Part shown: positions 1-64,000 of the stretch, piece by piece | Layout of the letters: every line of letters starts with the position of its first letter | How positions within the stretch are numbered: the stretch's first letter is position 1 | Assembly: GCA_028714695.1 (NCBI GenBank) | Contig: JAQTLX010000006.1 | Coordinates: 124,001 to 188,000, forward strand | Length of the DNA: 64,000 nucleotides | From: Ignavibacteria bacterium | GTDB taxonomy: Bacteria > Bacteroidota > Ignavibacteria > Tepidaquicellales > Tepidaquicellaceae | Direction: 5' to 3' | Notes under the pieces: model-generated | Told to the model about the DNA's origin: nothing | What the model saw: the letters and a program-made list of their open reading frames with translations, nothing else | Database searches by the model: none | Program-made: the position numbers and the translations under genes

Positions 1-148
1 GGTTTTTAAGTAACCTATATTCTTTTCGATATTTAATTTTAAGTTTTTCATCTTATTGTAAGTTAACTAAATTTTGCTAAAACAGAAATGACATCGTTAT
101 AATGTTTGCTCTGCTGGAATTTTAAAACTACTTCTTTGGCAGTAAATC

Positions 149-460
149 CGATATATTCTGCTGTACGCTCGAAACTTTCGGCGATACATCCGAAACATTC
201 GGCGGCAAATCCAAAACTTTCAGTGGCATACCTGAAACATTCAGCGGTACAGTGGAAGTATTCAGGGGAATATCTGAATCATCAGACGTTTACCCAAACA
301 CCGCAGATAATTGAACGGAGTTCACATAGGAATATCCGAAACACTCAGGGGAATATCCGCGACTCTCGGGGGAATATCCGGCATACTGGATGTTTATCTG
401 AAACTCCCGACGGTTTACTCAAGACCTCCGTCGGTACAGCGGATATGCTCGGATGTGAAT
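149..460. repeat. Degenerate 21-bp tandem repeat (about 15 units)
   Basis: From about 149 to 460 the sequence is built of diverged 21-bp units with a core like GAAACATTCGGCGGCAAATC; clear unit starts fall at 170, 191, 212, 233, 254 and 275, then 337 and 358, with some 20-bp units. Later units drift to a GGGGAATATC ending. Because 21 is a multiple of three, reading frames stay open: positions 106-462 (+) form a 118-codon ORF with a seven-residue periodicity, and another frame also reads through several units. I see no ribosome-binding site and no recognisable protein family, so I treat the ORF as a by-product of the repeat. It lies just beyond the 3' end of the defence-like cluster. Confidence 0.8.
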
Positions 461-652
461 GAAATTTTAAGAAAAGTGGGAAAATGAAAAAAAAACGACG
501 GGTTCTCAAATTTTTGTCATCGATTTAACAATTTAGGAGGATAATTTATGTGCTATGATTTATTTATATACTTAAGTTTGTTTCTTATATAACTTATCTG
601 GTTTTATAACTAATCTTGTGTGATTATACAACAATGAAAAATTTCCATTTAT

Positions 653-1525
653 TTAAAACAATGCACTACCTATTACAGATTTCTCTTTAATACCATGGGA
701 ATAATTTAAATTATAATCCAATGCAGGTACATAACATAGAGCAATTTTATTATACTTTTTCCAAAGATTAAACATACTAATAGCTGATGGCTTCGGGCCA
801 AGAGAAGCACATATAATGTTATAATTTTCATGATAATATTTTTCATCTCTATCATCAATGATTCTAGAAATTGCACAGAAGAGTTCTTTTGAATTATAAG
901 AATTAACTTCTTTTAAATCGCAAATAAGGTTATATCTTTTTTTAATCTTTTCATTTATTTCTCCATTTCGATAATCATCATTAGGATGATAAAAGATTAT
1001 TGTATCTTTTGGCTCGTATTTATTTTTAATTGCATCAATTCGTTCAAAATCAAAACCTGCAACAGCAATTAATAAATTTGGCTTTTTAACATCAACAATT
1101 CCTGACATTTTAAATACTAATCTTGGTTTTAAAGGATTAAAGCAAAGCAATCCATCATCGTATGTTTGAGGTTTATAATAGATAAAATCAATTTTACTAG
1201 TTTTTTCGCTTAAAAAAAGAAGTATCAACCAAATGCTTTCCCTTGGCATTGTAGAAATATCGAGTAATATATTTTTGTCTCGAAATTCTTCATTAAAAAA
1301 TCGACTTTTTATGTTTTCCCAAATTCCCACTGGATCATTGAAATCTAAATTCATGATTTCATTCTCGGAATTTCCTATTTCTCTTAGATTTTTTAATTTG
1401 CTTTCGACATAAGTATCAAAATATAAAAATATTTTTTTCTCAAGCTGATATTTTTCTTTGCTTTTACGATATCCTAGCAAAGTTCTTTCTTCCCAACTTA
1501 TACACGATATATAATAATTGTACAT
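653..1525 (-). CDS. Unknown Rossmann-like protein of the methyltransferase/HD/ATPase cluster
   Basis: 290 aa, soluble, no signal peptide or membrane segment. I do not recognise the family. Two conserved-looking loops stand out. The first is DISTMPRE at residues 89-96, after a hydrophobic strand and before a long hydrophobic helix. The second is SLGPKPSA at residues 241-248, again after a hydrophobic strand. A third strand-turn, LLIAVAGFDFER, sits near 151-162. This alternation of strands and small polar loops suggests an alpha/beta Rossmann-type fold that binds a nucleotide or small ligand, such as a sensor domain. That is inference. It is the last gene of the cluster, 11 bp after the ATPase, and is AT-rich like its neighbours. 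Start: ATG at 1525. Confidence 0.85.
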   Translation of the reverse strand: MYNYYISCISWEERTLLGYRKSKEKYQLEKKIFLYFDTYVESKLKNLREIGNSENEIMNLDFNDPVGIWENIKSRFFNEEFRDKNILLDISTMPRESIWLILLFLSEKTSKIDFIYYKPQTYDDGLLCFNPLKPRLVFKMSGIVDVKKPNLLIAVAGFDFERIDAIKNKYEPKDTIIFYHPNDDYRNGEINEKIKKRYNLICDLKEVNSYNSKELFCAISRIIDDRDEKYYHENYNIICASLGPKPSAISMFNLWKKYNKIALCYVPALDYNLNYSHGIKEKSVIGSALF

Positions 1526-1536
1526 ATTTTTATCAT

Positions 1537-3288
1537 TTAATAATTATCAAAAAGCGGTTTTTGAATTATAATATTATTTGTTTCATTTTCAAGATCTTTT
1601 CTATTGTATGGGATCTTTACATTTTTTAATGCCGCCTCTAAAAGCAACTTTGCTCTTATAGAAACTCTAGCATGTTGGCCAACCGGGTCCAATCCTTTTA
1701 TTGGCCATAGCATTCTATGAGGGGTATAATAAACTTCAAATTTTCCTGCTTGTTTTGCCGAAGATAATCTTTTGAAAAGAATTCCATGGATTCTAGCGAT
1801 ACGAAGCAAATCTAATAATATTTCTTTCTCAGAATTTGATATTTCTTCAATTGCTGATATTGTGAAGGATATTGCTCTAGGTTCGGAGGCTTCTTTATCC
1901 AATAATCTACTTCTAAATAAATCACCTAAATTCACAAATAGTTGTAGTATTTGATTTGCTTTTTCAACTGTGCATCCAAGTACAGATGTTGGCATAATCT
2001 CAGTTATGCTATTCCATTTTTGTTGAGACAAGTCTTGAATAATATTTTCCTGAATATCTGGCTCAATATGCTTCTCTAAAAGAATATCGTATTCATCTTT
2101 TGCGCGATCAAACATTCTAAAGCAAGGTTCTAAGAGACTTCTTAAAATACCGGTTGATAAATTAGTTATTATTTCAAAACCCGAGTATGGAGGTTTATTC
2201 GCTTGTGGGTCACGATTTCTAAAATACTCGGCTCTTGCGTATTTATAAACATAATCATTAATTTTCTTTTTATCATCTTTTTCATAAATTGCCTCGGCTT
2301 CCTTATAAACTTTCTGTTTAAATTCTGATAGATCTTTTTCCAAACCTGAATTCATCGGGAAAAATTGCTCAGGTGTAATATCCTTTAAACCAAATAATTC
2401 AATACGTTTTTTGATAATCTTATTTGCAAGGATACCAAAATCTGAAAGTTTATTTTGAAATCTGCCTTCTGTATATCTTGCAATATAATCATGCCCCTCT
2501 AAAATTGAACCATCCGTGGTCGTAAGAAAGATGTATTCTTCCGGCCTGGTGATTGATATTTTCAAGCTATAATCTGAATGGTCCCTGTAGGCTACCCATG
2601 AATTTAATAACCTTTTTTGAATATTGTTTAAATTCTGAGCATCGTCAATTAAAAAATTAAAATGTGTATCACTAAAACACTTTAATGATTTAATTACGTC
2701 AATTAGTGGTATAAGAAATGAGAAGAACGAAAGTGAATCGGTCGGATAAGTATCTGTGAGCTTAGATAATATATCTTGAGTATTAACTTGGATACGCATC
2801 AGCTTTTCATGAAGAACCTCAAATGGGTCATTTTCACCAGCATCTATTTCGAATATATTAAGGAGTTTCTTGCGTAACTTGTTTAAATCCTCTGTTTTAA
2901 TTATTTCGGGACAATATAAAAGGATATTTTCAATTAATTTTATTGATATAACAAGGACTAAATAATGTTCCGCTATTAATGATTTTTTAATATCATCTTT
3001 TAGCAATTCATATTCATTTTTATCAAAAAGAGCAGAAGTGATTTGTATATAAATACCAATATTTGAATAATCTATTTCTTTATGCTCCATTTTAAGCATT
3101 TGCGAATAAAAAGGGAAAGAATTATACATAAGTACCATAGATTTACCCGACCCGCGCTCTCCAATTAGAAAAACATTTTTTGAAGACCTAATAAATTCAT
3201 TATGATTGTACTCGTCAATAAAATAATTTATTAATTCCTCTTTTTTCAGTTTATTTGCTTCAATGTAAAAAAACGGATTATTCATCAA
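1537..3288 (-). CDS. P-loop ATPase (ORC/CDC6-like AAA family) of the defence-like cluster
   Basis: 583 aa. Walker A is GERGSGKS at residues 43-50, and Walker B is FLIDDA at 212-217 followed by a Q-N-L loop. About 30 residues later there is a sensor-like stretch (SITRPEEY) and then a TTTDGS segment. The arrangement fits the STAND/ORC-CDC6-like ATPases often found beside defence genes. The C-terminal third is helical, with a possible winged-helix region near 470-550. The gene overlaps the end of the upstream HD gene by 11 bp and is followed 11 bp later by the 290-aa protein, which implies translational coupling. Likely role: the NTP-driven switch or motor of the complex (inference). The exact family needs a profile search. 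Confidence 0.85.
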   Translation of the reverse strand: MMNNPFFYIEANKLKKEELINYFIDEYNHNEFIRSSKNVFLIGERGSGKSMVLMYNSFPFYSQMLKMEHKEIDYSNIGIYIQITSALFDKNEYELLKDDIKKSLIAEHYLVLVISIKLIENILLYCPEIIKTEDLNKLRKKLLNIFEIDAGENDPFEVLHEKLMRIQVNTQDILSKLTDTYPTDSLSFFSFLIPLIDVIKSLKCFSDTHFNFLIDDAQNLNNIQKRLLNSWVAYRDHSDYSLKISITRPEEYIFLTTTDGSILEGHDYIARYTEGRFQNKLSDFGILANKIIKKRIELFGLKDITPEQFFPMNSGLEKDLSEFKQKVYKEAEAIYEKDDKKKINDYVYKYARAEYFRNRDPQANKPPYSGFEIITNLSTGILRSLLEPCFRMFDRAKDEYDILLEKHIEPDIQENIIQDLSQQKWNSITEIMPTSVLGCTVEKANQILQLFVNLGDLFRSRLLDKEASEPRAISFTISAIEEISNSEKEILLDLLRIARIHGILFKRLSSAKQAGKFEVYYTPHRMLWPIKGLDPVGQHARVSIRAKLLLEAALKNVKIPYNRKDLENETNNIIIQKPLFDNY

Positions 3289-4318
3289 TTTTAGATTTAG
3301 TTAAATTACTAATTAAATTTATTAAATTATCTAACTCATAATCCTCGTTTATTTTCGCAATATCTAGTGCTTCAAAAGTCAAATCCGATAATTCTAATGG
3401 GTTAATACTTAATTGTTCCTCATTGTCATTTACAGTTAAATAATATTGTATTGATATTTTATTAAAGTCACTTAAAATCCTGCTGTAATATCGACAATAG
3501 ATCCTTTCTTTATTCAATTTTTTAATCCTTTCAAATGTAAAGGATAATAAGCTTTTAATTTCTTCATTACTTAATACTTTTTCATCAATTTGAGTTGGTA
3601 TATGATAATTTACAATAATACGCCTGTCTACTTTATGAATGCCATAATGGACACTATATGAGTTTAAATGATGTTTTATAGATTCTGCGTCTTCAATTAT
3701 ATTATTAGATATCAAATAAGACGAGATCCTTTGAGGTCCCTCGGCTAACTCGTCAGCAAATCTCAAAATTGCAGCAATCTCAACATAATTGATACTTTTA
3801 TCATGAAGCCCAGAGAATGTAACATTTAATAATTCAGAAATTCTATCATTTGGATTATTTTTATTTTCACTTGATTTTCCACTATGAGTATAAACTATTT
3901 TGCTCAATATAACTTTTTCTTGTTTGAATTTTGGGAATTTTTTGGTGTCTCTCACAAATTCGTATATCTCTTGTATAACTTTAGTTTTTGTATGCTCAGT
4001 TCGGCCTTTAATATTTCCGGCATCATGAAATAAAATACATAGACAAAGTAAATATAATTCTGCTGAATTAAATTCATGAGAATTCCCATCTATTAGCCTG
4101 TAAGCATTATTTAAAACATTTACTATATGAGTCTCGGTGTGATCAGTTAGACTCTTTTCAGCTTTTGGAATATGATGGATGATATATTCTACAACTTTAT
4201 TTCTAGCATCTTTGTAATCAGTTATAATAGAATCACCATTTTTATCACCATTTTCTTTTTTTAATTGTGCAAAAGTTAATTTTTCAATTTCAGTATCTTC
4301 CCAAACATTTGTATTCAT
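3278..4318 (-). CDS. HD-domain phosphohydrolase of the defence-like cluster
   Basis: 346 aa. A complete set of HD-superfamily metal ligands is visible: H60 and H64 (DHTETH), H98-D99 (LFHDAG), H145 (THSGKS) and D189 (RFADE). HD enzymes hydrolyse phosphoester bonds in nucleotides, cyclic nucleotides or nucleic acids, so this is a plausible catalytic effector. The C-terminal 130 residues have no motif I recognise. The ATG at 4318 overlaps the stop of the methyltransferase by 4 bp, and the 3' end overlaps the ATPase start, so three proteins are made from one coupled message. The substrate cannot be read from sequence. Confidence 0.88.
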   Translation of the reverse strand: MNTNVWEDTEIEKLTFAQLKKENGDKNGDSIITDYKDARNKVVEYIIHHIPKAEKSLTDHTETHIVNVLNNAYRLIDGNSHEFNSAELYLLCLCILFHDAGNIKGRTEHTKTKVIQEIYEFVRDTKKFPKFKQEKVILSKIVYTHSGKSSENKNNPNDRISELLNVTFSGLHDKSINYVEIAAILRFADELAEGPQRISSYLISNNIIEDAESIKHHLNSYSVHYGIHKVDRRIIVNYHIPTQIDEKVLSNEEIKSLLSFTFERIKKLNKERIYCRYYSRILSDFNKISIQYYLTVNDNEEQLSINPLELSDLTFEALDIAKINEDYELDNLINLISNLTKSKIDE

Positions 4319-5379
4319 AAATATAATTTAATAATATTATTAAAAACTTCTTTCGACAATAATGGTGGGACAGAATTTCCAACTTGTTGTTGCTGACATC
4401 CTATACTACCGTAAAAATGAAATTTGTCTGGGAAAGACTGTATTCTTGCTGCCTCTCTCACACTTAGTCCACGGTTTTCGGTAGGATGAATTAGCATATT
4501 TTTTCTATAGTTTCCAATAACGATTGATGGTTTGTCTAAATTCAAACGGTGATATATTCCAGTGTGGCAGATAGATATATCTTTATAGTTTTTCATAAGT
4601 CTTTTGGGAATATATTTGAAGTTTCCACCCTGAGGTATATACCCAAACCTCTTAATAGTCAATTCTTTATTTTTTGTAACCAAATTATTAAAACTTTTTT
4701 TCGACCCTTTCCTTAGTAATCTTTGGTATTCATTGCAGGGTTTATTTTTATATTCCAATTCAAAATAATTGTCTCCGTTGTTTAGAATCGGAAGGTCAGA
4801 GATTGCGTCACTCACAGTTATTAATTTTCTCTTCTTAGGTTTTGGAAGTTCATATTTTATTCCATCCTTAGAGGCTACTATGAATACACGATTTCTAATC
4901 TGAGGTACACTAAAATCAGCCGCATTCAAAACTCCATAACTTGCGGTATATCCAATCTTAGAAATTGAATTCAAAATATGCTCGAAGAAAAATCCATTAG
5001 ATGTTTCAATAATTCCTTTTACATTTTCAATTATGATCCATTCTGGATTAATTTCCTTACATATTCTCAAAAACTCAATAAATAGCCAATTCAAAATATT
5101 GTCTTTGTTTCGCGTTTTTTGATTCGAAGACGAAAAGCCCTGGCAAGGTGGTCCACCAAAAACTATTTTGATATCGTTTTTATTAAAATTAAGGTTTTTA
5201 CTAGCTTTAAAGCCTCTGATATCAGTGTGAAAGACTTCAGTATTTTTATGGTTCATTTTATATGTCATTAATGCATTTTTATCTATATCCAATGCATACT
5301 TAACATTAACCCCAGATAATTCCGCACCAACGGACATCCCGCCAGCGCCAGAAAACAAATCTATCCCTATAATTTCCAA
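4315..5379 (-). CDS. DNA (cytosine-5-)-methyltransferase
   Basis: 354 aa, full length for a C5 methyltransferase. Motif I is DLFSGAGGMS (7-16), motif IV is GPPCQG with catalytic C79, motif VI is ENV (118-120), motif VIII is QIRNR (160-164), and the final motifs are REAARIQSFP (about 308-317) and QVGNSVPP (332-339). The target-recognition region lies around 190-290. It methylates cytosine C5 in a sequence-specific duplex site; the site cannot be predicted here. It is the first gene of the cluster and starts with TTG at 5379. No restriction endonuclease is recognisable beside it; the partners are an HD enzyme, an ATPase and an unknown protein. The high A+T content relative to pckG suggests horizontal acquisition. 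Confidence 0.95.
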   Translation of the reverse strand: MEIIGIDLFSGAGGMSVGAELSGVNVKYALDIDKNALMTYKMNHKNTEVFHTDIRGFKASKNLNFNKNDIKIVFGGPPCQGFSSSNQKTRNKDNILNWLFIEFLRICKEINPEWIIIENVKGIIETSNGFFFEHILNSISKIGYTASYGVLNAADFSVPQIRNRVFIVASKDGIKYELPKPKKRKLITVSDAISDLPILNNGDNYFELEYKNKPCNEYQRLLRKGSKKSFNNLVTKNKELTIKRFGYIPQGGNFKYIPKRLMKNYKDISICHTGIYHRLNLDKPSIVIGNYRKNMLIHPTENRGLSVREAARIQSFPDKFHFYGSIGCQQQQVGNSVPPLLSKEVFNNIIKLYL

Positions 5380-5410
5380 TTAATATTGAGTTATAAAATG
5401 TTTAATAAAT

Positions 5411-5439
5411 TCTTGTCAGGAGTATTACTCCTGACAAGA
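5411..5439 (-). terminator. Hairpin between pckG and the methyltransferase cluster
   Basis: A perfect 12-bp inverted repeat (5411-5422 with 5428-5439, loop TATTA) lies between the pckG stop and the methyltransferase start. On the minus strand it is followed by a weak U-rich stretch; on the plus strand a run of five T follows one base later. It probably separates pckG transcription from the downstream cluster. Confidence 0.65.
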
Positions 5440-5450
5440 GTTTTTGAATC

Positions 5451-7226
5451 TTATTTCTTCAGTCTCGCTTCTATCTTATCGAGTTCGACTCCGAGTTCTT
5501 TCGGGAGTCTGTCACCGAATTTTTTATAGTACTCACGCATTTCAGCGACTTCGGCAAGTCCGGATTCTTTTTCAATACTGAAGAGTTTCTTTAAGTCTTC
5601 AGGTGAGATGTCGAGTCCTTCGATGTCGAGCGCGCCTTCTGCCGGCAGTCTGCCGATAGGCGTTTCAACGAATTTACCCGTGCCGTTGACTCTTTCAATA
5701 ACCCATTTCAAAGCGCGGATGTTGTCGCCGTATCCCGGCCATATGAATTTGCCTTTGTCGTTCTTTCTGAACCAGTTGACGAAAAATATCTTCGGAAGTT
5801 TGTCCGCTGTCGACATTTTGCCAATCTGAATCCAGTGTCCGAAATAATCGCCCATGTGATATCCGCAGAAAGGAAGCATCGCAAACGGGTCGTGACGCAA
5901 TGTTCCGACCGCTCCCGCTGCCGCTGCCGTTGTTTCCGACGCGCATGCGGAACCCATATAAACGCCGTGATTCCAATCGTATGCTTCGTTGATGAGCGGA
6001 GTGAATGTTGCCCTTCTACCGCCAAAGAGAAATGCGCTGATAGGCACGCCCTTCGGGTCTTCCCATTTGGGGTCAATTACGGGACACTGACGCGCGGGCG
6101 CCGTGAATCTTGAATTCGGATGTGATGAAGGTCTGCCGCTTTCAGGCGTCCAGTCTTTTTTGTTCCAGTCTATTAAATGTTTGGGTTTCTCGTCCGTCAT
6201 TCCTTCCCACCATACATCGCCGTCATCCGTGAAAGCAACGTTTGTAAAAATAGAATTCGATTCGCATGAAAGCATCGCGTTCGCATTTGTTTTCATTGAC
6301 GTTCCTGGCGCTACGCCGAAGAATCCTGCTTCAGGATTGATTGCATAAAGCCTTCCGTCCTGTCCGAATTTCATCCATGCAATATCGTCGCCTACAGTTT
6401 CAACTTTCCAACCGGGAATTGAAGGCGTAAGCATTGCGAGGTTTGTTTTTCCGCATGCCGACGGAAATGCCGCCGCGATATATTTCTTTTCGCCGTTCGG
6501 AGGCGTGATTCCGAGTATAAGCATATGTTCGGCAAGCCAGCCGCCGTCTCTCGCGAGTACTGATGCAATGCGGAGCGCGAAACATTTTTTTCCGAGCAAT
6601 GCGTTGCCGCCGTATCCGCTGCCGTATGACCAGATAGAGCGTTCTTCGGGGAAATGACAGATATATTTTTCATCGTTGCATGGCCATGCTACGTCTTTCT
6701 TTCCGTCTGCAAGCGGATAACCGACCGAATGCAGGCAAGGAACGAATTCGCCGTCGCCGAGTACATCAAGAACTTTTTGTCCCATGCGTGTCATAATGCG
6801 CATGTTTATCACTACGTAAGGGGAATCGGTTATTTCAATACCTATGTGGGAAATGTTGGAGCCTAAAGGACCCATTGAGAACGGAATTACGTACATTGTG
6901 CGTCCTTTCATGCAGCCTGTATATAATCCGGTTAAAATCTTTTTCATTTCTTTAGGAGCCATCCAGTGATTTGTGGGACCTGCATCGATTTCTTTTTCCG
7001 AGCAGATAAAAGTTCTGTCTTCTACACGCGCAACGTCTTTCGGGTCGGAGACAACCCAGTATGAATTCGGACGTTTCAGAATTGGCGTGAATACTCCGGT
7101 ATCAACGTAACCTTTAATGAGCATGTTGTTTTCTTCTTCGGAGCCGTCGCACCAGTGAATTTTGTCGGGCTGAGTCATCTTCGCGATTTCATCTACCCAT
7201 TGCAATAGTTTTTTGTTCTTCGTCAT
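5451..7226 (-). CDS. pckG: Phosphoenolpyruvate carboxykinase (GTP)
   Basis: 591 aa, normal length for the GTP-dependent family. It converts oxaloacetate and GTP to phosphoenolpyruvate, GDP and CO2 in gluconeogenesis or anaplerosis. The kinase-1a P-loop with the active-site cysteine reads FPSACGKTN (254-262). Kinase-2 is VGDDIAWM (278-285), followed by [14 protein letters not shown]. The substrate loop has [15 protein letters not shown] (about 200-214) and the C-terminal nucleotide-binding segment has FVNWFRK and WPGYGDN. It is a single-gene unit bounded by a hairpin downstream and by a triplicate repeat 80 bp upstream of its start. Its richer G+C contrasts with the cluster beside it. Confidence 0.97.
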
Positions 7227-7305
7227 TTTGAACCTTTCTTTATTTGTATTTCTTCTTTTTGAGTATATGTTTTTGTAAACCGTCCGCCGCCGCGGATTTC
7301 AAAAT

Positions 7306-7507
7306 GAAACGGTTTTTCTTTTCTTATCTTTTTTTACATCCGAAATCACTAACGCTTATATCAAATGTTGAATTTGAAACGTTTTTTTCTTATCCTTTTT
7401 TAAATCTGAAATCACTATCGCTTAAATCAAATGTTGAAATTGTAACGTTTTTTTCTTATCCTTTTTTAAATCCGAAATCACTATCGCTTAAATCAAATTT
7501 TTAATTT
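7306..7507. repeat. Triplicate 66-70 bp tandem repeat upstream of pckG
   Basis: Three direct copies: about 7306-7375 (70 bp), 7376-7441 and 7442-7507 (66 bp each). Each begins with AAACG or TAACG plus a T-run and ends near AAATCAAATGTTGAA. Copies 2 and 3 are nearly identical; copy 1 is diverged. The ORF running through them (7244-7504, +) is low complexity, rich in Phe, Ser and Leu, and has no initiation signal; it is a product of the 66-bp (22-codon) period. The array occupies the 5' flank of pckG. Confidence 0.85.
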
Positions 7508-7508
7508 G

Positions 7509-7533
7509 ATTCCCGCTAAAATTATGCGGGAAT
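7509..7533. repeat. REP-like palindrome (ATTCCCGC...GCGGGAAT)
   Basis: An 8-bp perfect inverted repeat (7509-7516 with 7526-7533) followed by GAC. In reverse complement it reads GTCATTCCCGC...GCGGGAAT, the same motif as at 42831-42854. It looks like an extragenic palindromic repeat. Confidence 0.65.
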
Positions 7534-7568
7534 GACAAACAAAAATTATTTCGTCTTTAAAAGAACTT

Positions 7569-7673
7569 GCTTCTTGCTTCTAGATTCTTGCTTCTAGATT
7601 CTAGATTCTAAATTCTAAATTCTAGATTCTAGATTCTAAATTCTAAATTCTAGATTCTAGATTCTTCATTCTA
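7569..7673. repeat. Heptamer tandem array, consensus GATTCTA/AATTCTA
   Basis: Fifteen consecutive 7-bp units, in register from 7569 to 7673. In the middle, pairs of GATTCTA and pairs of AATTCTA alternate, giving a higher-order 28-bp period. The final unit supplies the TAG stop codon (complement of 7671-7673) of the AI-2E family gene, so the array begins exactly at the gene's 3' end. Confidence 0.9.
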
Positions 7674-8744
7674 TTTCTTCGCCCCTTCTTTCTCATAAGT
7701 AATTTCATTTGACATAAGAATGGCAATAGGTTTCGTACTCTCGAACTTGCCTAAAATAATTTTTATCATGCTCATCACAGGAACGGAAAGTAACATTCCT
7801 ACGATTCCCCACATCCATCCCCAGAATATAAGTGAGAAAATTAAAAGCAGCGGACTCAGATTCAACCTGCTTCCGAGTACTTTCGGCTCTACAATGCTGC
7901 CCATCGCATAACCGACCACAAGCATAATTCCAAGCAGCACGATAGGCGTTATTATACTGTCGTACTGAGCCAGCGCAATTATTAAAGGAAAGATTGTAGC
8001 GATAAATGAACCGATTTGCGGAATATAAGCCATGAAGAAAAAGAACAATCCCCACACTATTGCAAAATCAAGTCCGAATATTAGAAATACTATTGTAATT
8101 ATTGTTGCATGGCAAAGATTGATAAGCGTTTTTCCCACAATGTATTTTCGGAGATCTTTAAAAATATCGCTAAGAGTATCCGCGATTGTTCTCGCTTCGC
8201 TGTGAGAAAATGCGACCATTACGCGCTTCTTTATGCTGCTGAATTCGGTCAGAATAAAAATTATATAAATGAGAATGAGAACGTAATTTGTAAATATTCC
8301 CAGAATACCCGATAACACAGCCGTAAGCACATTCGTTATATTTTCTCCGTTGAGGTATTTAGAAAAATTGAATGTTTCCTTTATCTTATCATCCGAAACT
8401 CCAATGCTGCTCAGAAATGCTGGAACCTTAACGCTGAGCACTTCAATTTTCTGTACATACTTCGGTATTCCGTCTTTAAATGAATTAATACTTGTATAGG
8501 CAAAAACGCTAACTACATTTGATATGATAAGAATTGCAATTATTACGGATATTAATGCTGCCCACGATGGGAATTTTTTCTTTTTGAGCCATTCGTATAA
8601 CGGCTCGAACAAAAACGAAATAATAAGAGCAACAAAAAGAGGCAAGAGGATTGATTGTAACTCTTTAAGAATATAACAGGAAAACCCCGCCAATAACAGA
8701 GCCGCCGTTAAATTCAGTAACCTGTTGTTTTTAATTTCACTCAT
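7671..8744 (-). CDS. AI-2E family transporter (PerM-type), copy 2
   Basis: 357 aa, polytopic inner-membrane protein with about eight predicted hydrophobic helices: two near the N-terminus (about 10-50), one at 60-85, then a soluble loop of about 60-70 residues, and further helices through residue 330. This is the layout of the AI-2E exporter/PerM family (UPF0118). Family members export autoinducer-2 or act in Na+/H+ exchange; the substrate here is unknown. It starts 9 bp after the stop of a close paralogue and is the last gene of a four-gene unit. The stop codon is formed by the edge of the heptamer array. Confidence 0.92.
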   Translation of the reverse strand: MSEIKNNRLLNLTAALLLAGFSCYILKELQSILLPLFVALIISFLFEPLYEWLKKKKFPSWAALISVIIAILIISNVVSVFAYTSINSFKDGIPKYVQKIEVLSVKVPAFLSSIGVSDDKIKETFNFSKYLNGENITNVLTAVLSGILGIFTNYVLILIYIIFILTEFSSIKKRVMVAFSHSEARTIADTLSDIFKDLRKYIVGKTLINLCHATIITIVFLIFGLDFAIVWGLFFFFMAYIPQIGSFIATIFPLIIALAQYDSIITPIVLLGIMLVVGYAMGSIVEPKVLGSRLNLSPLLLIFSLIFWGWMWGIVGMLLSVPVMSMIKIILGKFESTKPIAILMSNEITYEKEGAKK

Positions 8745-8753
8745 ATTTATAAA

Positions 8754-9833
8754 TTAAATATCCGCAAATTTATCATCCTTGGGATAAGTTACCTCATAGG
8801 ACATTAAAATTGAAATATGTTTTGTGCTTTCAAACTTGCTCAGAATAATTTTAATCATGCTCATTATAGGAACTGATAACAGCATGCCGACTACTCCCCA
8901 CATGTAATCCCAGAATACAAGAGAAAATATAAGCAAGAGCGGACTGAGATTAAGTTTGTCACCCAGCACTTTTGGTTCGACTAAATTGCCTACCGAATAA
9001 GCAATGACTCCCATAATAACAAGCAGCACTATTGGTGTGCCGATATTGTCATACTGTGCAAGCGCTGTAACAAACGGAAGAACGGTCGCAATAAAAGCGC
9101 CAAGGTTAGGAATATAGGTGATAAAGAATGTGAGCAGTCCCCACACAATGGCGAAATCAAGACCGAAAATCAGAAATATTATCGTTACAAGCGATGCATG
9201 CACGAAATTGATGAGAGTTTTTCCTACTATATATTTCCTGAGGTCAATAAAAATATCATTTAGTATTTCGGCGATTTTTCTCGATTTTTCATGCGAGAAT
9301 GCCGCAAGAATTCGTCTTTGTATGCTTCCGAATTCGGTTAAGAGAAATATAACATAGATAAGAATGAGTACGTAATTTGTGAATATTCCCGCAATGCTTG
9401 ATAGTACTGTAGAAAGCATTTCCGCAACTTTTTCGCCGCTAAGATATTTCGAAAGGTCAAATGATTCTTTTATTTTTGCATCGGATACACCGAGTGCAGC
9501 AAGAGTATTTGTTGCCGACACTCCAAGGCTTTCGATTTTCTGCACATATTTCGGGAAACCGCTTGTAAAAGAATTGATGCTCGTATAGACAAAGACACTG
9601 GCTATATTTGAGATTATTAATATTGTAATTAATACAATCAATATTGCAGCCCATGACGGCAGCCTCTTTTTTTTGAGCCACTCATACAAAGGTTCAAAAA
9701 GGAAAGCAATTATCAGAGCAACAAAGAACGGCAAAATAATAGACTGAAGTTCCTTGAGTATAAAGAAAACAAATCCGACTATAATCAAGGCGGCGGCAAT
9801 TTTCACCAGTCTGAAGTCTTTATTATCTGCCAT
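8754..9833 (-). CDS. AI-2E family transporter (PerM-type), copy 1
   Basis: 359 aa and the same architecture as the following gene, with long identical blocks such as KELQSI(I/L)LP, KYIVGKTLIN, LIFGLDFAIVWGL and LNLSPLLLIFSL. The two arose by tandem duplication. Differences concentrate in the soluble loop (about residues 90-140) and the C-terminal tail, which suggests either divergence of substrate or a heteromeric assembly (inference). It begins 9 bp after queC. Confidence 0.93.
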   Translation of the reverse strand: MADNKDFRLVKIAAALIIVGFVFFILKELQSIILPFFVALIIAFLFEPLYEWLKKKRLPSWAAILIVLITILIISNIASVFVYTSINSFTSGFPKYVQKIESLGVSATNTLAALGVSDAKIKESFDLSKYLSGEKVAEMLSTVLSSIAGIFTNYVLILIYVIFLLTEFGSIQRRILAAFSHEKSRKIAEILNDIFIDLRKYIVGKTLINFVHASLVTIIFLIFGLDFAIVWGLLTFFITYIPNLGAFIATVLPFVTALAQYDNIGTPIVLLVIMGVIAYSVGNLVEPKVLGDKLNLSPLLLIFSLVFWDYMWGVVGMLLSVPIMSMIKIILSKFESTKHISILMSYEVTYPKDDKFADI

Positions 9834-9842
9834 TAAGTGAAG

Positions 9843-10526
9843 TTAACAATTTTTGTAATCAATCGGGTCTTTTTTTCCCGCTAATTTGAAGCCGCGCAGT
9901 CTTAATGCGCAACTGTCACAAACACCGCACGCTTTGTCTTCATTACTGTAACACGACCATGTTAAATTCAGCGGCGCTTTCATTTTGAAAGAATATTCTA
10001 CTATTTTTTTCTTGGAAAAATTAATTATCGGTGTTTCAATTCTGATTCTTGTCCCGGGCTTCGTTCCCAGCGCTGTCATCTTTTCGTATGCTCTGAAGAA
10101 TTCTTTTCTGCAGTCGGGATAACCGCTTGAATCTTCTTCCACCGCTCCTATGAATATGCTCTTTGCTCCTATTACTTCAGCCCAACTGACCGCTATTGCC
10201 AGAATGTTTGCATTTCTGAAGGGTACGTAACTCGACGGAATTTTTTTATTATTTAAATCCGCCCTGGAAACTTTGATTTTCCTGTCCGTTAATGACGAAC
10301 CCCCTATCTTCTTTAAATAACCGATATCAACTATTAATCGTTCTTTAACTCCGTAATAATCGGCAATATCTTTGAATGCCTTAAGTTCCCTCTTCTCGGT
10401 CCTCTGTCCGTAATTCACATGAAGGAATGCGAGGTCGAATTTTTTATAAGCAAATGCGGCGGTCAGAGAGCTATCCATACCGCCGCTTACTAAAACTATC
10501 GCTTTATGTTTTTTTACCAGAGCCAT
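9843..10526 (-). CDS. queC: 7-cyano-7-deazaguanine synthase
   Basis: 227 aa. It converts 7-carboxy-7-deazaguanine to preQ0 with ammonia and ATP in queuosine (and other deazapurine) synthesis. The PP-loop ATP-pyrophosphatase motif SGGMDS is at 14-19, followed by LHVNYGQRTEKRE. The zinc site is C192, C200, C203 and C206 near the C-terminus. The gene overlaps the CoA-transferase gene upstream by 13 bp, so it is co-translated with it. The next enzyme of the route, QueF, lies about 5 kb away at 15265-15645; queD and queE are not in this window. Confidence 0.96.
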   Translation of the reverse strand: MALVKKHKAIVLVSGGMDSSLTAAFAYKKFDLAFLHVNYGQRTEKRELKAFKDIADYYGVKERLIVDIGYLKKIGGSSLTDRKIKVSRADLNNKKIPSSYVPFRNANILAIAVSWAEVIGAKSIFIGAVEEDSSGYPDCRKEFFRAYEKMTALGTKPGTRIRIETPIINFSKKKIVEYSFKMKAPLNLTWSCYSNEDKACGVCDSCALRLRGFKLAGKKDPIDYKNC

Positions 10527-11827
10527 TTGAACTCACGCGCTTTTTGTTCGAGTTCTTCCCTGAATTTCGGATGTGCAACGTCAATAAGTAATTTGACTCT
10601 TTCTCTTAAAGTCTTTCCGTACAGGTCGGCTATTCCGTACTCCGTTATAATCGTCATTACGTCGGCCCTTGTCGTCACAACTCCCGCGCCGAGCGCTAAA
10701 GTAGGTACTATCTTTGAAATCGTATCATTCTTTGTTGTTGACGGGAATGCAAGAATTGACCTGCCGCCTTTGCTTCTCATCGCGCCCCTTACAAAATCAA
10801 GTTGTCCGCCGAATCCTGAAAATATTCTTGTCCCCATAGAATCCGAACAGACTTGACCCGAAAGGTCAACCTGAATAGCCGAATTAATAGAAACCATATT
10901 ATCGTTTCTGGAAATGTTTACAGGATCATTTACGAATTTAGACGACCTGAATTCAATCAGCGGATTATTATTGATGTAATCAAATACTAACTTTGTACCT
11001 ATTACAAATGATGATACCACTTTATTCGGCAGGAACGATTTCTTTTCTCCGTTCACTACTCCGAGGTCAATTAATTCAATAAGACCGTCCGAGAACATTT
11101 CAGTATGAATGCCAAGATTCCTCTTTTCTTTTAAAAACGGAAGCACTGCATCGGGAATCGCTCCAATACCCATCTGCAGAGTTGCTCCGTCGCAAATCAA
11201 CGAAGAAATATATTCCGCGATTTTCTGATAAACAAGTTTCTCTTCAGCCGATGTATCGGCATCCACCATCGATACTTCGATTAGCGGCTTATCAACTTCG
11301 ACTATGTATTTTAATTTGCTGACATGAATAAAATTATCACCCAATACTCGCGGCATCTGCGGATTTATCTGCGCAATAATTATCTTCGCATTTTCTGCTC
11401 CCGTCTTCGTAATTTCATTGCTTACACCGTAAGAACAATAACCGTGTTCGTCAGGCGGCGAAAGGTGAAGCACACATACATCAATTGGTAATTTACCCAA
11501 TTCTATCAGCCATCCGATTTCGGACAGAAATACAGGGAAAAAATCCGCTCTTCCTTCGTTTAAGGCTTTTCTGACATTTCCGGCAGTGAATAACGCTTCA
11601 TGTACAAAGTGCCCTGCCATTTTAGGATCGACATAAGGCGCTTTGTGAAATGTTGTCAGGTGCGCTACTTTTACATTCTCTAATTCTTTATATCTGTCAC
11701 ACATAGCCTCTACAAGGACATCCGGATATGCATTGTTAGCGTGTAACTGAACTCTGTCGCCTGATTTAATTACTTTTACTGCTTCTTCTGCAGAAACGAC
11801 TTTACTCTTATAATTGGGTATAGACAT
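10514..11827 (-). CDS. Acetyl-CoA hydrolase/transferase family protein (4-hydroxybutyrate CoA-transferase-like)
   Basis: 437 aa. Class I CoA-transferase of the Cat1/AbfT group: it moves CoA between acetyl-CoA and a short carboxylate (4-hydroxybutyrate, butyrate or succinate). Visible features are the GIGAIP loop (220-225), the catalytic glutamate E243 in GIHTEMFSDG, and the C-terminal block FGGQLDFVRGA with ITEYGIADL typical of the C-terminal domain. First gene of the unit CoA-transferase, queC and two permeases. The acceptor acid cannot be decided from sequence. Start: ATG at 11827. Confidence 0.92.
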   Translation of the reverse strand: MSIPNYKSKVVSAEEAVKVIKSGDRVQLHANNAYPDVLVEAMCDRYKELENVKVAHLTTFHKAPYVDPKMAGHFVHEALFTAGNVRKALNEGRADFFPVFLSEIGWLIELGKLPIDVCVLHLSPPDEHGYCSYGVSNEITKTGAENAKIIIAQINPQMPRVLGDNFIHVSKLKYIVEVDKPLIEVSMVDADTSAEEKLVYQKIAEYISSLICDGATLQMGIGAIPDAVLPFLKEKRNLGIHTEMFSDGLIELIDLGVVNGEKKSFLPNKVVSSFVIGTKLVFDYINNNPLIEFRSSKFVNDPVNISRNDNMVSINSAIQVDLSGQVCSDSMGTRIFSGFGGQLDFVRGAMRSKGGRSILAFPSTTKNDTISKIVPTLALGAGVVTTRADVMTIITEYGIADLYGKTLRERVKLLIDVAHPKFREELEQKAREFKWLW

Positions 11828-12062
11828 ACGTGAGGAAATAAGTTTAAATTTTTTGGATAATCTTTTATAGGCATAAAAATAAGGTATTTATTCAATTTAA
11901 GAAACACTAAAATCATTCAATTTATGGCAGATTTTTCTTCGTTCGGATTACGTATTCTGCGGAAAAACAAACATAATTTATAACGGAATTCAGATTATAA
12001 TGCGATGTTCAAAAACAAAAATGGAAATAAATATTGGAACAAAAATTTCGATTTATATACAA

Positions 12063-12088
12063 AGCGGGAAATAAAATTATTCCCCGCT
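12063..12088 (-). terminator. Hairpin downstream of fumC
   Basis: Inverted repeat AGCGGG...CCCGCT (12063-12068 with 12083-12088), extended by an AA/TT pair past one bulged C. It lies about 40 bp after the fumC stop. The U-tract on the minus strand is short, so termination is likely but not certain. Confidence 0.5.
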
Positions 12089-12126
12089 CAAAATTGAACA
12101 TTGATGATTGAAGAATTAAAACTGAT

Positions 12127-13518
12127 TCAAAGGTTGCCGACCATATTCTTCGGTACTACCCACTGGTCAAATTGTTCGCTTGTTAAAAGCCCTAATTCTA
12201 TTGCGGCTTCACGCAATGTTTTGTTTTCCTTGTGCGCTTTTTTTGCTATCTTTGCGGAGTTTTCATACCCTATGTGAGTATTAAGCGCCGTTACAAGCAT
12301 AAGCGAATTTTCAACGTGCCTCGCAATAACCGTATAATCCGGTTCGATTCCGACAGCACAATGTACATTGAATGATTCGCACGCATCACCAAGAAGTCTT
12401 GCCGAATGAAGCAGGTTTGTTATCATTAAAGGTTTGAAAACGTTAAGTTCGAACTGCCCGTATATACCGCCCGTTGTTATTGCAGCGTCATTGCCGATTA
12501 CCTGCGCGGATACCATTGTAAGCGCTTCGCACTGAGTCGGATTTACTTTTCCCGGCATTATCGAAGAGCCAGGTTCGTTTTCAGGGATTATAAGTTCACC
12601 TATACCGCATCTTGGTCCTGATGCAAGCAGCCGGATATCGTTTGCTATTTTCATAAGGCTGACGGCAAGCGTCTTCAAACCGCCGGATGCTTCTACAATT
12701 GCATCATGCGCGGCAAGCGATTCGAATTTATTTTCTGCCGTCCTGAATGGGAGTCCTGTAAGTGCGGCAATATGCTTTGCGACTATCACGTCGTAGTTCT
12801 TCGGAACATTCAGCCCTGTGCCGACTGCCGACCCGCCTAAAGCAAGTTCTGAAAGATGCGCAAGAGTATTATTTATTGCTTTCAATCCATGGCTTATTTG
12901 CGAAACGTATCCCGAAAATTCCTGTCCGACTGTCAGCGGTGTAGCATCCATTAAATGTGTTCTTCCGATTTTTACAACATCCATAAACTTCTTGGATTTT
13001 TCGTTCAGAGTATTCATCAATGCCTCCGCTTTCGGAAGCGTGTTTTCCTTTATCATTTTGTAACCTGCAATATGCATTGCAGTAGGAAATGTATCGTTTG
13101 AAGACTGGGATTTATTCACATCGTCGTTAGGATGCAAAACTTTTTTTGCATCCGTAAGTTTTCCTCCCGTTAAAACGTGCCCCCTGTTTGCGATTACTTC
13201 GTTCACGTTCATGTTCGACTGCGTTCCTGAACCCGTCTGCCAAACAACAAGCGGAAATTCTTCGTCGAGTTTTCCTGCAATTATTTCATCACATACCTTC
13301 CCGATTAATTCCATCTTCTCCTTCGGCAAAACACCGCATTCGAAATTTGCCATGGCAGCCGCTTTCTTCAGAATCGCGAAGGCATAAATAACTTCCTTCG
13401 GCATCAACTGGCCGCCTATCGTGAAATTCTGTTTGGACCGTTGTGTCTGTGCACCCCAGTATCTCTCCGCAGGCACTTTCACTTCGCCCATTGTGTCGTG
13501 TTCAATTCTGTATTCCAT
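12127..13518 (-). CDS. fumC: Class II fumarate hydratase
   Basis: 463 aa, normal length. It interconverts fumarate and L-malate in the TCA cycle. The superfamily signature [11 protein letters not shown] is at 317-327. SGTQSNMN at 97-104 and SSNDTFPTA at 139-147 bind substrate, and H188 in RTHLMDATP belongs to the active site. These residues separate it from adenylosuccinate lyase, argininosuccinate lyase and aspartase, although aspartase is the nearest alternative. It stands between a terminator-like hairpin and the SulP gene 18 bp upstream, so it may share that transcript. Confidence 0.96.
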
Positions 13519-13535
13519 TTTTATTATGTTTTTGG

Positions 13536-15203
13536 TTAAAGGGATATTTTATTTTTTTCAATTGAAATTAATGCTTCATCTATCGTTCCATACAAATTAT
13601 CTTCTCCGATTTTATCAATCAAGCCCGACTGAACTATAGCAAATAAAGGTTGTTTATGCAAACCCGAAATAATGAACTTCGTCTTTTGCCTTTTTAATGT
13701 TGTCTCCAGATCCTCAAGCGCCCGCATACCGGATGCATCAATTGAAAGTAAATTTCTGGTTTCAAGAATCAGGAATTTCGGCTTTTTCTCAATAACTCTA
13801 AGCGATTCCGTGAATTGCTCAACTGCCCCGAAGAACAATGAGCCGTATACTTCAAATATCTCGACTCCTTCCGGCATCTTAGCGCAGTTTTCCATACTGT
13901 CTTCCTTGCCTTCGAAATCGTCTTTTATATCTTTTGTAATCGCATTCACATGGCTCACTTCAGCCATCCTCTTCATGAAGAACATTGAAGAAAGAACAAC
14001 ACCTACTTCTATTGCAACTGTTAAATCAACAACTACTGTCAGCACAAATGTAAGGAGCAGTACTATAATATCGCTCTTCGGGCTTTTCAGTAATTTTTTA
14101 AATGACCTCCATTCGCTCATGTTGTAAGCCACAACAACAAGTATTGCTGAAAGGACGGGTATCGGTATTAAAGCGGCCCATTTTCCGAAGAAAATCATAA
14201 TAAGAAAAAGGACAACAGCATGAACAATTCCAGCGACAGGTGTCCGTCCGCCGTTTTTGACGTTGGTAGCCGTTCTCGCGATTGCTCCGGTCGCCGGAAT
14301 ACCTCCGAATATCGGCGAAAAAATATTAGCAATTCCCTGCGCAATCAACTCCATATTCGATCTGTGTCTCGTGCGTATCATACCGTCCGCAACCACGGCC
14401 GATAGCAGAGATTCAATGGCGCCGAGCATCGCTATCGTGAGCGCCGGGGAGAACACACCTGTTATTGTTTCCCAGTTAAGCGAAGGCAGTCTCGGAGCCG
14501 GTATCGAATTCGGGACTTCGCCGAACTTGCTCATGATTGTATCAACAGGAATATCAAAAATCCGGACTACAACTGTGACGGAAATTATCGCAACCAGAGG
14601 TCCCGGAATTTTATGAGAAATTCTCGGCCAGAAAAGTATGATTAGAAGCGATACCGCCGCAACTATTAAAGCATAATAATTTATATAAGAAAAACTGTGA
14701 AAATATACATACCATTTTGACATGAAATCCGCCGGAAGTTCATTTATACGAAGTCCGAGAAAATCTTTTATTTGAGATGTAAAAATTATTACCGCTATAC
14801 CGCTCGTGAAACCGACGGTCAGCGGGTAAGGTATGAATTTCAGCAGCGTCCCCAGCCTCGCTATTCCCATAACTACAAGTATAATACCCGCTATCACGGT
14901 TGCCGTTGCGAGACCGTCAAGTCCGTATTTCTGTACAACCCCGTATATTATCACTATGAAAGCACCAGTCGGTCCTGCAATCTGGACACGGCTTCCGCCA
15001 AACACTGCTACAATTATACCGGCGATTATTGCGGTGTACAGACCCTGCTCCGGCTTAACCCCCGATGCAATTGCAAATGCAATTGCAAGAGGCAGTGCAA
15101 CAATACCCACTATTGTTCCGGATACGAGATCCGAATAAAAGGATTTTTTTGAATATCCTTCTTTTAATACCGTAAATAGTTTAGGACGGAACATATTGTT
15201 CAT
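13536..15203 (-). CDS. SulP family inorganic anion transporter with STAS domain
   Basis: 555 aa. The N-terminal region (about 1-400) contains ten or more hydrophobic helices with SulP family sequence: [20 protein letters not shown] near the start, then GPTGAF and [16 protein letters not shown]. The C-terminal STAS domain (about 435-550) holds the strand-helix pattern and [19 protein letters not shown]. It imports sulfate, bicarbonate or another anion, coupled to H+ or Na+; the substrate is not readable. It is 18 bp upstream of fumC on the same strand, and a link to bicarbonate supply is conceivable but speculative. Confidence 0.94.
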
Positions 15204-15264
15204 AAATATCTCCCTGTAATATTCATCAGACGCTGAACTGTTTTGTTTAAATAATATATAATAT

Positions 15265-15645
15265 CTATCTCTTGCTGTATTTTGCGGTCACGGTGGTACA
15301 AAGCCCTCCCCTTCGGGTGAATATGCCCGTAACCTCCATGTATCTGGGTTTAAGCACGCTTACGAGGTCGTCAAGAATACTGTTTGTAACATTTTCGTAG
15401 AATATTCCTTCATTCCTGAATGACTGAAGATAGAATTTCAAAGATTTGAGTTCGACGCATTTCTTATCTGCGATATACGAGATTACTATTGTACCAAAAT
15501 CAGGCTGCCCGGTTTTAGGGCAAACCGAAGTAAATTCGTCTGTCTTGTGGACTATTTCATAATCTCTTTGAGGATGCGAGTTATCAAATACCTCAAGCAA
15601 ATTGATTTTGCTTTTATTCACATTGGCTTTATTTTTCATATTCAC
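15265..15645 (-). CDS. queF: NADPH-dependent 7-cyano-7-deazaguanine reductase (preQ1 synthase)
   Basis: 126 aa, the short single-domain form. It reduces preQ0 to preQ1 in queuosine synthesis. The thioimide-forming cysteine is C42 in [13 protein letters not shown], with the catalytic Asp at 49. The substrate/NADPH motif [15 protein letters not shown] occupies 65-79. Start at 15645 or two codons later (MNMKN). It probably forms its own unit, 61 bp upstream of the SulP gene. Confidence 0.96.
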
Positions 15646-15718
15646 ATGTTTATTTTTGTTTCAATTTATGAATTCAGAAATATAATTGTAACATAAAATT
15701 TTTTATATGCGGATTTAG

Positions 15719-16048
15719 ATGATCTCAAGATGGATAAGACAAATATTGTTTATGGACTATAGAATTCTGCACCCAAAGGGATATCACGTAGCAAAATGTC
15801 CGAATTGCGGACAGTTCGCATCACTCGAAAGACTACCTCATTATAAAGTATGGGAAAAATTCGTAAAAAATCTCGGATTCAAAAAATATCACTGCACGAA
15901 ATGCAAATGGGACGGTTATCTGCATACAATAACATTTACTGATAACCCGAAAAAGGTCTTTAAAAATTACATCATTGCTCTTTTTTTGTTCATCATTTTC
16001 GGAATACTTTTGTTCTTCGTGCTCAGCGATTATTACGATACACTTTAA
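15719..16048 (+). CDS. Small zinc-ribbon membrane protein
   Basis: 109 aa. A pair of CxxC knuckles (CPNCG near residue 27 and CTKCKWDG near 60) forms a probable zinc ribbon. A single hydrophobic segment lies near the C-terminus (about 85-103). I do not recognise the family. The likely start could also be the internal ATG at 15752, since the sequence before it is less conserved in character. A strong terminator follows at 16152. Function unknown; perhaps a membrane-tethered adaptor. Confidence 0.75.
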   Translation: MISRWIRQILFMDYRILHPKGYHVAKCPNCGQFASLERLPHYKVWEKFVKNLGFKKYHCTKCKWDGYLHTITFTDNPKKVFKNYIIALFLFIIFGILLFFVLSDYYDTL

Positions 16049-16349
16049 ATCCCGCATCCCAAGAGTATTCTTTTCTCTTTTATTATTTGAAATCAAATAT
16101 TATTATTATACTCACGTTAGCTTCGGCGTTATGCCAGAGGTGACGTGTTACATATCCCTGCGTTGAGAATACGCAGGGATATTTTTTTTCTGTCGACACA
16201 TATTAATAATTTGGAGTTAGAGTTCGAAAATATAAAAATAAAATTATTGCAGCCGGATGGCGTTCGGTTTTTCAACTTTTAATTTTTAATTTAAATTTTG
16301 CATTTTCAATTTTGAATTTTACCTGTAAGCATTGAACATATAATAAAAA
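16049..16349. other. Intergenic region with terminator and AT-rich heptad-like tail
   Basis: Convergent gap. It holds the strong terminator at 16152-16189 and, near 16270-16325, an A/T-rich run of TTTTAATTT and TTTTGAATTTT words resembling the heptamer arrays elsewhere. No further ORF is supported. Confidence 0.6.
16152..16189 (+). terminator. Rho-independent terminator after the zinc-ribbon gene
   Basis: Perfect 12-bp stem (16152-16163 with 16171-16182), a seven-base loop and a run of seven T at 16183-16189. It ends the plus-strand transcript of the zinc-ribbon gene. Confidence 0.9.
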
Positions 16350-18386
16350 TTAAAAATTAAACTCATAACCTATCTTGGAATACCTGCTCGTATGCTGCAG
16401 GTTATCGCCTATCAAATTAAGGACAAGATATATGTTTGAACCCGCAAAAAATTCATACTGCACCATTCCATTCAGCAAAGCATTTTTTGTCTGAGTGTCT
16501 TTCTGGAAAAAAGCCCTTAGATACAATTTCTTTAATGCCCTGTAGTCAAGCCGCGTATTTATTATTGTCCTGTCCTGCCCGAACATCCTGTAAAAATTAA
16601 CATCGGTATTTATCGCTATTATTTCAAACAGGTAATAATTAAATCCGAAGTATGGATTTTTTAGATAAGTACCAAAATATGGTCCATGCGTGTACCCCGC
16701 ATAAACGGCATTGTTTCCAAAAACATATTTTAAATAATTGTCATTAAGATAATTATTCCTTTTTATAATATTGCCTTCAGAATCATAGTCATTCGGACGG
16801 TTGTATTCAAAATACAAACTGTACGAAATTGGTCCGATAATTTTTACGCTCAAATTCCCCGTATATCTGTCCTGTATCATAAATCCATTGCTCAACTGCT
16901 TGTTACGGTAATATTCTCCGCTGATATTGATTTCCGGTAAATATTTCCTGACCTTGTTCCAGTAATATCCGCCCGATATCATTATCTCATCATAATCGTT
17001 GGGTATCCCTACAGAAGTATTGATAAAAGTAGGCGCCGTGAAGTTCTTATCGATTTTCCTGTACATTAAATCTGCAAAAGGCCCGCCGCTGTTGTCAAAC
17101 TGATAGTAAGAATACAGTTCGAAAGCATTCCCTTCAAAGTTTGATGCGTACTGTCCCTGTACTCTTACAGGATTCCTCGGGAACCTGTACTGCCCGTCAA
17201 TACTCAGAACTTTCTCCTTTCTGCCTATGGATTTATCATTTGAAAGCAGCAGAAAACTACCCACGGAAAAATCTGACGAAACGTAATTTGGTCTTGCAAC
17301 GAATATTTGTCTCTTATTGCCTGTCTTATTCACATCATCCTGCACAAACATTGCTCCCGTCTTAAGTTTATCGCTTCTGAATGTGTAATTAAATCCGTAA
17401 TCAATATTCTGTATCGAACGTGTATAAAATAAACTTATCGGCGAACGGTAGATATCGAGGTCCTTGCTGAAGAATGTCCTTTTCTCTGTCAGATAAGTCG
17501 GTCTGTTGTAAAGTGAGAAATAGTACGGGTCGGCTTCAAGCGTTGACTCGTCCGTATTGATTGTCGCTTTAAGTTTATGCTTGTCTATTGAGACGTTGAA
17601 CTCGCCTCCGATTTGAGCCTTATACGAAGAATCGTTGAATTTATTTCCTACAATATAAGGCGTCGCGTTGAAATCAACCTTCACCCTTTCATTGAAAGGC
17701 GTTATATCAAGTTTATACATGCTCTTAAGGCTAAGCAATTCACTGTCTGGCATAAGAGAATAATAATAGTAAGTGCCGTCAGGTCTGTATGCAAACATTT
17801 GAAAATCTATACCTATCTGTTTTGTGTTTTTATTCTGCAGCCTGTCCACAGGTATTTTCAACTCCGTTTCAATGTATCCCGGTTTGCCGTTTTCCGGTAA
17901 TTGGTAAACTGTTGTTTTGCTTTCCCATACCCAATCCCATTCCGAAGACTGAGAACGCTGATTGTACACAGATATGTCCCTCTGATTATCTCCGAAATTA
18001 AAAATAAAAATATATCCGTTCTGGCGCTTGTTCTCCAGGTCAAGAAGTACAAAGAATTCATTTTCCTCTTCCGTGCTTCTGTCTCTTACAAGCGATTTTG
18101 CAATAATCTTGCCTTTCGGATAATATTTGAATGCCAGATAAATTGCGTCCTTTGACTGTTTTAAATATACTATTGTGCTGTCATAATCCTTGCTGTCTGA
18201 ACGCGGTATCATCATGTAAAAATTTGTAAACACTTTTGCACCGGCCCATTCGGCAGAATTTATCTTCCCGTCTATTATAGGATAATTGACTTCACCTGAC
18301 TGAATCTGTGCAGAAGTGTGTTTAATGGAGAACATTACAACAAGAATTATCAGAAGTGCTTTAACTGCGAAAAAGAAATTTTTCAT
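16350..18386 (-). CDS. DUF5916-type outer-membrane protein with N-terminal CBM9-like domain
   Basis: 678 aa. A signal peptide (about 1-26, ending SAQ) precedes a CBM9-like beta-sandwich (about 33-240) that opens with IDGKINSAEWAGA. The rest is a beta-rich region with alternating aromatic residues and many Y/N/F strands, ending in F as outer-membrane barrels do. The block ESTLEADPYYFSLYNRP with TEKRTFF near 290-310 matches the DUF5916 family signature. Such proteins sit in the outer membrane; their substrate is unknown but the sugar-binding-like N-domain hints at glycans. It forms a monocistronic unit. Confidence 0.85.
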   Translation of the reverse strand: MKNFFFAVKALLIILVVMFSIKHTSAQIQSGEVNYPIIDGKINSAEWAGAKVFTNFYMMIPRSDSKDYDSTIVYLKQSKDAIYLAFKYYPKGKIIAKSLVRDRSTEEENEFFVLLDLENKRQNGYIFIFNFGDNQRDISVYNQRSQSSEWDWVWESKTTVYQLPENGKPGYIETELKIPVDRLQNKNTKQIGIDFQMFAYRPDGTYYYYSLMPDSELLSLKSMYKLDITPFNERVKVDFNATPYIVGNKFNDSSYKAQIGGEFNVSIDKHKLKATINTDESTLEADPYYFSLYNRPTYLTEKRTFFSKDLDIYRSPISLFYTRSIQNIDYGFNYTFRSDKLKTGAMFVQDDVNKTGNKRQIFVARPNYVSSDFSVGSFLLLSNDKSIGRKEKVLSIDGQYRFPRNPVRVQGQYASNFEGNAFELYSYYQFDNSGGPFADLMYRKIDKNFTAPTFINTSVGIPNDYDEIMISGGYYWNKVRKYLPEINISGEYYRNKQLSNGFMIQDRYTGNLSVKIIGPISYSLYFEYNRPNDYDSEGNIIKRNNYLNDNYLKYVFGNNAVYAGYTHGPYFGTYLKNPYFGFNYYLFEIIAINTDVNFYRMFGQDRTIINTRLDYRALKKLYLRAFFQKDTQTKNALLNGMVQYEFFAGSNIYLVLNLIGDNLQHTSRYSKIGYEFNF

Positions 18387-18754
18387 AAAATTGGGTCATT
18401 GATTATAAAATGTTATAATTTGTATACGGTTAAAAATTCTTCATGGTTAATTTTATTCAGCGAAACACATAAATAATTCAGTGAAACGCTGATACTTTCA
18501 GGAAAGAAATGAATAGTATGCTGTTTGCTTCGTCCCACAATATATTTATTTTATATCAGTCCCCTAGTCAGATTACGCATACATTAAATTATTGTTTCAG
18601 GAACAAACTTATATATGCATCCTCATTAAGTATGGAATATGATTTTTATTTTCGGAATAATTTTTATTGTAAGGGTATTCTGTATTATCATTAACATTTT
18701 TATAAAATTGTATATATTGATGCATACCTAATTTCTAATTTCAAAGGAGAACTT
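18387..18754. other. Divergent intergenic region
   Basis: 368 bp between divergent genes, AT-rich, holding both promoters by position. A clear ribosome-binding site AAAGGAG at about 18744 precedes the plus-strand gene. A 61-codon ORF at 18509-18694 has no initiation signal and an unnatural composition. Nothing else is seen. Confidence 0.6.
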
Positions 18755-20050
18755 ATGGGAGAAGATTATTCCGATCTTCAAAAGAAATATCAAGAACAAA
18801 TTCAAGATCAACTCAACCGGCAGAACCAGCAAAAACAGGAAAACAGAGAGAATAATCAGAATAATCAAAATCTTAATAAATTGTACCGGAAAAGTTCCTC
18901 TGGAAATTCCGGTTGTATTGTCATTTTATTAGCGGCAGGTTTATTCATAGCAATCGGTATTGCAGTTATTATGTTTCTAAGTCCTGATATTATTAAAACC
19001 TTATCCAATAAGGGAAACGAATTTATCGGCGAAAAGACGCAAGAATCTGCAAAAAAAGATTCGAAAAATTCACTCGAAGGCGCGATAACCAATGTAATTA
19101 TTATACCGCGCGAAAATAGTAAAGACATACTCTGGCTGACGTCTTATGAATTTAAGGGTTCGAAGTATTTGCACCACACTTATATTTACGACCCGTATAG
19201 CGAAAAAATAATCTTTGATGACAGTAAAATATTCGATGCCTACCCTCCGACACCGAAATTATTTCTCATTGATAATGAGTTGTGGTCGATAGTCTCGGAA
19301 TCAGGGACCCCCGGTCCTGGCGTATATATTTACAATCCCTTAACGGGTAATGAACTATCCAATACTGACGCATTCATTGACAAATATCCCGAATTGAAAA
19401 GCGGAATCAGCAGGATTTATGCTTATGATGTTCCCCCCAGATTGGATATTGAAACCCGAGACGGCAGAAAATTTTTCTTTGATATAACGAGTAAAAAAAT
19501 GTATGCAGGGTATTCGGAATACAAAAATACTTTATCTAATAGTAAAATAAGTATTTTCGCACTCGGAATCGAAAACAGTTCTGAAAATGCAAGAAAAAGA
19601 CTGTTTCTTGTTACAGGACCTGAATCGAGCCTGTCGGAGCGCAATGTAGAAGAAAATTATTTCTCTAATCTCTCAACTGTCAAATTCATTACAAAGTCCG
19701 ACGCGAAAGTGCTTATTGAAGATAAGATATTCCTCGAAGGAGTTTTATTGTTTCAGGACGACGAATCATGTTTTATATTTTATCAGAATCAGACAGGCGC
19801 TAACGCTGAAAGATATCTTTCTTGCATAAATAAAGAAGGAACAATAGTCTGGACAGCATCAACCGAAAAAGATTTATTCGCAAAACTTAAAGCATCCGAT
19901 AAAGAATCATCATCAGGTATGTTCTTTATAAAAAGTTCTGTACATGTTTCACGTTCCGGGAATCTCGTACTTCTATATCACGACAGAGACGGCTTTATGG
20001 GATTCGATTATAATACAGGTAAAGTTCTTTTTAAGGAAGAAGTAAAATAA
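18755..20050 (+). CDS. Single-pass membrane protein with large C-terminal extracytoplasmic domain, unknown
   Basis: 431 aa. Residues 8-45 are a hydrophilic Gln/Asn/Lys-rich segment, followed by a transmembrane helix at about 53-74. The remaining 355 residues are probably outside the cytoplasm. They are beta-rich with repeated hydrophobic strands and D/G turns (for example YIYNPLTG, FDYNTGKVLF), like a PQQ/beta-propeller fold. The ATG is preceded by AAAGGAGAACTT. I do not recognise a family. A Q/N-rich N-terminus on the cytoplasmic side is unusual and may mediate self-association (inference). Confidence 0.85.
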   Translation: MGEDYSDLQKKYQEQIQDQLNRQNQQKQENRENNQNNQNLNKLYRKSSSGNSGCIVILLAAGLFIAIGIAVIMFLSPDIIKTLSNKGNEFIGEKTQESAKKDSKNSLEGAITNVIIIPRENSKDILWLTSYEFKGSKYLHHTYIYDPYSEKIIFDDSKIFDAYPPTPKLFLIDNELWSIVSESGTPGPGVYIYNPLTGNELSNTDAFIDKYPELKSGISRIYAYDVPPRLDIETRDGRKFFFDITSKKMYAGYSEYKNTLSNSKISIFALGIENSSENARKRLFLVTGPESSLSERNVEENYFSNLSTVKFITKSDAKVLIEDKIFLEGVLLFQDDESCFIFYQNQTGANAERYLSCINKEGTIVWTASTEKDLFAKLKASDKESSSGMFFIKSSVHVSRSGNLVLLYHDRDGFMGFDYNTGKVLFKEEVK

Positions 20051-20179
20051 AGAATCCGGAAGTTGAAGATTTACTTCAGCAATACAAAGAGTTGCCGCGG
20101 CGCGTTAGGTTATAAAATTAAATATTCAAACTCGAATTCTGAATTTGAAATCAGGAATTGAATCCAAAATTGAAGATTA

Positions 20180-20205
20180 AATATTCGCCCTTAAGAGCGA
20201 ATATT
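20180..20205 (-). terminator. Hairpin in the convergent gap before the MFS gene
   Basis: Nine-base perfect stem AATATTCGC...GCGAATATT (20180-20188 with 20197-20205) just after the MFS stop, flanked by A/T-rich sequence on both sides. It could serve both convergent genes; U-tracts are weak. Confidence 0.5.
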
Positions 20206-20207
20206 AT

Positions 20208-21488
20208 TTATTCCTCAAATTTCAGAATTGTAACTTTCTTCCCTCTCGTTTCGGGAAATGTCCATATCCACGCGCCTGTCAGTAATGCAAAAACTGCGGC
20301 AATTGAAATACCTCCGCCAAGCCCGTAATTAGTGGCAACAACGGCTATTATTACGGGAGTAAAAAACTGTATTCCCCTTGCGAGATTGAAAGCGGTTCCC
20401 ATGGCAGTTCCGCGTATTTTTGTCGGAAATAATTCCGAGAATAATGGACCGTAACCGCCGAACATACCTGTGCCGAATCCGACAAGGAACATGCACACTA
20501 ATATTAAATACTGCTCTATCACTATTATATGCCAGAACGTTGTAATCATTAATAAACCGAATGCCATTATTACGGAATACACTGAATACGCGGGTCTCCG
20601 CCCGAATTTATCGGCAACAAATCCGAATGTGAAATATCCAAGAAATCCCCCCGTCTGAGTGAATAGCATGAACAACGCCGATTTTGCCATGGTGAATTCT
20701 CTCTGCTGATGAAGATAACCCGGCATCCATGAATATGTGAACCAATATGCCGACATATCAAATACCGCAAGCACCAGTGCAAGTATAAAAAACTTTCTGT
20801 ACTCGGGCGCAAACAGCGCTATGAACTTGCTCTTTTTTTCCAGACGTATTTCCTCTTCAGTGAGTTGTCCCGATTCAATTAATTTTCTCCTCTCTTCCCA
20901 GATATCCGATTCAGGAAGTTTTTTCCTGATAAGAATTACAATTATTGCAGGCAGAATAGAAACGAAGAAACACATTCTCCAGCCTATTTCAGGCGCAATA
21001 TATCCCCCGACCAAAGTTGCCAGTGCTATGCCTATCGGAGCGCCTGTCTGCATAAAAGCGCCGTATCTTCCGCGCAATTTCGCGGGGAATGTTTCACCTA
21101 TATAAGTCTGACCGGTCCCCCATTCACCGCCAACCCCAAGACCGGTAATAATTCTGAATATAAGTAAAAACCCTATAGTGTAAGAAAAACCGCTCAGGAA
21201 AGTACCGACGCTGTAAGTAAGTATAGTCCACTGTAATACCTTTTTTCTCCCGTATTTATCCGACAGGTATCCGAAAATTATACCGCCTAATGCAGTAGCC
21301 GCTAGACTGGCGCCAAGGACAAAAGAAATCTGAACATCGGTAAAATTCAATTCCTTCTTAATCTGCATCATTAAGAAAGTATATAATATCAGGTCATAAA
21401 AATCAAAGACCCATCCCGCCCAACTTAAGAATAAAATTTTGTAGTGTGCCTTCGTAGGTTTATCGTACTCGTTAAGAAGTTTTTTCAT
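20208..21488 (-). CDS. MFS transporter (metabolite:H+ symporter type)
   Basis: 426 aa with twelve predicted helices. The first loop motif GYLSDKYGRKKV (about 73-84) and its half-repeat GFVADKFGRRPAY are MFS signatures, and GWVFDFYDLILY in helix 1 together with GGEWGTGQTYIGE is typical of the acid and sugar-acid symporter groups (SHS, AAHS, sialate or lactate). The substrate is undetermined. Residues 190-225 form the long charged central loop. The gene is monocistronic, with a hairpin after its stop. Confidence 0.92.
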   Translation of the reverse strand: MKKLLNEYDKPTKAHYKILFLSWAGWVFDFYDLILYTFLMMQIKKELNFTDVQISFVLGASLAATALGGIIFGYLSDKYGRKKVLQWTILTYSVGTFLSGFSYTIGFLLIFRIITGLGVGGEWGTGQTYIGETFPAKLRGRYGAFMQTGAPIGIALATLVGGYIAPEIGWRMCFFVSILPAIIVILIRKKLPESDIWEERRKLIESGQLTEEEIRLEKKSKFIALFAPEYRKFFILALVLAVFDMSAYWFTYSWMPGYLHQQREFTMAKSALFMLFTQTGGFLGYFTFGFVADKFGRRPAYSVYSVIMAFGLLMITTFWHIIVIEQYLILVCMFLVGFGTGMFGGYGPLFSELFPTKIRGTAMGTAFNLARGIQFFTPVIIAVVATNYGLGGGISIAAVFALLTGAWIWTFPETRGKKVTILKFEE

Positions 21489-21630
21489 TTTTTGAGGTTT
21501 AATTTTTAAAACGACAAAAATGGGAGAAATAAAACATTATTATTTAACAACTTAATATATAAGATGCATCATTTTATATCAAGTAAATTTATTGTCAGAC
21601 TATTTTTGCAATGAGTAATTTGTAAACCTC

Positions 21631-21812
21631 TAACCATTAATCGATGACCGTTAATCACGAATTGTTAATCGTTAATCGCTAATTGCTAATTGCTAATCGC
21701 TAATTGTTAATTGCTAACCGCTAATTGTTAATCGCTAATTGCAAATCGTTAATCGTTAATTGCTAATTGCAAATCGCTAACTATTAATTATTAATTGCTT
21801 ATTGAAGATTGA
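21631..21812. repeat. Heptamer tandem array, consensus TAATYGY (26 units)
   Basis: Read from 21631 in steps of seven, the sequence gives 26 consecutive units dominated by TAATTGC, TAATCGC, TAATTGT and TAATCGT, decaying at both ends (TAACCAT at the start, AGATTGA at the end). Register is kept for 182 bp without an indel. Seven is not a multiple of three, so this is not protein-coding. The array lies downstream of a terminator, where it should not be transcribed strongly. Confidence 0.92.
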
Positions 21813-21825
21813 AGATTTAAAAGAA

Positions 21826-21855
21826 AATCCCGTCCTTTGTATTAAGAACGGGATT
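21826..21855 (-). terminator. Rho-independent terminator of the 139-aa gene
   Basis: Stem AATCCCGT...ACGGGATT (21826-21833 with 21848-21855), extendable inward by CTT/AAG. On the minus strand it is followed by TTTTCTTTT. Confidence 0.75.
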
Positions 21856-21875
21856 AGTAAAAAACGTAGCCGATA

Positions 21876-22295
21876 CTAAATAATAATTAATTCTTTGTTG
21901 TTCGCAGGATTATATTTAATATTCAATTTATCGCCGACTCTCGGAACGGCGATTTTTGATACAGCAGTTTCGACTTCTGTTTCAAATTCCGGTCCGTATT
22001 GCGGCAATACTTTCAGTTTCATTTTTACGACCGGGTTGTAGTTAATCAATGCGCCTGTGTCTGCAATCGTTAATACTTCAGCGGTACCTCCCAGTCCCGT
22101 TTGCATTAGTTGCGCATGTTTACCGTCATAGTCGGTATATTGCTTTGCCATGTCAAGTCCGGCATTGGCTTTATCGACAAAATCCTTGCCCATAAAAGTT
22201 TTTGTCATGAATCCGGTCAAACCTTTATTAATTGCTTTGTCGGCATTCTCGAGAGCCTTTTTAGGATCGTCTTCTTTTTTCCCTAATCCAAACAT
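21876..22295 (-). CDS. Conserved small cytoplasmic protein, unknown
   Basis: 139 aa, no signal peptide. The N-terminal half is charged and helical (MFGLGKKEDDPKKALENA...), and the C-terminal half (about 70-139) looks like a small beta domain: VKMKLKVLPQYG, then VGDKLNIKYNPANNKE. The pattern 'VGDKL..KYNP' recalls short OB- or SH3-like domains found in many hypothetical proteins. The ATG has a good ribosome-binding site (AAAAGGAG about 8 bases upstream) and the gene ends at a strong terminator, so it is well expressed and free-standing. Function not recognised. Confidence 0.85.
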   Translation of the reverse strand: MFGLGKKEDDPKKALENADKAINKGLTGFMTKTFMGKDFVDKANAGLDMAKQYTDYDGKHAQLMQTGLGGTAEVLTIADTGALINYNPVVKMKLKVLPQYGPEFETEVETAVSKIAVPRVGDKLNIKYNPANNKELIII

Positions 22296-22679
22296 TTCGT
22301 TCTCCTTTTAATGTTTTTAAGATTTTAGAAAATTTTTATAATATAATAAAGTTTATTAGAATATCATATATATTCTTCATTGTATTATTATGGTAAATAC
22401 AGCATATATAAAAGAATTATGCATTTTGCATGACCGGCAAGACTTCCCTGCCGGTCAGTACGACCTCCTGAGTGACAGGAACTTACAGAACATTCCCAAA
22501 CTTCATTTCATTCGGTAAATCCCTTTTCTTCCATTATTCTGAATTTCACTTTTCAAATTTTCATAGGAATTAATGCTCCCGTTGAAATAATTGCCGCTCC
22601 TTATTTTAATGCCGAATTATATAATTTTAGATTAAATTATTAATCCGGCAGAATGTAAAATATCGCCTTACTCTTCAAA
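22296..22679. other. Intergenic region with inverted repeat
   Basis: 384 bp. It contains the 9-bp perfect inverted repeat TGACCGGCA...TGCCGGTCA (22431-22439 with 22449-22457), directly preceded by the palindrome ATGCATTTTGCAT-like sequence. On the minus strand a 35-codon stretch near 22510-22620 reads like coding sequence (ending ...GRKGIYRMK) but has no start; it may be a gene remnant. Confidence 0.45.
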
Positions 22680-23009
22680 TTAAGACTTTTGAACAGAATT
22701 ACCGCCATGAAATTGACCAAAATTGAGAGCCGAAAAAAGCGACATCAGCAGGAATCCGATGCCGACGGTCGCTACATGGGCGGAATTTCGTAAATCAAAA
22801 AATCCAACTCGGAAAATCAGCATGTAACCAACTGCTAGGTTGAACATTCCCCAAAGTACGTTAACCATCGATGAAGACTGCCCTTTTCCCGATGGTTTGG
22901 CAAACGGAGTCTGGAAAGCCTTGCCCATCACTCCACTCACCAGGTGAGGAATTGAGTTCGAGAGAAAAATCCCTCCGATAAAATAAGAAACATAAATAAT
23001 CCATTCCAT
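22680..23009 (-). CDS. Small integral membrane protein
   Basis: 109 aa with three hydrophobic segments (about 3-22, 48-68 and 79-97). The N-terminus GGIFLSNSIPHLVSGVMGK and FGQFHGG near the C-terminus suggest a conserved small family, but I cannot name it. It is 55 bp downstream of the DHA2 pump on the same strand and is probably co-transcribed with marR and the pump. A helper role in export is possible but unproven. Confidence 0.8.
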   Translation of the reverse strand: MEWIIYVSYFIGGIFLSNSIPHLVSGVMGKAFQTPFAKPSGKGQSSSMVNVLWGMFNLAVGYMLIFRVGFFDLRNSAHVATVGIGFLLMSLFSALNFGQFHGGNSVQKS

Positions 23010-23064
23010 AGTTTTAAAATTTTAGTAATTTATAATTATATAAAAATCATAAGTTGATTCTCCA

Positions 23065-24492
23065 TTAAGTGGGTATTGTATCTTTATGTATGCGAATAGG
23101 AAGCCTGCTTGTAAACCATATAACTAACAATTGAAAACCAATCAGTGCGATAAAAGGAATAATGAATGAGTGAGACCCCGAATCGGCTCGATTTTCTCCG
23201 GAAGTCGAGATGAAGACAGCCAATGCAGTTGTCATTATTGGTCCCCCAAGCCTTTGTACGATGTTTATTGCCGTCGTAGCAAAACTCAGTTTCTCTTTTG
23301 GTACGGAAGCGTATGCTGCAGCAACGGAAGGTACACCGGTCCCGCCTTGCCCAAACCCGCGGACAAAAAGTGATGCTATCGCTAAAGGCATTGAGAAACC
23401 GTTATAAGCCATCCAAAGAAAAGGCAAGGTTCCCAGAAAATTCAGAACAACCCCGCCTGAGGCAACGGCTCGAACACCGAATCTATCCGTTAATTGACCT
23501 GCAAACGGATAAATACAAAGCATGCCGATTCCCATGGAGGAGAGTATCCAGCCGGTCTGTGACCCGTTAAGTCCGCATTCGTTAATTAAATAAAGTGGAA
23601 CTATAAATTGCCCGGCATACATTATGCCGTTGGATAGAAATTGTGTGACTGCGGCAATTGAAAAGTCCTTGTTTTTAAAAAGCCCTATATCAATTAACGC
23701 TCTGGTCGCTATTCGTAGTTCATATCGTATGAACGCTCCTGATAAAACTACGCCAAGTGCGAGAACCCATATGCCCTCGGACCTGTTGTGAGAAACCGCT
23801 TCGAACCCATAAAGAAGACAAACTAGTGCGGGCGAAATCATCAGAAACCCTGCCAAATCAAACGGGCGTTTCCGGATTAGCGTTTTATCGTGAGGAATAA
23901 AATAAACCGCGAGAATGATGGCAATAATGCCGATCGGCAAATTGATATAAAATAACCAATGCCAACTCGCGTATTTCAAGATTGTACCTGCGAGAATAGG
24001 ACCAAAGAGCGGCGCAAGAAGGATTGGAATCGAGGCAATACCGAGTACTTTTACCATTTGTTTTCCGGCGACCCGGGCCGCCATCAACTGACTGAGGGGA
24101 GCCAGCAATCCTCCCGCCATTCCCTGTGCAACCCGCGCACAAATCAACTCGTTTATACTATGAGCGCTGCCGCACAAAAACGAAGTCAGCGTAAATGCTG
24201 AAAAGCAAAACAGATAAAGTCTCTTTGCTCCAATCCTATCCACAAGCCAACCGTTGATAGGGAGCATGAGCGCGAGCGCAAGTAGGTAGCCGCTGATAAC
24301 CCATTGGGCAATTGCAATCGTAGAGTGCAGATCCTGCGTAATTGAGGAAAGCGAGACGTTGACAACGGTCGAATCCATTTGCGTCATAAAAGGCGCAAGA
24401 ATTACGACAGCAATCACTTTCCATGCATTCGAATCAAGTTTTTCAGACTTCGGAGGTGTGGCTGCGATTTGAGATTCTTTTTCCAAACTCAT
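23065..24492 (-). CDS. DHA2 family (EmrB/QacA-like) MFS drug efflux pump
   Basis: 475 aa with about fourteen helices, the DHA2 size and layout. Motif in the first helices: MTQMDSTVVNVSLSSI (the D-x-T-V-V-N-V pattern of EmrB). The loop 2-3 motif is GWLVDRIGAKRL, and the antiporter-type helix 5 segment has FGPILAG with WHWLFYINLPIG. It exports hydrophobic drugs or toxins in exchange for protons. Its ATG overlaps the marR stop by 4 bp (ATGA), so repressor and pump are translationally coupled. Regulation is likely through the operator repeats upstream of marR. Confidence 0.93.
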   Translation of the reverse strand: MSLEKESQIAATPPKSEKLDSNAWKVIAVVILAPFMTQMDSTVVNVSLSSITQDLHSTIAIAQWVISGYLLALALMLPINGWLVDRIGAKRLYLFCFSAFTLTSFLCGSAHSINELICARVAQGMAGGLLAPLSQLMAARVAGKQMVKVLGIASIPILLAPLFGPILAGTILKYASWHWLFYINLPIGIIAIILAVYFIPHDKTLIRKRPFDLAGFLMISPALVCLLYGFEAVSHNRSEGIWVLALGVVLSGAFIRYELRIATRALIDIGLFKNKDFSIAAVTQFLSNGIMYAGQFIVPLYLINECGLNGSQTGWILSSMGIGMLCIYPFAGQLTDRFGVRAVASGGVVLNFLGTLPFLWMAYNGFSMPLAIASLFVRGFGQGGTGVPSVAAAYASVPKEKLSFATTAINIVQRLGGPIMTTALAVFISTSGENRADSGSHSFIIPFIALIGFQLLVIWFTSRLPIRIHKDTIPT

Positions 24493-24923
24493 TTCACAAT
24501 TTTTTTAATGACCTCGCCGGCTTTGAAAAGGACGGTCTGATCCCGCTTGTCGAGTTGGGCTATGGAATTCGAGAGCCAGGTGTGTTTCGCCTCTCGCGTG
24601 CTTTTTACAAGAGTTAACCCTTTTGCAGTCAGTTTAATATACAATTGCCGCCCGTCTGTCGGGTGAGCATTACGTTCCACAAGACCCATTTTTTCAAGCG
24701 AAGCGATAGCTGTTCCCATCGATTGCGGTTTTATACTTTCGGCTCTCGCAAGGTCTGCCGAAGTCGCTGACCCTTCTTTTTCAAGCCTCGAAAGAACAGC
24801 CTTCTGTGTCCAGGAAAACTCTCGTAATTCCGGCGGCGCATTCGCACGAATTCGACGTACAAGCAAACCTATCGTCAATGCTAAGTCCTCAACCGAATTC
24901 AGTTCACTCTTTTTAGTAGTCAT
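24489..24923 (-). CDS. MarR family transcriptional regulator
   Basis: 144 aa from the chosen start. Winged-helix DNA-binding protein: the recognition region includes TSADLARAESIKPQSMGTAI and the wing has RNAHPTDGRQLYIKLTAKG, the classic D-x-R motif of MarR proteins. I chose ATG at 24923 because it has GGAG 10 bases upstream. An upstream in-frame ATG at 24950 would add nine residues but has no ribosome-binding site; the two starts sit in a 15-bp duplication. It most likely represses its own operon with the downstream DHA2 pump and releases DNA on binding a phenolic or other toxic ligand. Confidence 0.93.
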   Translation of the reverse strand: MTTKKSELNSVEDLALTIGLLVRRIRANAPPELREFSWTQKAVLSRLEKEGSATSADLARAESIKPQSMGTAIASLEKMGLVERNAHPTDGRQLYIKLTAKGLTLVKSTREAKHTWLSNSIAQLDKRDQTVLFKAGEVIKKIVK

Positions 24924-24964
24924 ATTTATGTCACTCCTTTCAGTAGTCATATTTATACAAATAT

Positions 24965-24988
24965 ATATATTATCAGTTTAACTGTCAA
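24965..24988 (-). promoter_or_regulatory. Sigma-70-like promoter of the marR operon
   Basis: On the minus strand a TTGACA box (complement of 24983-24988) is followed, after 17-19 bases, by TATATA/TATATT (about 24958-24966), just upstream of the marR start. It lies within the first operator repeat, so repressor binding would block it. Assignment by consensus only. Confidence 0.55.
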
Positions 24989-25074
24989 GTTTATATTATC
25001 AGTTTAACTGTCAAGTTTATGCTATTAGTCTAACTATCAAGTTTATACTATTAGTCTAACTGTCAAGTTAATTT
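24971..25074. promoter_or_regulatory. Four 26-bp operator-like direct repeats upstream of marR
   Basis: Units at 24971, 24997, 25023 and 25049, each exactly 26 bp. Each contains an 11-bp palindrome with one central base: CAGTT-T-AACTG in units 1 and 2, and the related TAGTC-T-AACTA or TAGTC-T-AACTG in units 3 and 4. The sites lie on the 5' side of marR and overlap its promoter. Dyad symmetry and position fit binding of a MarR dimer; spacing of about 2.5 helical turns puts neighbouring dimers on opposite faces. Confidence 0.75.
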
Positions 25075-25156
25075 TGTAAATCGGATAAATTGTGTATAAA
25101 AATATTATGATTTACAGGTGGTTTGATAGATTCTCCGTACGCACAAAGCAATCATG

Positions 25157-25297
25157 ATTCTACATCTCAATTTCATTAATAAATTGAAAATCAATAATCA
25201 GGTTTTGGATATTACTAGTAAACCAATTCGCATTCTGCGAAAAGGTAATTCTGCATAATGATGTTATAATAATAAATGTTAATATGATTTTTTTCAT
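25157..25297 (-). pseudogene. Truncated secreted-protein leader (46 codons)
   Basis: Starting at ATG 25297, only 4 bp after the stop of the upstream lipoprotein gene, the minus strand encodes 46 aa: a typical signal peptide (MKKIILTFIIITS..., cleaved after FSQ) and a short mature stretch NANWFTSN...IIDFQFINEIEM, then stop. The start resembles that of Ycf48-like/BNR secreted proteins (a Trp-rich first strand followed by a '(D/Y)..FIN(E/D)' strand). The rest of such a gene is missing, so I read it as a 5' fragment left after deletion. It could instead be a real short secreted peptide. Confidence 0.5.
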
Positions 25298-25301
25298 AAT
25301 T

Positions 25302-26333
25302 TTAAATTTTTAGTTTACCTTTGATTAATAATGATTTAACAATGAGTTGTAACCTAAATAACACATAGTATCTGCCATTTTTGTACTTCATAGTAATTGG
25401 CTCAAAGAATCCCATATCGAATATTTCCTCTGATGTTTTCATACCATCCCAATAATATAATCCCAAATTATGTCCATCAGTAGGGCCCCCGCAAATCAGA
25501 ATATCAGTTAAAGATTTTCCTCTTGCTAGATTTGTCCAGACCCCCGTTGAGTTTTCATCAAGAATTTTTGTAAAATTACCAGCAATGTACTCGAAAGTTT
25601 CATTTATATTAGATTTTGGTTTCAAACAAAAAATATGATTAGTGATTCCTTCGTAAAAGTTAAATACACCGCTAATATTCTCGTTATATACAAGGTTCCA
25701 TTCATTATTAGAAAAAGAATACAATCTGAAATTACTGCCTGTTACAAAACCATTTGTGTCTCGCAATTGTTTTCCGGCATAAGCATATACAACAGAACTA
25801 TTATCTTTCATTATATCCAATATATAATATGACGAATCAATATCGTAATGGTTGACGTTATTTCCGCTGACAGTAACAACTTCTCCTTTGGTTGTGCCGC
25901 ACCAGAACATATCGTCTATAAACCTTACACAGAAAAACATATTATCTGTATCCGGATTTGTACCTACGTATAAATCCGATATTGAGCCGTTGCTATACCT
26001 GAGCAAAACAGGGACAGAAGAGGATTGGTTGTAAGCGCGAGATCCTCCGAGAATAATATTATTTGGACCAGTTCCATCGAGTGTGTTGCAAACTGCTCCG
26101 ATGTAACTATTTGTAACTATTCCGTTTGAATTGTAGATAAGGTTATTTCCGGATAATGCGAAATAGGAATTTGAATCAATTATAAAAAAATCACTTATAA
26201 AAATATTAAAAGTATCAACAGACCAATTATAAAGAGGAGGCAAAAATTCACGCTTTGTAGAAACAGGATTATTATCGCATGATACAATTAGAAACGAGAT
26301 TATAATAGCAGATACTATGTTTAGGGTTTTCAT
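25302..26333 (-). CDS. Predicted lipoprotein with beta-propeller-like repeats
   Basis: 343 aa. Lipoprotein signal peptide with lipobox IVSC at about residues 16-19. The mature part is beta-rich with repeated short strands and N/G turns (YNSNGIVTNSYIG, YYWDGMK), like a sensor-type beta-propeller. No named family is recognised. The last residues (VKSLLIKGKLKI) are unusually basic and hydrophobic and may reflect a shifted 3' end. A truncated secreted-protein gene follows 4 bp later. Confidence 0.8.
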   Translation of the reverse strand: MKTLNIVSAIIISFLIVSCDNNPVSTKREFLPPLYNWSVDTFNIFISDFFIIDSNSYFALSGNNLIYNSNGIVTNSYIGAVCNTLDGTGPNNIILGGSRAYNQSSSVPVLLRYSNGSISDLYVGTNPDTDNMFFCVRFIDDMFWCGTTKGEVVTVSGNNVNHYDIDSSYYILDIMKDNSSVVYAYAGKQLRDTNGFVTGSNFRLYSFSNNEWNLVYNENISGVFNFYEGITNHIFCLKPKSNINETFEYIAGNFTKILDENSTGVWTNLARGKSLTDILICGGPTDGHNLGLYYWDGMKTSEEIFDMGFFEPITMKYKNGRYYVLFRLQLIVKSLLIKGKLKI

Positions 26334-26798
26334 ATAAAAACTATTTAAATATTCGTTAGATAGTTAATTGATTGAACTTATTTTATTTGAAAGAATAAAT
26401 ATTATTAAAATAGAAGTTTCAAATAAGAAACGATAATACTAATCTAACCAAAGTTTGGAATAAGAACATACGTTTTATAAACTTTAATCATTTCATAAAT
26501 AATCTCAATTTCTTTCAAAGGGCTGATACAAAATATTTTTATAGTTTTACTATTATAATGTTTTTTGAATCTATCTTTACCCGAAGATTCTAACCTAATG
26601 TATCACGCCCTTTCCTTTGAAACCCGCAAAGATGATTGATTATTCATTGAAATTCGCAAATAATTCATTGGTCCGGATGGTAATTTAATTATTAAGGTCC
26701 TTTTGACAAATCACTCCTATTTATAGGACAAATAAATACGTAAATATTTTTCCGGATATTTCAACAGGTTTTATCATATTTCGAAAAAACACTTTAAC
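26334..26798. other. AT-rich intergenic region, nothing recognised
   Basis: 465 bp between two minus-strand genes. Only short imperfect inverted repeats (for example TCCTATTTATAGGA near 26715) and A/T runs are visible. No ORF with an initiation signal, no RNA gene seen. The promoter of the lipoprotein gene should lie near its left end. Confidence 0.5.
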
Positions 26799-27335
26799 TT
26801 AACTGCACGATTTAATCATAAATATAATACCAATAATGAGTAAGAGCATAAAAAAATACCAATATTTTGCCAATTTTATTTTACTTTTATATTTCGAATT
26901 GTGCCCTGCAATTCGTGTCTGCAATACTTCGAATAATTCATAAGCATACTTCTCTTTTATATTGCACATATCATTTAATCCTATCATAAATGCCTTTGAA
27001 TAACACTTTGAATCATAATCGTATTTTGTTTTGTCATGCTCGTATTTAATAAGCCCTTTTATGTAGTCGGAATATCTTTTTTCTATATTTTTTAAATGTC
27101 CGCCCCTCATAATCGGTTCGTTTAATAATTCATAAGTTTGAATTATCGTATCGATGTATATCCCGCTGTATTCTTTTATATATTTTCCGAGCGTGTCCTC
27201 TCTGTATTTATGATACAACACAAGCGATTTGAATTCGAATGGCCGTTTCTTGTTTACAACCTGATATTTATTCTTTATTTGGCGGGTGTTTTGTTCCAGC
27301 AATTCTACAAATTTATGTTCAATTTTACTGCTCAT
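26799..27335 (-). CDS. Hypothetical tail-anchored protein
   Basis: 178 aa, mostly charged alpha-helix, with a single C-terminal hydrophobic segment (about 157-174, WYFFMLLLIIGIIFMIKS) and no signal peptide, which is the topology of a tail-anchored membrane protein facing the cytoplasm. Conserved-looking residues include YHKYREDTLG and GHLKNIEKRYSDY. No family recognised. It stands alone between AT-rich gaps and is itself AT-rich. Confidence 0.75.
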   Translation of the reverse strand: MSSKIEHKFVELLEQNTRQIKNKYQVVNKKRPFEFKSLVLYHKYREDTLGKYIKEYSGIYIDTIIQTYELLNEPIMRGGHLKNIEKRYSDYIKGLIKYEHDKTKYDYDSKCYSKAFMIGLNDMCNIKEKYAYELFEVLQTRIAGHNSKYKSKIKLAKYWYFFMLLLIIGIIFMIKSCS

Positions 27336-27421
27336 ATAATTCTTTTATTTCAGCAAATTAAAAGAAATACAATTTATATAAAACCTTAATATTAATAGAA
27401 TTATATCTTTCAACGTATATT

Positions 27422-27448
27422 AAAAACCCCGGCGGGCCGGGGTTTTTT
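27422..27448 (-). terminator. Strong rho-independent terminator, bidirectional
   Basis: AAAAACCCCGGC paired with GCCGGGGTTTTT (27422-27433 with 27436-27447) around a minimal loop. It lies just after the stop of the T9SS cargo gene and gives a T-run on either strand. Confidence 0.9.
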
Positions 27449-27472
27449 AATAATTATTATTTTATAGTAAAA

Positions 27473-29797
27473 CTATTTAAGCAATATCATCCTTTTCGTT
27501 TCAGCATATCCTCCGCATTCCATCCTGCAAAGATATATTCCGCTGGGAAGATTTGCCGCATTGAAATCTATAGAATATGCACCCGAAGTTTTCACTTCAT
27601 TTACAAGAGTTTTCACTTCCCTGCCGAGAATATCATAGATTTTCAAAGAAACAAATCCTTGCTTGGGTATTTCATAACTTATTCTTGTTCCGGGGTTAAA
27701 AGGATTCGGATAATTCTGAGATAATTTAAAACTTGCCAACTGAATTCCCGGTTCATTTATATTCACAATCGGTTCAATTCTAAAACATGCATTTGGCCGA
27801 TAGTTCATGAAAATCGGATTCTGAAATGCAGTGCAAGCAGAGGATAAATCTTCCATTTGAGAAGCATAATAATGATGATTTTGTAATGAAGATGCTCTGA
27901 CTCTGTTCGATACATAATTTATTGTATTTTCAAAACAGATTTCAACCAATAAATTACTTATGCCATCCCATTCGAAAGGTGTCTGTAGAACTATATACTG
28001 CCAGCCTAATCCGGGAAGCGAATAATCACCCGAAAATACATTAGTCCAGTTATTGTTTACAAATGCCGTAATAGACGTATCCGAAATGCTTTGAAATTTT
28101 ATGCTGAAATTATTCATGCCCAGTCCGCTTGAGTACGCTATGTTAAATCCGATTTTGGTAATATTTCCATGCATACCGCCTGAGTTAAGAATTTCCGATG
28201 CCGTATAGAGAATTTGACTCCTGTTTCCGTAATATTCAGTAGCAAACGGACCCCCCATTAGTTCAACTGTGCCCGTTCCTATACAGTCATAAGGTCCTGA
28301 TAATATCAAGAAATGATATAATGCTGTTGAGTCCCTGTTATGCGATAAAGAATTATCCTGTGCGATAATTCTGTAATAAATCGTATCACCGGTGTATACT
28401 TCCGAATTCAGAGAATTAAATGATGCCTTATAATTATTAGGCGTCGAATTCAGCAATTTAAATTCTTTTGATGCCGTACTGTTTCTGCTCCATCTGACCC
28501 AGACTGAATCCAATCCGTAATTATCCGTAACCGTTGCAGTTACTGTATCAGGCCAAAGAGTCTTGATTGTATTTCCAATCGGTGTATGCGTAATCACCGG
28601 TTTTATTGTATCCGCGCCAAGCACGAGAAATGTATATAAATTCGCAGGAGCGCCGAATGGCGCAACGGCAAATCTTCCAAGTGAATCTACCGTCCTGCAA
28701 TAATATCTGTATGTCGCTGGACTTCCATTACCCGGTATACCCCCCGTCCAGTTATGTCCGCTCGAATTTGTCATACTAATACTGTCGGTCACAAACGGAT
28801 TATTTCTCGACCAGTATATTTTTGTTGATGCAATTCCTGCTCCTCCCGGAGTAACCACTGCATTTACTATATATGGTCCCGCGGCATTTTGAGTGTTTAA
28901 AACCTGCGTTGCCGTAATCTGCGGTCCCGGTCCTGTGACATACGCTGCTGCCATGACCTGTGTATATGACGACGGGAAAGTACCGATTAAATTTATCATG
29001 GCATTTGAAGTATCAACTTCATACAAACCTACCGTGCCTCCTGCCGCACACCAAAGCATTCTCGAAAAATCAGCCCTGTCAAAGCCCGCATCCTGTGCAT
29101 AATTTACTGGATAGTTAAGCGGTCCTACCTGCGTCCAGATACCTGTATTTTTATTTACTTTCCAGAGTGCGTCGGATACCATATCAATTCCAAAATATGT
29201 ACCGTTTGCATTAAATCCGCCCGCTACTATCGCGCCCGGAGTTGTTACCGAAGAACCAATCCATGTTAAATTTTTCGTATTCCAATCCATCTTGTACAAT
29301 TGCGTTTCGGTTAACGAATCGTTTGAACTTACGATAAAAAACGAACTTGTCGTCTGGTCCCACTCCATATCAAGTGGCGTATGTCCGCTTTTTAAATTCA
29401 ATGGTGCGCCTACGCTCGTTATATTTCCGGTTGCAGTATCAACCTCAAAAATTGTATACGGAGATGCATTCTGGGCCATCACATAATACTTCCATACACC
29501 CGTTGGATTTGCGAAATCGCCGTTGCCGAATAAATACGGCTGTGTTGTCCCCAGCAAAGTCGTCGAACCCGGCGTTCCGACTTTATATTTGAACAGTTGA
29601 CTGCCTGATGTTCCAACCGGATAGTAAGAAAATCCCGTTGCATTGGGATTGGTCAAAATTGATTTGGTTGCATAATTACCGGCATTAGGCAGCCAGGGCG
29701 CAACACCTGCAGATATTTTGTTGTTATATTGTGATAGCAGAGTTGAGGAATACAACATTATGAATGCTATAGAGAAAATAATTGTAATTTTTCTCAT
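27473..29797 (-). CDS. Secreted T9SS cargo protein (Por sorting domain), paralogue 2
   Basis: 774 aa from ATG 29797, chosen because it starts a signal peptide (MRKITIIFSIAFIML..., cleaved near LSQ). An upstream ATG at 29914 would add 39 aa and overlap the preceding gene. The N-terminal half has propeller-like strands (FEVDTATGNITS, FNANGTYFGIDM); the middle has repeated Ig-like modules (TYRYYCRTVDSLGR, VWVRWSRNS); the C-terminal 80 residues are the type A sorting domain with YPNPFNPGT and KIYDILGREVKTL. The protein is exported by Sec, moved across the outer membrane by T9SS and anchored or released. It is a paralogue of the gene upstream. Confidence 0.9.
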   Translation of the reverse strand: MRKITIIFSIAFIMLYSSTLLSQYNNKISAGVAPWLPNAGNYATKSILTNPNATGFSYYPVGTSGSQLFKYKVGTPGSTTLLGTTQPYLFGNGDFANPTGVWKYYVMAQNASPYTIFEVDTATGNITSVGAPLNLKSGHTPLDMEWDQTTSSFFIVSSNDSLTETQLYKMDWNTKNLTWIGSSVTTPGAIVAGGFNANGTYFGIDMVSDALWKVNKNTGIWTQVGPLNYPVNYAQDAGFDRADFSRMLWCAAGGTVGLYEVDTSNAMINLIGTFPSSYTQVMAAAYVTGPGPQITATQVLNTQNAAGPYIVNAVVTPGGAGIASTKIYWSRNNPFVTDSISMTNSSGHNWTGGIPGNGSPATYRYYCRTVDSLGRFAVAPFGAPANLYTFLVLGADTIKPVITHTPIGNTIKTLWPDTVTATVTDNYGLDSVWVRWSRNSTASKEFKLLNSTPNNYKASFNSLNSEVYTGDTIYYRIIAQDNSLSHNRDSTALYHFLILSGPYDCIGTGTVELMGGPFATEYYGNRSQILYTASEILNSGGMHGNITKIGFNIAYSSGLGMNNFSIKFQSISDTSITAFVNNNWTNVFSGDYSLPGLGWQYIVLQTPFEWDGISNLLVEICFENTINYVSNRVRASSLQNHHYYASQMEDLSSACTAFQNPIFMNYRPNACFRIEPIVNINEPGIQLASFKLSQNYPNPFNPGTRISYEIPKQGFVSLKIYDILGREVKTLVNEVKTSGAYSIDFNAANLPSGIYLCRMECGGYAETKRMILLK

Positions 29798-29868
29798 TTT
29801 CGTCAATTTAAAATTATATTTTAATAATAAAGTCCTCATAACAGGACAGTTTTTGATTTTTATGCAAA

Positions 29869-32199
29869 TTACTTTATGAGTATCATTCTCCTTGTTTCCG
29901 CATAGCCGTCGCATTCCAGTTTATACAGATAAATCCCGCTGGAAAGTCCCGATGCATCATAGTCAACGGAATATGATCCCGGCGATTTAATATCGCTGAC
30001 TAATTCCTTTACCATTCTGCCGAGTATATCATAAATTTTTAAACTTACAAAACCCTTTTTTAGAATTTCATAATTAATTTTCGTTACAGGATTAAAAGGA
30101 TTCGGGAAATTCTGAGATAATCTATATGCAGCCGGACTATTATTCGTATTATTGCCTATACCTATAGGCGGCGAAATGGATAAGCAAATATTCGGTCTTG
30201 AGGTTTCACCCCACGGAGTTCTGACTGAGTTGCATGCTAAGCCCAGTGTATCTTCGAAATATGTATAATAGTTCATGCTTGTTGCTGCTGTGCCCCTGAC
30301 TCGCGTTCCGGTATTATACGACGTATTACCAAAACAAAATTCGAAGAGCAAATTGCTGACTCCATCCCAATAAAAAGGTGTCTGTAAATCTATAAATTGC
30401 CAGCCCGTCCCCTTAACAGTATATGTTCCGGAATATGTATTGGACCAACCTGTTGTAATTAATCCGTTTAAAAGCACAGTCTGTTGTGTGTTTTGTATAT
30501 TTATATTAAAATTATTCATAGGGTGGTCATCAACTGAAAGTACATAAAATCCGACTCGCAATATATTTCCCCGGCTGCCTCCATTACTTGCAATTTCTGA
30601 TGCTGTCCATAATATTTGATTCTTATATCCTTGAAAGAAATTAAAGAATGGTCCTCCTGCACCTATATTGAGTGTGCCTGTTCCAATACACGAATATTCA
30701 GAAGGAATGATAATAAAACTTATCAAGGCGGTTGAATCCCTGTTATGATTGTTAAAATTATCCTGCGCAATTAATCTGTAATGTATTGTGTCGCCGACAT
30801 TAATTTCGGAATTCAACGAATTAAATAATCCTTTGTAAATACTGCCTATCGTATTTATAAGTTTTAAGTGCTTTGCAGCATTACTGTTTATTCTCCAACT
30901 TACCCAAACTGAATCTATTCCTATATTATCCGTTACTGAAGCAATTATTGAATCAGGCCACTGATATTTAGGAATATTTCCGAGAGGCGTATGATTGATA
31001 ACAGGTTTTACGGTATCATTTGAATTCGTCATAAAAGAATATAGACTAACCGGCGCATTATAAGGAGCCGTTACATATCTGTTTAGTAAATCCTTAGTCC
31101 AGATATAATATCTGTATGTTGAAGGCAGTCCATTGCCCGGTATATTCCCCGTCCAGTTATTTCCGCTTGTATTTGTCATCGATACGCTGTCCGTAATTGC
31201 TGTATTATTTCTAGACCAGTATAATTTAGTCGATGATATATTCGAACCGGCAGTTATAATTACGGCATTAACCGCGTATGGACCCGCAACGTTTACAGTA
31301 TTTTGAAGCGGAGTATGAGAAATCTGAGGACCCGGTTTCGGTACAACACAGAATGACACAGGACTCACATGTGATGCAGGGAAATTACCGATAGATGAAG
31401 CGGATCCCGTTGCAGTATCCACCTGAAAGAGACCAATTGTATCGGTACACGAAGTCAGTAGCATCTTGGAGAAATCCGACCTGTCAAATGCGGCATCCTG
31501 ATAAAGACATACACTTATACCTAATGGTCCGACCTCCGTCCAGGCGCCGGTATATTTATTCACTTTCCATAATGCATCCGTGCCCATATCACATCCGAAA
31601 TAAGTGCCGTTTGCATTAAAACCTCCTGCCATTATTCCGCCCGGTGATGTAACAAGCGGACCAATCCACATCAGAGTTTTAGTCGCCCAGTCCATAGAAT
31701 AAAATTGTGTCTCGGTATTATCATAATTTGTACTGACAAAAAACATTTTATTCGTTGTATGGTCCCATTCCATATCCCTTATTTTATGTCCGGTTCTCAG
31801 ATTATTGGGATTGCCTACACTCGTCATTATACCCGTCGCGGTATCAACTTCATATATCGTAAAAGGACTGGATATATTACTCTGAACATAATATTTCCAG
31901 ATGCCTGTCGGGTTTGCAAAATCACCGTTTCCCAGAACTATTTGCTGCTCGCTTCCTATTAACGTAGTTACATTTGGTGAACCAATATTAAATCTGAATA
32001 ATTGACACCCCCCCGTTGGAGTCATATAATAAGCATAGCCTACCGAATTTGGATTCGGCACAAGAGGGTTTTTGTAAAAATTTTCATTCGAGACCCATGG
32101 AGTTGCGCCTGCAGAATGTAATTCGCTATACTGCGGATATAGGTCTGAAATAAATAATAAAATAAAAGTAATGCAGGAAATAAATGCTTTCTTATACAT
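29869..32199 (-). CDS. Secreted T9SS cargo protein (Por sorting domain), paralogue 1
   Basis: 776 aa. Signal peptide at 1-22 (ending YPQ). Domain order matches its downstream paralogue: propeller-like N-terminal half (GNGDFANPTGIWKYYVQS, FNANGTYFGCDMG), Ig-like modules, a jelly-roll-like segment (GWQFIDLQTPFYWDGVSNLL) and a C-terminal sorting domain with FPNPFNPVTK and KIYDILGRMVKEL. Start at ATG 32199 is supported by AAGGAGAG upstream. The two genes are tandem duplicates about 70 bp apart and are probably co-transcribed. Likely cell-surface proteins; ligand unknown. Confidence 0.92.
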   Translation of the reverse strand: MYKKAFISCITFILLFISDLYPQYSELHSAGATPWVSNENFYKNPLVPNPNSVGYAYYMTPTGGCQLFRFNIGSPNVTTLIGSEQQIVLGNGDFANPTGIWKYYVQSNISSPFTIYEVDTATGIMTSVGNPNNLRTGHKIRDMEWDHTTNKMFFVSTNYDNTETQFYSMDWATKTLMWIGPLVTSPGGIMAGGFNANGTYFGCDMGTDALWKVNKYTGAWTEVGPLGISVCLYQDAAFDRSDFSKMLLTSCTDTIGLFQVDTATGSASSIGNFPASHVSPVSFCVVPKPGPQISHTPLQNTVNVAGPYAVNAVIITAGSNISSTKLYWSRNNTAITDSVSMTNTSGNNWTGNIPGNGLPSTYRYYIWTKDLLNRYVTAPYNAPVSLYSFMTNSNDTVKPVINHTPLGNIPKYQWPDSIIASVTDNIGIDSVWVSWRINSNAAKHLKLINTIGSIYKGLFNSLNSEINVGDTIHYRLIAQDNFNNHNRDSTALISFIIIPSEYSCIGTGTLNIGAGGPFFNFFQGYKNQILWTASEIASNGGSRGNILRVGFYVLSVDDHPMNNFNINIQNTQQTVLLNGLITTGWSNTYSGTYTVKGTGWQFIDLQTPFYWDGVSNLLFEFCFGNTSYNTGTRVRGTAATSMNYYTYFEDTLGLACNSVRTPWGETSRPNICLSISPPIGIGNNTNNSPAAYRLSQNFPNPFNPVTKINYEILKKGFVSLKIYDILGRMVKELVSDIKSPGSYSVDYDASGLSSGIYLYKLECDGYAETRRMILIK

Positions 32200-32609
32200 T
32201 ATACTCTCCTTAATTGTTGACGTATAAATTAATTGTTTATACAGTGGAAGACCCTAATGATTTATTTTAATAACAAATTATTTAATAATCAAGTATAAAT
32301 TGTATTGTCGAAATCGTTAAAAACAGCAAAATTTAAAACAAAAGAATGTACAGCAGAAAATAAGTGAATATAAATTCAATTATGTATTAATCGTTTCTAA
32401 TTCGTTTCTTTACGAAAGGTTGTTCTTCATTTGATATCAATGCAGATTCATAGTTTTATTGAATGTAATTACATTTACAAAAGGCAGGATTTTATTCCGT
32501 AACATAAAAATCCGAATGGTTGCACAGTAAATTTTATTCGATAAATTAAATAAGTATCGTAAAAATACAATTCTTATTTAATCATTTTTTATCTTCTCAT
32601 TAGTAAAAA
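32200..32609. other. AT-rich intergenic region upstream of the T9SS pair
   Basis: 410 bp, very AT-rich, between minus-strand genes. It should carry the promoter of the T9SS pair near 32200-32280; the ribosome-binding site AAGGAGAG lies at its left edge. No repeats, RNA genes or credible ORFs seen. Confidence 0.5.
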
Positions 32610-33620
32610 TCAGTCCTTCCATGTTCTGACTTTCATAACATAATCCGCTATCTTGTCCAGTTCTTCTCTCGGAAGCGTATATGCTATAATCGGATGTTTT
32701 AAAAACATTACTTCATAAAATATATACTGATAGAGCATTTTATTTTTTATCGCCTTTTCGAGAGCAACCAGTTCAGGTACATCGTCGAAATCTTCATCTG
32801 CATTCTTAAGTCCTGTGTATAATACCGCCAGGGATTCGAGTTCCTCCTGTATTGAAAATTCGGCTTTTTCTCCTCCCATCGACTCTCTATACTGATATTC
32901 AAAAGCCCATACTGCTTTAGTATTCGCGTACATAAGCCACTTCCTATCGGAAAGAATTTTTACTGAATCAGTACCGCCGAGATCAATTAATTTTATCTGC
33001 GGGTTGAATGTAAACTCGTTCCAATTGATATTTGCTTTTTTGTATACTTCAACAAGCCTTGTATGTATTCTCGGATTGTTTCTGTTTAGCACGCTTGAAA
33101 TGGTAATTTCCCTCGCGGCGTCTTTCCATTTATTTCTCACAGCGTATACATCGCTGAGAAACCAGTGTGCCATGTAATCTATATAATTTTTCTCAATCAC
33201 TTTTTTCAGAACCGCCTCGGCTTCATCATATTTTTTAGTTAAACTGTAGCATTGGCCGATGTACGTCAGTGCATTGAACGCTGAAGAATCTTCGGCATAA
33301 GCCTTTTGATAATAGACGACTGCACTGTCCATATTCCCGTTAGCAAAAAATACTTCTCCTTGAGAAAAATTATCAGCAGCCTTTTGATTCAAATTGAATT
33401 TAAGAAGATTGAGACCTTTATCATCCTCCGTTCTGTAAAAATCGTTTACATTAAGAATCGAAGAATAATCAGGACATTTAATTTTATAATCTATAATATT
33501 CATGTAATATTTTGTAGCCGAACCGATCATTAATCGCAAGATTTCACTTGGCGTGTGAATTTTTTGAGAATATGCATTAACACCGGTCAAGAGGAATAAA
33601 AAAATTAGTAATCTCTTCAT
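32610..33620 (-). CDS. Secreted tetratricopeptide-repeat protein
   Basis: 336 aa. Signal peptide at 1-19 (MKRLLIFLFLLTGVNAYSQ). Two or three TPR units are visible at about 80-185: AADNFSQGEVFFANGNMDSAVVYYQKAYAED, then NALTYIGQCYSLTKKYDEAEAVLKKV, then AHWFLSDVYAVRNKWKDAA. The C-terminal 130 residues form an all-helical region without a named family. TPR domains mediate protein binding, so it probably serves as a periplasmic scaffold. It ends close to a T-rich stretch but no clear terminator is seen. Confidence 0.87.
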   Translation of the reverse strand: MKRLLIFLFLLTGVNAYSQKIHTPSEILRLMIGSATKYYMNIIDYKIKCPDYSSILNVNDFYRTEDDKGLNLLKFNLNQKAADNFSQGEVFFANGNMDSAVVYYQKAYAEDSSAFNALTYIGQCYSLTKKYDEAEAVLKKVIEKNYIDYMAHWFLSDVYAVRNKWKDAAREITISSVLNRNNPRIHTRLVEVYKKANINWNEFTFNPQIKLIDLGGTDSVKILSDRKWLMYANTKAVWAFEYQYRESMGGEKAEFSIQEELESLAVLYTGLKNADEDFDDVPELVALEKAIKNKMLYQYIFYEVMFLKHPIIAYTLPREELDKIADYVMKVRTWKD

Positions 33621-33887
33621 GTCAATTCACTTTATTTTGCAGATTAGGATTAAAAGGGAAATTCAATGAGTTAAATATATTAATATATAAATTAATTTGC
33701 ACCGTTTTATTTAATCGCTATTTTGATGTATTTTAATTTAATTAACGCATCAATAACCCGATTGCATTTAACAATAACAATAGCCGTATGAACTAATCAG
33801 ATTCTATTTCGATTGCAGAGAATAATCATAAGGCAACTACATTTTATTTTTCAGGAATTTTGTATAGTTTGTAAGTTCAAAATCATT

Positions 33888-33959
<72 letters not shown>

Positions 33960-34492
33960 CTCTCTTTTTAACTTCTCAATTCTTTTTCCATCTTGCGTTT
34001 CCGGTATATACCGGTTTTCTGCATTGCTTTCTTCTTCACAATACCATAAATTATTATGGTTTGATTTTCTTGTTCTTTTTCAATATTACATATTTGTATC
34101 AGTGATACATCGTTGTTATCTGATTGACACCCCGGGGGTCATGTTTTATTACCGTATATTCAGTACTTTATTATTAAAATGACACCTTGTGACACCTGTA
34201 TGATACTGGAGGGGTCATAGTTAATTACCGTATTATCAATATTTTATCGTGGAAATGATACCCTTATACCTTTTACAAAATTTATACAAAATAGCCAATT
34301 TGTTTCATTTTCGCTGTTTTTTATTTTATGATGCTGTCATTTGGTATAATCCGGTATCATAACGAAATATTAAGTGAATCTGTAGTTTACTGACTGAATC
34401 GTCATATTGATAAACCTGACGATTGTAGGGTAATTATTGTATAGCAATATTTATATTTATGTATATAAACGTATTCCGTAAATTGATTTATT
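33960..34492. other. Intergenic region with a 77-bp tandem duplication after tRNA-Gly
   Basis: 533 bp. Two diverged direct copies of about 56 bp with a period of about 77 bp: 34134-34189 and 34211-34266, both running GGGGTCAT...TTATTACCGTAT...AAATGAYACC. The motif TGAYAC recurs around them, with the inverted form GGTATCA near 34350. No credible ORF. Location next to a tRNA would suit an old integration site, but no integrase is present. Confidence 0.55.
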
Positions 34493-35569
34493 ATGGATAA
34501 AAAATATTTCACCGTCGGACCGACTGAAATGTTCCCTGAAATAGGAGAGTACTTTGCCGAAGCATTCAGGCAAAAATTGTTTTCAGTCTCGCACCGCTCA
34601 AAGGAATTTGAAAAGATTTGTGCGGATACTAATTCTGCACTCAGAAAACTCATGAATATCCCTGATGACTTCTACGTTTTCTTTCTTTCCTCAGCCACCG
34701 AATGCATGGAACGTTCAATAGAAAATCTCGTTGAAAAAAAATCTTTCCATTTCATTAACGGTTTTTTCGCACAAAGGTATTATGATGTTGCATTGCAGTT
34801 AAAAAAAGAATCCGCGTTCGTCAAATCAGATTACGGAAGAGGCTTTGATTTCGCAAATTCCGTAATTCCTTCAGATACGGAAATGATCTGCATCACTCAT
34901 AATGAAACAAGTACAGGTATTGCTCTTCCTCTGAACTATGTTTACGATTTGAAGAAAAAACATCCCGGTAAAATACTTTCGCTGGACATCGTAACGTCAG
35001 TCCCCTATTACGACATTGATTTCAATTTTGTTGACGTCGCATTTTTCTCCGTTCAGAAAGGTTTCGGTCTTCCTCCCGGACTCGGAGTCATGGTTTGCAA
35101 AAAGAACCTTGTCGAAAAAACAAAACTACTTCAGGAAAAAAATATCAATATCGGCACGTATAATAATTTCCTGAAACTTGCTCGCAATGCTGACAAGAAC
35201 CAGACTACGATGACTCCTAATATTCCGGCAATATTCCTTCTCGGCAAATCATGCGAATTGATTTTGCAAAAAGATATCGGGAATGTCAGAAATGAAACGG
35301 ATAAAAAAGCAAATCTCCTGTACGGTTTTTTCGATAAGCACGATACTATTAAACCATTTGTAAAGGATACTAACCTCCGCTCAAAAACAACACTTGTGCT
35401 CGAAACTGAACTCGATGTGAATAAAATTTTCGAAAAGGTGGAATACAATGGATTCGTACTCAGCAGAGGCTACGGCGATTTCAAAGACAAACACATTCGT
35501 ATTGGGAATTTTCCCGTACACAAATTTGAGGATGTCTCAAATTTAATTTATTTATTCAGAAAGTTTTAA
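34493..35569 (+). CDS. Class V PLP-dependent aminotransferase (phosphoserine/alanine-glyoxylate type)
   Basis: 358 aa. Fold-type I aminotransferase: the start 'FTVGPTEMFPE' is typical of the family, N137 in HNETSTG and D165 in SLDIVTS bind PLP, and K189 in SVQKGFGLPPG forms the Schiff base. Candidates are phosphoserine aminotransferase (SerC) or serine/alanine-glyoxylate aminotransferase; the length fits SerC, but I cannot choose safely. It is 1 bp upstream of rarA on the same strand and thus shares its transcript. Standard ATG start at 34493. Confidence 0.88.
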   Translation: MDKKYFTVGPTEMFPEIGEYFAEAFRQKLFSVSHRSKEFEKICADTNSALRKLMNIPDDFYVFFLSSATECMERSIENLVEKKSFHFINGFFAQRYYDVALQLKKESAFVKSDYGRGFDFANSVIPSDTEMICITHNETSTGIALPLNYVYDLKKKHPGKILSLDIVTSVPYYDIDFNFVDVAFFSVQKGFGLPPGLGVMVCKKNLVEKTKLLQEKNINIGTYNNFLKLARNADKNQTTMTPNIPAIFLLGKSCELILQKDIGNVRNETDKKANLLYGFFDKHDTIKPFVKDTNLRSKTTLVLETELDVNKIFEKVEYNGFVLSRGYGDFKDKHIRIGNFPVHKFEDVSNLIYLFRKF

Positions 35570-35570
35570 T

Positions 35571-36887
35571 ATGGATTTATTCGATAATAACAATCCCGAA
35601 TCGCAGAAATCAAGACCGCTTGCGGAAAGACTTCGTCCGGATATACTCGATGATTTCGTCGGACAGAAACATCTCATTGGCAAAGGCAAACCCATCAGCC
35701 TTATGATTGAAAATAAATCCATAGTCTCTATGATTTTCTGGGGTCCTCCGGGAGTCGGAAAAACCACTCTCGCACTTCTCATTTCTAAACTAGTCGATTC
35801 CGAATTCATACAGTTGTCTGCGGTATCATCAGGCGTTAAAGATGTAAGGGAAGCGATAGAAGTCGCGGACAGAAATCTGAAATTTTATCAGAGAAGAACA
35901 ATTTTATTCATAGATGAAATTCACAGGTTCAATAAATCACAGCAGGATTCCCTCCTGCACAGCGTTGAAAAAGGCACCGTGATTTTAATCGGCGCTACAA
36001 CGGAAAATCCTTCTTTCGAAGTAATCTCTCCCCTGCTTTCAAGATGCCGTGTCTTCACGCTTGAAGAACTTGAGAAATCGGATTTCGAAAAGATTTTGAA
36101 ACGCGCGCTTAATGACGATATTATTTTAAAAGATTTCAATATAAAATTCGAAGACGAGAATTTTCTTATTTCACTTTCAAACGGCGATGCAAGACGTCTC
36201 CTGAACGGTCTCGAACTTTCCGTAAAACTTGCCGATAAGACAGACGGGAATAATATACTCATTACAAACGGTGTTCTTAAAGATGCATTCCAGACAAATT
36301 ATATCAAATATGATAAAAACGCCGAGGAGCATTACAATATTATTTCTGCATTTATAAAAAGCATTAGAGGCAGCGACCCTGATGCCGCGGTTTACTGGCT
36401 CGCAAGAATGCTGAAAGGCGGCGAAGACCCAAAGTTTGTCGCGAGAAGAATGATTGTTCTGGCTTCCGAAGACATCGGCAATGCCGACCCTTATGCAATA
36501 ACGCTCGCCGTAAGCGCTTTCACTGCCTGCGATTATCTTGGCATGCCAGAAGCAAGGATTATTCTTTCCCAATGCGCAACGTACCTTGCCTGCTCGCCTA
36601 AAAGCAATGCGGCTTACATGGCAATTCATGACGCTGAGGGCGATGTCAATTCGCTCCCCGCATACGATGTGCCTATTCATCTGCGTAACGCTCCTACCAA
36701 ACTAATGAAGGAACTCGGTTACGGCTCGGGATATAAGTATGCTCACGATTACGAAGGTCATTATGCCGAACAGCAGCATCTTCCAGATGAGATTAAAGAT
36801 AAAATTTATTACAATCCTTCGAATCAGGGACGCGAGGAAAAGTTTAAGGATTATCTTGATAATACGAAAAGAAAGAAAAAAAAATAA
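35571..36887 (+). CDS. rarA: Replication-associated recombination protein A
   Basis: 438 aa. AAA+ ATPase of the RarA/MgsA/WRNIP1 family that acts at stalled replication forks. Walker A GPPGVGKT (58-65), Walker B LFIDEIH (112-118), followed by RFNKSQQDSLL and the sensor segment GATTENPSFEV, all diagnostic. The C-terminal part contains the family block SEDIGNADPYA and the tetramerisation region ending in a Lys-rich tail. It follows the aminotransferase gene at once (1 bp) and ends convergently with a polysaccharide deacetylase. Confidence 0.96.
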   Translation: MDLFDNNNPESQKSRPLAERLRPDILDDFVGQKHLIGKGKPISLMIENKSIVSMIFWGPPGVGKTTLALLISKLVDSEFIQLSAVSSGVKDVREAIEVADRNLKFYQRRTILFIDEIHRFNKSQQDSLLHSVEKGTVILIGATTENPSFEVISPLLSRCRVFTLEELEKSDFEKILKRALNDDIILKDFNIKFEDENFLISLSNGDARRLLNGLELSVKLADKTDGNNILITNGVLKDAFQTNYIKYDKNAEEHYNIISAFIKSIRGSDPDAAVYWLARMLKGGEDPKFVARRMIVLASEDIGNADPYAITLAVSAFTACDYLGMPEARIILSQCATYLACSPKSNAAYMAIHDAEGDVNSLPAYDVPIHLRNAPTKLMKELGYGSGYKYAHDYEGHYAEQQHLPDEIKDKIYYNPSNQGREEKFKDYLDNTKRKKKK

Positions 36888-36891
36888 TTAT

Positions 36892-37854
36892 TTATTGTTC
36901 GTTATTCTTTATGAAATTTTCAATATACTCGGGCACTTCGGGTTCGCCCGCAAAAAAGTCTCCCCTCTTGCCCATTGTATAAGCCCATCTGTGCAGCCAT
37001 GATATACCTGACTTTTTATAATACTCATCATTTGTCTTGTAACATTCATCCTTCATTGCATCTTCAAAATTTATGAACTTATATCCCCGATTTTGGTACA
37101 TCTCAAAAAGCCTGTCATAATTATCCGCGTTCAGAAGATTAGCGTGAGTCAGGAGAATGTGTTTAACGTTATATCCGAATATTTTAATTGACTGACTTTC
37201 ATAATAATCAATTACCTTCTCCATATAAGAGATATATTCATCGCCGATTAATTTCTTCAAAGAATCATTTTCCTCGAACGACGCTTTTTCATATGCCCGC
37301 GCGAATTCATAATCTGCATTATCAATAGTTACAGGAGTAACAGTATATCCTCTGTGATTCAGAAAACTCTCAAGGGAATCCGCTTTCTCTTTCGTATTGC
37401 CTCTGAATAAAAACGGGTGCCTGAAGTAAACAAGTTTCTTTCCGTATTCTCCTAACACTTTTGTCAAAATTGTTTCGCCCTTAATTATATCTTTTGAGAA
37501 TTCTTTGAAAGAAAGATCATTATAATTTGAATGCGCGAATGTATGATTGCTGAGTTCCATTCCGCTTCCAAGCCACTTCCTTAATATGTTGTATTTATTG
37601 CTGTCGAGATGAATGCCGCTGTACATCTTGCCTTCATTCACCGCTCCAATAGCCTTGATACCGTATTTCTTCAATGCGGCAAGAATATTATCGGTAATAT
37701 AATTGTAAGTGTTTGTGTCTTTGTAATATTTTACTACAACGGGAAGGTCGTCGATTGTGATGCACATTTCCCTCTGTATATCTTGAGAAAATGCATTTGT
37801 AAAAAAGATGATTAGTATTATCAGAGGAAGTATTATCTTTTTAACAATACTCAC
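36892..37854 (-). CDS. Polysaccharide deacetylase family protein (secreted)
   Basis: 320 aa with a signal peptide (1-23, ending FSQ). NodB-homology domain: motif 1 TIDDLP (about residues 33-38), zinc-binding HTFAHSNY (about 103-110), motif 3 FRHPFL (about 144-149), and a late LLTHANLL with the final catalytic His. It removes acyl groups from a glycan in the periplasm or on the surface. The C-terminal 60 residues are an extension. It is 5 bp downstream of ltaE and probably the last gene of gyrA-ltaE-deacetylase. Confidence 0.9.
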   Translation of the reverse strand: MSIVKKIILPLIILIIFFTNAFSQDIQREMCITIDDLPVVVKYYKDTNTYNYITDNILAALKKYGIKAIGAVNEGKMYSGIHLDSNKYNILRKWLGSGMELSNHTFAHSNYNDLSFKEFSKDIIKGETILTKVLGEYGKKLVYFRHPFLFRGNTKEKADSLESFLNHRGYTVTPVTIDNADYEFARAYEKASFEENDSLKKLIGDEYISYMEKVIDYYESQSIKIFGYNVKHILLTHANLLNADNYDRLFEMYQNRGYKFINFEDAMKDECYKTNDEYYKKSGISWLHRWAYTMGKRGDFFAGEPEVPEYIENFIKNNEQ

Positions 37855-37859
37855 AGAAG

Positions 37860-38882
37860 TCAGAATATGCTTTTAAAAATCTTCACCGCTTCTTCAACTT
37901 CAGCAGTGCTCACGTCAAGATGAAATACAACTCTTATGCTAGTCGTGGTTCCGGCGGAAAACAGAATACCTTTCTCTTTCATCCTGTTCAGAAATTCGCT
38001 TCTCTCCATTCCATCAATTTCGAACATGACCATATTCGTATGAACTGAATTAAGGTCTATTTTAACTCTTGGGATTAATGATATTTCTTTAGCGAAATAT
38101 TTTGCTTTATTGTTATCTTCCTTTAATCTTTCAACGTTGTTTTCAAGTGCATAAAGCGCTGCTGCCGCAAGTATGCCCGACTGCCTCATACCGCCGCCGA
38201 GTATCTTTCTCCATTTATGCGCCTTGGCAATGAATTCGGCATCCCCGCAAAGTATTGAACCGACAGGAGCGCCGAGCCCCTTTGAGAAACAGAATGAAAT
38301 TGAATCGCAGTAGGATGCATATTCCTTAACCGGTATCCCCGTCTCAACGTAAGCATTGAATATCCTTGCTCCGTCCATATGAACCTTAATGCCGTTCTCA
38401 TGAGCGTATGCGGAAATTTCTTTTATGTTTTCGATAGGCTGAATGGTTCCGCCGCCGCGGTTGTGTGTGTTTTCAAAACAGATTAATCTGGATAACGGAA
38501 AATAATATTCTTTCGTTCTTACTCTTTTCTTAATATCGTCGAGTTTCATTACACCGTTCGTGCCCGGTATCGTAACCATCTGAACGTTAGAGATGATTGC
38601 AGGAGCCCCTGTCTCATAATTGAAAATATGTGCTTCCGCTTCGCAGATTACTTCGTCGCCCTGAAATGTATGTGATTTAATTGCGAGTTGATTGCCCATG
38701 CATCCTGTCGGAACGAACAATGCTTTTTCCTTGCCCGATATATCCGCACATTTCTCTTGTAACCTGTTAACCGTAGGATCTTCACCGAATACATCATCAC
38801 CGACTTCGGCATTGAACATGGCTTCCCTCATGCCTTTTGAAGGTCTTGTAACCGTATCGCTTCTTAAATCTATGTATTTCAT
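37860..38882 (-). CDS. ltaE: Low-specificity L-threonine aldolase
   Basis: 340 aa. Fold-type I PLP enzyme that cleaves L-threonine or L-allo-threonine to glycine and acetaldehyde. Features: N-terminal DLRSDTVT, H85 in EAEAHIF stacking on PLP, D170 in HMDGARIF, and the Schiff-base lysine K201 in FCFSKGLGAPVGS. Start ATG at 38882, 10 bp after gyrA, so co-transcription is likely. Serine or alanine-specific aldolase activity is possible in the family, but the sequence pattern is typical of LtaE. Confidence 0.94.
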   Translation of the reverse strand: MKYIDLRSDTVTRPSKGMREAMFNAEVGDDVFGEDPTVNRLQEKCADISGKEKALFVPTGCMGNQLAIKSHTFQGDEVICEAEAHIFNYETGAPAIISNVQMVTIPGTNGVMKLDDIKKRVRTKEYYFPLSRLICFENTHNRGGGTIQPIENIKEISAYAHENGIKVHMDGARIFNAYVETGIPVKEYASYCDSISFCFSKGLGAPVGSILCGDAEFIAKAHKWRKILGGGMRQSGILAAAALYALENNVERLKEDNNKAKYFAKEISLIPRVKIDLNSVHTNMVMFEIDGMERSEFLNRMKEKGILFSAGTTTSIRVVFHLDVSTAEVEEAVKIFKSIF

Positions 38883-38891
38883 GTTAGTAAA

Positions 38892-41372
38892 TTAAAACAG
38901 TTTTTCAGGGTCCGTGCCGTTTGAAGCATCTTTATCTTCTTCGGCAATCCTTGCAACGGCGCAGATTCTGTCGTTGTCGCTTATTCTTATTAATTTCACA
39001 CCCTGCGCATTACGGCCCATTACTCTGATGTCTTTCACCTTCTGTCTTATCAGAATTCCTCTTGATGTTATTATCATCAAATCATCAGTATCCGTTACTT
39101 CTTTGATTGTAATCATCTTGCCCACTTTATCAGTCGTCTTAACTGTTATAACACCCTTGCCGCCGCGGTTTGTTATTCTGTAATCGCCGAGGTCGCTTCT
39201 CTTGCCGAATCCCTTTTCCGTAACAACAAGAATTGTTGCGCTGGCTCTTACGACTGCAATCATACCGACAACGTAATCTCCCTTGCCGAGTTTGATTCCC
39301 CGCACGCCCGTGGCAGTTCTTCCCATATCGCGTACGAGAGATTCGTTGAATCTGATTGCAAGACCGCTGTGTGTACCGATTACGATTTCCTGATGTCCGT
39401 TTGTCAGTTTCACTTCAACAAGCGAATCGCCTTTTACGATATTGATTGCATTGATACCGTTCTTTCTGATATTCGAATATGCATCAAGTTTGGTTTTCTT
39501 AATTACGCCAAGTTTCGTAATCATGGTTACGTATAGTTCTTCCTTAAAATCCTTAACCATTACGAAAGCGGAAATGTTCTCGTCCTTTTCTTTTTCAATA
39601 AGATTGAGAATGGATTTTCCTCTCGAAGCCCTTGAACCTTCCGGAAGGTCATAAACTTTAAGCCAGTAACATTTACCCTGGTCAGTAAAGAACATAATAT
39701 ACTGATGAGTCGAGCCTATGAACATATGTTCGATGAAATCCTCGTCCGTACTTCCTGTCGATGCCGCTGTAATACCTTTTCCGCCTCTGCCCTGTGATTT
39801 ATATGACGACACGGGGATTCTCTTTATGAATCCTTTATTTGAAATTGTTATTACAACGTCCTCTTCCTTGATAAGTTCCTTAAGCATTTCATCGTCGGAC
39901 ATCTTTTTCACATCATGAATTATCGACGTTCTTCTTTCGTCGCCGAATTTCTCCTTAAGTTCTTTCAAATCGGTTGCGATAATTTCCCTTCTCAGGTCTT
40001 CGCTCGCGAGAATTCTTTTCAGTCTTTCTATGGTTTTTAAAAGTTCTTTATATTCTTCTTCAATTTTCTTTCTTTCGAGTCCCGTAAGTCTCTGGAGTCT
40101 CATTTCAAGAATCGCGACTGCCTGAATCTCGGATAGTTTGAATCTCTTCATCAATCCTTCTTTCGCTGTAGGCGTATCTTTGGATTTCTTGATGAGTTTA
40201 ATAATCTCGTCAATATTATCCAGAGCAATTATGTAACCTTCAAGAATATGAGCGCGTTTCTCAGCCGCATCGAGTTCGAATTTCGTACGTCTTACTATTA
40301 CTTCAAGTCTGTGCTTAATAAAGTGGAACATCATGTCTTTGAGAGTAAGCACTTTCGGTACGCCGTCAACGAGTGCAAGTGTAATAATGCCGAATGTAAC
40401 CCTCATCTGGGTATGTTTGTACAGATTGTTCATTATAACGTGCGGGTTTGCATCTCTCTTCAGACCTATTACTACACGCATACCGTCCCTGTCACTTTCA
40501 TCGTTAATCGATGCAATATCATCTATACGCTTATCTCTTACCAGTTGGGCTATTGCTTCGATAAGCGAAGCTTTATTTACCTGATAAGGTAATTCTGTTA
40601 TAATAATATTCTGTTTGTTATTCCTGTCCGGTTCAATTGCAACCTTTGCCTGAAGAATTATTTTCCCCCTGCCAGTTTCATAAGCCTCTACAACGGGGTC
40701 ATAGCCGTATATAATACCGCCCGTAGGAAAGTCGGGCGCGGTAACATATTTCATGAGTTTCTTTACAGTCGCATCGGGATTCTTAAGGAAATATATAAGA
40801 CCGTCGCAAACTTCAGTAAGGTTATGCGGTGCTATATTTGTAGCCATTCCAACTGCAATACCGTTTGAACCGTTTACGAGCAGGTTCGGAAGCACTGATG
40901 GCAGCACAGAAGGTTCTTTAAGAGTTTCATCAAAGTTCGGAGTAAAATCAACAGTGTTTTTATCAATATCCTGGAGCATTGTTTCAGCAATCTTGGATAA
41001 ACGTGCTTCAGTATAACGCATAGCAGCAGGTGAGTCGCCGTCAATAGAACCGAAGTTCCCCTGTCCGTCAACGAGTGTATATCGAAGTGAAAAATCCTGC
41101 ACCATTCTTACCATGGAATAATAAACTGCAAGGTCGCCGTGCGGGTGATATTTACCAAGGACTTCACCGACTATCCTTGCGGATTTTTTATACGGTTTAT
41201 TTGCGGCAACACCTAAATCACTCATTCCAAAAAGTATGCGTCTATGAACGGGTTTAAGACCGTCGCGTATATCGGGAAGCGCCCTTGAAACAATTACAGA
41301 CATTGAGTAGTCAATGTAAGACGTTTTTAATTCGTCTTCGATATTGACCGGGATAATTTTTTCGTTTGGCAT
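38892..41372 (-). CDS. gyrA: DNA gyrase subunit A
   Basis: 826 aa. It forms the A2B2 gyrase that introduces negative supercoils. Catalytic Tyr120 in [10 protein letters not shown] corresponds to Y122 of E. coli. The gyrase-specific GyrA box QGRGGKG lies at 527-533, which favours gyrase over topoisomerase IV, and the C-terminal beta-pinwheel repeats follow. In the quinolone-determining region, [10 protein letters not shown] carries Leu81 and Tyr85, equivalent to E. coli S83 and D87. The gene starts 30 bp after a terminator that ends the tRNA-Ala transcript. gyrB is not in the window. Confidence 0.97.
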
Positions 41373-41404
41373 TTATTCTTAAATTTTTAATCGTGAAATC
41401 AAAT

Positions 41405-41430
41405 AAAAAACCCGTAAAAATTTCACGGGA
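41405..41430 (-). terminator. Rho-independent terminator of tRNA-Ala
   Basis: Stem CCCGT/ACGGG (41411-41415 with 41425-41429) followed on the minus strand by six T. It separates tRNA-Ala from gyrA. Confidence 0.8.
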
Positions 41431-41436
41431 ATTTTG

Positions 41437-41509
41437 TGGAGCTAACGGGAGTCGAACCCGTCACCTCTTCGTTGCGAACGAAGCGCTCTACCAAATGAGC
41501 TATAGCCCC
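41437..41509 (-). tRNA. tRNA-Ala (anticodon CGC)
   Basis: Minus-strand cloverleaf of 73 nt: acceptor GGGGCTA with TAGCTCC, D arm GCTC...GAGC, anticodon stem CTTCG/CGAAG around TTCGCAA (anticodon CGC), T arm ACGGG TTCGACT CCCGT, discriminator A, no encoded CCA. It reads alanine GCG codons. Confidence 0.95.
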
Positions 41510-41567
41510 GAATTCTTTTAAAATACGAAATTTCGTGGTTTTTCTCAATGTACTTTTTCAAATAAAA

Positions 41568-41595
41568 AGGGGTTTGAGACCTGTCCCAAACCCCT
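41568..41595 (-). terminator. Rho-independent terminator of the lipoprotein gene
   Basis: Nine-base perfect stem AGGGGTTTG...CAAACCCCT (41568-41576 with 41587-41595) followed on the minus strand by five T, just after the lipoprotein stop. Confidence 0.85.
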
Positions 41596-41618
41596 GTAAA
41601 ACCTATATTTGAAAGTAA

Positions 41619-42257
41619 CTACTTGCCCATGTTCTTTAAATCGTCCATACTCTGGAATTCGATGTCTTTCGGAGGATCAAAAAAGGTTTCCGTAAGTTTT
41701 GCATCGGGTTCAAACGCTGTGGCTGTCATTGTTGTTTTGCCGTCGGTGAATTTCAATGCTGCCATATCTTTGTATACCCAGATTTTTTCTTCTCCCTTTG
41801 AATAGACGTCGCATTTGTATCCTATTATTTCTTCCGTGCTGCCTTTTGTATAGTCTTTTAATTTATCTTTTACGTCGAATAATTTTCCGAATTCTTTATT
41901 GAAACTTTCGTCTTTGGAGACATCCATTTTCATACCCATTTTCTTGCCTGCCATATCGATAACCATATACATCATTCCGTCTTTGATGTACATTACGGAA
42001 TTCATGTCCTGCTGTGCTTCTTTTGAGGCTATTTCAAGTTTTGCGTTCTTTCCCTTGAAATACATATCGAGTGTACCGCTTTCTTTTTCACCCTTCATTT
42101 CATATTTCAGATGTTTTGGTGAATTAATATCGCCTGCGGATTCTTTTTTATCTTCAGACTTTCCGTCTTTCGATGCATCTTTCTTTCCGCATCCTGCAGT
42201 AAAGCCGATACTTATCATTAATACTAATAACAGGTAGAAAAATTTTTGTGTCTTCAT
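41619..42257 (-). CDS. Predicted lipoprotein (LolA/DUF4412-like beta fold)
   Basis: 212 aa. Lipobox TAGC (about residues 20-23), then a Lys/Asp/Glu-rich linker and a beta-rich domain: LKYEMKGEKESGTLDMYFKGKNAKLEI, MYIKDGMMYMVIDMAGK, KIWVYKDMAALKF. The pattern of a denatured-lipid or outer-membrane-lipoprotein carrier-like fold (LolA/LppX or DUF4412) is inferred from strand order. Monocistronic with a strong terminator. Function unknown. Confidence 0.82.
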   Translation of the reverse strand: MKTQKFFYLLLVLMISIGFTAGCGKKDASKDGKSEDKKESAGDINSPKHLKYEMKGEKESGTLDMYFKGKNAKLEIASKEAQQDMNSVMYIKDGMMYMVIDMAGKKMGMKMDVSKDESFNKEFGKLFDVKDKLKDYTKGSTEEIIGYKCDVYSKGEEKIWVYKDMAALKFTDGKTTMTATAFEPDAKLTETFFDPPKDIEFQSMDDLKNMGK

Positions 42258-42333
42258 AACTTTTTGTTTTAGTTTTATGTTTTGAGTAATAAGGCAAAAT
42301 AATTAAATTTACCTTTTATTAAAACATAAATTT

Positions 42334-42747
42334 ATTCTACCCGATAATAAAATACACGGAATAGTTTTATTCGATGGAGTCTGCAATTTCTGCAATTCCT
42401 CGGTAAATTTAATTATAAAACATGATAAAAACGACTATTTCAGATTCGCCTCGCTCCAATCTGAATTTGGGCGTAATTGTTTAAAGAAATTCAATCTACC
42501 CGAAGATAATTTATCGACTCTGATTTTAGTAGAAGGCAGCAAACATTACTTACGTTCATCGGGAGCGCTAAGAATCGCAAAGCAACTTTCATACCCTATC
42601 AATCTTTCTTTTGCGTTAATCATCATTCCCCCATTCATAAGAAATTTCCTTTATACAATCATAGCAAACAACCGCTATAAATGGTTCGGGAAAAGAGAAA
42701 CGTGCCGTATACCGACTCCAGAAGAACGTGAAAAGTTTATGGATTAA
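42334..42747 (+). CDS. DCC-family thiol-disulfide oxidoreductase-like protein, no standard start codon
   Basis: An intact frame from 42307 to the TAA at 42745-42747 encodes a complete DUF393/DCC family protein. The signature is FDGVCNFC, with cysteines 4 and 7 residues after the Asp; then FRFASLQSEFGR, SGALRIAKQL, FIRNFLYTIIA and RYKWFGKRETCRIPTPEERE. No ATG, GTG or TTG lies upstream of the DGVC motif; the N-terminus of homologues would fall at ATT 42334 (I-LPDNKIHGIVLFDGVC). So the gene either starts at ATT or has lost its start codon. The family probably acts as a membrane-linked disulfide or redox protein. Confidence 0.82.
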   Translation: MLPDNKIHGIVLFDGVCNFCNSSVNLIIKHDKNDYFRFASLQSEFGRNCLKKFNLPEDNLSTLILVEGSKHYLRSSGALRIAKQLSYPINLSFALIIIPPFIRNFLYTIIANNRYKWFGKRETCRIPTPEEREKFMD

Positions 42748-42780
42748 GTAAATTGTCAATTTTGCTGTCTTTCTCTAATA

Positions 42781-42854
42781 GTCATTCCCGTAGTCCTTTG
42801 CTTGTGTCATTCCCGTAATCCTTTGCTTGTGTCATTCCCGCGAACGCGGGAATC
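42781..42854. repeat. Tandem 25-bp repeats ending in a REP-like palindrome
   Basis: Two 25-bp direct units (42781-42805, 42806-42830), each GTCATTCCCGTA(A/G)TCCTTTG..., then a third that becomes the palindrome ATTCCCGCGAACGCGGGAAT (42834-42853). The same palindrome family occurs at 7509-7533. Confidence 0.75.
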
Positions 42855-43022
42855 AAAACCAAAACACATTATACGATGGATTTACTTTTAGTAGTATGAA
42901 TTCACTCGGGCATATTTTTTCGACAAGACTCGAATGTTATATGCATTATATATTTTTTGTATAAATATCTTCTGAATAGAATAAGTTGCGTAATCTTTGT
43001 AATTTGACTTATAACAAAAACA

Positions 43023-43532
43023 ATGAATCCACAAGCGGAAAAAATAATCAGCATACTCAAATTAAAGAAACATTTCGAAGGCGGATATTACTCGGAAATT
43101 TACCGTTCGAAAGAATTTGTGAAAAATCTACCCGATAGATACAAAGGAAATCATGTTCATTATACATCGATTTATTTCCTTTTAAACGAAAATGATTTCT
43201 CTGCTTTTCATATACTAAAAAGCGATGAAATCTGGCATTTCTATGACGGTACTTCGCTCGATATACATGTAATAAACAAAGACGGGACTAAGGAGACCAT
43301 CACACTGGGAAATAATATTTCTGAAGGGGAAAAATATATGCACCTTGTTGAAGGCGGCTGTTACTTTGCGGCAGAAGTCAGAGACAAAACTTCATTCGCG
43401 CTGGTCGGATGCACTGTTGCCCCGGGATTCGAATTCGAAGATTTCGAAATGCCTTCGAGGGAATTTCTTTTAAAAAAATTCCCTCGACATGAAGAATTGA
43501 TTGAAAGACTTAGCCGAACATGGAATAGTTGA
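43023..43532 (+). CDS. Cupin domain-containing protein (DUF985 family)
   Basis: 169 aa. Single-domain beta-barrel (cupin) protein of the DUF985/YML079-like family: KKHFEGGYYSEIYRS near the start, SIYFLL, then FHILKSDEIWHFYDGTSLDIHVI (motif 1 region, about 60-84) and GCTVAPGFEFEDFEMPSREFLLKKFP near the end. The ligand and activity of the family are unclear. ATG at 43023. A hairpin with a T-run follows the stop. Confidence 0.92.
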   Translation: MNPQAEKIISILKLKKHFEGGYYSEIYRSKEFVKNLPDRYKGNHVHYTSIYFLLNENDFSAFHILKSDEIWHFYDGTSLDIHVINKDGTKETITLGNNISEGEKYMHLVEGGCYFAAEVRDKTSFALVGCTVAPGFEFEDFEMPSREFLLKKFPRHEELIERLSRTWNS

Positions 43533-43619
43533 ATAAATCGTATGTTTTAGTTGATTTGAGGTTATTTTAGTTATTGATTATAAAGTTAATAACATTTATG
43601 TTTACACTGTATCACGATT

Positions 43620-43665
43620 AGAGGCTATACAAAGGGTTCCGTCCCGCGTTAATGCCTCTTTTTTA
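43620..43665 (+). terminator. Probable terminator after the cupin gene
   Basis: AGAGGC (43620-43625) pairs with GCCTCT (43654-43659), with an inner GGG/CCC pairing, followed by TTTTT. The loop is long, so confidence is moderate. Confidence 0.5.
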
Positions 43666-44157
43666 TTTAATAAACTCGAGTTTGCTTTTCAATCCATTCA
43701 TAAATAAAATATCCGGATTGAACTTTCTTAACAGTGATGAATATTTATTCCTGTCCGGAATTAAAAGTCTAACAAGTTTATTATGCTTCTTTAAATACTC
43801 AACCAAACAATAGAAATCTCCATCGCCAGTTACAATGACAGCCTTATCAAAATTATCATATTCTATCATTGTATGCAAAACTAATTCGGCATCTATATTT
43901 CCTTTTGTTTTTCCATTTGGCAGTGTAAGTGTAGGTTTAAAAACAATAATATAGCCATAAGTTTGCAAAGAAGTGTATAAATTTGAATTAGTAGGATCAT
44001 AGCCAATAAATAGAAAAGCATTTGTTACGTTAAATTTATCTTTCAAATAAATTCTGAATCTTTTAAAATCAAGTTTCCAGCCTTGATTTAAAATTGAAAG
44101 ATTTAAATTTTGACTATCTATAAATGCAAAGTTATTCATAAAATTATATTTGTCCAA
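43663..44157 (-). CDS. NYN domain-containing RNase-like protein
   Basis: 164 aa. NYN/PIN-like nuclease domain (LabA/DUF88 group): the acidic metal-binding positions appear as FIDSQN (about 12-17), GNIDAEL (about 87-93) and VTGDGDF (about 109-115), with the C-terminal strand ILFMN. It would cut RNA with Mg2+. It starts 3 bp after the stop of the T9SS cargo gene, an odd partner, and the two may share a transcript. ATG at 44157; an internal ATG six codons later is also possible. Confidence 0.9.
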   Translation of the reverse strand: MDKYNFMNNFAFIDSQNLNLSILNQGWKLDFKRFRIYLKDKFNVTNAFLFIGYDPTNSNLYTSLQTYGYIIVFKPTLTLPNGKTKGNIDAELVLHTMIEYDNFDKAVIVTGDGDFYCLVEYLKKHNKLVRLLIPDRNKYSSLLRKFNPDILFMNGLKSKLEFIK

Positions 44158-44160
44158 TTT

Positions 44161-45426
44161 TTATTTCACCAATACCATCTTTTTAACTGCTAAACGTTTA
44201 TCGTTAATCGATAATTGATAATAGTATACACCGCTTGAATATTTTGATGCATCCCACTGAGTATCGTAAGTTCCTGCCTGAAGGTTTTCGTTCACAAGAG
44301 TTTCAATTTCTTTACCCATAATATCGAATACTTTAATATTCACAAATGATGATTTCGGTACAGCAAATTTTATTTTCGTCGTCGGATTGAATGGATTTGG
44401 ATAATTCTGATTAAGAAAAAATCGCTGAGGAATAACCTCTATATTTGTATGTATATAAGTTGAACCACCGTTCGTAGTTTTCATTACCACTCCTTTAGTG
44501 CCAGCAATATATCCTGTATATTCGTCCGCAAAACTAAATGAATAATAAAAACACATTGTATCAAGATCCTGTTGCACCCATGTAAATCCACAATCTGATG
44601 TTCTATATATCCTCTTTATATTTTCTAGCGCATATCCGGTTCGATAATTCAGAAATTGTATTTTTTTTACAAAAGATTCTGAATTTAATACGGGACACCA
44701 GTCATACCCACCATTCGAAGTGCGAAAAATACTTCCATAACTGTTCAAACCGCTTTTAAAACCGTTAAGTGAATCAGTAAACCATAAATCTTTATCAACT
44801 AAATAAGCAGATGAAATCAAAGTCCAATTTACTCCACCGTTGGTACTTCTAAATATTTCACCCGATGTGGCCATATAAAAACCGTAATTTGCGTTTAAAA
44901 AAAATATTTTTGCGACATAATTTGAGGGAATGCTGTAATCGGTCCAATTATAACCACCATCCATTGTTTTTTTTATTTTACTCCCGTTTGAACACCACCC
45001 TGTCAATTCATTAATAAAATAAAAGCCTGATATTGTAAAATACTGCTGAGTCCAGATTTGATCAAAGTTAAACCCGTTAACTGTTTTATAGATAGCTCCG
45101 GGACCATATAACACACCTGCAAACTGTTCCGATATTATTCCGGTTGTTGAGTTAAAGAACCACATATCATAACAAGCGGCACTAGTATTTTCATATACAA
45201 TTACCCAATTGTTACCACCATTGCTTGTCCTGTATACATTTGAGTGAAATGAAGTATATCTATCCTGGCTTGCCATATACCCAGTATTCGAATTTTTGAA
45301 ATTGATGTTAATATAATTTCTAGATGTATCAACAGTAATCTTTTCCCATGTAGATTGACATAATAAAAAAGATTGGAATAATAAAGAAAAAATTAATGCA
45401 GTATATAATTTTTTAAATATATCCAT
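44161..45426 (-). CDS. Secreted Ycf48/BNR-type beta-propeller protein with T9SS sorting domain
   Basis: 421 aa. Signal peptide at 1-24 (ending LLCQ). Repeated propeller blades of the Ycf48/BNR type, each with (Y/F)RTSNGG..W or MKTTNGG, at about 63-73, 192-200, 239-247 and 322-329. The C-terminal 80 residues form the type A sorting domain with YPNPFNPTT and KVFDIMGKEIETL. Exported by Sec and then by T9SS to the surface. The last residues (KKMVLVK) are the usual T9SS basic tail. Followed at once by an RNase gene. Confidence 0.93.
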   Translation of the reverse strand: MDIFKKLYTALIFSLLFQSFLLCQSTWEKITVDTSRNYININFKNSNTGYMASQDRYTSFHSNVYRTSNGGNNWVIVYENTSAACYDMWFFNSTTGIISEQFAGVLYGPGAIYKTVNGFNFDQIWTQQYFTISGFYFINELTGWCSNGSKIKKTMDGGYNWTDYSIPSNYVAKIFFLNANYGFYMATSGEIFRSTNGGVNWTLISSAYLVDKDLWFTDSLNGFKSGLNSYGSIFRTSNGGYDWCPVLNSESFVKKIQFLNYRTGYALENIKRIYRTSDCGFTWVQQDLDTMCFYYSFSFADEYTGYIAGTKGVVMKTTNGGSTYIHTNIEVIPQRFFLNQNYPNPFNPTTKIKFAVPKSSFVNIKVFDIMGKEIETLVNENLQAGTYDTQWDASKYSSGVYYYQLSINDKRLAVKKMVLVK

Positions 45427-45687
45427 AATAAGTAATAAAATGTTTCACACTTCAATTCGAATTACGATGCAGAAATCATTTTTAAGGTCTGTTTAATACA
45501 AATAGTACAATACCTTAATGAACTGCCTATATTCATTTCATTATAAATATCACAAATAGTTTGTTAACAAACAATAGTATAAATGCATCATAAAATATTG
45601 GAATGTAAATAAAACTGATTATTTCAAGATATTTCTATAAAAAAGTTTTTACATTTATACAAATCTGTGATTTAGGTATATTTATTA

Positions 45688-47676
45688 ATGGAAAAATTTG
45701 AAAGATTACTCGTTACGGCAGCATTGCCGTATGCAAACGGATATATACATCTGGGACATATTGCGGGGGCGTATCTGCCTGCCGATATTTACGTGAGATT
45801 CAAAAGATTATGCAAGGAAGACGTTATATTTATAAGCGGCTCGGATGAACACGGCACGGCTATAGAAATTTCAGCGATGAAAGAGAAAGTTACGCCTAAA
45901 GAGATTATTGATAAGTTCCATTATGCAAATAAAGAGGCATTTGCAGGACTCGGAATTTCTTTTGACATATATTCAAGAACATCGAATCCGATTCACCATA
46001 AAACTTCACAGGATTTCTTTTTAAACCTGTATGACAAGGACCTTTTAGTTCAAAAATCAGAGAAACAATTATATTCAGAGAAGGATAAAAGATTTCTGGC
46101 TGACAGATTCGTGGAAGGCACATGCCCTATCTGCGGATACGAAGAGGCTCGAGGCGACCAATGCGAAAATTGCGGAAGCAATCTTTCACCGCTGGAACTG
46201 ATAAATCCGAAGTCTAAAATTTCAGGCGACACTCCTGTTGTTAAGGAATCCGTAAATTTCTTTTTCCCGCTCGAAAAATTTCAGCCGCAACTTGTGGAAT
46301 GGATAAAGACAAAGAAGAACTGGAAATCAAACGTCAAAAACTATTGCGAAGGCTGGTTCAAGACAGGTTTGAAAGACAGAGCTATAACACGCGATCTCGA
46401 CTGGGGCGTGAAAATCCCGGTAAAGGGTTTTGAAGGAAAAGTAATTTATGTCTGGTTCGAAGCGCCTATTGGTTATATCTCGGCAACAAAGGAATTATTT
46501 ATTAAAAAAGGCACTCCAGAAATGTGGGAAAAATACTGGTGCGACGATAAGACTAAACTTGTACATTTTATCGGCAAGGACAATATAATATTTCACGCAA
46601 TCGTGTTCCCTGCAATGCTTATGGCACACGGGGGCTATATACTTGCGGATAACGTGCCGGCGAATGAGTTTCTTAATCTCGACGGAGGTAAACTCTCTAA
46701 AAGCAAAGGACACGGCATTCTTGTGAAAGACGTGGTTAAGGAATACAATCCTGATGTGATTCGTTATACAATCGCGGCAAATATGCCCGAGAATAAAGAT
46801 TCCGATTTCACATGGGAAGACTTACAGAATAAGAATAACAATGAACTCGCTGCAATACTCGGTAACTTCATCAACAGAACCGTTGTATTTGCAAAGACCA
46901 AATTTGACAATAAGATTCCGAATAGTAAAGTCGGAGCAAAACCTGAAGTATTTGATTATATAGTTAATCAGAAGAAAGTGATAGAAGACTGCTTAGACAA
47001 TTACAGATTCCGCGATGGTTTGAATGAAATTATGAACATTGCGCGCGCCGCAAATAAATATTTCAACGACAGCGAGCCGTGGAAAGTTATAAAAAGCGAT
47101 GTGGATACGTGCGGGGAAATAATTTACAACTGTCTTGAAATTTGTCATACACTTGCTATTGCTATTTTCCCGGTATTGCCTTTTACTTCGGAAAGAATTC
47201 TGCGTATTTTAAATACGGATAACTCAAAAATCGAATGGGATAATATTGGGAAGTACTGCCTCGAACAGGGAAAAGAACTCGGTGAAGATGTGATTCTCTT
47301 TCCGCAGATAGAACTTCAGGCGGCAAAAGAAGAAGAAGTTAAAGAAGAAGATAATCTGATTACGATAGATGATTTCAAAAAAGTACAACTCAGGACTGCG
47401 GTTGTAATTCAGGCAGAGAAAGTCGAAAAAAGCAAGAAACTTCTCAAACTCAGGGTCAAATGCGGCAATAAAGAAAAGCAGATAATAGCGGGCATTGCGG
47501 AATTTTACACACCAGAAGAAATTCTGAATAAGAATATTGTAATAGTTGATAATCTTAAACCTGCAAAACTGATGGGACTTGAATCGCAGGGAATGCTTCT
47601 TGCGGCAAAGGCAGACGGTAAACTCAAAATAATAACCGCTGACGGAGAATTTTCCGACGGCGCGGATGTAAGTTAA
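45688..47676 (+). CDS. metG: Methionyl-tRNA synthetase
   Basis: 662 aa. Class I synthetase. HIGH motif as HLGH (21-24); KMSKS loop as KLSKS (335-339). The connective peptide has a complete four-cysteine zinc site C146, C149, C159 and C162. The C-terminal tRNA-binding domain (about 560-662, DFKKVQLRTAVV ... MGLESQGMLLAA) gives the dimeric long form. Upstream is an AT-rich gap with no T-box or leader seen. First gene of a probable plus-strand run metG-folP-copA-HMA lipoprotein-methyltransferase. Confidence 0.97.
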   Translation: MEKFERLLVTAALPYANGYIHLGHIAGAYLPADIYVRFKRLCKEDVIFISGSDEHGTAIEISAMKEKVTPKEIIDKFHYANKEAFAGLGISFDIYSRTSNPIHHKTSQDFFLNLYDKDLLVQKSEKQLYSEKDKRFLADRFVEGTCPICGYEEARGDQCENCGSNLSPLELINPKSKISGDTPVVKESVNFFFPLEKFQPQLVEWIKTKKNWKSNVKNYCEGWFKTGLKDRAITRDLDWGVKIPVKGFEGKVIYVWFEAPIGYISATKELFIKKGTPEMWEKYWCDDKTKLVHFIGKDNIIFHAIVFPAMLMAHGGYILADNVPANEFLNLDGGKLSKSKGHGILVKDVVKEYNPDVIRYTIAANMPENKDSDFTWEDLQNKNNNELAAILGNFINRTVVFAKTKFDNKIPNSKVGAKPEVFDYIVNQKKVIEDCLDNYRFRDGLNEIMNIARAANKYFNDSEPWKVIKSDVDTCGEIIYNCLEICHTLAIAIFPVLPFTSERILRILNTDNSKIEWDNIGKYCLEQGKELGEDVILFPQIELQAAKEEEVKEEDNLITIDDFKKVQLRTAVVIQAEKVEKSKKLLKLRVKCGNKEKQIIAGIAEFYTPEEILNKNIVIVDNLKPAKLMGLESQGMLLAAKADGKLKIITADGEFSDGADVS

Positions 47677-47707
47677 TATTCTTCAGGCAACATAATAGGT
47701 TAAACAA

Positions 47708-48541
47708 TTGAAATACAGATTCGGAAAAAAGGAATACGACTTCGACATAAGAACGTATGTGATGGGTATTTTAAACATCACACCGGATTCTTTTTCTGAC
47801 GGCGGAAAATTTTTCGGAACTGCCCCGGAGATGAAAAAGATTATCGAATCCGCCGTGCAGATGGAAAAAGACGGAGCGGATTTCATTGATGTGGGCGGTG
47901 AATCGACAAGACCGGGAGCGGATGAAGTAAGTTTAGAGCAGGAAATGGAAAGAGTAATCCCTGTAATTTCGGAAATCACAAAACGAATCAGCATACCCGT
48001 ATCAATCGATACATACAAACATCAGGTGGCGGACGAAGCATTGAAAGCAGGCGCGGTAATCGTAAACGATATAAGCGGCTTTCAATTCGATGATAAGATT
48101 GCTTATGTTACAAAAAATCACAATGCTTCATGCATTTTAATGCATATAAAAGGTACTCCGAAAAATATGCAGAACAAACCCGTTTATACAGATGTAATCA
48201 GTGAGATAATCACCTATCTTGAAAAATCGGTAAGCATAGCGAAGGAAGCGGGAATCGAGCAGATAATTCTTGACCCGGGAATCGGATTTGGCAAAACATT
48301 TGAAGACAATTTAAAAATTATTAAGAACCTAAAGGAATTTAAGAATATTGGCTACCCCATTTTGCTGGGTGCGTCGCGAAAGAGTTTCATTAATAAAATC
48401 TATGAATCATCCCCTGCCGAAAGGCTTGAAGGCACACTGGCTGTAAACACCGCGGGTATTATTTACGGAGCGAACATTATACGCGTGCATGATGTTTTAG
48501 AGAATAAAAGAGCCGCTTTAACGGCAGATAATTTAAAATAA
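47708..48541 (+). CDS. folP: Dihydropteroate synthase
   Basis: 277 aa, starting with TTG at 47708. It joins 4-aminobenzoate to 6-hydroxymethyl-dihydropterin diphosphate in folate synthesis; the target of sulfonamides. Signatures: GILNITPDSFSDGG (about 19-32), DVGGESTRPGA (about 62-72), IDTYKHQVA (about 100-108), DPGIGFGKT and GASRKSFI. Located 31 bp after metG and 7 bp before copA. I see no resistance-type insertion in the sulfonamide loop. Confidence 0.97.
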   Translation: MKYRFGKKEYDFDIRTYVMGILNITPDSFSDGGKFFGTAPEMKKIIESAVQMEKDGADFIDVGGESTRPGADEVSLEQEMERVIPVISEITKRISIPVSIDTYKHQVADEALKAGAVIVNDISGFQFDDKIAYVTKNHNASCILMHIKGTPKNMQNKPVYTDVISEIITYLEKSVSIAKEAGIEQIILDPGIGFGKTFEDNLKIIKNLKEFKNIGYPILLGASRKSFINKIYESSPAERLEGTLAVNTAGIIYGANIIRVHDVLENKRAALTADNLK

Positions 48542-48548
48542 ACATTAA

Positions 48549-50795
48549 TTGGCAATAAAGAAAAACAGACCCGATAGTTTCGAAGAAATTGAACTCGATG
48601 TGGCAGGAATGGAATGCGTGAACTGTGCCAACAGCATAAAAACATACCTCGAAAAACTCAACGGCATTTACAACGTAGAAGTAAATTTCACTTCGGAAGT
48701 TGCTTCGGTAGAATACAATCCGCATGTTATAGAAATAAAAGAAATCGTGAAGGATATCAGGAAACTCGGTTACGATGTAATCGAGGAAGATGATGAAGAC
48801 AAAGTAGAACTTCAAAAGAAAAAGCATCTGAGATTTGAGAGAAATAATATTTTCTTTGCAATATTTCTTTCCATTATAATAATGACAGTCTCCATGAGCG
48901 GGCACCATGGGTTTTACGACCTGAAGATTCCGATGAATCAGGGGTTGGCTTTTCTTTTTATACTAACGAGTATTATTGTTTTCTGGAACGGGAAAAAATT
49001 TATTGTCGGCGCGTATCATTCAGCAAGGAATAAGACTTCGGATATGAACACGCTTGTTTCGATGGGTGTTTTATCATCATATATATACAGTTCAATTATT
49101 GCCATCAACCATATATTCAAACTTAATATTTATGCATTAAGAAATTCGCACGAGGTTTATTTCGAAACAGCTGCTATGATTATTACGCTGATATTGACAG
49201 GCAACTATCTTGAATCAGTTTTAAAATCAAAGACTCAGACTTCAATAAAGAAACTCAAAGAACTTCAGTCGAAATTTGTTAATATCATACGAGGCGGTTC
49301 CGAGATGCTGGTTCCATATAACAAAGTAAGAGTAAACGATACCGTAATCGTGAAATCAGGCGATAAGATTCCCGTGGACGGACAGATTGTAGAAGGATAT
49401 TGCGTAATTGATGAAAGCGCAATGACGGGCGAGAGCGTTCCCGTTGAAAAGAAAACGGGCGATAATCTGATTAGCGGGACACTTATGAAGAACGGTTTCG
49501 TAAAGATGAACGCTGTAAAGGTCGGGCAGAACACTACATTATCGAGAATTATAAGTTTAGTAAAGGAAGCGTCAAATTCAAAACCGAAAATTCAAAGGCT
49601 TGCGGATAAGATATCGGCAATCTTTGTTCCTGTCGTTGTTTCAATTTCAATAATAACATTTGTAATATGGCGCTTCATTATCGGCATTCCTTTTGACGAA
49701 TCTCTTTTATTCGCCGTTTCAGTTTTAGTAATTGCATGCCCGTGCGCGCTTGGACTTGCATCTCCAATGGCTATAGTAATAGGTGTTGGAAGAGCAGCAG
49801 AGAACGGAATTCTTTTTAACAATGTCGAATCTATCGAAAATATAATTAAAGTTGACACTATCTGTTTCGATAAAACCGGCACACTGACAACGGGTGAAAT
49901 GGAAATAAATAATATCAGAACCTACGGAAGTATTACTAATGATGAATTGATGAAGAATGTCTTTTCCGTCGAGAAATATTCTAATCACCCGCTTGCTAAG
50001 TCAATAGTAAATTATTGTCTGCAAATAAAAGCGGACATTTCCGAAAACGTTGAAAAAATTAACAACGAAGAAGGGCTTGGAATATCGGGTTTTGTTGACA
50101 ACAAGGAAGTTTTAATCGGAAGTTACAATCTGATGGAAAAGCACAATGTACTACTTATTGACATTCCAAAACCGGAGAATGCGGGAATATTATTCGTAAG
50201 TATTAATAAATCACTCGCGGGATCGATTGAGTTCGAAGACAAAATAAAACCGGAGGCAAAGGACACGATAGCAAGAATCAAGAAAATGAAACTCGGATTA
50301 TTCCTTATCTCAGGCGACAGCGAAGCAGTTACTTCGAAAGTTGCGAAAGAACTAGACATCGATAATTTTTCTTTTAAGACTTTTCCGGAAGACAAAGAAA
50401 AGATTGTATCCGAACTTCAGAGCCGGAATAAGAACGTTGCAATGATAGGCGACGGCATAAACGATGCTCCTTCCCTTGCAAGAGCGAACGTCGGAATGGC
50501 GGTTGGAACGGGTCAGGATATTGCAATCGATTCAGCCGATGTTATTTTAGTAAAAGGCGACTTAAGGAATGTAATAAAATCTATAAATATTTCTTCAAGA
50601 ACGGTTTCTATAATAAAACAGAATATATTCTGGGCATTTTTCTACAATGCAATCACAATCCCTGCGGCTGCCGGTCTTTTGGCGCCGTTTGGCATTGTAA
50701 TAAGTCCCGTAATGGCGGCAATGTTCATGGCATTCAGCGATGTAGTTACAGTAATGATAAATTCATTAAGATTAAAATACGTAAACATAAATTAA
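48549..50795 (+). CDS. copA: Copper-translocating P-type ATPase with N-terminal HMA domain
   Basis: 748 aa, TTG start at 48549. Heavy-metal P1B ATPase: N-terminal HMA domain with GMECVNC (C23, C26), transmembrane helices in pairs, the ion-channel motif C397-P-C399 typical of Cu(I) transport, the phosphorylation site DKTGT starting at D441, and GDGINDAPS (about 634-642). It pumps Cu(I) out of the cytoplasm. The following gene encodes a lipoprotein with another HMA domain, a plausible acceptor at the periplasmic side. No copper regulator is seen nearby. Confidence 0.94.
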   Translation: MAIKKNRPDSFEEIELDVAGMECVNCANSIKTYLEKLNGIYNVEVNFTSEVASVEYNPHVIEIKEIVKDIRKLGYDVIEEDDEDKVELQKKKHLRFERNNIFFAIFLSIIIMTVSMSGHHGFYDLKIPMNQGLAFLFILTSIIVFWNGKKFIVGAYHSARNKTSDMNTLVSMGVLSSYIYSSIIAINHIFKLNIYALRNSHEVYFETAAMIITLILTGNYLESVLKSKTQTSIKKLKELQSKFVNIIRGGSEMLVPYNKVRVNDTVIVKSGDKIPVDGQIVEGYCVIDESAMTGESVPVEKKTGDNLISGTLMKNGFVKMNAVKVGQNTTLSRIISLVKEASNSKPKIQRLADKISAIFVPVVVSISIITFVIWRFIIGIPFDESLLFAVSVLVIACPCALGLASPMAIVIGVGRAAENGILFNNVESIENIIKVDTICFDKTGTLTTGEMEINNIRTYGSITNDELMKNVFSVEKYSNHPLAKSIVNYCLQIKADISENVEKINNEEGLGISGFVDNKEVLIGSYNLMEKHNVLLIDIPKPENAGILFVSINKSLAGSIEFEDKIKPEAKDTIARIKKMKLGLFLISGDSEAVTSKVAKELDIDNFSFKTFPEDKEKIVSELQSRNKNVAMIGDGINDAPSLARANVGMAVGTGQDIAIDSADVILVKGDLRNVIKSINISSRTVSIIKQNIFWAFFYNAITIPAAAGLLAPFGIVISPVMAAMFMAFSDVVTVMINSLRLKYVNIN

Positions 50796-50805
50796 TATTT
50801 TCATC

Positions 50806-51180
50806 ATGAAAAACATAATAAACTTCGCAATTGTAATTTTGATTTTATTTGCTGCAGGATGCGGGAAAAAAGTCAGCAATCAGACGAGTGAAGTAAAAAA
50901 TACTGCTGAAAAGGTAGAATCAGTCGAGTTTAACTGCCCCGGTATGCATTGTTCCGGCTGCGAGGAAACAATAGCTGATGAAGTTAAGAAAATCGACGGT
51001 ATTAAAACGGTTTCCGCAGATTCAAAAACCAAGGTCGTTAAAGTCAGTTATGATGCCGGCAAGACAAGCAAAGAAAATATTTCGAAGACTATAAATGCAG
51101 CAGGATATGATACGGAACTCTCAAAAACCGACACCAAACATGACTGCGAGAATGATATGAAAGAGGAGAAAAAGAACTAA
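50806..51180 (+). CDS. HMA-domain lipoprotein (predicted periplasmic copper-binding protein)
   Basis: 124 aa. Lipobox AAGC with lipidated C19, a short linker, then a heavy-metal-associated domain (about 38-106) with CPGMHCSGC (C44, C49, C52), followed by a short His/Cys-containing tail (KHDCEND). HMA domains with CxxC bind Cu(I) or similar soft metals. It starts 10 bp after copA and is thus a likely partner that receives Cu(I) on the outside or buffers it. An extracytoplasmic lipid-anchored HMA protein is less common than cytoplasmic chaperones. Confidence 0.9.
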   Translation: MKNIINFAIVILILFAAGCGKKVSNQTSEVKNTAEKVESVEFNCPGMHCSGCEETIADEVKKIDGIKTVSADSKTKVVKVSYDAGKTSKENISKTINAAGYDTELSKTDTKHDCENDMKEEKKN

Positions 51181-51182
51181 AG

Positions 51183-51872
51183 ATGAGCCGTAAAGTAGAT
51201 TTTGACAAACACGCACATTCATACGAAGATCAATTATCGGATGACTTGAAATTTTTCGGAGAAGAGAGCCGTTATTTCGCCGAACATAAGATTAAGATAG
51301 TAAAAGAAAAACTCGGCAGAATGCCGTCAAGTATTCTGGAATACGGATGCGGCATCGGAATGAATCTGAGTTTCATGCCTGAGTATTTTCCAGAAGCAAA
51401 AGTAACGGGCTGTGATATTTCGGCAAAGAGCATTCAGATTGCCTCAGAAAAAAGTCCATCAGTAGATTTTTTTCATATAGAAGATTCAGAAGTTGAAAGA
51501 AGGAAAGAATCATTTGATTTAATCTTCGTATCAAATGTATTCCATCATATTGAACCTCACCTTAGAGAAAAAGCCGTATCGAATATTTATAAAATGCTTG
51601 ATAAAAACGGGATTGTGTTTTTCTTCGAGCATAACCCGTTTAATCCCATTACGAGACGAATTGTTAATACATGTGTGTGGGATACAGATGCGATATTATT
51701 GAAACCTAAAGAATCTCTGGGGTTATTCAGAAACGGAGGATTTAACATTAAATCAAAAGTTTACACTTTATATTTTCCCGCTTATATGAAATTTTTAAGA
51801 CCCATAGAAAAAGCATTGTGGTTTTTACCCATGGGCGGGCAGTATTACATAACGGCAGAAAAGAAAATTTAG
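51183..51872 (+). CDS. Class I SAM-dependent methyltransferase
   Basis: 229 aa. Motif I ILEYGCGIGMNLSF (about 57-70) is the S-adenosylmethionine-binding strand and glycine loop; post-I acidic residue in VTGCDIS (about 80-86); motif IV region FDLIFVSNVFHHIEPH (about 112-127), then FFFEHNPFNPITRR. The target is not indicated; possibilities include a lipid, quinone or sugar. It starts 2 bp after the HMA lipoprotein stop and ends 1 bp before the convergent glycosyltransferase. Confidence 0.9.
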   Translation: MSRKVDFDKHAHSYEDQLSDDLKFFGEESRYFAEHKIKIVKEKLGRMPSSILEYGCGIGMNLSFMPEYFPEAKVTGCDISAKSIQIASEKSPSVDFFHIEDSEVERRKESFDLIFVSNVFHHIEPHLREKAVSNIYKMLDKNGIVFFFEHNPFNPITRRIVNTCVWDTDAILLKPKESLGLFRNGGFNIKSKVYTLYFPAYMKFLRPIEKALWFLPMGGQYYITAEKKI

Positions 51873-51873
51873 G

Positions 51874-52599
51874 TTACAATCCCCTTTTCTTTAATTCAAT
51901 TTTATGTTCTTTTCTGTACCGGAACACCTCCTTTATTGTGCCGAATATAACAGAAGGTCTTGCTCCTGTGGAAACACCATCCACTCTGGGAAGATGTGTT
52001 ACTCCCATTTCAACAGTCTTATATCCATGCAAATGAGCCTTTAGCATTATTTCGGCATCAATAAACGCGTCTACTGAATCTATCTTTATTTCTTTAAATA
52101 GTTTTGTCGGAAAGACCTTAAACGCGCAGTCAATATCCCAGTAATCAAGACCAAATATTAATTTAAGCAGATAGTTATAAGATAGTGATGTAAATTTCCT
52201 GTATAATGAATATTGTTTTTTCTTCCTGTATCCGACAACTATATCGGTAAAAGGAAGCATTGCAACAAATTTTTTCAGTTCATCCAGGTCAAACTGATTG
52301 TCACCGTCAGTATAAAACACAAAGTCCATTTTTGCGCTGGTGAAACCGTCTTTCAATGTAGCCCCATATCCCATATTTTTGACATGGTGTATAACTCTTA
52401 CTTTTTCATATTTCACTGCAAGCGAATCGGCAACTTCTCCGGTTTTATCAGGGCTGCCATCTTCAATAATGATTACCTCATAGTCTTTAAGTTTCAGGCT
52501 TTCAAGCACTTCAACCGCTTTATCTACAACTTTAGCAATATTACCCTCGTCATAATATGCAGGGAAGAAAACCGATAACGATAATTCAGAATTAGTCAT
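51874..52599 (-). CDS. Family 2 glycosyltransferase (dolichol-phosphate-mannose-synthase-like)
   Basis: 241 aa. GT-A fold: opening LSVFFPAYYDEGNI (about 6-19), IIIEDGSPDKTGEVAD (about 43-58), and the DxD-type motif YTDGDNQFD (about 95-103), with DVVIGYRKK-like strand IVVGYRKKK near 118-126. No membrane helices, so it is the soluble type that loads sugar on a polyprenyl phosphate or transfers it to a lipid-linked glycan. Last gene of a minus-strand trio with 1-bp gaps: membrane GT, epimerase, this GT2. Confidence 0.93.
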   Translation of the reverse strand: MTNSELSLSVFFPAYYDEGNIAKVVDKAVEVLESLKLKDYEVIIIEDGSPDKTGEVADSLAVKYEKVRVIHHVKNMGYGATLKDGFTSAKMDFVFYTDGDNQFDLDELKKFVAMLPFTDIVVGYRKKKQYSLYRKFTSLSYNYLLKLIFGLDYWDIDCAFKVFPTKLFKEIKIDSVDAFIDAEIMLKAHLHGYKTVEMGVTHLPRVDGVSTGARPSVIFGTIKEVFRYRKEHKIELKKRGL

Positions 52600-52600
52600 T

Positions 52601-53539
52601 TTATACCTTAAAATAATCTTTTAAATAATTATATGTACTTTGAATTCCATTTTCGAGAGAAGTATGAGGATTATAACCGAGTTCTTTTGCAGTTCTTGAT
52701 ATATCAAGAACGTTAACGGGCACATCAACTTTCCTGCTTTCGATATATTCTACAGGAAACTTTTTTCCGAAAACTTTTTCAAGAGTACCAATAAGTTCAT
52801 TCAATGAAGTTGCTTTCCCGGAACCAAGATTAAAAATATTCTCAGCGCCTCCGTAAACAAGTGAATCCACCATAGGTTTAACAGCGTCCTTTATATATAT
52901 AAAATCACGCTTTACTTCACCGTCCCCCCAAATCGCAATTGTCTCATTTTTTATAAATTTCTTGATGAACACGGGGATTACTCCCTGCGAATAAAGCGGG
53001 TTCTGCCTTTCACCGTACGGATTTGATAATCTGAACACTATATAATCCAGACCGTAAAGATATTTATACATGAATAAATAATCTTCTATGGTCTTTTTTA
53101 TAATTCCGTAAGAACAGACAGGTCTTCTTGGATGATTTTCTTTAATGGGAGTATAATCGGGATATCCGTAAACAGTGCCCCCCGAAGAAATAAAAATTAT
53201 TTTTCTGACATCATTATTCTTTATGTCCTGTAATAGTTTTAATGTGGAAATCAGATTTGATTCAACATCATATACGGGATTTTCATTAGATGATGCCGGC
53301 AGTGTGGAACTAACGAGATGATAGACGTAATCCATTCCTTTAAGACTGGATAGTAAATCAGTTTCATTATTAAAATCACCTTCGATAATATTAATTTTGT
53401 CTTTTAAAGCGGACAAATTCGCTCTTGAAAAATTAAGTTTATCGAATATTGTAACACTGTAACCGTTTGCGAGCAGTTCTTCCGCAAGGTGTGAACCGAT
53501 AAAACCGCCGCCGCCGTATATTATGCAATTCCCTTTCAT
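52601..53539 (-). CDS. NAD-dependent nucleoside-diphosphate-sugar epimerase/dehydratase
   Basis: 312 aa. Extended short-chain dehydrogenase: NAD-binding GGGGFIGSHLAEELL (about 8-22), the serine of ISSGGTVYG and the Tyr-Lys pair in SYGIIKKTIEDY (about 144-155) are the catalytic triad. It changes the sugar of a UDP- or dTDP-sugar (GalE-like or 4,6-dehydratase-like); the exact sugar is unknown. Second gene of the glycan trio. Confidence 0.93.
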   Translation of the reverse strand: MKGNCIIYGGGGFIGSHLAEELLANGYSVTIFDKLNFSRANLSALKDKINIIEGDFNNETDLLSSLKGMDYVYHLVSSTLPASSNENPVYDVESNLISTLKLLQDIKNNDVRKIIFISSGGTVYGYPDYTPIKENHPRRPVCSYGIIKKTIEDYLFMYKYLYGLDYIVFRLSNPYGERQNPLYSQGVIPVFIKKFIKNETIAIWGDGEVKRDFIYIKDAVKPMVDSLVYGGAENIFNLGSGKATSLNELIGTLEKVFGKKFPVEYIESRKVDVPVNVLDISRTAKELGYNPHTSLENGIQSTYNYLKDYFKV

Positions 53540-53540
53540 G

Positions 53541-55121
53541 CTAGTTTATTTTTTCAATTACGAAAGCCGAAAATCTTCTATCAACTGAACCGAACTGATT
53601 TAAAATCTTATAATCGGGATTACTCTGAAGCGTTTCTATTTTAATGTCATTGTTAAACTCAGGCCTGTAACCATAATGATTTTCCCATATAAGAATCGAA
53701 CCTTTGGGAATATCATTGAAATATTTCGAGTTGAGCGGCAAATATTTATCCGGATGTTCACGATAACCTTTCAGGAAAAATAGAAGTACCGAGTGGTTTG
53801 TGTAATAATTGACGTTTTTATCAAGGCTATTCACATATTCAGCCGTGCTTTTTACTGTCTGATTTTCAGGTGAAAGTTGTTTTGGTTTGAAATCGATTCC
53901 GAGATAAACAATTGCAAGTATTATCAGTGCGACCGATATCTTATTTAAATATGATACGGCATTATTCGCCGATACAATTAATGTTATAACAAGAAAAGCC
54001 GCTATAAAGAATATCTTAGTATAATCATTTGTATCAAGCAGTTTAAAACCATCGGATTCTTTTGAAAGGAACATTAGTGTCAGAACGGCCATCACGGCAG
54101 TTATCCATAAATGTAATTTCCTGAATTCTTTTTTAGCAAGATTGTTTAACCCGACTGTGCCGAAAAAAGCCGCAACGGGTGAAATATGCAGCAGGTATCT
54201 CCAGTTTCCTGGATTCGGACCGTTGCTCCACATTGTATAAATCTGAACAGCAAAAACAGTTATGAAAAGCACATAGAATAACAAATACTCGCTGATATAC
54301 TCTTTATATTTTTTCATATTTGCAAAAAATCCCAAAAATCCTTCAAGGAACATAAGGAATGATACGGGACCAAGTATAAAAATATAAACTTTGAAATAGT
54401 GCATTACACCTTGTGTATTATATGTAAGCGAGGCGACACTTTTCATCTCGGTCAGTATAAATAGAAAATCCCCTGTCTTCCACATACCCAGCAAATTATA
54501 AATTACTGGGAAAACGCCTATTGCAAATGCAGGAATATATTTTTTCCGATATAACAGAATTACGAACAGGACTATGCAAAATATGCTGATTTCCTGCCGA
54601 ATCGTAAACACATAACCGATTAATAAGCCTGCGAGAATAAGTTTTTCCCTTTTATACAATATCAGAAACAGAACAACCAGCATAGCAGTAAAAATTTCCG
54701 AATATGTCCGGAACGATAAATCGAAGAATAGCGGCTGAACCGCGAGCAGTAATGCACCAAAGTAAGCATATTTTATCTTGTATTCCTTCAGAAGTACATA
54801 TGTTAAGAATACTGTAACGGCTGATATCAGAGAATTGAAAATCAGGACTGCTTTATAGTCAATCAAAGCGGGAATGATAAGGAAAATCTTCCAGCCCGGT
54901 TTCGGATTATTACCGAGAATAGAAAACGCGTCAACTTTGAATTTCACAGCGTTCAAGTACTGCGCTATTTCATCGTCCTGATAGAATCCGGTTGAAATGT
55001 TTGAAAGCCAGAAATAAATTAAAGTTAATAAAGGAATTAAGACCCAGAAATACTTATCAAAATAGGTTTCCAGGCTGACAATGTTTTCAACTTTTTGTAT
55101 TTCGAGTTTTGTCTTTGCCAT
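53541..55121 (-). CDS. Polytopic membrane glycosyltransferase (GT39/PMT-like)
   Basis: 526 aa with about eleven to twelve predicted helices. The first periplasmic loop has the acidic pair of the ArnT/PMT-type enzymes (FYQDDEIAQY, about 52-61), which activates the lipid-linked sugar donor. The C-terminal 120 residues are soluble. It would transfer a sugar from a polyprenyl-phosphate carrier to a protein or lipid outside. First gene of the trio with epimerase and GT2, which supply the sugar and carrier. Confidence 0.88.
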   Translation of the reverse strand: MAKTKLEIQKVENIVSLETYFDKYFWVLIPLLTLIYFWLSNISTGFYQDDEIAQYLNAVKFKVDAFSILGNNPKPGWKIFLIIPALIDYKAVLIFNSLISAVTVFLTYVLLKEYKIKYAYFGALLLAVQPLFFDLSFRTYSEIFTAMLVVLFLILYKREKLILAGLLIGYVFTIRQEISIFCIVLFVILLYRKKYIPAFAIGVFPVIYNLLGMWKTGDFLFILTEMKSVASLTYNTQGVMHYFKVYIFILGPVSFLMFLEGFLGFFANMKKYKEYISEYLLFYVLFITVFAVQIYTMWSNGPNPGNWRYLLHISPVAAFFGTVGLNNLAKKEFRKLHLWITAVMAVLTLMFLSKESDGFKLLDTNDYTKIFFIAAFLVITLIVSANNAVSYLNKISVALIILAIVYLGIDFKPKQLSPENQTVKSTAEYVNSLDKNVNYYTNHSVLLFFLKGYREHPDKYLPLNSKYFNDIPKGSILIWENHYGYRPEFNNDIKIETLQSNPDYKILNQFGSVDRRFSAFVIEKIN

Positions 55122-55362
55122 AAATAAGTGTTGGTGAAATTATATAAATATTATCAAGTTTTAAAGGGTAAAGGTCGGTTGCGACGCACTATAAGAAGAT
55201 AGTAAATCAATAAAAAATATATTTATTATATCGAGATTAAGTAAAATGTATTAAAGAGGGGAAAAGAGATGATTTACTGGAAAAGTCAAAGTTATAATGG
55301 GTACCGAATACCCATTTTTATCTTTAATAAACTTTCCGATAATGTTATATTTAAACAATATT

Positions 55363-56463
55363 ATGGAATTACTCGGAAATTCAATACAGATCAAAGAAAT
55401 CAACCAGATTATTCGTCAGGTCGCGCCTACGGATATAAGCGTGCTTATCACGGGCGAAAGCGGAACTGGTAAAGAAGTAGTTGCGAACTGCATACATGAA
55501 TACAGCAAAAGAAAAGACAAAGCATTTATAACAGTAAATTGCGGAGCGATACCGGAAGGTATAATTGAAAGCGAGTTATTCGGGCATCAAAAGGGTGCAT
55601 TTACAGGTGCAATAGAAAACCGTGAAGGATATTTTGAGATGGCCGCAAAAGGCACAATATTTCTGGATGAGATAGGAGATATGCCTCTTGCAACACAGGT
55701 TAAAATACTTCGTGTACTGGAATCAGGCGAGTTTTTAAGAGTAGGCGGAAACAAGAATATACATGTTGATGTTCGAGTAGTTGCGGCAACGAACAAAAAT
55801 CTTTCACAGGAGGTAATCAACAAGAACTTCAGGGAAGATTTGTATTTCAGACTCAGATTGGTTAATATACATATACCGCCTTTGCGTGAAAGAAAATCCG
55901 ATGTAAAAGTTTTATTCGAGCATTTCATAGATGAAGTATGCAAAAAGAACGGTATTGAATACAGAGGTATTGAAGATGATGCAATGGAATTTCTAATCAA
56001 TTACGTCTGGTACGGTAATGCGCGGGAGTTGAAAAATTTCTGTGAAAGCATTGTGGTACTTAATCCAAACAAGAAATTAGCGCTGGCTGACGTAAAGAAA
56101 AACCTGCATTCCGAGTTTACTCAGCCCAGACAATTGCCTGCTGTACCATTAATAACTAAGGATTACAGCGAAAAAGATTTAATTATGAGGGCTTTATTTG
56201 AACTTAAGTCTGATATATTGGATATTAAAAAACTTTTAAAGTATAAAGACAACGAAATAAACAGTATTCAGACCGACAGTGATTTTTTCATAAATCGGGA
56301 CAGGATAAAGAACATGGATGATGAAGAAATAGACAAAGAGATTCTTGTATATCTGCTCAGGCTTCATGACTGGGACGTTAAAAAAGTATCGGATAATTTG
56401 AATCAGACGCCCAGAAACGTTTACAGAAAGATTAAAAAATACAACATAATAAAAAACTTTTGA
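55363..56463 (+). CDS. Sigma-54-dependent transcriptional activator without receiver domain
   Basis: 366 aa from ATG 55363. This start was chosen because the preceding 22 codons (from 55297) are not family-like. AAA+ domain: GESGTGKE (31-38), the sigma-54 contact loop GAFTGA (78-83), Walker B FLDEIGDM (about 98-105) and the arginine fingers after it. The C-terminus has a Fis-type helix-turn-helix (EEIDKEIL ... RNVYRKIKKY). There is no response-receiver or GAF domain, so it may be constitutive or controlled by a partner, like PspF. It overlaps lptE by 4 bp, hence may control envelope genes beside it. Confidence 0.92.
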   Translation: MELLGNSIQIKEINQIIRQVAPTDISVLITGESGTGKEVVANCIHEYSKRKDKAFITVNCGAIPEGIIESELFGHQKGAFTGAIENREGYFEMAAKGTIFLDEIGDMPLATQVKILRVLESGEFLRVGGNKNIHVDVRVVAATNKNLSQEVINKNFREDLYFRLRLVNIHIPPLRERKSDVKVLFEHFIDEVCKKNGIEYRGIEDDAMEFLINYVWYGNARELKNFCESIVVLNPNKKLALADVKKNLHSEFTQPRQLPAVPLITKDYSEKDLIMRALFELKSDILDIKKLLKYKDNEINSIQTDSDFFINRDRIKNMDDEEIDKEILVYLLRLHDWDVKKVSDNLNQTPRNVYRKIKKYNIIKNF

Positions 56464-56963
56464 AAAAATACTCGTTCATATTATTAATTTTTGCTTTTAT
56501 TTTTAATTCCTGCGGTATATACAGTTTTAAGGGTAATAATCCGCCCGAGGGAATAAAAACTATTGCAGTCCCTTTGTTCACCGACAACAGCGGATTCGCT
56601 GAATCCGGTCTAAAAGAACAATTCACGGAATTACTTAAGAATAAAATTATAAGCGACAATACATTAAGGCTGGCGGATAAGACAACGGCCGATGGTGCGT
56701 TGAACTGCACAATAACATCCGTTAAAGACGATGCTCTCGTAATAAGCGGCAATGAGAACGTCACAAAAAGAAAGATAACTATTAACGTCAATGTTGTATT
56801 TGAGAATCTAAAAAAACAAAAGAAAATCTGGGATAGAAATTACGAAAATTGGGGAGAATACAATTCCTCAACCAGTTCTTTTTCAGAGAGACAAAACGGC
56901 ATTACGCTTGCCCGCGATAAGATAACAGACGACATTTTAAACGACATTATTTCAAACTGGTAA
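56460..56963 (+). CDS. lptE: LPS-assembly lipoprotein LptE
   Basis: 167 aa with TTG start at 56460, overlapping the upstream stop. Lipoprotein signal with lipobox NSC (C18), then GIYSFKGNNPPEGIKTIAVPLFTDNSG, the typical LptE opening in Bacteroidota-type genomes, and the C-terminal helix TLARDKITDDILNDIISNW. It plugs the LptD barrel in the outer membrane for lipopolysaccharide export. lptD is not in the window. Confidence 0.9.
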   Translation: MKKYSFILLIFAFIFNSCGIYSFKGNNPPEGIKTIAVPLFTDNSGFAESGLKEQFTELLKNKIISDNTLRLADKTTADGALNCTITSVKDDALVISGNENVTKRKITINVNVVFENLKKQKKIWDRNYENWGEYNSSTSSFSERQNGITLARDKITDDILNDIISNW

Positions 56964-56965
56964 AC

Positions 56966-58471
56966 ATGAAAATAGAACCAATAATACTAATTACTTACAT
57001 TGTTTCACTCTCCATATTATTCTTTTTTGCGAGTCATGGTTTCAATATGATATTCCTTTATTTCAAGACATATAATAAAAGGACAGAAGACCTAAATCCG
57101 GAAGATTTCGAGTTAAAAGAATATCCGGTTGTAACGATTCAGTTACCGCTTTACAATGAAAAATATGTTATCTGCAGGTTAATCGACGCAACACTTCGCA
57201 TGGATTACCCAAAGGATAAACTCGAGGTCCAGATACTTGATGATTCCACCGATGATACGGAAGATATTATTAAAGAACATATTCAGCAATACCTTAAAGA
57301 CGGTTACGACATAGTTCATATTCATAGAACAAACAGGCAGGGATATAAAGCGGGCGCATTAAAAGAAGGATTGAAAACTGCAAAAGGTGAATTCGTTGCA
57401 ATCTTCGATGCAGATTTTATCCCAAGGAAAAATTTCCTCAGAAGAACAATCCCCTATTTCATAAAAGATGAGAAAGTAGGATTAGTACAGACAAGATGGG
57501 AACACATTAACAGAAATTACAATGTGATGACTAAAACACAGGCTATTGCTCTTGACGGTCATTTTGTAATTGAACAAGCAGTAAGGAACAGAGCGGGTTA
57601 CTTTATCCAATTCAACGGGACAGGAGGAGTTTGGCGCAAGTCCTGCATATTTGATGCGGGCAACTGGCAGGCCGATACTCTGACTGAAGACCTCGATCTT
57701 TCTTACAGGGCACAGATGAAAGGATGGCAGATTAGGTATATAGTTAATTTCACATCACCGGCTGAATTACCTGTCGATATAAATGCTTTGAGGTCGCAGC
57801 AATTCAGGTGGACAAAAGGTTCCATAGAAACGGCAAAGAAAATATATCCGAGGGTTTTAAAGTCAAAACTTCCGATGAATGAAAAGTTTCAGTCATTTAT
57901 ACGCCTTTGGAGCAATATGGCGTATCCTTTTATAATGCTCGCGGCAATACTGAATCTTCCGGTTACGCTTATTAAAGAGACAGGAGAATATGACCCTGTT
58001 TTTAAATTTATGTCCATTTTTATTTTTGCATTTGTTGCATCATTCATGTTTTATCTTTATTCACAGAAAGATGTATATCCCGACTGGCAGAAAAGGATTA
58101 TTTATTTTCCTGTTTTCATGACAGGAAGCATGGGTCTCGCAGTGAATAACACCAAAGCAGTTTGGGAAGGACTTATTAACAAGAAAAGTGAATTTGTAAG
58201 GACTCCAAAGTATAAGGTCGTGCATCATAAAGATACAGTGCACGACAAAAAATACCATACAAAGAAAGTACCATTCATTGCTTATTTTGAGGCAGTGTTA
58301 TCTCTCTATTGCTGGGTCGGAGTCGCCATCTCTGTTTATTATGCACAGATAGCCTCCATACCATTCCAGGTGATGTTTGCAGCAGGATTCGGTATAATTT
58401 CTTATCTTTCATTTCAGCAGGTTTATTTACATAATAAAGCACAAAGAGAAATTTTAGCAGGCAATGTATAA
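56966..58471 (+). CDS. Cellulose-synthase-like family 2 glycosyltransferase
   Basis: 501 aa. N-terminal helix at 8-30, a cytoplasmic GT domain, then four C-terminal helices from about 315. Catalytic signature D,D,D,QxxRW: LDDSTDDT (D92, D93), DAD (148-150), TEDLD (240-244) and QQFRW (278-282). It polymerises or transfers hexoses and moves the product across the membrane, like CslA/BcsA relatives. It directly follows lptE (2 bp) and overlaps the next gene by 8 bp. Polymer identity unknown. Confidence 0.94.
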   Translation: MKIEPIILITYIVSLSILFFFASHGFNMIFLYFKTYNKRTEDLNPEDFELKEYPVVTIQLPLYNEKYVICRLIDATLRMDYPKDKLEVQILDDSTDDTEDIIKEHIQQYLKDGYDIVHIHRTNRQGYKAGALKEGLKTAKGEFVAIFDADFIPRKNFLRRTIPYFIKDEKVGLVQTRWEHINRNYNVMTKTQAIALDGHFVIEQAVRNRAGYFIQFNGTGGVWRKSCIFDAGNWQADTLTEDLDLSYRAQMKGWQIRYIVNFTSPAELPVDINALRSQQFRWTKGSIETAKKIYPRVLKSKLPMNEKFQSFIRLWSNMAYPFIMLAAILNLPVTLIKETGEYDPVFKFMSIFIFAFVASFMFYLYSQKDVYPDWQKRIIYFPVFMTGSMGLAVNNTKAVWEGLINKKSEFVRTPKYKVVHHKDTVHDKKYHTKKVPFIAYFEAVLSLYCWVGVAISVYYAQIASIPFQVMFAAGFGIISYLSFQQVYLHNKAQREILAGNV

Positions 58472-59231
58472 TCTCGATAATTATATAGGATTTCTTAAAG
58501 AGAAACTTGACAGCAAGTTCTTCTCTCCTCTGCTTATTAAACTTGCCAATCTTTATTTTTTCAACGACCAGTTTGACAATTGTATAAAAATATGCGACAT
58601 GGTAAACGAACTCTTCCCTTATTACCTGTCGCCGAAAATACTGAAGATAAAAGCCCTGATCAAACTTGAATATTTCAACGAAGCGGAAAACGAACTGAAT
58701 TCTATTACTAACAGGATACCTAACAAGGAACTGACAGAACTTCTTTATTCTTCATTGGAGGAATTTAAGAACAAGCAGAGCCAGGCAAAAATATTCTATC
58801 CTGAAATGCTGTCGGATCTGGATAAATTCGAGGATTATTCGGAAGACCTGAGAAATATACCTCATTGCAAGAGTATCAGCGAACAAACAGAGTCTGAGCT
58901 GCTATTGATAGATTCCGATTACCTGTTAAACCTCAGCAATGAAGATAATTACCAGAAGTTTGTTTCCGAAGTAAATAATATTACGCTTACAAAGTTCAGT
59001 CCAAAAAAATCCGAATCGGGTTCCGAAAACGGTAACGGGAAAGCAAAGGTTGACCACAAGGAAACTATGCTGAGCAACGTTAAGATAATTACGGAAACTA
59101 TCGCGGACATATTGGTGAAACAGGGATTGTACAAAGAAGCCTTCGACGCATACACATTTTTACTCAGGGCCGGACACAAGAATAAAAGGAAGATATTGGA
59201 AAAAATCGCCGAACTGGAACGCAGAATGTAA
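58464..59231 (+). CDS. Tetratricopeptide-like helical protein
   Basis: 255 aa, no signal peptide. The N-terminal 100 residues read as TPR-like helical pairs (PLLIKLANLYFFNDQFDNCIKICDMV and PKILKIKALIKLEYFNEAENEL), and another pair closes the protein (DILVKQGLYKEAFDAYTFLLR). The middle (about 105-200) is acidic and low complexity. The ATG at 58464 lies inside the 3' end of the glycosyltransferase gene, so the two are translationally coupled and may form a complex. Convergent with the NFACT gene (1-bp gap). Confidence 0.85.
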   Translation: MYNLDNYIGFLKEKLDSKFFSPLLIKLANLYFFNDQFDNCIKICDMVNELFPYYLSPKILKIKALIKLEYFNEAENELNSITNRIPNKELTELLYSSLEEFKNKQSQAKIFYPEMLSDLDKFEDYSEDLRNIPHCKSISEQTESELLLIDSDYLLNLSNEDNYQKFVSEVNNITLTKFSPKKSESGSENGNGKAKVDHKETMLSNVKIITETIADILVKQGLYKEAFDAYTFLLRAGHKNKRKILEKIAELERRM

Positions 59232-59232
59232 A

Positions 59233-60780
59233 TTATTCCGAGGGGATTTCGGGATTAACGAATACCACTTTTTCCTTTTCCATAACAACCGCGCCTTCTT
59301 TAAATCCTTTTCTTTTCTTGACATATTTTCTTTCACAGTACGCCACGGGAACATTTCGTCCGTTCCTTGCCTTGCTGTAATATGCAGCAATGGAAGCGGC
59401 TTTGAGTATCAATGATTTATCAGGAACAAGATTTTTATCTTCGAATCTGAGGACCGTATGTGAACCGCTGGCTCCTCTAACATGGAACCATAGGTCATAC
59501 TGATTGCAGTATTTCATAGTAAGCAGGTCGTTGCTTTTGCTGTCTTTTCCCACCCAGACTACAAATTTATCATGCAGTCTGAATTCGCGAAAAGGAAGTT
59601 TTTCATTTTCTGTTTCTTCTTTCTTGAGCATTTTTACCAAATTCTTTGTGTCATTTTCAGAAATAATTCTATCTTTTTGTTTTTGCAAATTTACCAATTC
59701 GGATTCATACTTTCCAATCTTATCTTTAATCAGAGAAACCGACTTCTTTAATCCTTTATATTTTTCATAATACAAATTTGCATTCTCCGCAGGCGACAAG
59801 GAATCGTTGAGTTTTATCGTTTTTTTTTCTCCGCTTACAGAATCGGTATATTCGAATGATTTACTGTTTCGCTCAATCAGATGCAGATTCCGCATTATTA
59901 TGTCAGCAGATATTTTATGAATCGACGAATCTTCGGCTTTGACAAGATTGCCTTTCAGATTACCGATTTTCTTTTCAAGTTCTTTAATCTTTTTCTCATT
60001 GTCGGAAAGCAGTTTTGATTTGCTGTCCTCGTATCTGTCTCTGTGTTTAATTTTCGAATACGATACCGATATCAATGTATTGATATCATCGAATTCTTCG
60101 ATAAGTTCATAATCGCGTCCTGAAAGTTTTACAGGCGACGGAATAAAAGTTTTCTCTTTATAAAGATAATATTTTGACGAGTTGTTTATTTCTTTAATTA
60201 TATTTTCAAACTCGCGTATATGATTTTCTTCCGGGGCTTTTCCTTGCGCATCGGCTCTGGCGGATGCTTCTTTTGAATAATATTTACCGAGATAGCCGAA
60301 TTGTTTTATAAGAGGTTTTTCGCTGCCTGCATTTTCACCGGATACGGGATTAAAGATATTTATGTCTTTCCCCGTGTATTTATCTTTTTCCGAGAATGAA
60401 TTAACGATTAAACCGTTCTTTAAGAGGAAAACGTTGCTTCTATTCGGAATGAAAGATATTAAGATTGTGTAATCATGTTCGAGAGTAATATTGACAATTC
60501 TGTCGCGGTCGTTGATTTTGAAACCGCTTATTTTTAAGCCGTAGATATTTTCAAAAATGCCGAAAACATTTTTCTTAGGTCTTGAAAAGGAGTTAAGAAG
60601 AAAGAAGGTTTCAAGATTTTTTTCGAGGCTAATCTTAAGAAATTCCTGCACACCGTTTTTTGCAAGTTCAAGTATAAGAATATCTCTTTCGGGAGTATAG
60701 AAATCATGGATAATACAATCCCTGGAATGAGCGTTTAAAAAATCCGCTTCGGCTTTGAGTATGAAATAATTATTAATCAA
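59233..60780 (-). CDS. rqcH: NFACT family protein (RqcH-like ribosome quality control)
   Basis: 515 aa, TTG start at 60780. Domain order: N-terminal NFACT-N (about 1-230) with the conserved Asp-Arg pair (D93-R94 within NDRDRIV), two-part coiled coil (about 255-385) and NFACT-R at the C-terminus (about 405-515) with DLWFHVRGASGSHTVLR and AAYYSKAR. RqcH binds stalled 50S subunits and adds alanine tails to nascent chains. The Asp-Arg motif needed for tailing is kept, so it should be active. Alternative name: fibronectin-binding-protein A homologue. Confidence 0.9.
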   Translation of the reverse strand: MINNYFILKAEADFLNAHSRDCIIHDFYTPERDILILELAKNGVQEFLKISLEKNLETFFLLNSFSRPKKNVFGIFENIYGLKISGFKINDRDRIVNITLEHDYTILISFIPNRSNVFLLKNGLIVNSFSEKDKYTGKDINIFNPVSGENAGSEKPLIKQFGYLGKYYSKEASARADAQGKAPEENHIREFENIIKEINNSSKYYLYKEKTFIPSPVKLSGRDYELIEEFDDINTLISVSYSKIKHRDRYEDSKSKLLSDNEKKIKELEKKIGNLKGNLVKAEDSSIHKISADIIMRNLHLIERNSKSFEYTDSVSGEKKTIKLNDSLSPAENANLYYEKYKGLKKSVSLIKDKIGKYESELVNLQKQKDRIISENDTKNLVKMLKKEETENEKLPFREFRLHDKFVVWVGKDSKSNDLLTMKYCNQYDLWFHVRGASGSHTVLRFEDKNLVPDKSLILKAASIAAYYSKARNGRNVPVAYCERKYVKKRKGFKEGAVVMEKEKVVFVNPEIPSE

Positions 60781-60803
60781 AGCAATTCAGGCTTTGAGAG
60801 TTT

Positions 60804-61667
60804 TTAGCCATGTGTAAGGGCTTCGGCACCGCTGACTATTTCCAGCAATTCATTTGTGATTGCTTCCTGTCTTGCTCTATTATAATTGAGAGAGAGGAAG
60901 TTAATCAAATCGCTGGCGTTATTTGATGCTGAATCCATGGCGGTCATTCTGGCTCCCTGCTCCGATGCATTGGATTCGAGCAGCGCTTTCCAGAACTGTA
61001 CGTTTAAATTCTTCGGAATTAATTCCGACAGGATTTGCTTCGACGACGGTTCATAAATGAAATCTTTATTCGATAATTCCTTATCCTCAACGCCGTCGTG
61101 GCTGAACGGAAGGAAAGTTTCCTTCGTTATATTCTGTTTGATGATTGATTTAAATTCATTGTAAATAATTTCGATATTGTCGACTTCACCCGTTAGATAA
61201 AGATTCGTGAGATATTTCACAATATCGTTTGACGTCTGAATGTTCAGATTACCGAATACGCCCGGAAAATTCTTTATTACATTATATTTCCTCTTATTGA
61301 AGAAATCATATCCTTTTTTGCCGATAGTAATCATCGGAGAATCTTTGCCGATTTCATTCATATAATTCGCAGCGAATTTAATTATATTCGAATTAAACGC
61401 ACCGCAGAGTCCTCTGTCCGAGGTAATGAGAACGACAAGTTTCTTTTTAATATCTCGTTCTTTTGTAAGTTCATGATCACTAATATCCACAAGTGTCAGC
61501 ATCTGCGACATCAGGTGGTTGAGTTTAAACGCATAAGGTCTGGTAGATAAGATTTTGTCCTGTGCTTTTCTCATTCTCACAGCGGACATCATCTTCATCG
61601 CCTTAGTGATTTTCTGAATATTCTTTACCGCATTAATACGGATACGTATTTCTTTTAAAGACGCCAA
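60804..61667 (-). CDS. atpG: F1 ATP synthase subunit gamma
   Basis: 287 aa, TTG start at 61667. Central rotor stalk of the F1 part. N-terminal helix SLKEIRIRINAVKNIQKITKAMKMMSA (split motif about 3-29) and the C-terminal signature GARMTAMDSASNNASDLI (about 236-254) are diagnostic. The fold between them carries LVVLITSDRGLCGAFN. It follows the 88-aa ORF by 6 bp on the same strand in the order atpH-atpA-ORF-atpG. Confidence 0.96.
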   Translation of the reverse strand: MASLKEIRIRINAVKNIQKITKAMKMMSAVRMRKAQDKILSTRPYAFKLNHLMSQMLTLVDISDHELTKERDIKKKLVVLITSDRGLCGAFNSNIIKFAANYMNEIGKDSPMITIGKKGYDFFNKRKYNVIKNFPGVFGNLNIQTSNDIVKYLTNLYLTGEVDNIEIIYNEFKSIIKQNITKETFLPFSHDGVEDKELSNKDFIYEPSSKQILSELIPKNLNVQFWKALLESNASEQGARMTAMDSASNNASDLINFLSLNYNRARQEAITNELLEIVSGAEALTHG

Positions 61668-61673
61668 TTAATA

Positions 61674-61940
61674 CTATAATCCTTTTTCTTTTAATTTTTT
61701 AGAGACCAAATCTTCCAAAACGCCAAAGTCAACCGATGCAGAGCGCGGCTGAGCCTGGTGGATTGCTTCCTTCACGGTAGCAATTTCTTTATTAAGGTAC
61801 AAATTCAGGCAGAAACTAAGCCTGTTTCTGTCGCTATCAAGAGGGATAACGTTTTTCAGTTCGTCTATACCGTTATAAAGTTTTTTAATCGGGGCATTAT
61901 CATCGAGATAATTGACACCCGCAGGCTGTTTTGTTGTCAT
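61674..61940 (-). CDS. Small unknown protein inserted between atpA and atpG
   Basis: 88 aa, no signal peptide or helix of membrane type. Sequence features: an acidic/basic middle (LNKEIATVKEAIHQ) and a Lys-rich C-terminal helix (LEDLVSKKLKEKGL). I do not recognise it. It lies 4 bp after atpA and 6 bp before atpG, so it is part of the atp message. No ribosome-binding site is visible upstream, as with many genes here. It may bind the F1 rotor or regulate it, but this is speculation from position. Confidence 0.8.
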   Translation of the reverse strand: MTTKQPAGVNYLDDNAPIKKLYNGIDELKNVIPLDSDRNRLSFCLNLYLNKEIATVKEAIHQAQPRSASVDFGVLEDLVSKKLKEKGL

Positions 61941-61944
61941 AAAA

Positions 61945-63468
61945 TTATTTTTTTATAGAATCGTTAAATCTCTTTGCGAATTCATCAAGTATTCCGCTCA
62001 ATTTTTCCATCACCTCTTTGCTTAAATCTTTTTTATCTTTTATTTCATTCATTATATCGGAATGAAGATTTTCCATTTCAGACAAAAACTCGGATTCAAA
62101 TCTGCTTATGAAATCGACAGGGATTTCATCGAGATATCCGTTTGTAGCCGCATAAATAATCACCACCTGTTTTTCAACATCCATCGGTGAAAATTGTTTT
62201 TGTTTCAGTATTTCGACAAGTCTTTCACCTCTTCTCAACTGCTGCTGCGTTGCTTTATCGAGGTCGGAACCGAATCTCGCGAACGATTCGAGTTCTCTGT
62301 ACTGCGCAAGGTCGAGTCTCAGAGTTCCAGCAATTTTTTTCATTGCTTTTATCTGAGCGCTGCCGCCTACTCTCGATACGGAAATACCGACGTTAATAGC
62401 CGGTCTGATACCATTATTGAATAAATTAGGTTCGAGATATATCTGACCGTCGGTAATTGAAATAACATTTGTCGGAATATAAGCGGAGATATCGCCTGCT
62501 TTCGTTTCGATTACGGGCAATGCAGTTAAACTTCCGCCGCCGAGATCGTCCGATAATTTGGATGCTCTTTCGAGAAGTCTTGAATGCAGATAGAATACGT
62601 CACCGGGATATGCTTCTCTTCCCGGAGGTCTTCTAAGCAGCAATGAAAGTTCTCTGTATGCGGCTGCCTGTTTTGTAAGGTCATCGTATATTACAAGCGC
62701 ATGTTTTCCTCTGTCTCTGAAAAATTCTCCGATTGTCGCGCCTGAGTAGGGAGAAATGTAAAGCATAGGAGCGGGGTCAGAAGCCGTTGCCGCAACAACG
62801 GTAGTGTATTCCATTGCGCCTGCTTCTTCAAGACTTTTTACAACCTGCGCTACAGTTGAACCTTTTTGTCCGATAGCGACATAGATGCAGTAAACATCTT
62901 TTCCGCGCTGGTTAATAATAGTATCGATAGCAACTGCAGTTTTACCTGTCTGCCTGTCGCCGATAATCAATTCACGCTGACCTCTGCCGATAGGAATCAT
63001 TGCATCGATGGCTTTGAGACCTGTCTGCAATGGTTCTTTAACAGGCTGTCTCTGGATAACGCCAAGCGCTTTTCTTTCAATAGGCTGAAATAAATCCGAT
63101 TTAATTTCACCTTTGCCGTCAAGCGGCTGGCCGAGCGGGTTTACAACTCTACCGAGCATACAGTCACCAACGGGAATGGAAATAATTTTTCCAGTTCTCT
63201 TTACGGTATCGCCTTCTTTTACGAGATGGGATTCACCGAAAAGAACGCAGCCTACATTGTCTTCTTCAAGGTTAAGCGCCACTCCGAATACTCCGTGAGG
63301 AAATTCGACAAGTTCACTTGCCTGGCAGTGTGAAAGACCATATACTCTCGCAACGTTATCGCCTACAGACAACACCGTTCCTACATCGTATATATCCACT
63401 TCCTTTTCATAACCTGAAAGCTGCTTCAGGATTACCGCTGATACTTCTCCGGCTTTTACATCTATCAT
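61945..63468 (-). CDS. atpA: F1 ATP synthase subunit alpha
   Basis: 507 aa. P-loop GDRQTGKT (170-177), the upstream segment [13 protein letters not shown] and the family signature [14 protein letters not shown] near residue 365 mark subunit alpha rather than beta, with the Arg-rich SRVGG arginine finger retained. It forms the non-catalytic sites of F1. A good ribosome-binding site AGGAG lies about 10 bases before ATG 63468. It is 24 bp downstream of atpH. Confidence 0.97.
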
Positions 63469-63492
63469 TTAAAAACTCCTGTTAAAATTCTT

Positions 63493-64000
63493 TTATTGTG
63501 TTTTTGTTTTCAGTGATTCTTTCATGAGTTCGAGTTGTCTTACAACACTTCCATCAATTACAGTATCTTTAAGTCTAATCGTAAATCCTCCGATTAAATC
63601 GGCATTAACATCATAAACAGGTTTTGAATTTTTATTCGTAAACCTGTCAATATCTTTTTTTATAATATTTTTTTCATTGTCGTTCAAAGCAACGGCAGAA
63701 GTAAACAGAGGCTTAATAACGCCTTCTTTATCGTCGACCATGTCAAGGAATCCGGATAAAACTTCCGATGTATACATCTCTCTGCCGTTCCTGACAAGCA
63801 GTAACAGCAGGCTCAGCGACAATTCATTAATTTTGCCTTTAAACAACTGAGAAAGAATCTTCGTTTTCTTTGCTTTATCAACAATAGGGCTGTTAAGAAG
63901 CAGTCTCAATTCTCTGTTGGTATTGATAATTTCAACGAGGTCCTGACAATCGACAATAATTTTCTTAAGGTTCTGCGTATCGCCGGCCGCTTCATACATT
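63493..64000 (-). CDS. atpH: F1 ATP synthase subunit delta (partial, 5' end outside window)
   Basis: At least 168 codons. The peripheral stalk subunit: helices EIINTNRELRLLLNSPIVDKAKKTKILSQLFKG, then LLLLLVRNGREMYTSEVLSGF and the C-terminal beta hairpin ADLIGGFTIRLKDTVIDGSV typical of AtpH. The usual N-terminal 10-20 residues (the start of helix 1) are missing because the window ends at 64000, so the ATG at 63999 is probably internal. Confidence 0.92.
   Translation of the reverse strand, partial: MYEAAGDTQNLKKIIVDCQDLVEIINTNRELRLLLNSPIVDKAKKTKILSQLFKGKINELSLSLLLLLVRNGREMYTSEVLSGFLDMVDDKEGVIKPLFTSAVALNDNEKNIIKKDIDRFTNKNSKPVYDVNADLIGGFTIRLKDTVIDGSVVRQLELMKESLKTKTQ

Follow-up and report, generated by a model that had tools for sequence, protein, structure and literature searches.

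Four tandem candidate MarR operators on a 13-bp grid upstream of a marR-efflux pump operon in an Ignavibacteria bacterium

A tandem array of four 26-bp units found in the genome of an Ignavibacteria bacterium is likely to hold the autoregulatory operators of a marR-emrB operon that was itself probably acquired horizontally, and to have grown by tandem duplication. The array occurs in the stretch of 64,000 nucleotides that was analyzed here (contig JAQTLX010000006.1, hereafter the window) and is located directly upstream of a co-oriented operon encoding a MarR repressor and a DHA2/EmrB efflux pump. The main interest of this locus lies in a 13-bp grid that extends across the family of homologous promoters, and in the natural copy-number series that these promoters provide.

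An initial reading of the sequence alone had reported four exact-period repeats of 26 bp. These repeats are real, with TRF returning 4.0 copies, 91% matches, 0 indels, and a score of 152. In the window the unit pattern matched 4 times, against no match at all in 100 shuffled controls, and a whole-genome pattern search identified no match elsewhere in the 3.85-Mb genome. The span initially proposed, 24971-25074, covers the same array but is 5 bp out of phase, the in-phase units extending from 24966 to 25069. All four units are on the minus strand and, from the gene-distal to the gene-proximal end, have the order B, B', A, A. Unit 1 (type B, 25044-25069, AACTTGACAGTTAGACTAATAGTATA) has its core AACTTGACAGTT at 25058-25069. 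Unit 2 (type B', 25018-25043, AACTTGATAGTTAGACTAATAGCATA) carries the weakest of the four cores, AACTTGATAGTT, at 25032-25043. Unit 3 (24992-25017) and unit 4 (24966-24991) are identical type A units, both reading AACTTGACAGTTAAACTGATAATATA, with the core AACTTGACAGTT at 25006-25017 and 24980-24991, respectively. The minus-strand TTGACA-like box already noticed in each repeat reads TTGACA three times and TTGATA once. The array has a G+C content of 25% and, according to an additional TRF row, a sub-period of 13 bp. Shared changes in the two right-hand units were also confirmed, with B and B' having 2 differences and A differing from B or B' at 3 or 5 positions. Growth of the array by doubling, as first suggested, holds only in a loose sense, for the copying of units but not for the doubling of a two-unit block, which would give ABAB. 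The order B, B', A, A rather points to single units copied separately, B giving BB' and A giving AA, the A pair being the latest. A CRISPR or iteron reading of the array was also considered and set aside, since the units fit the operator motif of MarR and sit at its promoter.

The two genes of the operon are on the minus strand. The first encodes an Rv0880-like MarR regulator (24489-24923) and overlaps the second, encoding a DHA2/EmrB-type MFS efflux pump (23065-24492), by 4 bp. The marR start codon was placed at 24923, with GGAG upstream, and an alternative in-frame ATG occurs at 24950. These two ATGs result from a 27-bp tandem duplication adjacent to the array (24904-24956, minus strand, 2 copies, 92%), by which the region of the start codon came to be present twice; only the ATG at 24923 has a good ribosome-binding site. 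On the other side of the array, an upstream ORF of the same strand ends at 25302, and the ORF list of the window contains no divergent gene sharing the array region. The regulator has a MarR winged-helix domain (PF01047, 47.1 bits for a cut-off of 24.6), and its nearest solved chain is 4yif (Rv0880). Its score against the Rv0880 equivalog NF052438 of NCBIfam is below the cut-off (110.5 vs 220 bits), identifying a related protein but not a member. The pump scored 278.9 bits with TIGR00711 (cut-off 230.2), and no relatives of this protein were found in viral contigs. Homologous marR genes are often followed by an isochorismatase-family hydrolase gene, either alone or before the pump (e.g. loci L014, L022, L030, and L085). 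Among 87 homologue loci, the hydrolase was found in 44, the pump in 30, and both in 10; the window operon is without this hydrolase.

The regulator had no match in four genus mates, and a few other relatives matched only weakly. Among 395 genomes of the phylum, matches at E 1e-10 or better were confined to its own genome and two others, the latter with 27-31% identity. Its closest relatives (60-70% identity) were found in Pararobbsia, in Geomonas and its class, and in a Nitrospirae bin. This near-absence in the phylum, together with closest relatives in distant groups, suggests that marR was probably acquired horizontally.

A palindrome with the core AACTTGCAAGTT occurs upstream of homologous marR genes, of which AACTTGACAGTT is the window version. 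With a motif trained on homologous marR promoters alone, the window being excluded, the four array units took ranks 1-4 in the 64-kb window. When the motif was derived from one half of the homologues and applied with a score threshold of 8, 75 of the 80 held-out promoters scored above this value, as compared to 1 of 78 control pieces. In this half-and-half training, the four units were at or near the top, with a chance site at 30585 exceeding the weakest unit in one of the two splits. Based on these ranks and on the held-out training result, which together are strong evidence at the sequence level, it is very probable that the neighbouring MarR uses the four units as operators, and they are best described as candidate operators. 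This agrees with the sequence-only reading, which had assigned them to this regulator: the homologue motif finds exactly these four, and promoter-like sequence runs through the proximal unit. The loci L112 and L113, which are close relatives by protein, share the TTGACA-type core. Searching the bacterium's own genome for further regulon members with up to 2 mismatches yielded 19 matches vs 36 in a reversed control, and none is claimed. No paper on a MarR protein with this core sequence was found in the open-access literature. In one MarR subclade (L074, L069, L078, and L082), a AACTGTTCAGTT-like core replaces AACTTGCAAGTT, a replacement that suggests co-evolution of the regulator and its site.

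The best promoter match in the region is a predicted sigma-70-like promoter on the minus strand (24960-24988), composed of TTGACA (24983-24988), a 17-bp spacer, and TATATT (24960-24965). It matches 11 of 12 consensus positions, but this consensus is sigma-70-like and may not be read by the main sigma factor of the host. Its -35 hexamer falls inside the core of unit 4, so that this operator overlaps the predicted promoter of the regulated gene. The homologues have the same geometry, with -10-like hexamers overrepresented at distances of 17 and 18 bp downstream of the core hexamer TTGCAA (32 and 16 core-hexamer pairs, respectively).

Distances between neighbouring cores in the 87 homologous promoters revealed a common 13-bp register, with 58 pairs at 13 bp, 10 at 26, 2 at 39, 1 at 52, and 1 elsewhere. 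A shorter motif used with a stricter threshold gave 28 core pairs at 13 bp, 1 at 26, and 3 elsewhere, and mean motif scores have their maxima 13 bp on either side of the best core (+13 and -13). The window cores are on this grid, their 26-bp steps corresponding to two grid steps, and the proximal in-between slots (AACTGATAATAT, at 24993-25004 in unit 3 and 24967-24978 in unit 4) match weakly. Homologous promoters carry 1 core in 42 cases, 2 in 40, 3 in at most 6, and 5 in a single one (L041). The initial view that one or two sites per promoter are the norm is thus consistent with most relatives, making the four sites of the window unusual. Promoters having near-identical flanks, but one (L048), two (L054), or more cores (L105), differ by multiples of 13 bp, and a protein tree of poor resolution requires at least 21 changes between one and several cores. 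Three adjacent cores were detected by pattern search in 3 of 349 genomes of the family of L041 and in 0 of 347 genomes of the phylum of L038, and long core arrays are therefore rare. A non-exhaustive search of the open-access literature gave no earlier description of such a 13-bp grid for MarR operators.

The family-wide comparison also bears on which dyad is the operator centre. The sequence-only reading had taken CAGTT-T-AACTG or close variants, with T at the centre, as the dyad of each unit, which a dimer would then read in four places. The 11-bp dyads are indeed present, as CAGTTTAACTG (twice), TAGTCTAACTA, and TAGTCTAACTG, at 24974, 25000, 25026, and 25052, while 0.21 would be expected by chance in the whole window. 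Within the window they are more symmetric than the core: two units have 10 of 10 pairs, and unit 2 preserves the symmetry through a C..G to T..A change. As the operator dyad, however, they are improbable, since the symmetry of the family centres on the TTGACA box, and the best-conserved dyad is the AACTTGACAGTT-type found at the four core positions given above. In single-core homologues, AG at -5/-4 and CT at +15/+16 each occur in about 95-97%, and both arms occur together in 36 of 38, the whole operator being symmetric about the TTG|CAA core; family letters between AG and CT are far more variable than the core. Even single-core operators retain the inner half of a neighbouring module. The 3' CT arm is found in 4 of 4 window units but the 5' AG arm, kept in about 37 of 38 single-core relatives, is degenerate, a point against the operator reading, so that each unit retains three of the four single-core half-sites, namely the two of the core and the 3' CT arm. 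Viewed against these homologous operators, CAGTTTAACTG pairs a core half-site with the arm next to it on the 13-bp half-site grid, a real symmetry but not the operator centre.

The extra copies raise a distinct question. A neutral minisatellite, in which the proximal unit works and the three upstream copies are products of replication slippage with no regulatory effect, is a quite possible explanation. The same 64 kb contains other tandem arrays, with 66-bp, 28-bp, heptamer, and 25-bp units, and the 27-bp duplication adjoins the operator array, making neutral slippage a serious rival and the main one; with tandem arrays so common in the window, four copies need not reflect selection. The identity of units 3 and 4 indicates that the last copying was recent, and one or two cores suffice in relatives. 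Yet no unit has lost the core, not even those of the older pair, although these numbers are too small for a test, and differences between the older and the younger pair are mainly outside the core, with one core change in unit 2. Multi-core promoters also recur in many lineages, on the same 13-bp grid. A different role for the A+T-rich upstream units, in which they serve RNA polymerase as decoy -35 boxes or an UP-like element instead of being repressor sites, is very unlikely. The low G+C content of the array and its repeated TTGACA-like boxes, of which the proximal one only has a good -10 partner, would be compatible with such a role, but the repressor motif is kept in all four cores and an UP-like or decoy element would not need it.

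As candidate operators, each 26-bp unit would correspond to one MarR operator, composed of the core AACTTGACAGTT, a 3' CT arm, and a degenerate 5' arm. The sequence supports their identity as operators, their position, the 13-bp register, and the overlap with promoter-like sequence, and from these features we infer MarR binding, autorepression, and induction at the array. A MarR dimer on the proximal unit, which holds the -35 box, would block RNA polymerase, since a bound dimer should compete with the enzyme for this box. An inducing ligand would then release MarR and switch on the repressor and the pump together. With the proximal unit providing the -35 box, as in relatives, a single unit is probably enough for autorepression, and the other three are probably extra copies generated by tandem duplication in a repeat-rich genome. 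Units 1-3, upstream of the promoter, would most likely offer extra binding; a somewhat tighter or steeper repression from these units is plausible, while it is speculative that they act cooperatively or bring the cell any advantage. With 10.5 bp per turn, a 26-bp step does amount to some 2.5 turns, as initially noted, so that adjacent units look to nearly opposite sides of the DNA, while 13 bp is about 1.24 turns. This opposite-face placement neither proves nor excludes the cooperative or graded repression that had been suggested, and neither 13 nor 26 bp is the spacing usual for sites on one face, which cautions against assuming simple side-by-side contacts.

The closest known systems are autoregulated MarR repressors of the Rv0880-like subfamily with a co-transcribed MFS pump, which share with the window the MarR domain, the marR-pump operon, and a palindromic operator over the -35 region of the promoter. 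These systems have one or two operators, in contrast to the four tandem candidate operators of the window. The multi-core promoters L041 (Paraburkholderia, 5 cores) and L105 resemble the window in their core, 13-bp register, and kind of downstream gene. They fill adjacent slots at 13-bp steps, whereas every second slot is strong in the window (26-bp steps) and, unlike in these promoters, the window units are near-identical copies. The SlyA-type operator is an even 12-bp palindrome, TTAGCAAGCTAA, with an architecture similar to the window core and a different sequence. In Neisseria meningitidis, the MarR-family repressor NadR has three operators at the nadA promoter, where a variable repeat tract lies between operators and its length alters their spacing and repression (PMC2791445). 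NadR and the window thus have in common a MarR-family repressor, several operators, and a repeat at one promoter, but the nadA repeat sets the operator spacing, whereas in the window the operator itself is the repeat. MarR-family repressors having several operators are already known, NadR being one example.

Across this MarR subfamily, a chain of dimers might occupy the 13-bp half-site grid, with the number of grid units at its own promoter acting as an evolvable dial for the tightness and steepness of pump induction and the fourfold array as an extreme setting, a proposal that we consider tentative. Changing the number of operators in front of a self-regulated efflux operon would be a simple way for evolution to adjust how strongly and how sharply the pump is induced. 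One, two, several, and four double-step operators form a natural series on one grid, with which the effect of each added repressor site is directly testable.

Several of the other repeats in the window were also delineated. A 66-bp unit occurs in three tandem copies at 7316-7513, with copies 85-88% identical to the first. Degenerate intergenic heptamer tracts of 100-150 bp were found at 7566-7673 and 21652-21798, with TTCTAGA/TTCTAAA and TAATTGC/TAATCGC types. A 25-bp unit, GTCATTCCCGTAATCCTTTGCTTGT, is repeated 2.4 times at 97% at 42781-42840.

What the first reader, a model, noticed from the sequence alone, without database searches (positions are those of the whole stretch)
61674..61940. 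Unknown 88-aa gene inserted between atpA and atpG
Standard F1 operons run atpH-atpA-atpG without extra genes. Here an 88-aa ORF fits between with gaps of 4 and 6 bp, so it must be translated with the F1 subunits. Its charged helical C-terminus recalls small F1 regulators (epsilon-like or zeta/IF1 inhibitors) only in general style. It may be an unrecognised regulator or assembly factor of the ATP synthase.
Basis: partly seen in the sequence, partly recalled or inferred. Interest (0 to 1): 0.5.

Follow-up and report, generated by a model that had tools for sequence, protein, structure and literature searches.

The report
Small orphan gene inside ATP-synthase operon
An 88-residue protein gene sitting between two ATP-synthase genes is real and kept by natural selection, but the relatives examined elsewhere in the bacterial class sit away from those genes, so it looks like an older, undescribed small protein that entered the ATP-synthase operon once, in one lineage.

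Summary
The ORF is real: 61674-61940 (-), 4 bp after atpA and 6 bp before atpG, dN/dS about 0.11 between congeners. It lies between atpA and atpG in 12 of 27 scorable genomes of the family and is absent from that gap in 15 of 27 and in 7 of 7 sister-family genomes read. On an AtpA+AtpG tree the 12 carriers are one clade (support 100/99), so one entry into the operon. A profile finds the same protein, nearly always single-copy, in 229 of 382 class genomes. In 43 of 43 non-family loci examined it is not beside atpA or atpG. It belongs to a helical protein family without a Pfam, NCBIfam or solved relative in the searches made. Epsilon lies elsewhere in the carriers. A dedicated F1-regulator role is possible but not favoured: gamma occurs in 145 of the 153 genomes without the small gene. 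Best reading: a cytosolic class protein whose gene joined the atp operon once and is probably co-expressed with F1. Its molecular partner is unknown.

The parts
61674..61940 (-). 88-aa small gene (the finding), member of a class-wide undescribed helical protein family
61945..63468 (-). atpA, F1 alpha subunit (507 aa), 4 bp upstream of the small gene
   Evidence: PF00006, PF00306, PF02874
60804..61667 (-). atpG, F1 gamma subunit (287 aa), TTG start, 6 bp downstream of the small gene
   Evidence: PF00231
63493..63999 (-). atpH, delta/OSCP subunit, cut by the window end; the contig beyond the window gives a 180-aa ORF
   Evidence: PF00213
59233..60780 (-). NFACT-family gene directly after atpG
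   Evidence: (PF05833, PF05670)

Best explanation
The gene is one branch of an undescribed family of small soluble helical proteins (84-98 aa in the 49 members compared) of the Ignavibacteria-containing class. Elsewhere in the class it is nearly always single-copy and lies away from the F1 genes, in neighbourhoods that differ between families. Once, in the ancestor of one clade of this family, it came to lie between atpA and atpG, and every scorable member of that clade (12) keeps it there. SHOWN: reality, purifying selection, class-wide distribution, single entry into the operon, absence from the related ATP-synthase operons read, no known domain found. INFERRED: it is transcribed on the atp mRNA and translated by re-initiation across the 4-bp and 6-bp gaps, so its level follows F1 and growth. 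INFERRED: it works as a cytosolic adaptor that binds a partner other than F1 through its conserved N-terminal tail (MTTKPPxxV) and the start of helix 2 (N-D-R-N-R-L-G/S-F/Y), the parts kept in both operon and non-operon copies. Whether it arrived by moving within the genome or by transfer from a relative is open: within this order one gain is simpler than about three losses plus a move.
For: 12 carriers monophyletic, 100/99. The 49-row protein tree puts operon copies in one clade (100/99) with a long stem (0.6), beside the f10/f22/f26/f12 group (few columns, midpoint root). 229 of 382 class genomes have a hit at E<=1e-5, one per genome except two in G309. 43 of 43 non-family loci are away from atpA/atpG; among the capped place lists I found seven genomes with both genes on one contig, over 1 Mb apart by coordinates in six (G139, G144, G182, G345, G173, G084) and 33 kb apart in G189. 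Gamma is in 225 of 229 genomes with the gene and 145 of 153 without. Y22 and R40 are identical in 49 of 49 rows; D37 is D in 37 of 37 non-operon copies and D or E in 12 of 12 operon copies. No transmembrane-like stretch: maximum 19-residue hydropathy 0.47, and at most 1.09 over the 49.
Against: Strict retention at the alpha-gamma junction in all 12 scorable carriers would also be expected of an F1 partner. The long stem (0.6) and residues typical of operon copies only (Q62, P65, S67, E76, K86) suggest a changed role after capture. No empty ancestral site could be shown: beside fbp in this family, waaA was not found in any of 28 loci, and a heptosyltransferase-like match only in G003 and G004 (about 1.5 kb flanks). 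Only 43 non-family copies were read for context, of 217 non-family genomes with a hit. The partner is unknown.
Confidence: 0.55

Rival explanations
1. A true F1 regulator or assembly factor across the class, usually encoded in trans, whose gene joined the operon in this clade. It would bind the alpha/gamma region through a flexible N-terminal tail and a four-helix core.
For: Position exactly between alpha and gamma and kept in 12 of 12 carriers; model with a low-confidence tail (residues 1-16) plus four helices, the same general plan as the zeta subunit (disordered N-terminus plus four-helix globule, passages of PMC10469736). Known small F1 regulators can be encoded apart from the operon (recalled; atpT has its own promoter, passages of PMC9241938).
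Against: 153 of 382 class genomes lack it while 145 of those 153 have gamma. Four genomes have it without detectable gamma (G078 95% complete, G272 90%, G135 87%, G087 85%), though incomplete assembly can explain these. No Pfam match to any F1 regulator. The 43 non-family loci read show no alpha or gamma gene nearby.
Confidence: 0.27
2. After capture it became a new, lineage-specific F1 partner, different from the ancestral role.
For: Long stem branch (0.6) before the operon clade, and residues common in operon copies only: Q62 (10 of 12), P65 (12), S67 (10), E76 (11), K86 (11).
Against: The most conserved family residues (Y22, D/E37, R40, L41, largely N36 and R38, and the N-terminal tail) are retained (the window protein itself has S36). 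The carriers' stem in the AtpA+AtpG tree is ordinary (0.069; other inner branches reach 0.24), so these two subunits show no burst of change.
Confidence: 0.13
3. The ORF acts mainly as a translational spacer between atpA and atpG, and the peptide itself hardly matters.
For: Tight 4 and 6 bp gaps in the window; atpG starts at TTG or GTG.
Against: dN/dS about 0.11, conserved residues, and class-wide homologues. The codon aligned to the atpG start is TTG/GTG in all 27 family genomes read, carriers or not, so the weak start is not tied to the gene. In other carriers the whole alpha-gamma gap is up to 344 bp, so tight spacing is not general.
Confidence: 0.03

Closest known systems
Zeta subunit of alphaproteobacterial F1Fo (Paracoccus)
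   Same: Small (zeta 104 residues, passage of PMC5795051); disordered N-terminus plus four-helix globule (passages of PMC10469736), the same general plan as the window protein's model.
   Different: No Pfam match for the window protein. The class relatives here are not tied to F1 genes. No F1 interaction is known.
AtpTheta (atpT), cyanobacterial ATP synthase regulator
   Same: Small regulator of ATP synthase in one bacterial group (start of the abstract of PMC9241938 in the listing; passages).
   Different: No sequence comparison was made. The gene here is inside the operon in one clade only, and no action on ATP synthase is known.
F1 epsilon subunit
   Same: Small F1-encoded protein with a helical C-terminus (general style only, recalled).
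   Different: Carriers have a separate epsilon gene; the model here has four helices and no strands.
AtpI/AtpZ/AtpQ/AtpR accessory genes of atp operons (recalled)
   Same: Extra genes within atp operons.
   Different: Those are membrane proteins (recalled); this one has no hydrophobic segment.

Membership tests
F1 epsilon subunit | Sequence match to ATP-synt_DE_N (PF02823) | tested here: not met
   Pfam scan at E<=10 lists only YjcQ at 0.06; an epsilon gene is found elsewhere in the genome, G000 C2
F1 zeta subunit | Sequence match to the zeta Pfam family (accession recalled as PF07345) | tested here: not met
   Not among hits at E<=10 for the window protein nor at E<=0.5 for the 29 members of A2
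F1 zeta subunit | Flexible N-terminus plus four-helix globular domain | tested here: inconclusive
   AF2 models of middling confidence: window protein tail of low pLDDT plus helices 17-30, 35-49, 56-63, 72-85 (pLDDT 74.5, pTM 0.56); homologue L029 has helices 17-26, 35-49, 56-62, 72-87 and a short one at 7-10 in the tail (79.2, 0.67)
F1 zeta subunit | N-terminus inhibits ATP hydrolysis by inserting into F1 | not testable with these tools
   needs biochemistry
Mitochondrial-type IF1 | Sequence match to the IF1 Pfam family | tested here: not met
   not among the hits
AtpI/AtpZ-type membrane accessory proteins | Transmembrane segments | tested here: not met
   maximum 19-residue hydropathy 0.47 for the window protein, at most 1.09 over 49 members
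Class-wide small protein family described here | Full-length profile match with NDRNRL(G/S)(F/Y) core and conserved N-terminal tail | tested here: met
Obligate F1 subunit | Present wherever the F1 operon is present in close relatives | tested here: not met
   absent from the alpha-gamma gap in 15 of 27 family genomes and 7 of 7 sister-family genomes; no profile match below E 0.02 anywhere in the non-carrier genomes of the order

The most novel reading that the evidence does not exclude
The family is an undescribed F1 (alpha/gamma) regulator or assembly factor of the Ignavibacteria-containing class, normally encoded in trans, and this clade reveals its target because the gene has slipped into the atp operon at the alpha-gamma junction: a further kind of F1 regulator beside epsilon, zeta/IF1 and AtpTheta.
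Probability: 0.25. Interest if true: 0.7.

Novelty: new variant of a known kind. Interest (0 to 1): 0.42.

Why it matters
The F1 operon is among the more stable gene orders in bacteria (recalled). A single, strictly retained entry of an unrelated class-wide gene at the alpha-gamma junction gives a handle on a conserved protein family that the curated libraries searched do not cover, and points to ATP synthase as the first partner to test. If it is an F1 factor, it would be a new kind of regulator; if not, it shows how a separate gene can be captured by an operon of a core machine.

Tried and rejected
Epsilon replacement: rejected, epsilon is elsewhere (four non-carriers, G005, G013, G016 and G017, had no epsilon hit, not followed). 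Chance ORF or spacer: rejected. Pfam, NCBIfam and PDB sequences (best E 0.05, to protein A46, taken as chance) gave no identification; the best Pfam hit over 29 members was COG5_N at 0.0019 for one member, taken as chance. Foldseek gave no match at E<=0.001 for either model; VIA's best was Z 6.5, rmsd 3.3 over 70 residues, to a human HDHD4 chain (5.5 for the second model), below the level the tool calls meaningful; no zeta or epsilon appeared in the lists, which excludes nothing. No viral relatives found (13 pattern matches, none confirmed). Gene context of the non-operon copies gave no common function: heptosyltransferase, WaaA, ABC exporters and SerS (names recalled from sequence) and FBPase (Pfam) around copies in f10/f22/f26; in f17/f23 a downstream gene of 194-199 aa, MarC by Pfam in the one tested (L132), which also has a VTT (DedA-like) gene just upstream; dihydrofolate-reductase- and thymidylate-synthase-like genes (recalled names) in f4. 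Looking for an empty ancestral site beside fbp in the family: none recognisable; waaA in 0 of 28 loci, a weak heptosyltransferase-like match in G003 and G004. Three weak hits outside the class at E 0.002-0.008 were not followed and are taken as chance. Papers: 'between atpA and atpG' occurred in none of the 15 listed of 179 papers that hold at least one of two terms; 'atpG' + 'Ignavibacteri' gave one paper, not opened; others (8 papers; 2 papers) were seen as listings only, except passages of PMC3534657, which give no operon detail. So I found nothing in print on it in these searches.

Full report
Observation. The window carries an 88-codon ORF at 61674-61940 on the minus strand, ATG start, 4 bp downstream of atpA and 6 bp upstream of the atpG TTG start. 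Pfam confirms the neighbours as F1 alpha, F1 gamma and delta/OSCP, with an NFACT gene after atpG. The contig beyond the window completes the cluster as a 153-aa ORF without a Pfam hit, atpB, atpE, atpF, atpH, atpA, small gene, atpG, NFACT (the names of the F0 genes are read from sequence). Between congeners the ORF is under purifying selection: dN/dS 0.116 and 0.108 in two pairs, the third saturated at synonymous sites.

Close relatives. A single-sequence search of 39 genomes gave strong hits in 10, the window's own included (7 others had weak hits only), each of the 10 between atpA and atpG. Searching all 29 genomes held of the family with atpG found gamma in 28. The alpha-gamma gap could be read in 27: 12 hold the gene, 15 hold 12-145 bp without it. 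Two were dropped: G004 has no atpG hit, and G019 has only part of atpG at a contig end. In the sister family all 7 genomes checked have gaps of 3-83 bp. An alignment profile finds no match below E 0.02 in the 32 other genomes of the order, 17 of the family and 15 of the sister family. On an AtpA+AtpG tree with the sister family as outgroup, the 12 carriers form one clade with support 100/99. So the gene entered this position once and no scorable member of that clade lacks it.

The wider family. The profile of the first 10 operon copies found weaker but mostly full-length relatives in many other families of the class (199 of 391 genomes at E<=0.01). A 29-row alignment (A2) joins 12 operon copies, 16 of those relatives and L029. 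It finds the protein in 229 of 382 class genomes at E<=1e-5, one copy each except two in G309. In a phylum-wide draw of 395 genomes, 57 class members (the window's genome among them) had E 1e-38 to 1e-11 and only three outside the class had weak hits (0.002-0.008). Named records include Ignavibacteriae/Ignavibacteria MAGs (operon type; one titled only Bacteroidetes bacterium) and a Melioribacteraceae MAG (non-operon type). In 43 of 43 non-family loci read, the gene is not near atpA or atpG: 18 plus L029, four more genomes (which also widened 16 of the 18), 20 more. In seven genomes seen in the capped place lists with both genes on one contig, they are over 1 Mb apart in six and 33 kb apart in one. 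In the 49-row protein tree, which left out the near-duplicates L040 and L041 and the four extra loci, operon copies form one clade (100/99) on a long stem (0.6), beside the f10/f22/f26/f12 group (few columns, midpoint root).

Sequence and fold. Y22 and R40 are identical in all 49 rows (M1 too, but rows were cut at a start codon). D37 is D or E throughout, and N36, R38, N39, L41 and an N-terminal tail M-T-T-x-P-P-x-x-V are mostly kept in both kinds, while Q62, P65, S67, E76 and K86 are typical of operon copies. There is no membrane-like segment. AlphaFold models of the window protein (pLDDT 74.5, pTM 0.56) and of the Melioribacteraceae homologue (79.2, 0.67) agree on four main helices after an N-terminal tail of lower confidence. 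No curated family, solved sequence or confident fold match was found.

Is it an F1 factor? For: the exact junction, strict retention, and a general plan like the zeta subunit. Against: it is missing from close relatives with the same operon; 145 of 153 class genomes without it have gamma, and 225 of 229 with it have gamma, so there is no clear association (I assume the two draws of 382 are the same genomes, as the handles agree); non-operon copies have mixed neighbourhoods; epsilon is present separately in carriers (G023 only partial, below cut-off); and AtpA/AtpG show no unusual stem on the carriers' branch. I therefore favour a captured protein with another partner, co-expressed with F1, at 0.55, with an F1 regulator (ancestral 0.27 or newly evolved 0.13) as serious rivals. 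Co-transcription and translational coupling are inferred from spacing only; over the 12 carriers the whole alpha-gamma gap, small gene included, is 275-344 bp, so spacing is looser in some.

Direction and route. That the operon position is derived follows from its restriction, among the loci read, to one clade. Whether the gene moved within the genome or came from a relative is open: within the order, one gain explains the pattern, while vertical descent needs about three losses plus a move (inference from the tree). An empty former site was sought beside fbp and not found.

Noticed in passing
window 61665-61667 and loci L054-L080, L140-L146: The codon aligned to the window's atpG start is TTG or GTG in all 27 family genomes read, carriers and non-carriers alike, but ATG in 7 of 7 sister-family genomes. 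An in-frame stop lies within 27 bases upstream in 24 of the 27; G005, G009 and G020 show none and could start earlier.
   Followed up: partly
window 59233-60780: An NFACT-family (RqcH-like, name recalled) gene follows atpG on the same strand. A tblastn match to it lies in the atpG loci of 10 of 12 carriers (not G018 nor truncated G009) and of G007, G014, G017, G019 and G021, not of the other 11 family genomes; 5 of 7 sister-family loci have a short partial match.
   Followed up: partly
G000:C2:85728-85964: Epsilon (ATP-synt_DE_N) lies on another contig than the main atp cluster, so the F1 genes appear split in this genome.
   Followed up: no
L132, L133, L135, L136 (families f17, f23): The non-operon homologue is closely followed by a gene of 194-199 aa, MarC family by Pfam in L132 (the only one tested), with gaps of 3-6 bp or an overlap of 4 bp.
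   Followed up: partly
L075-L077 (G020, G005, G239): Non-carriers of one genus have an unusually long atpA-atpG gap of 115-145 bp without the gene.
   Followed up: no
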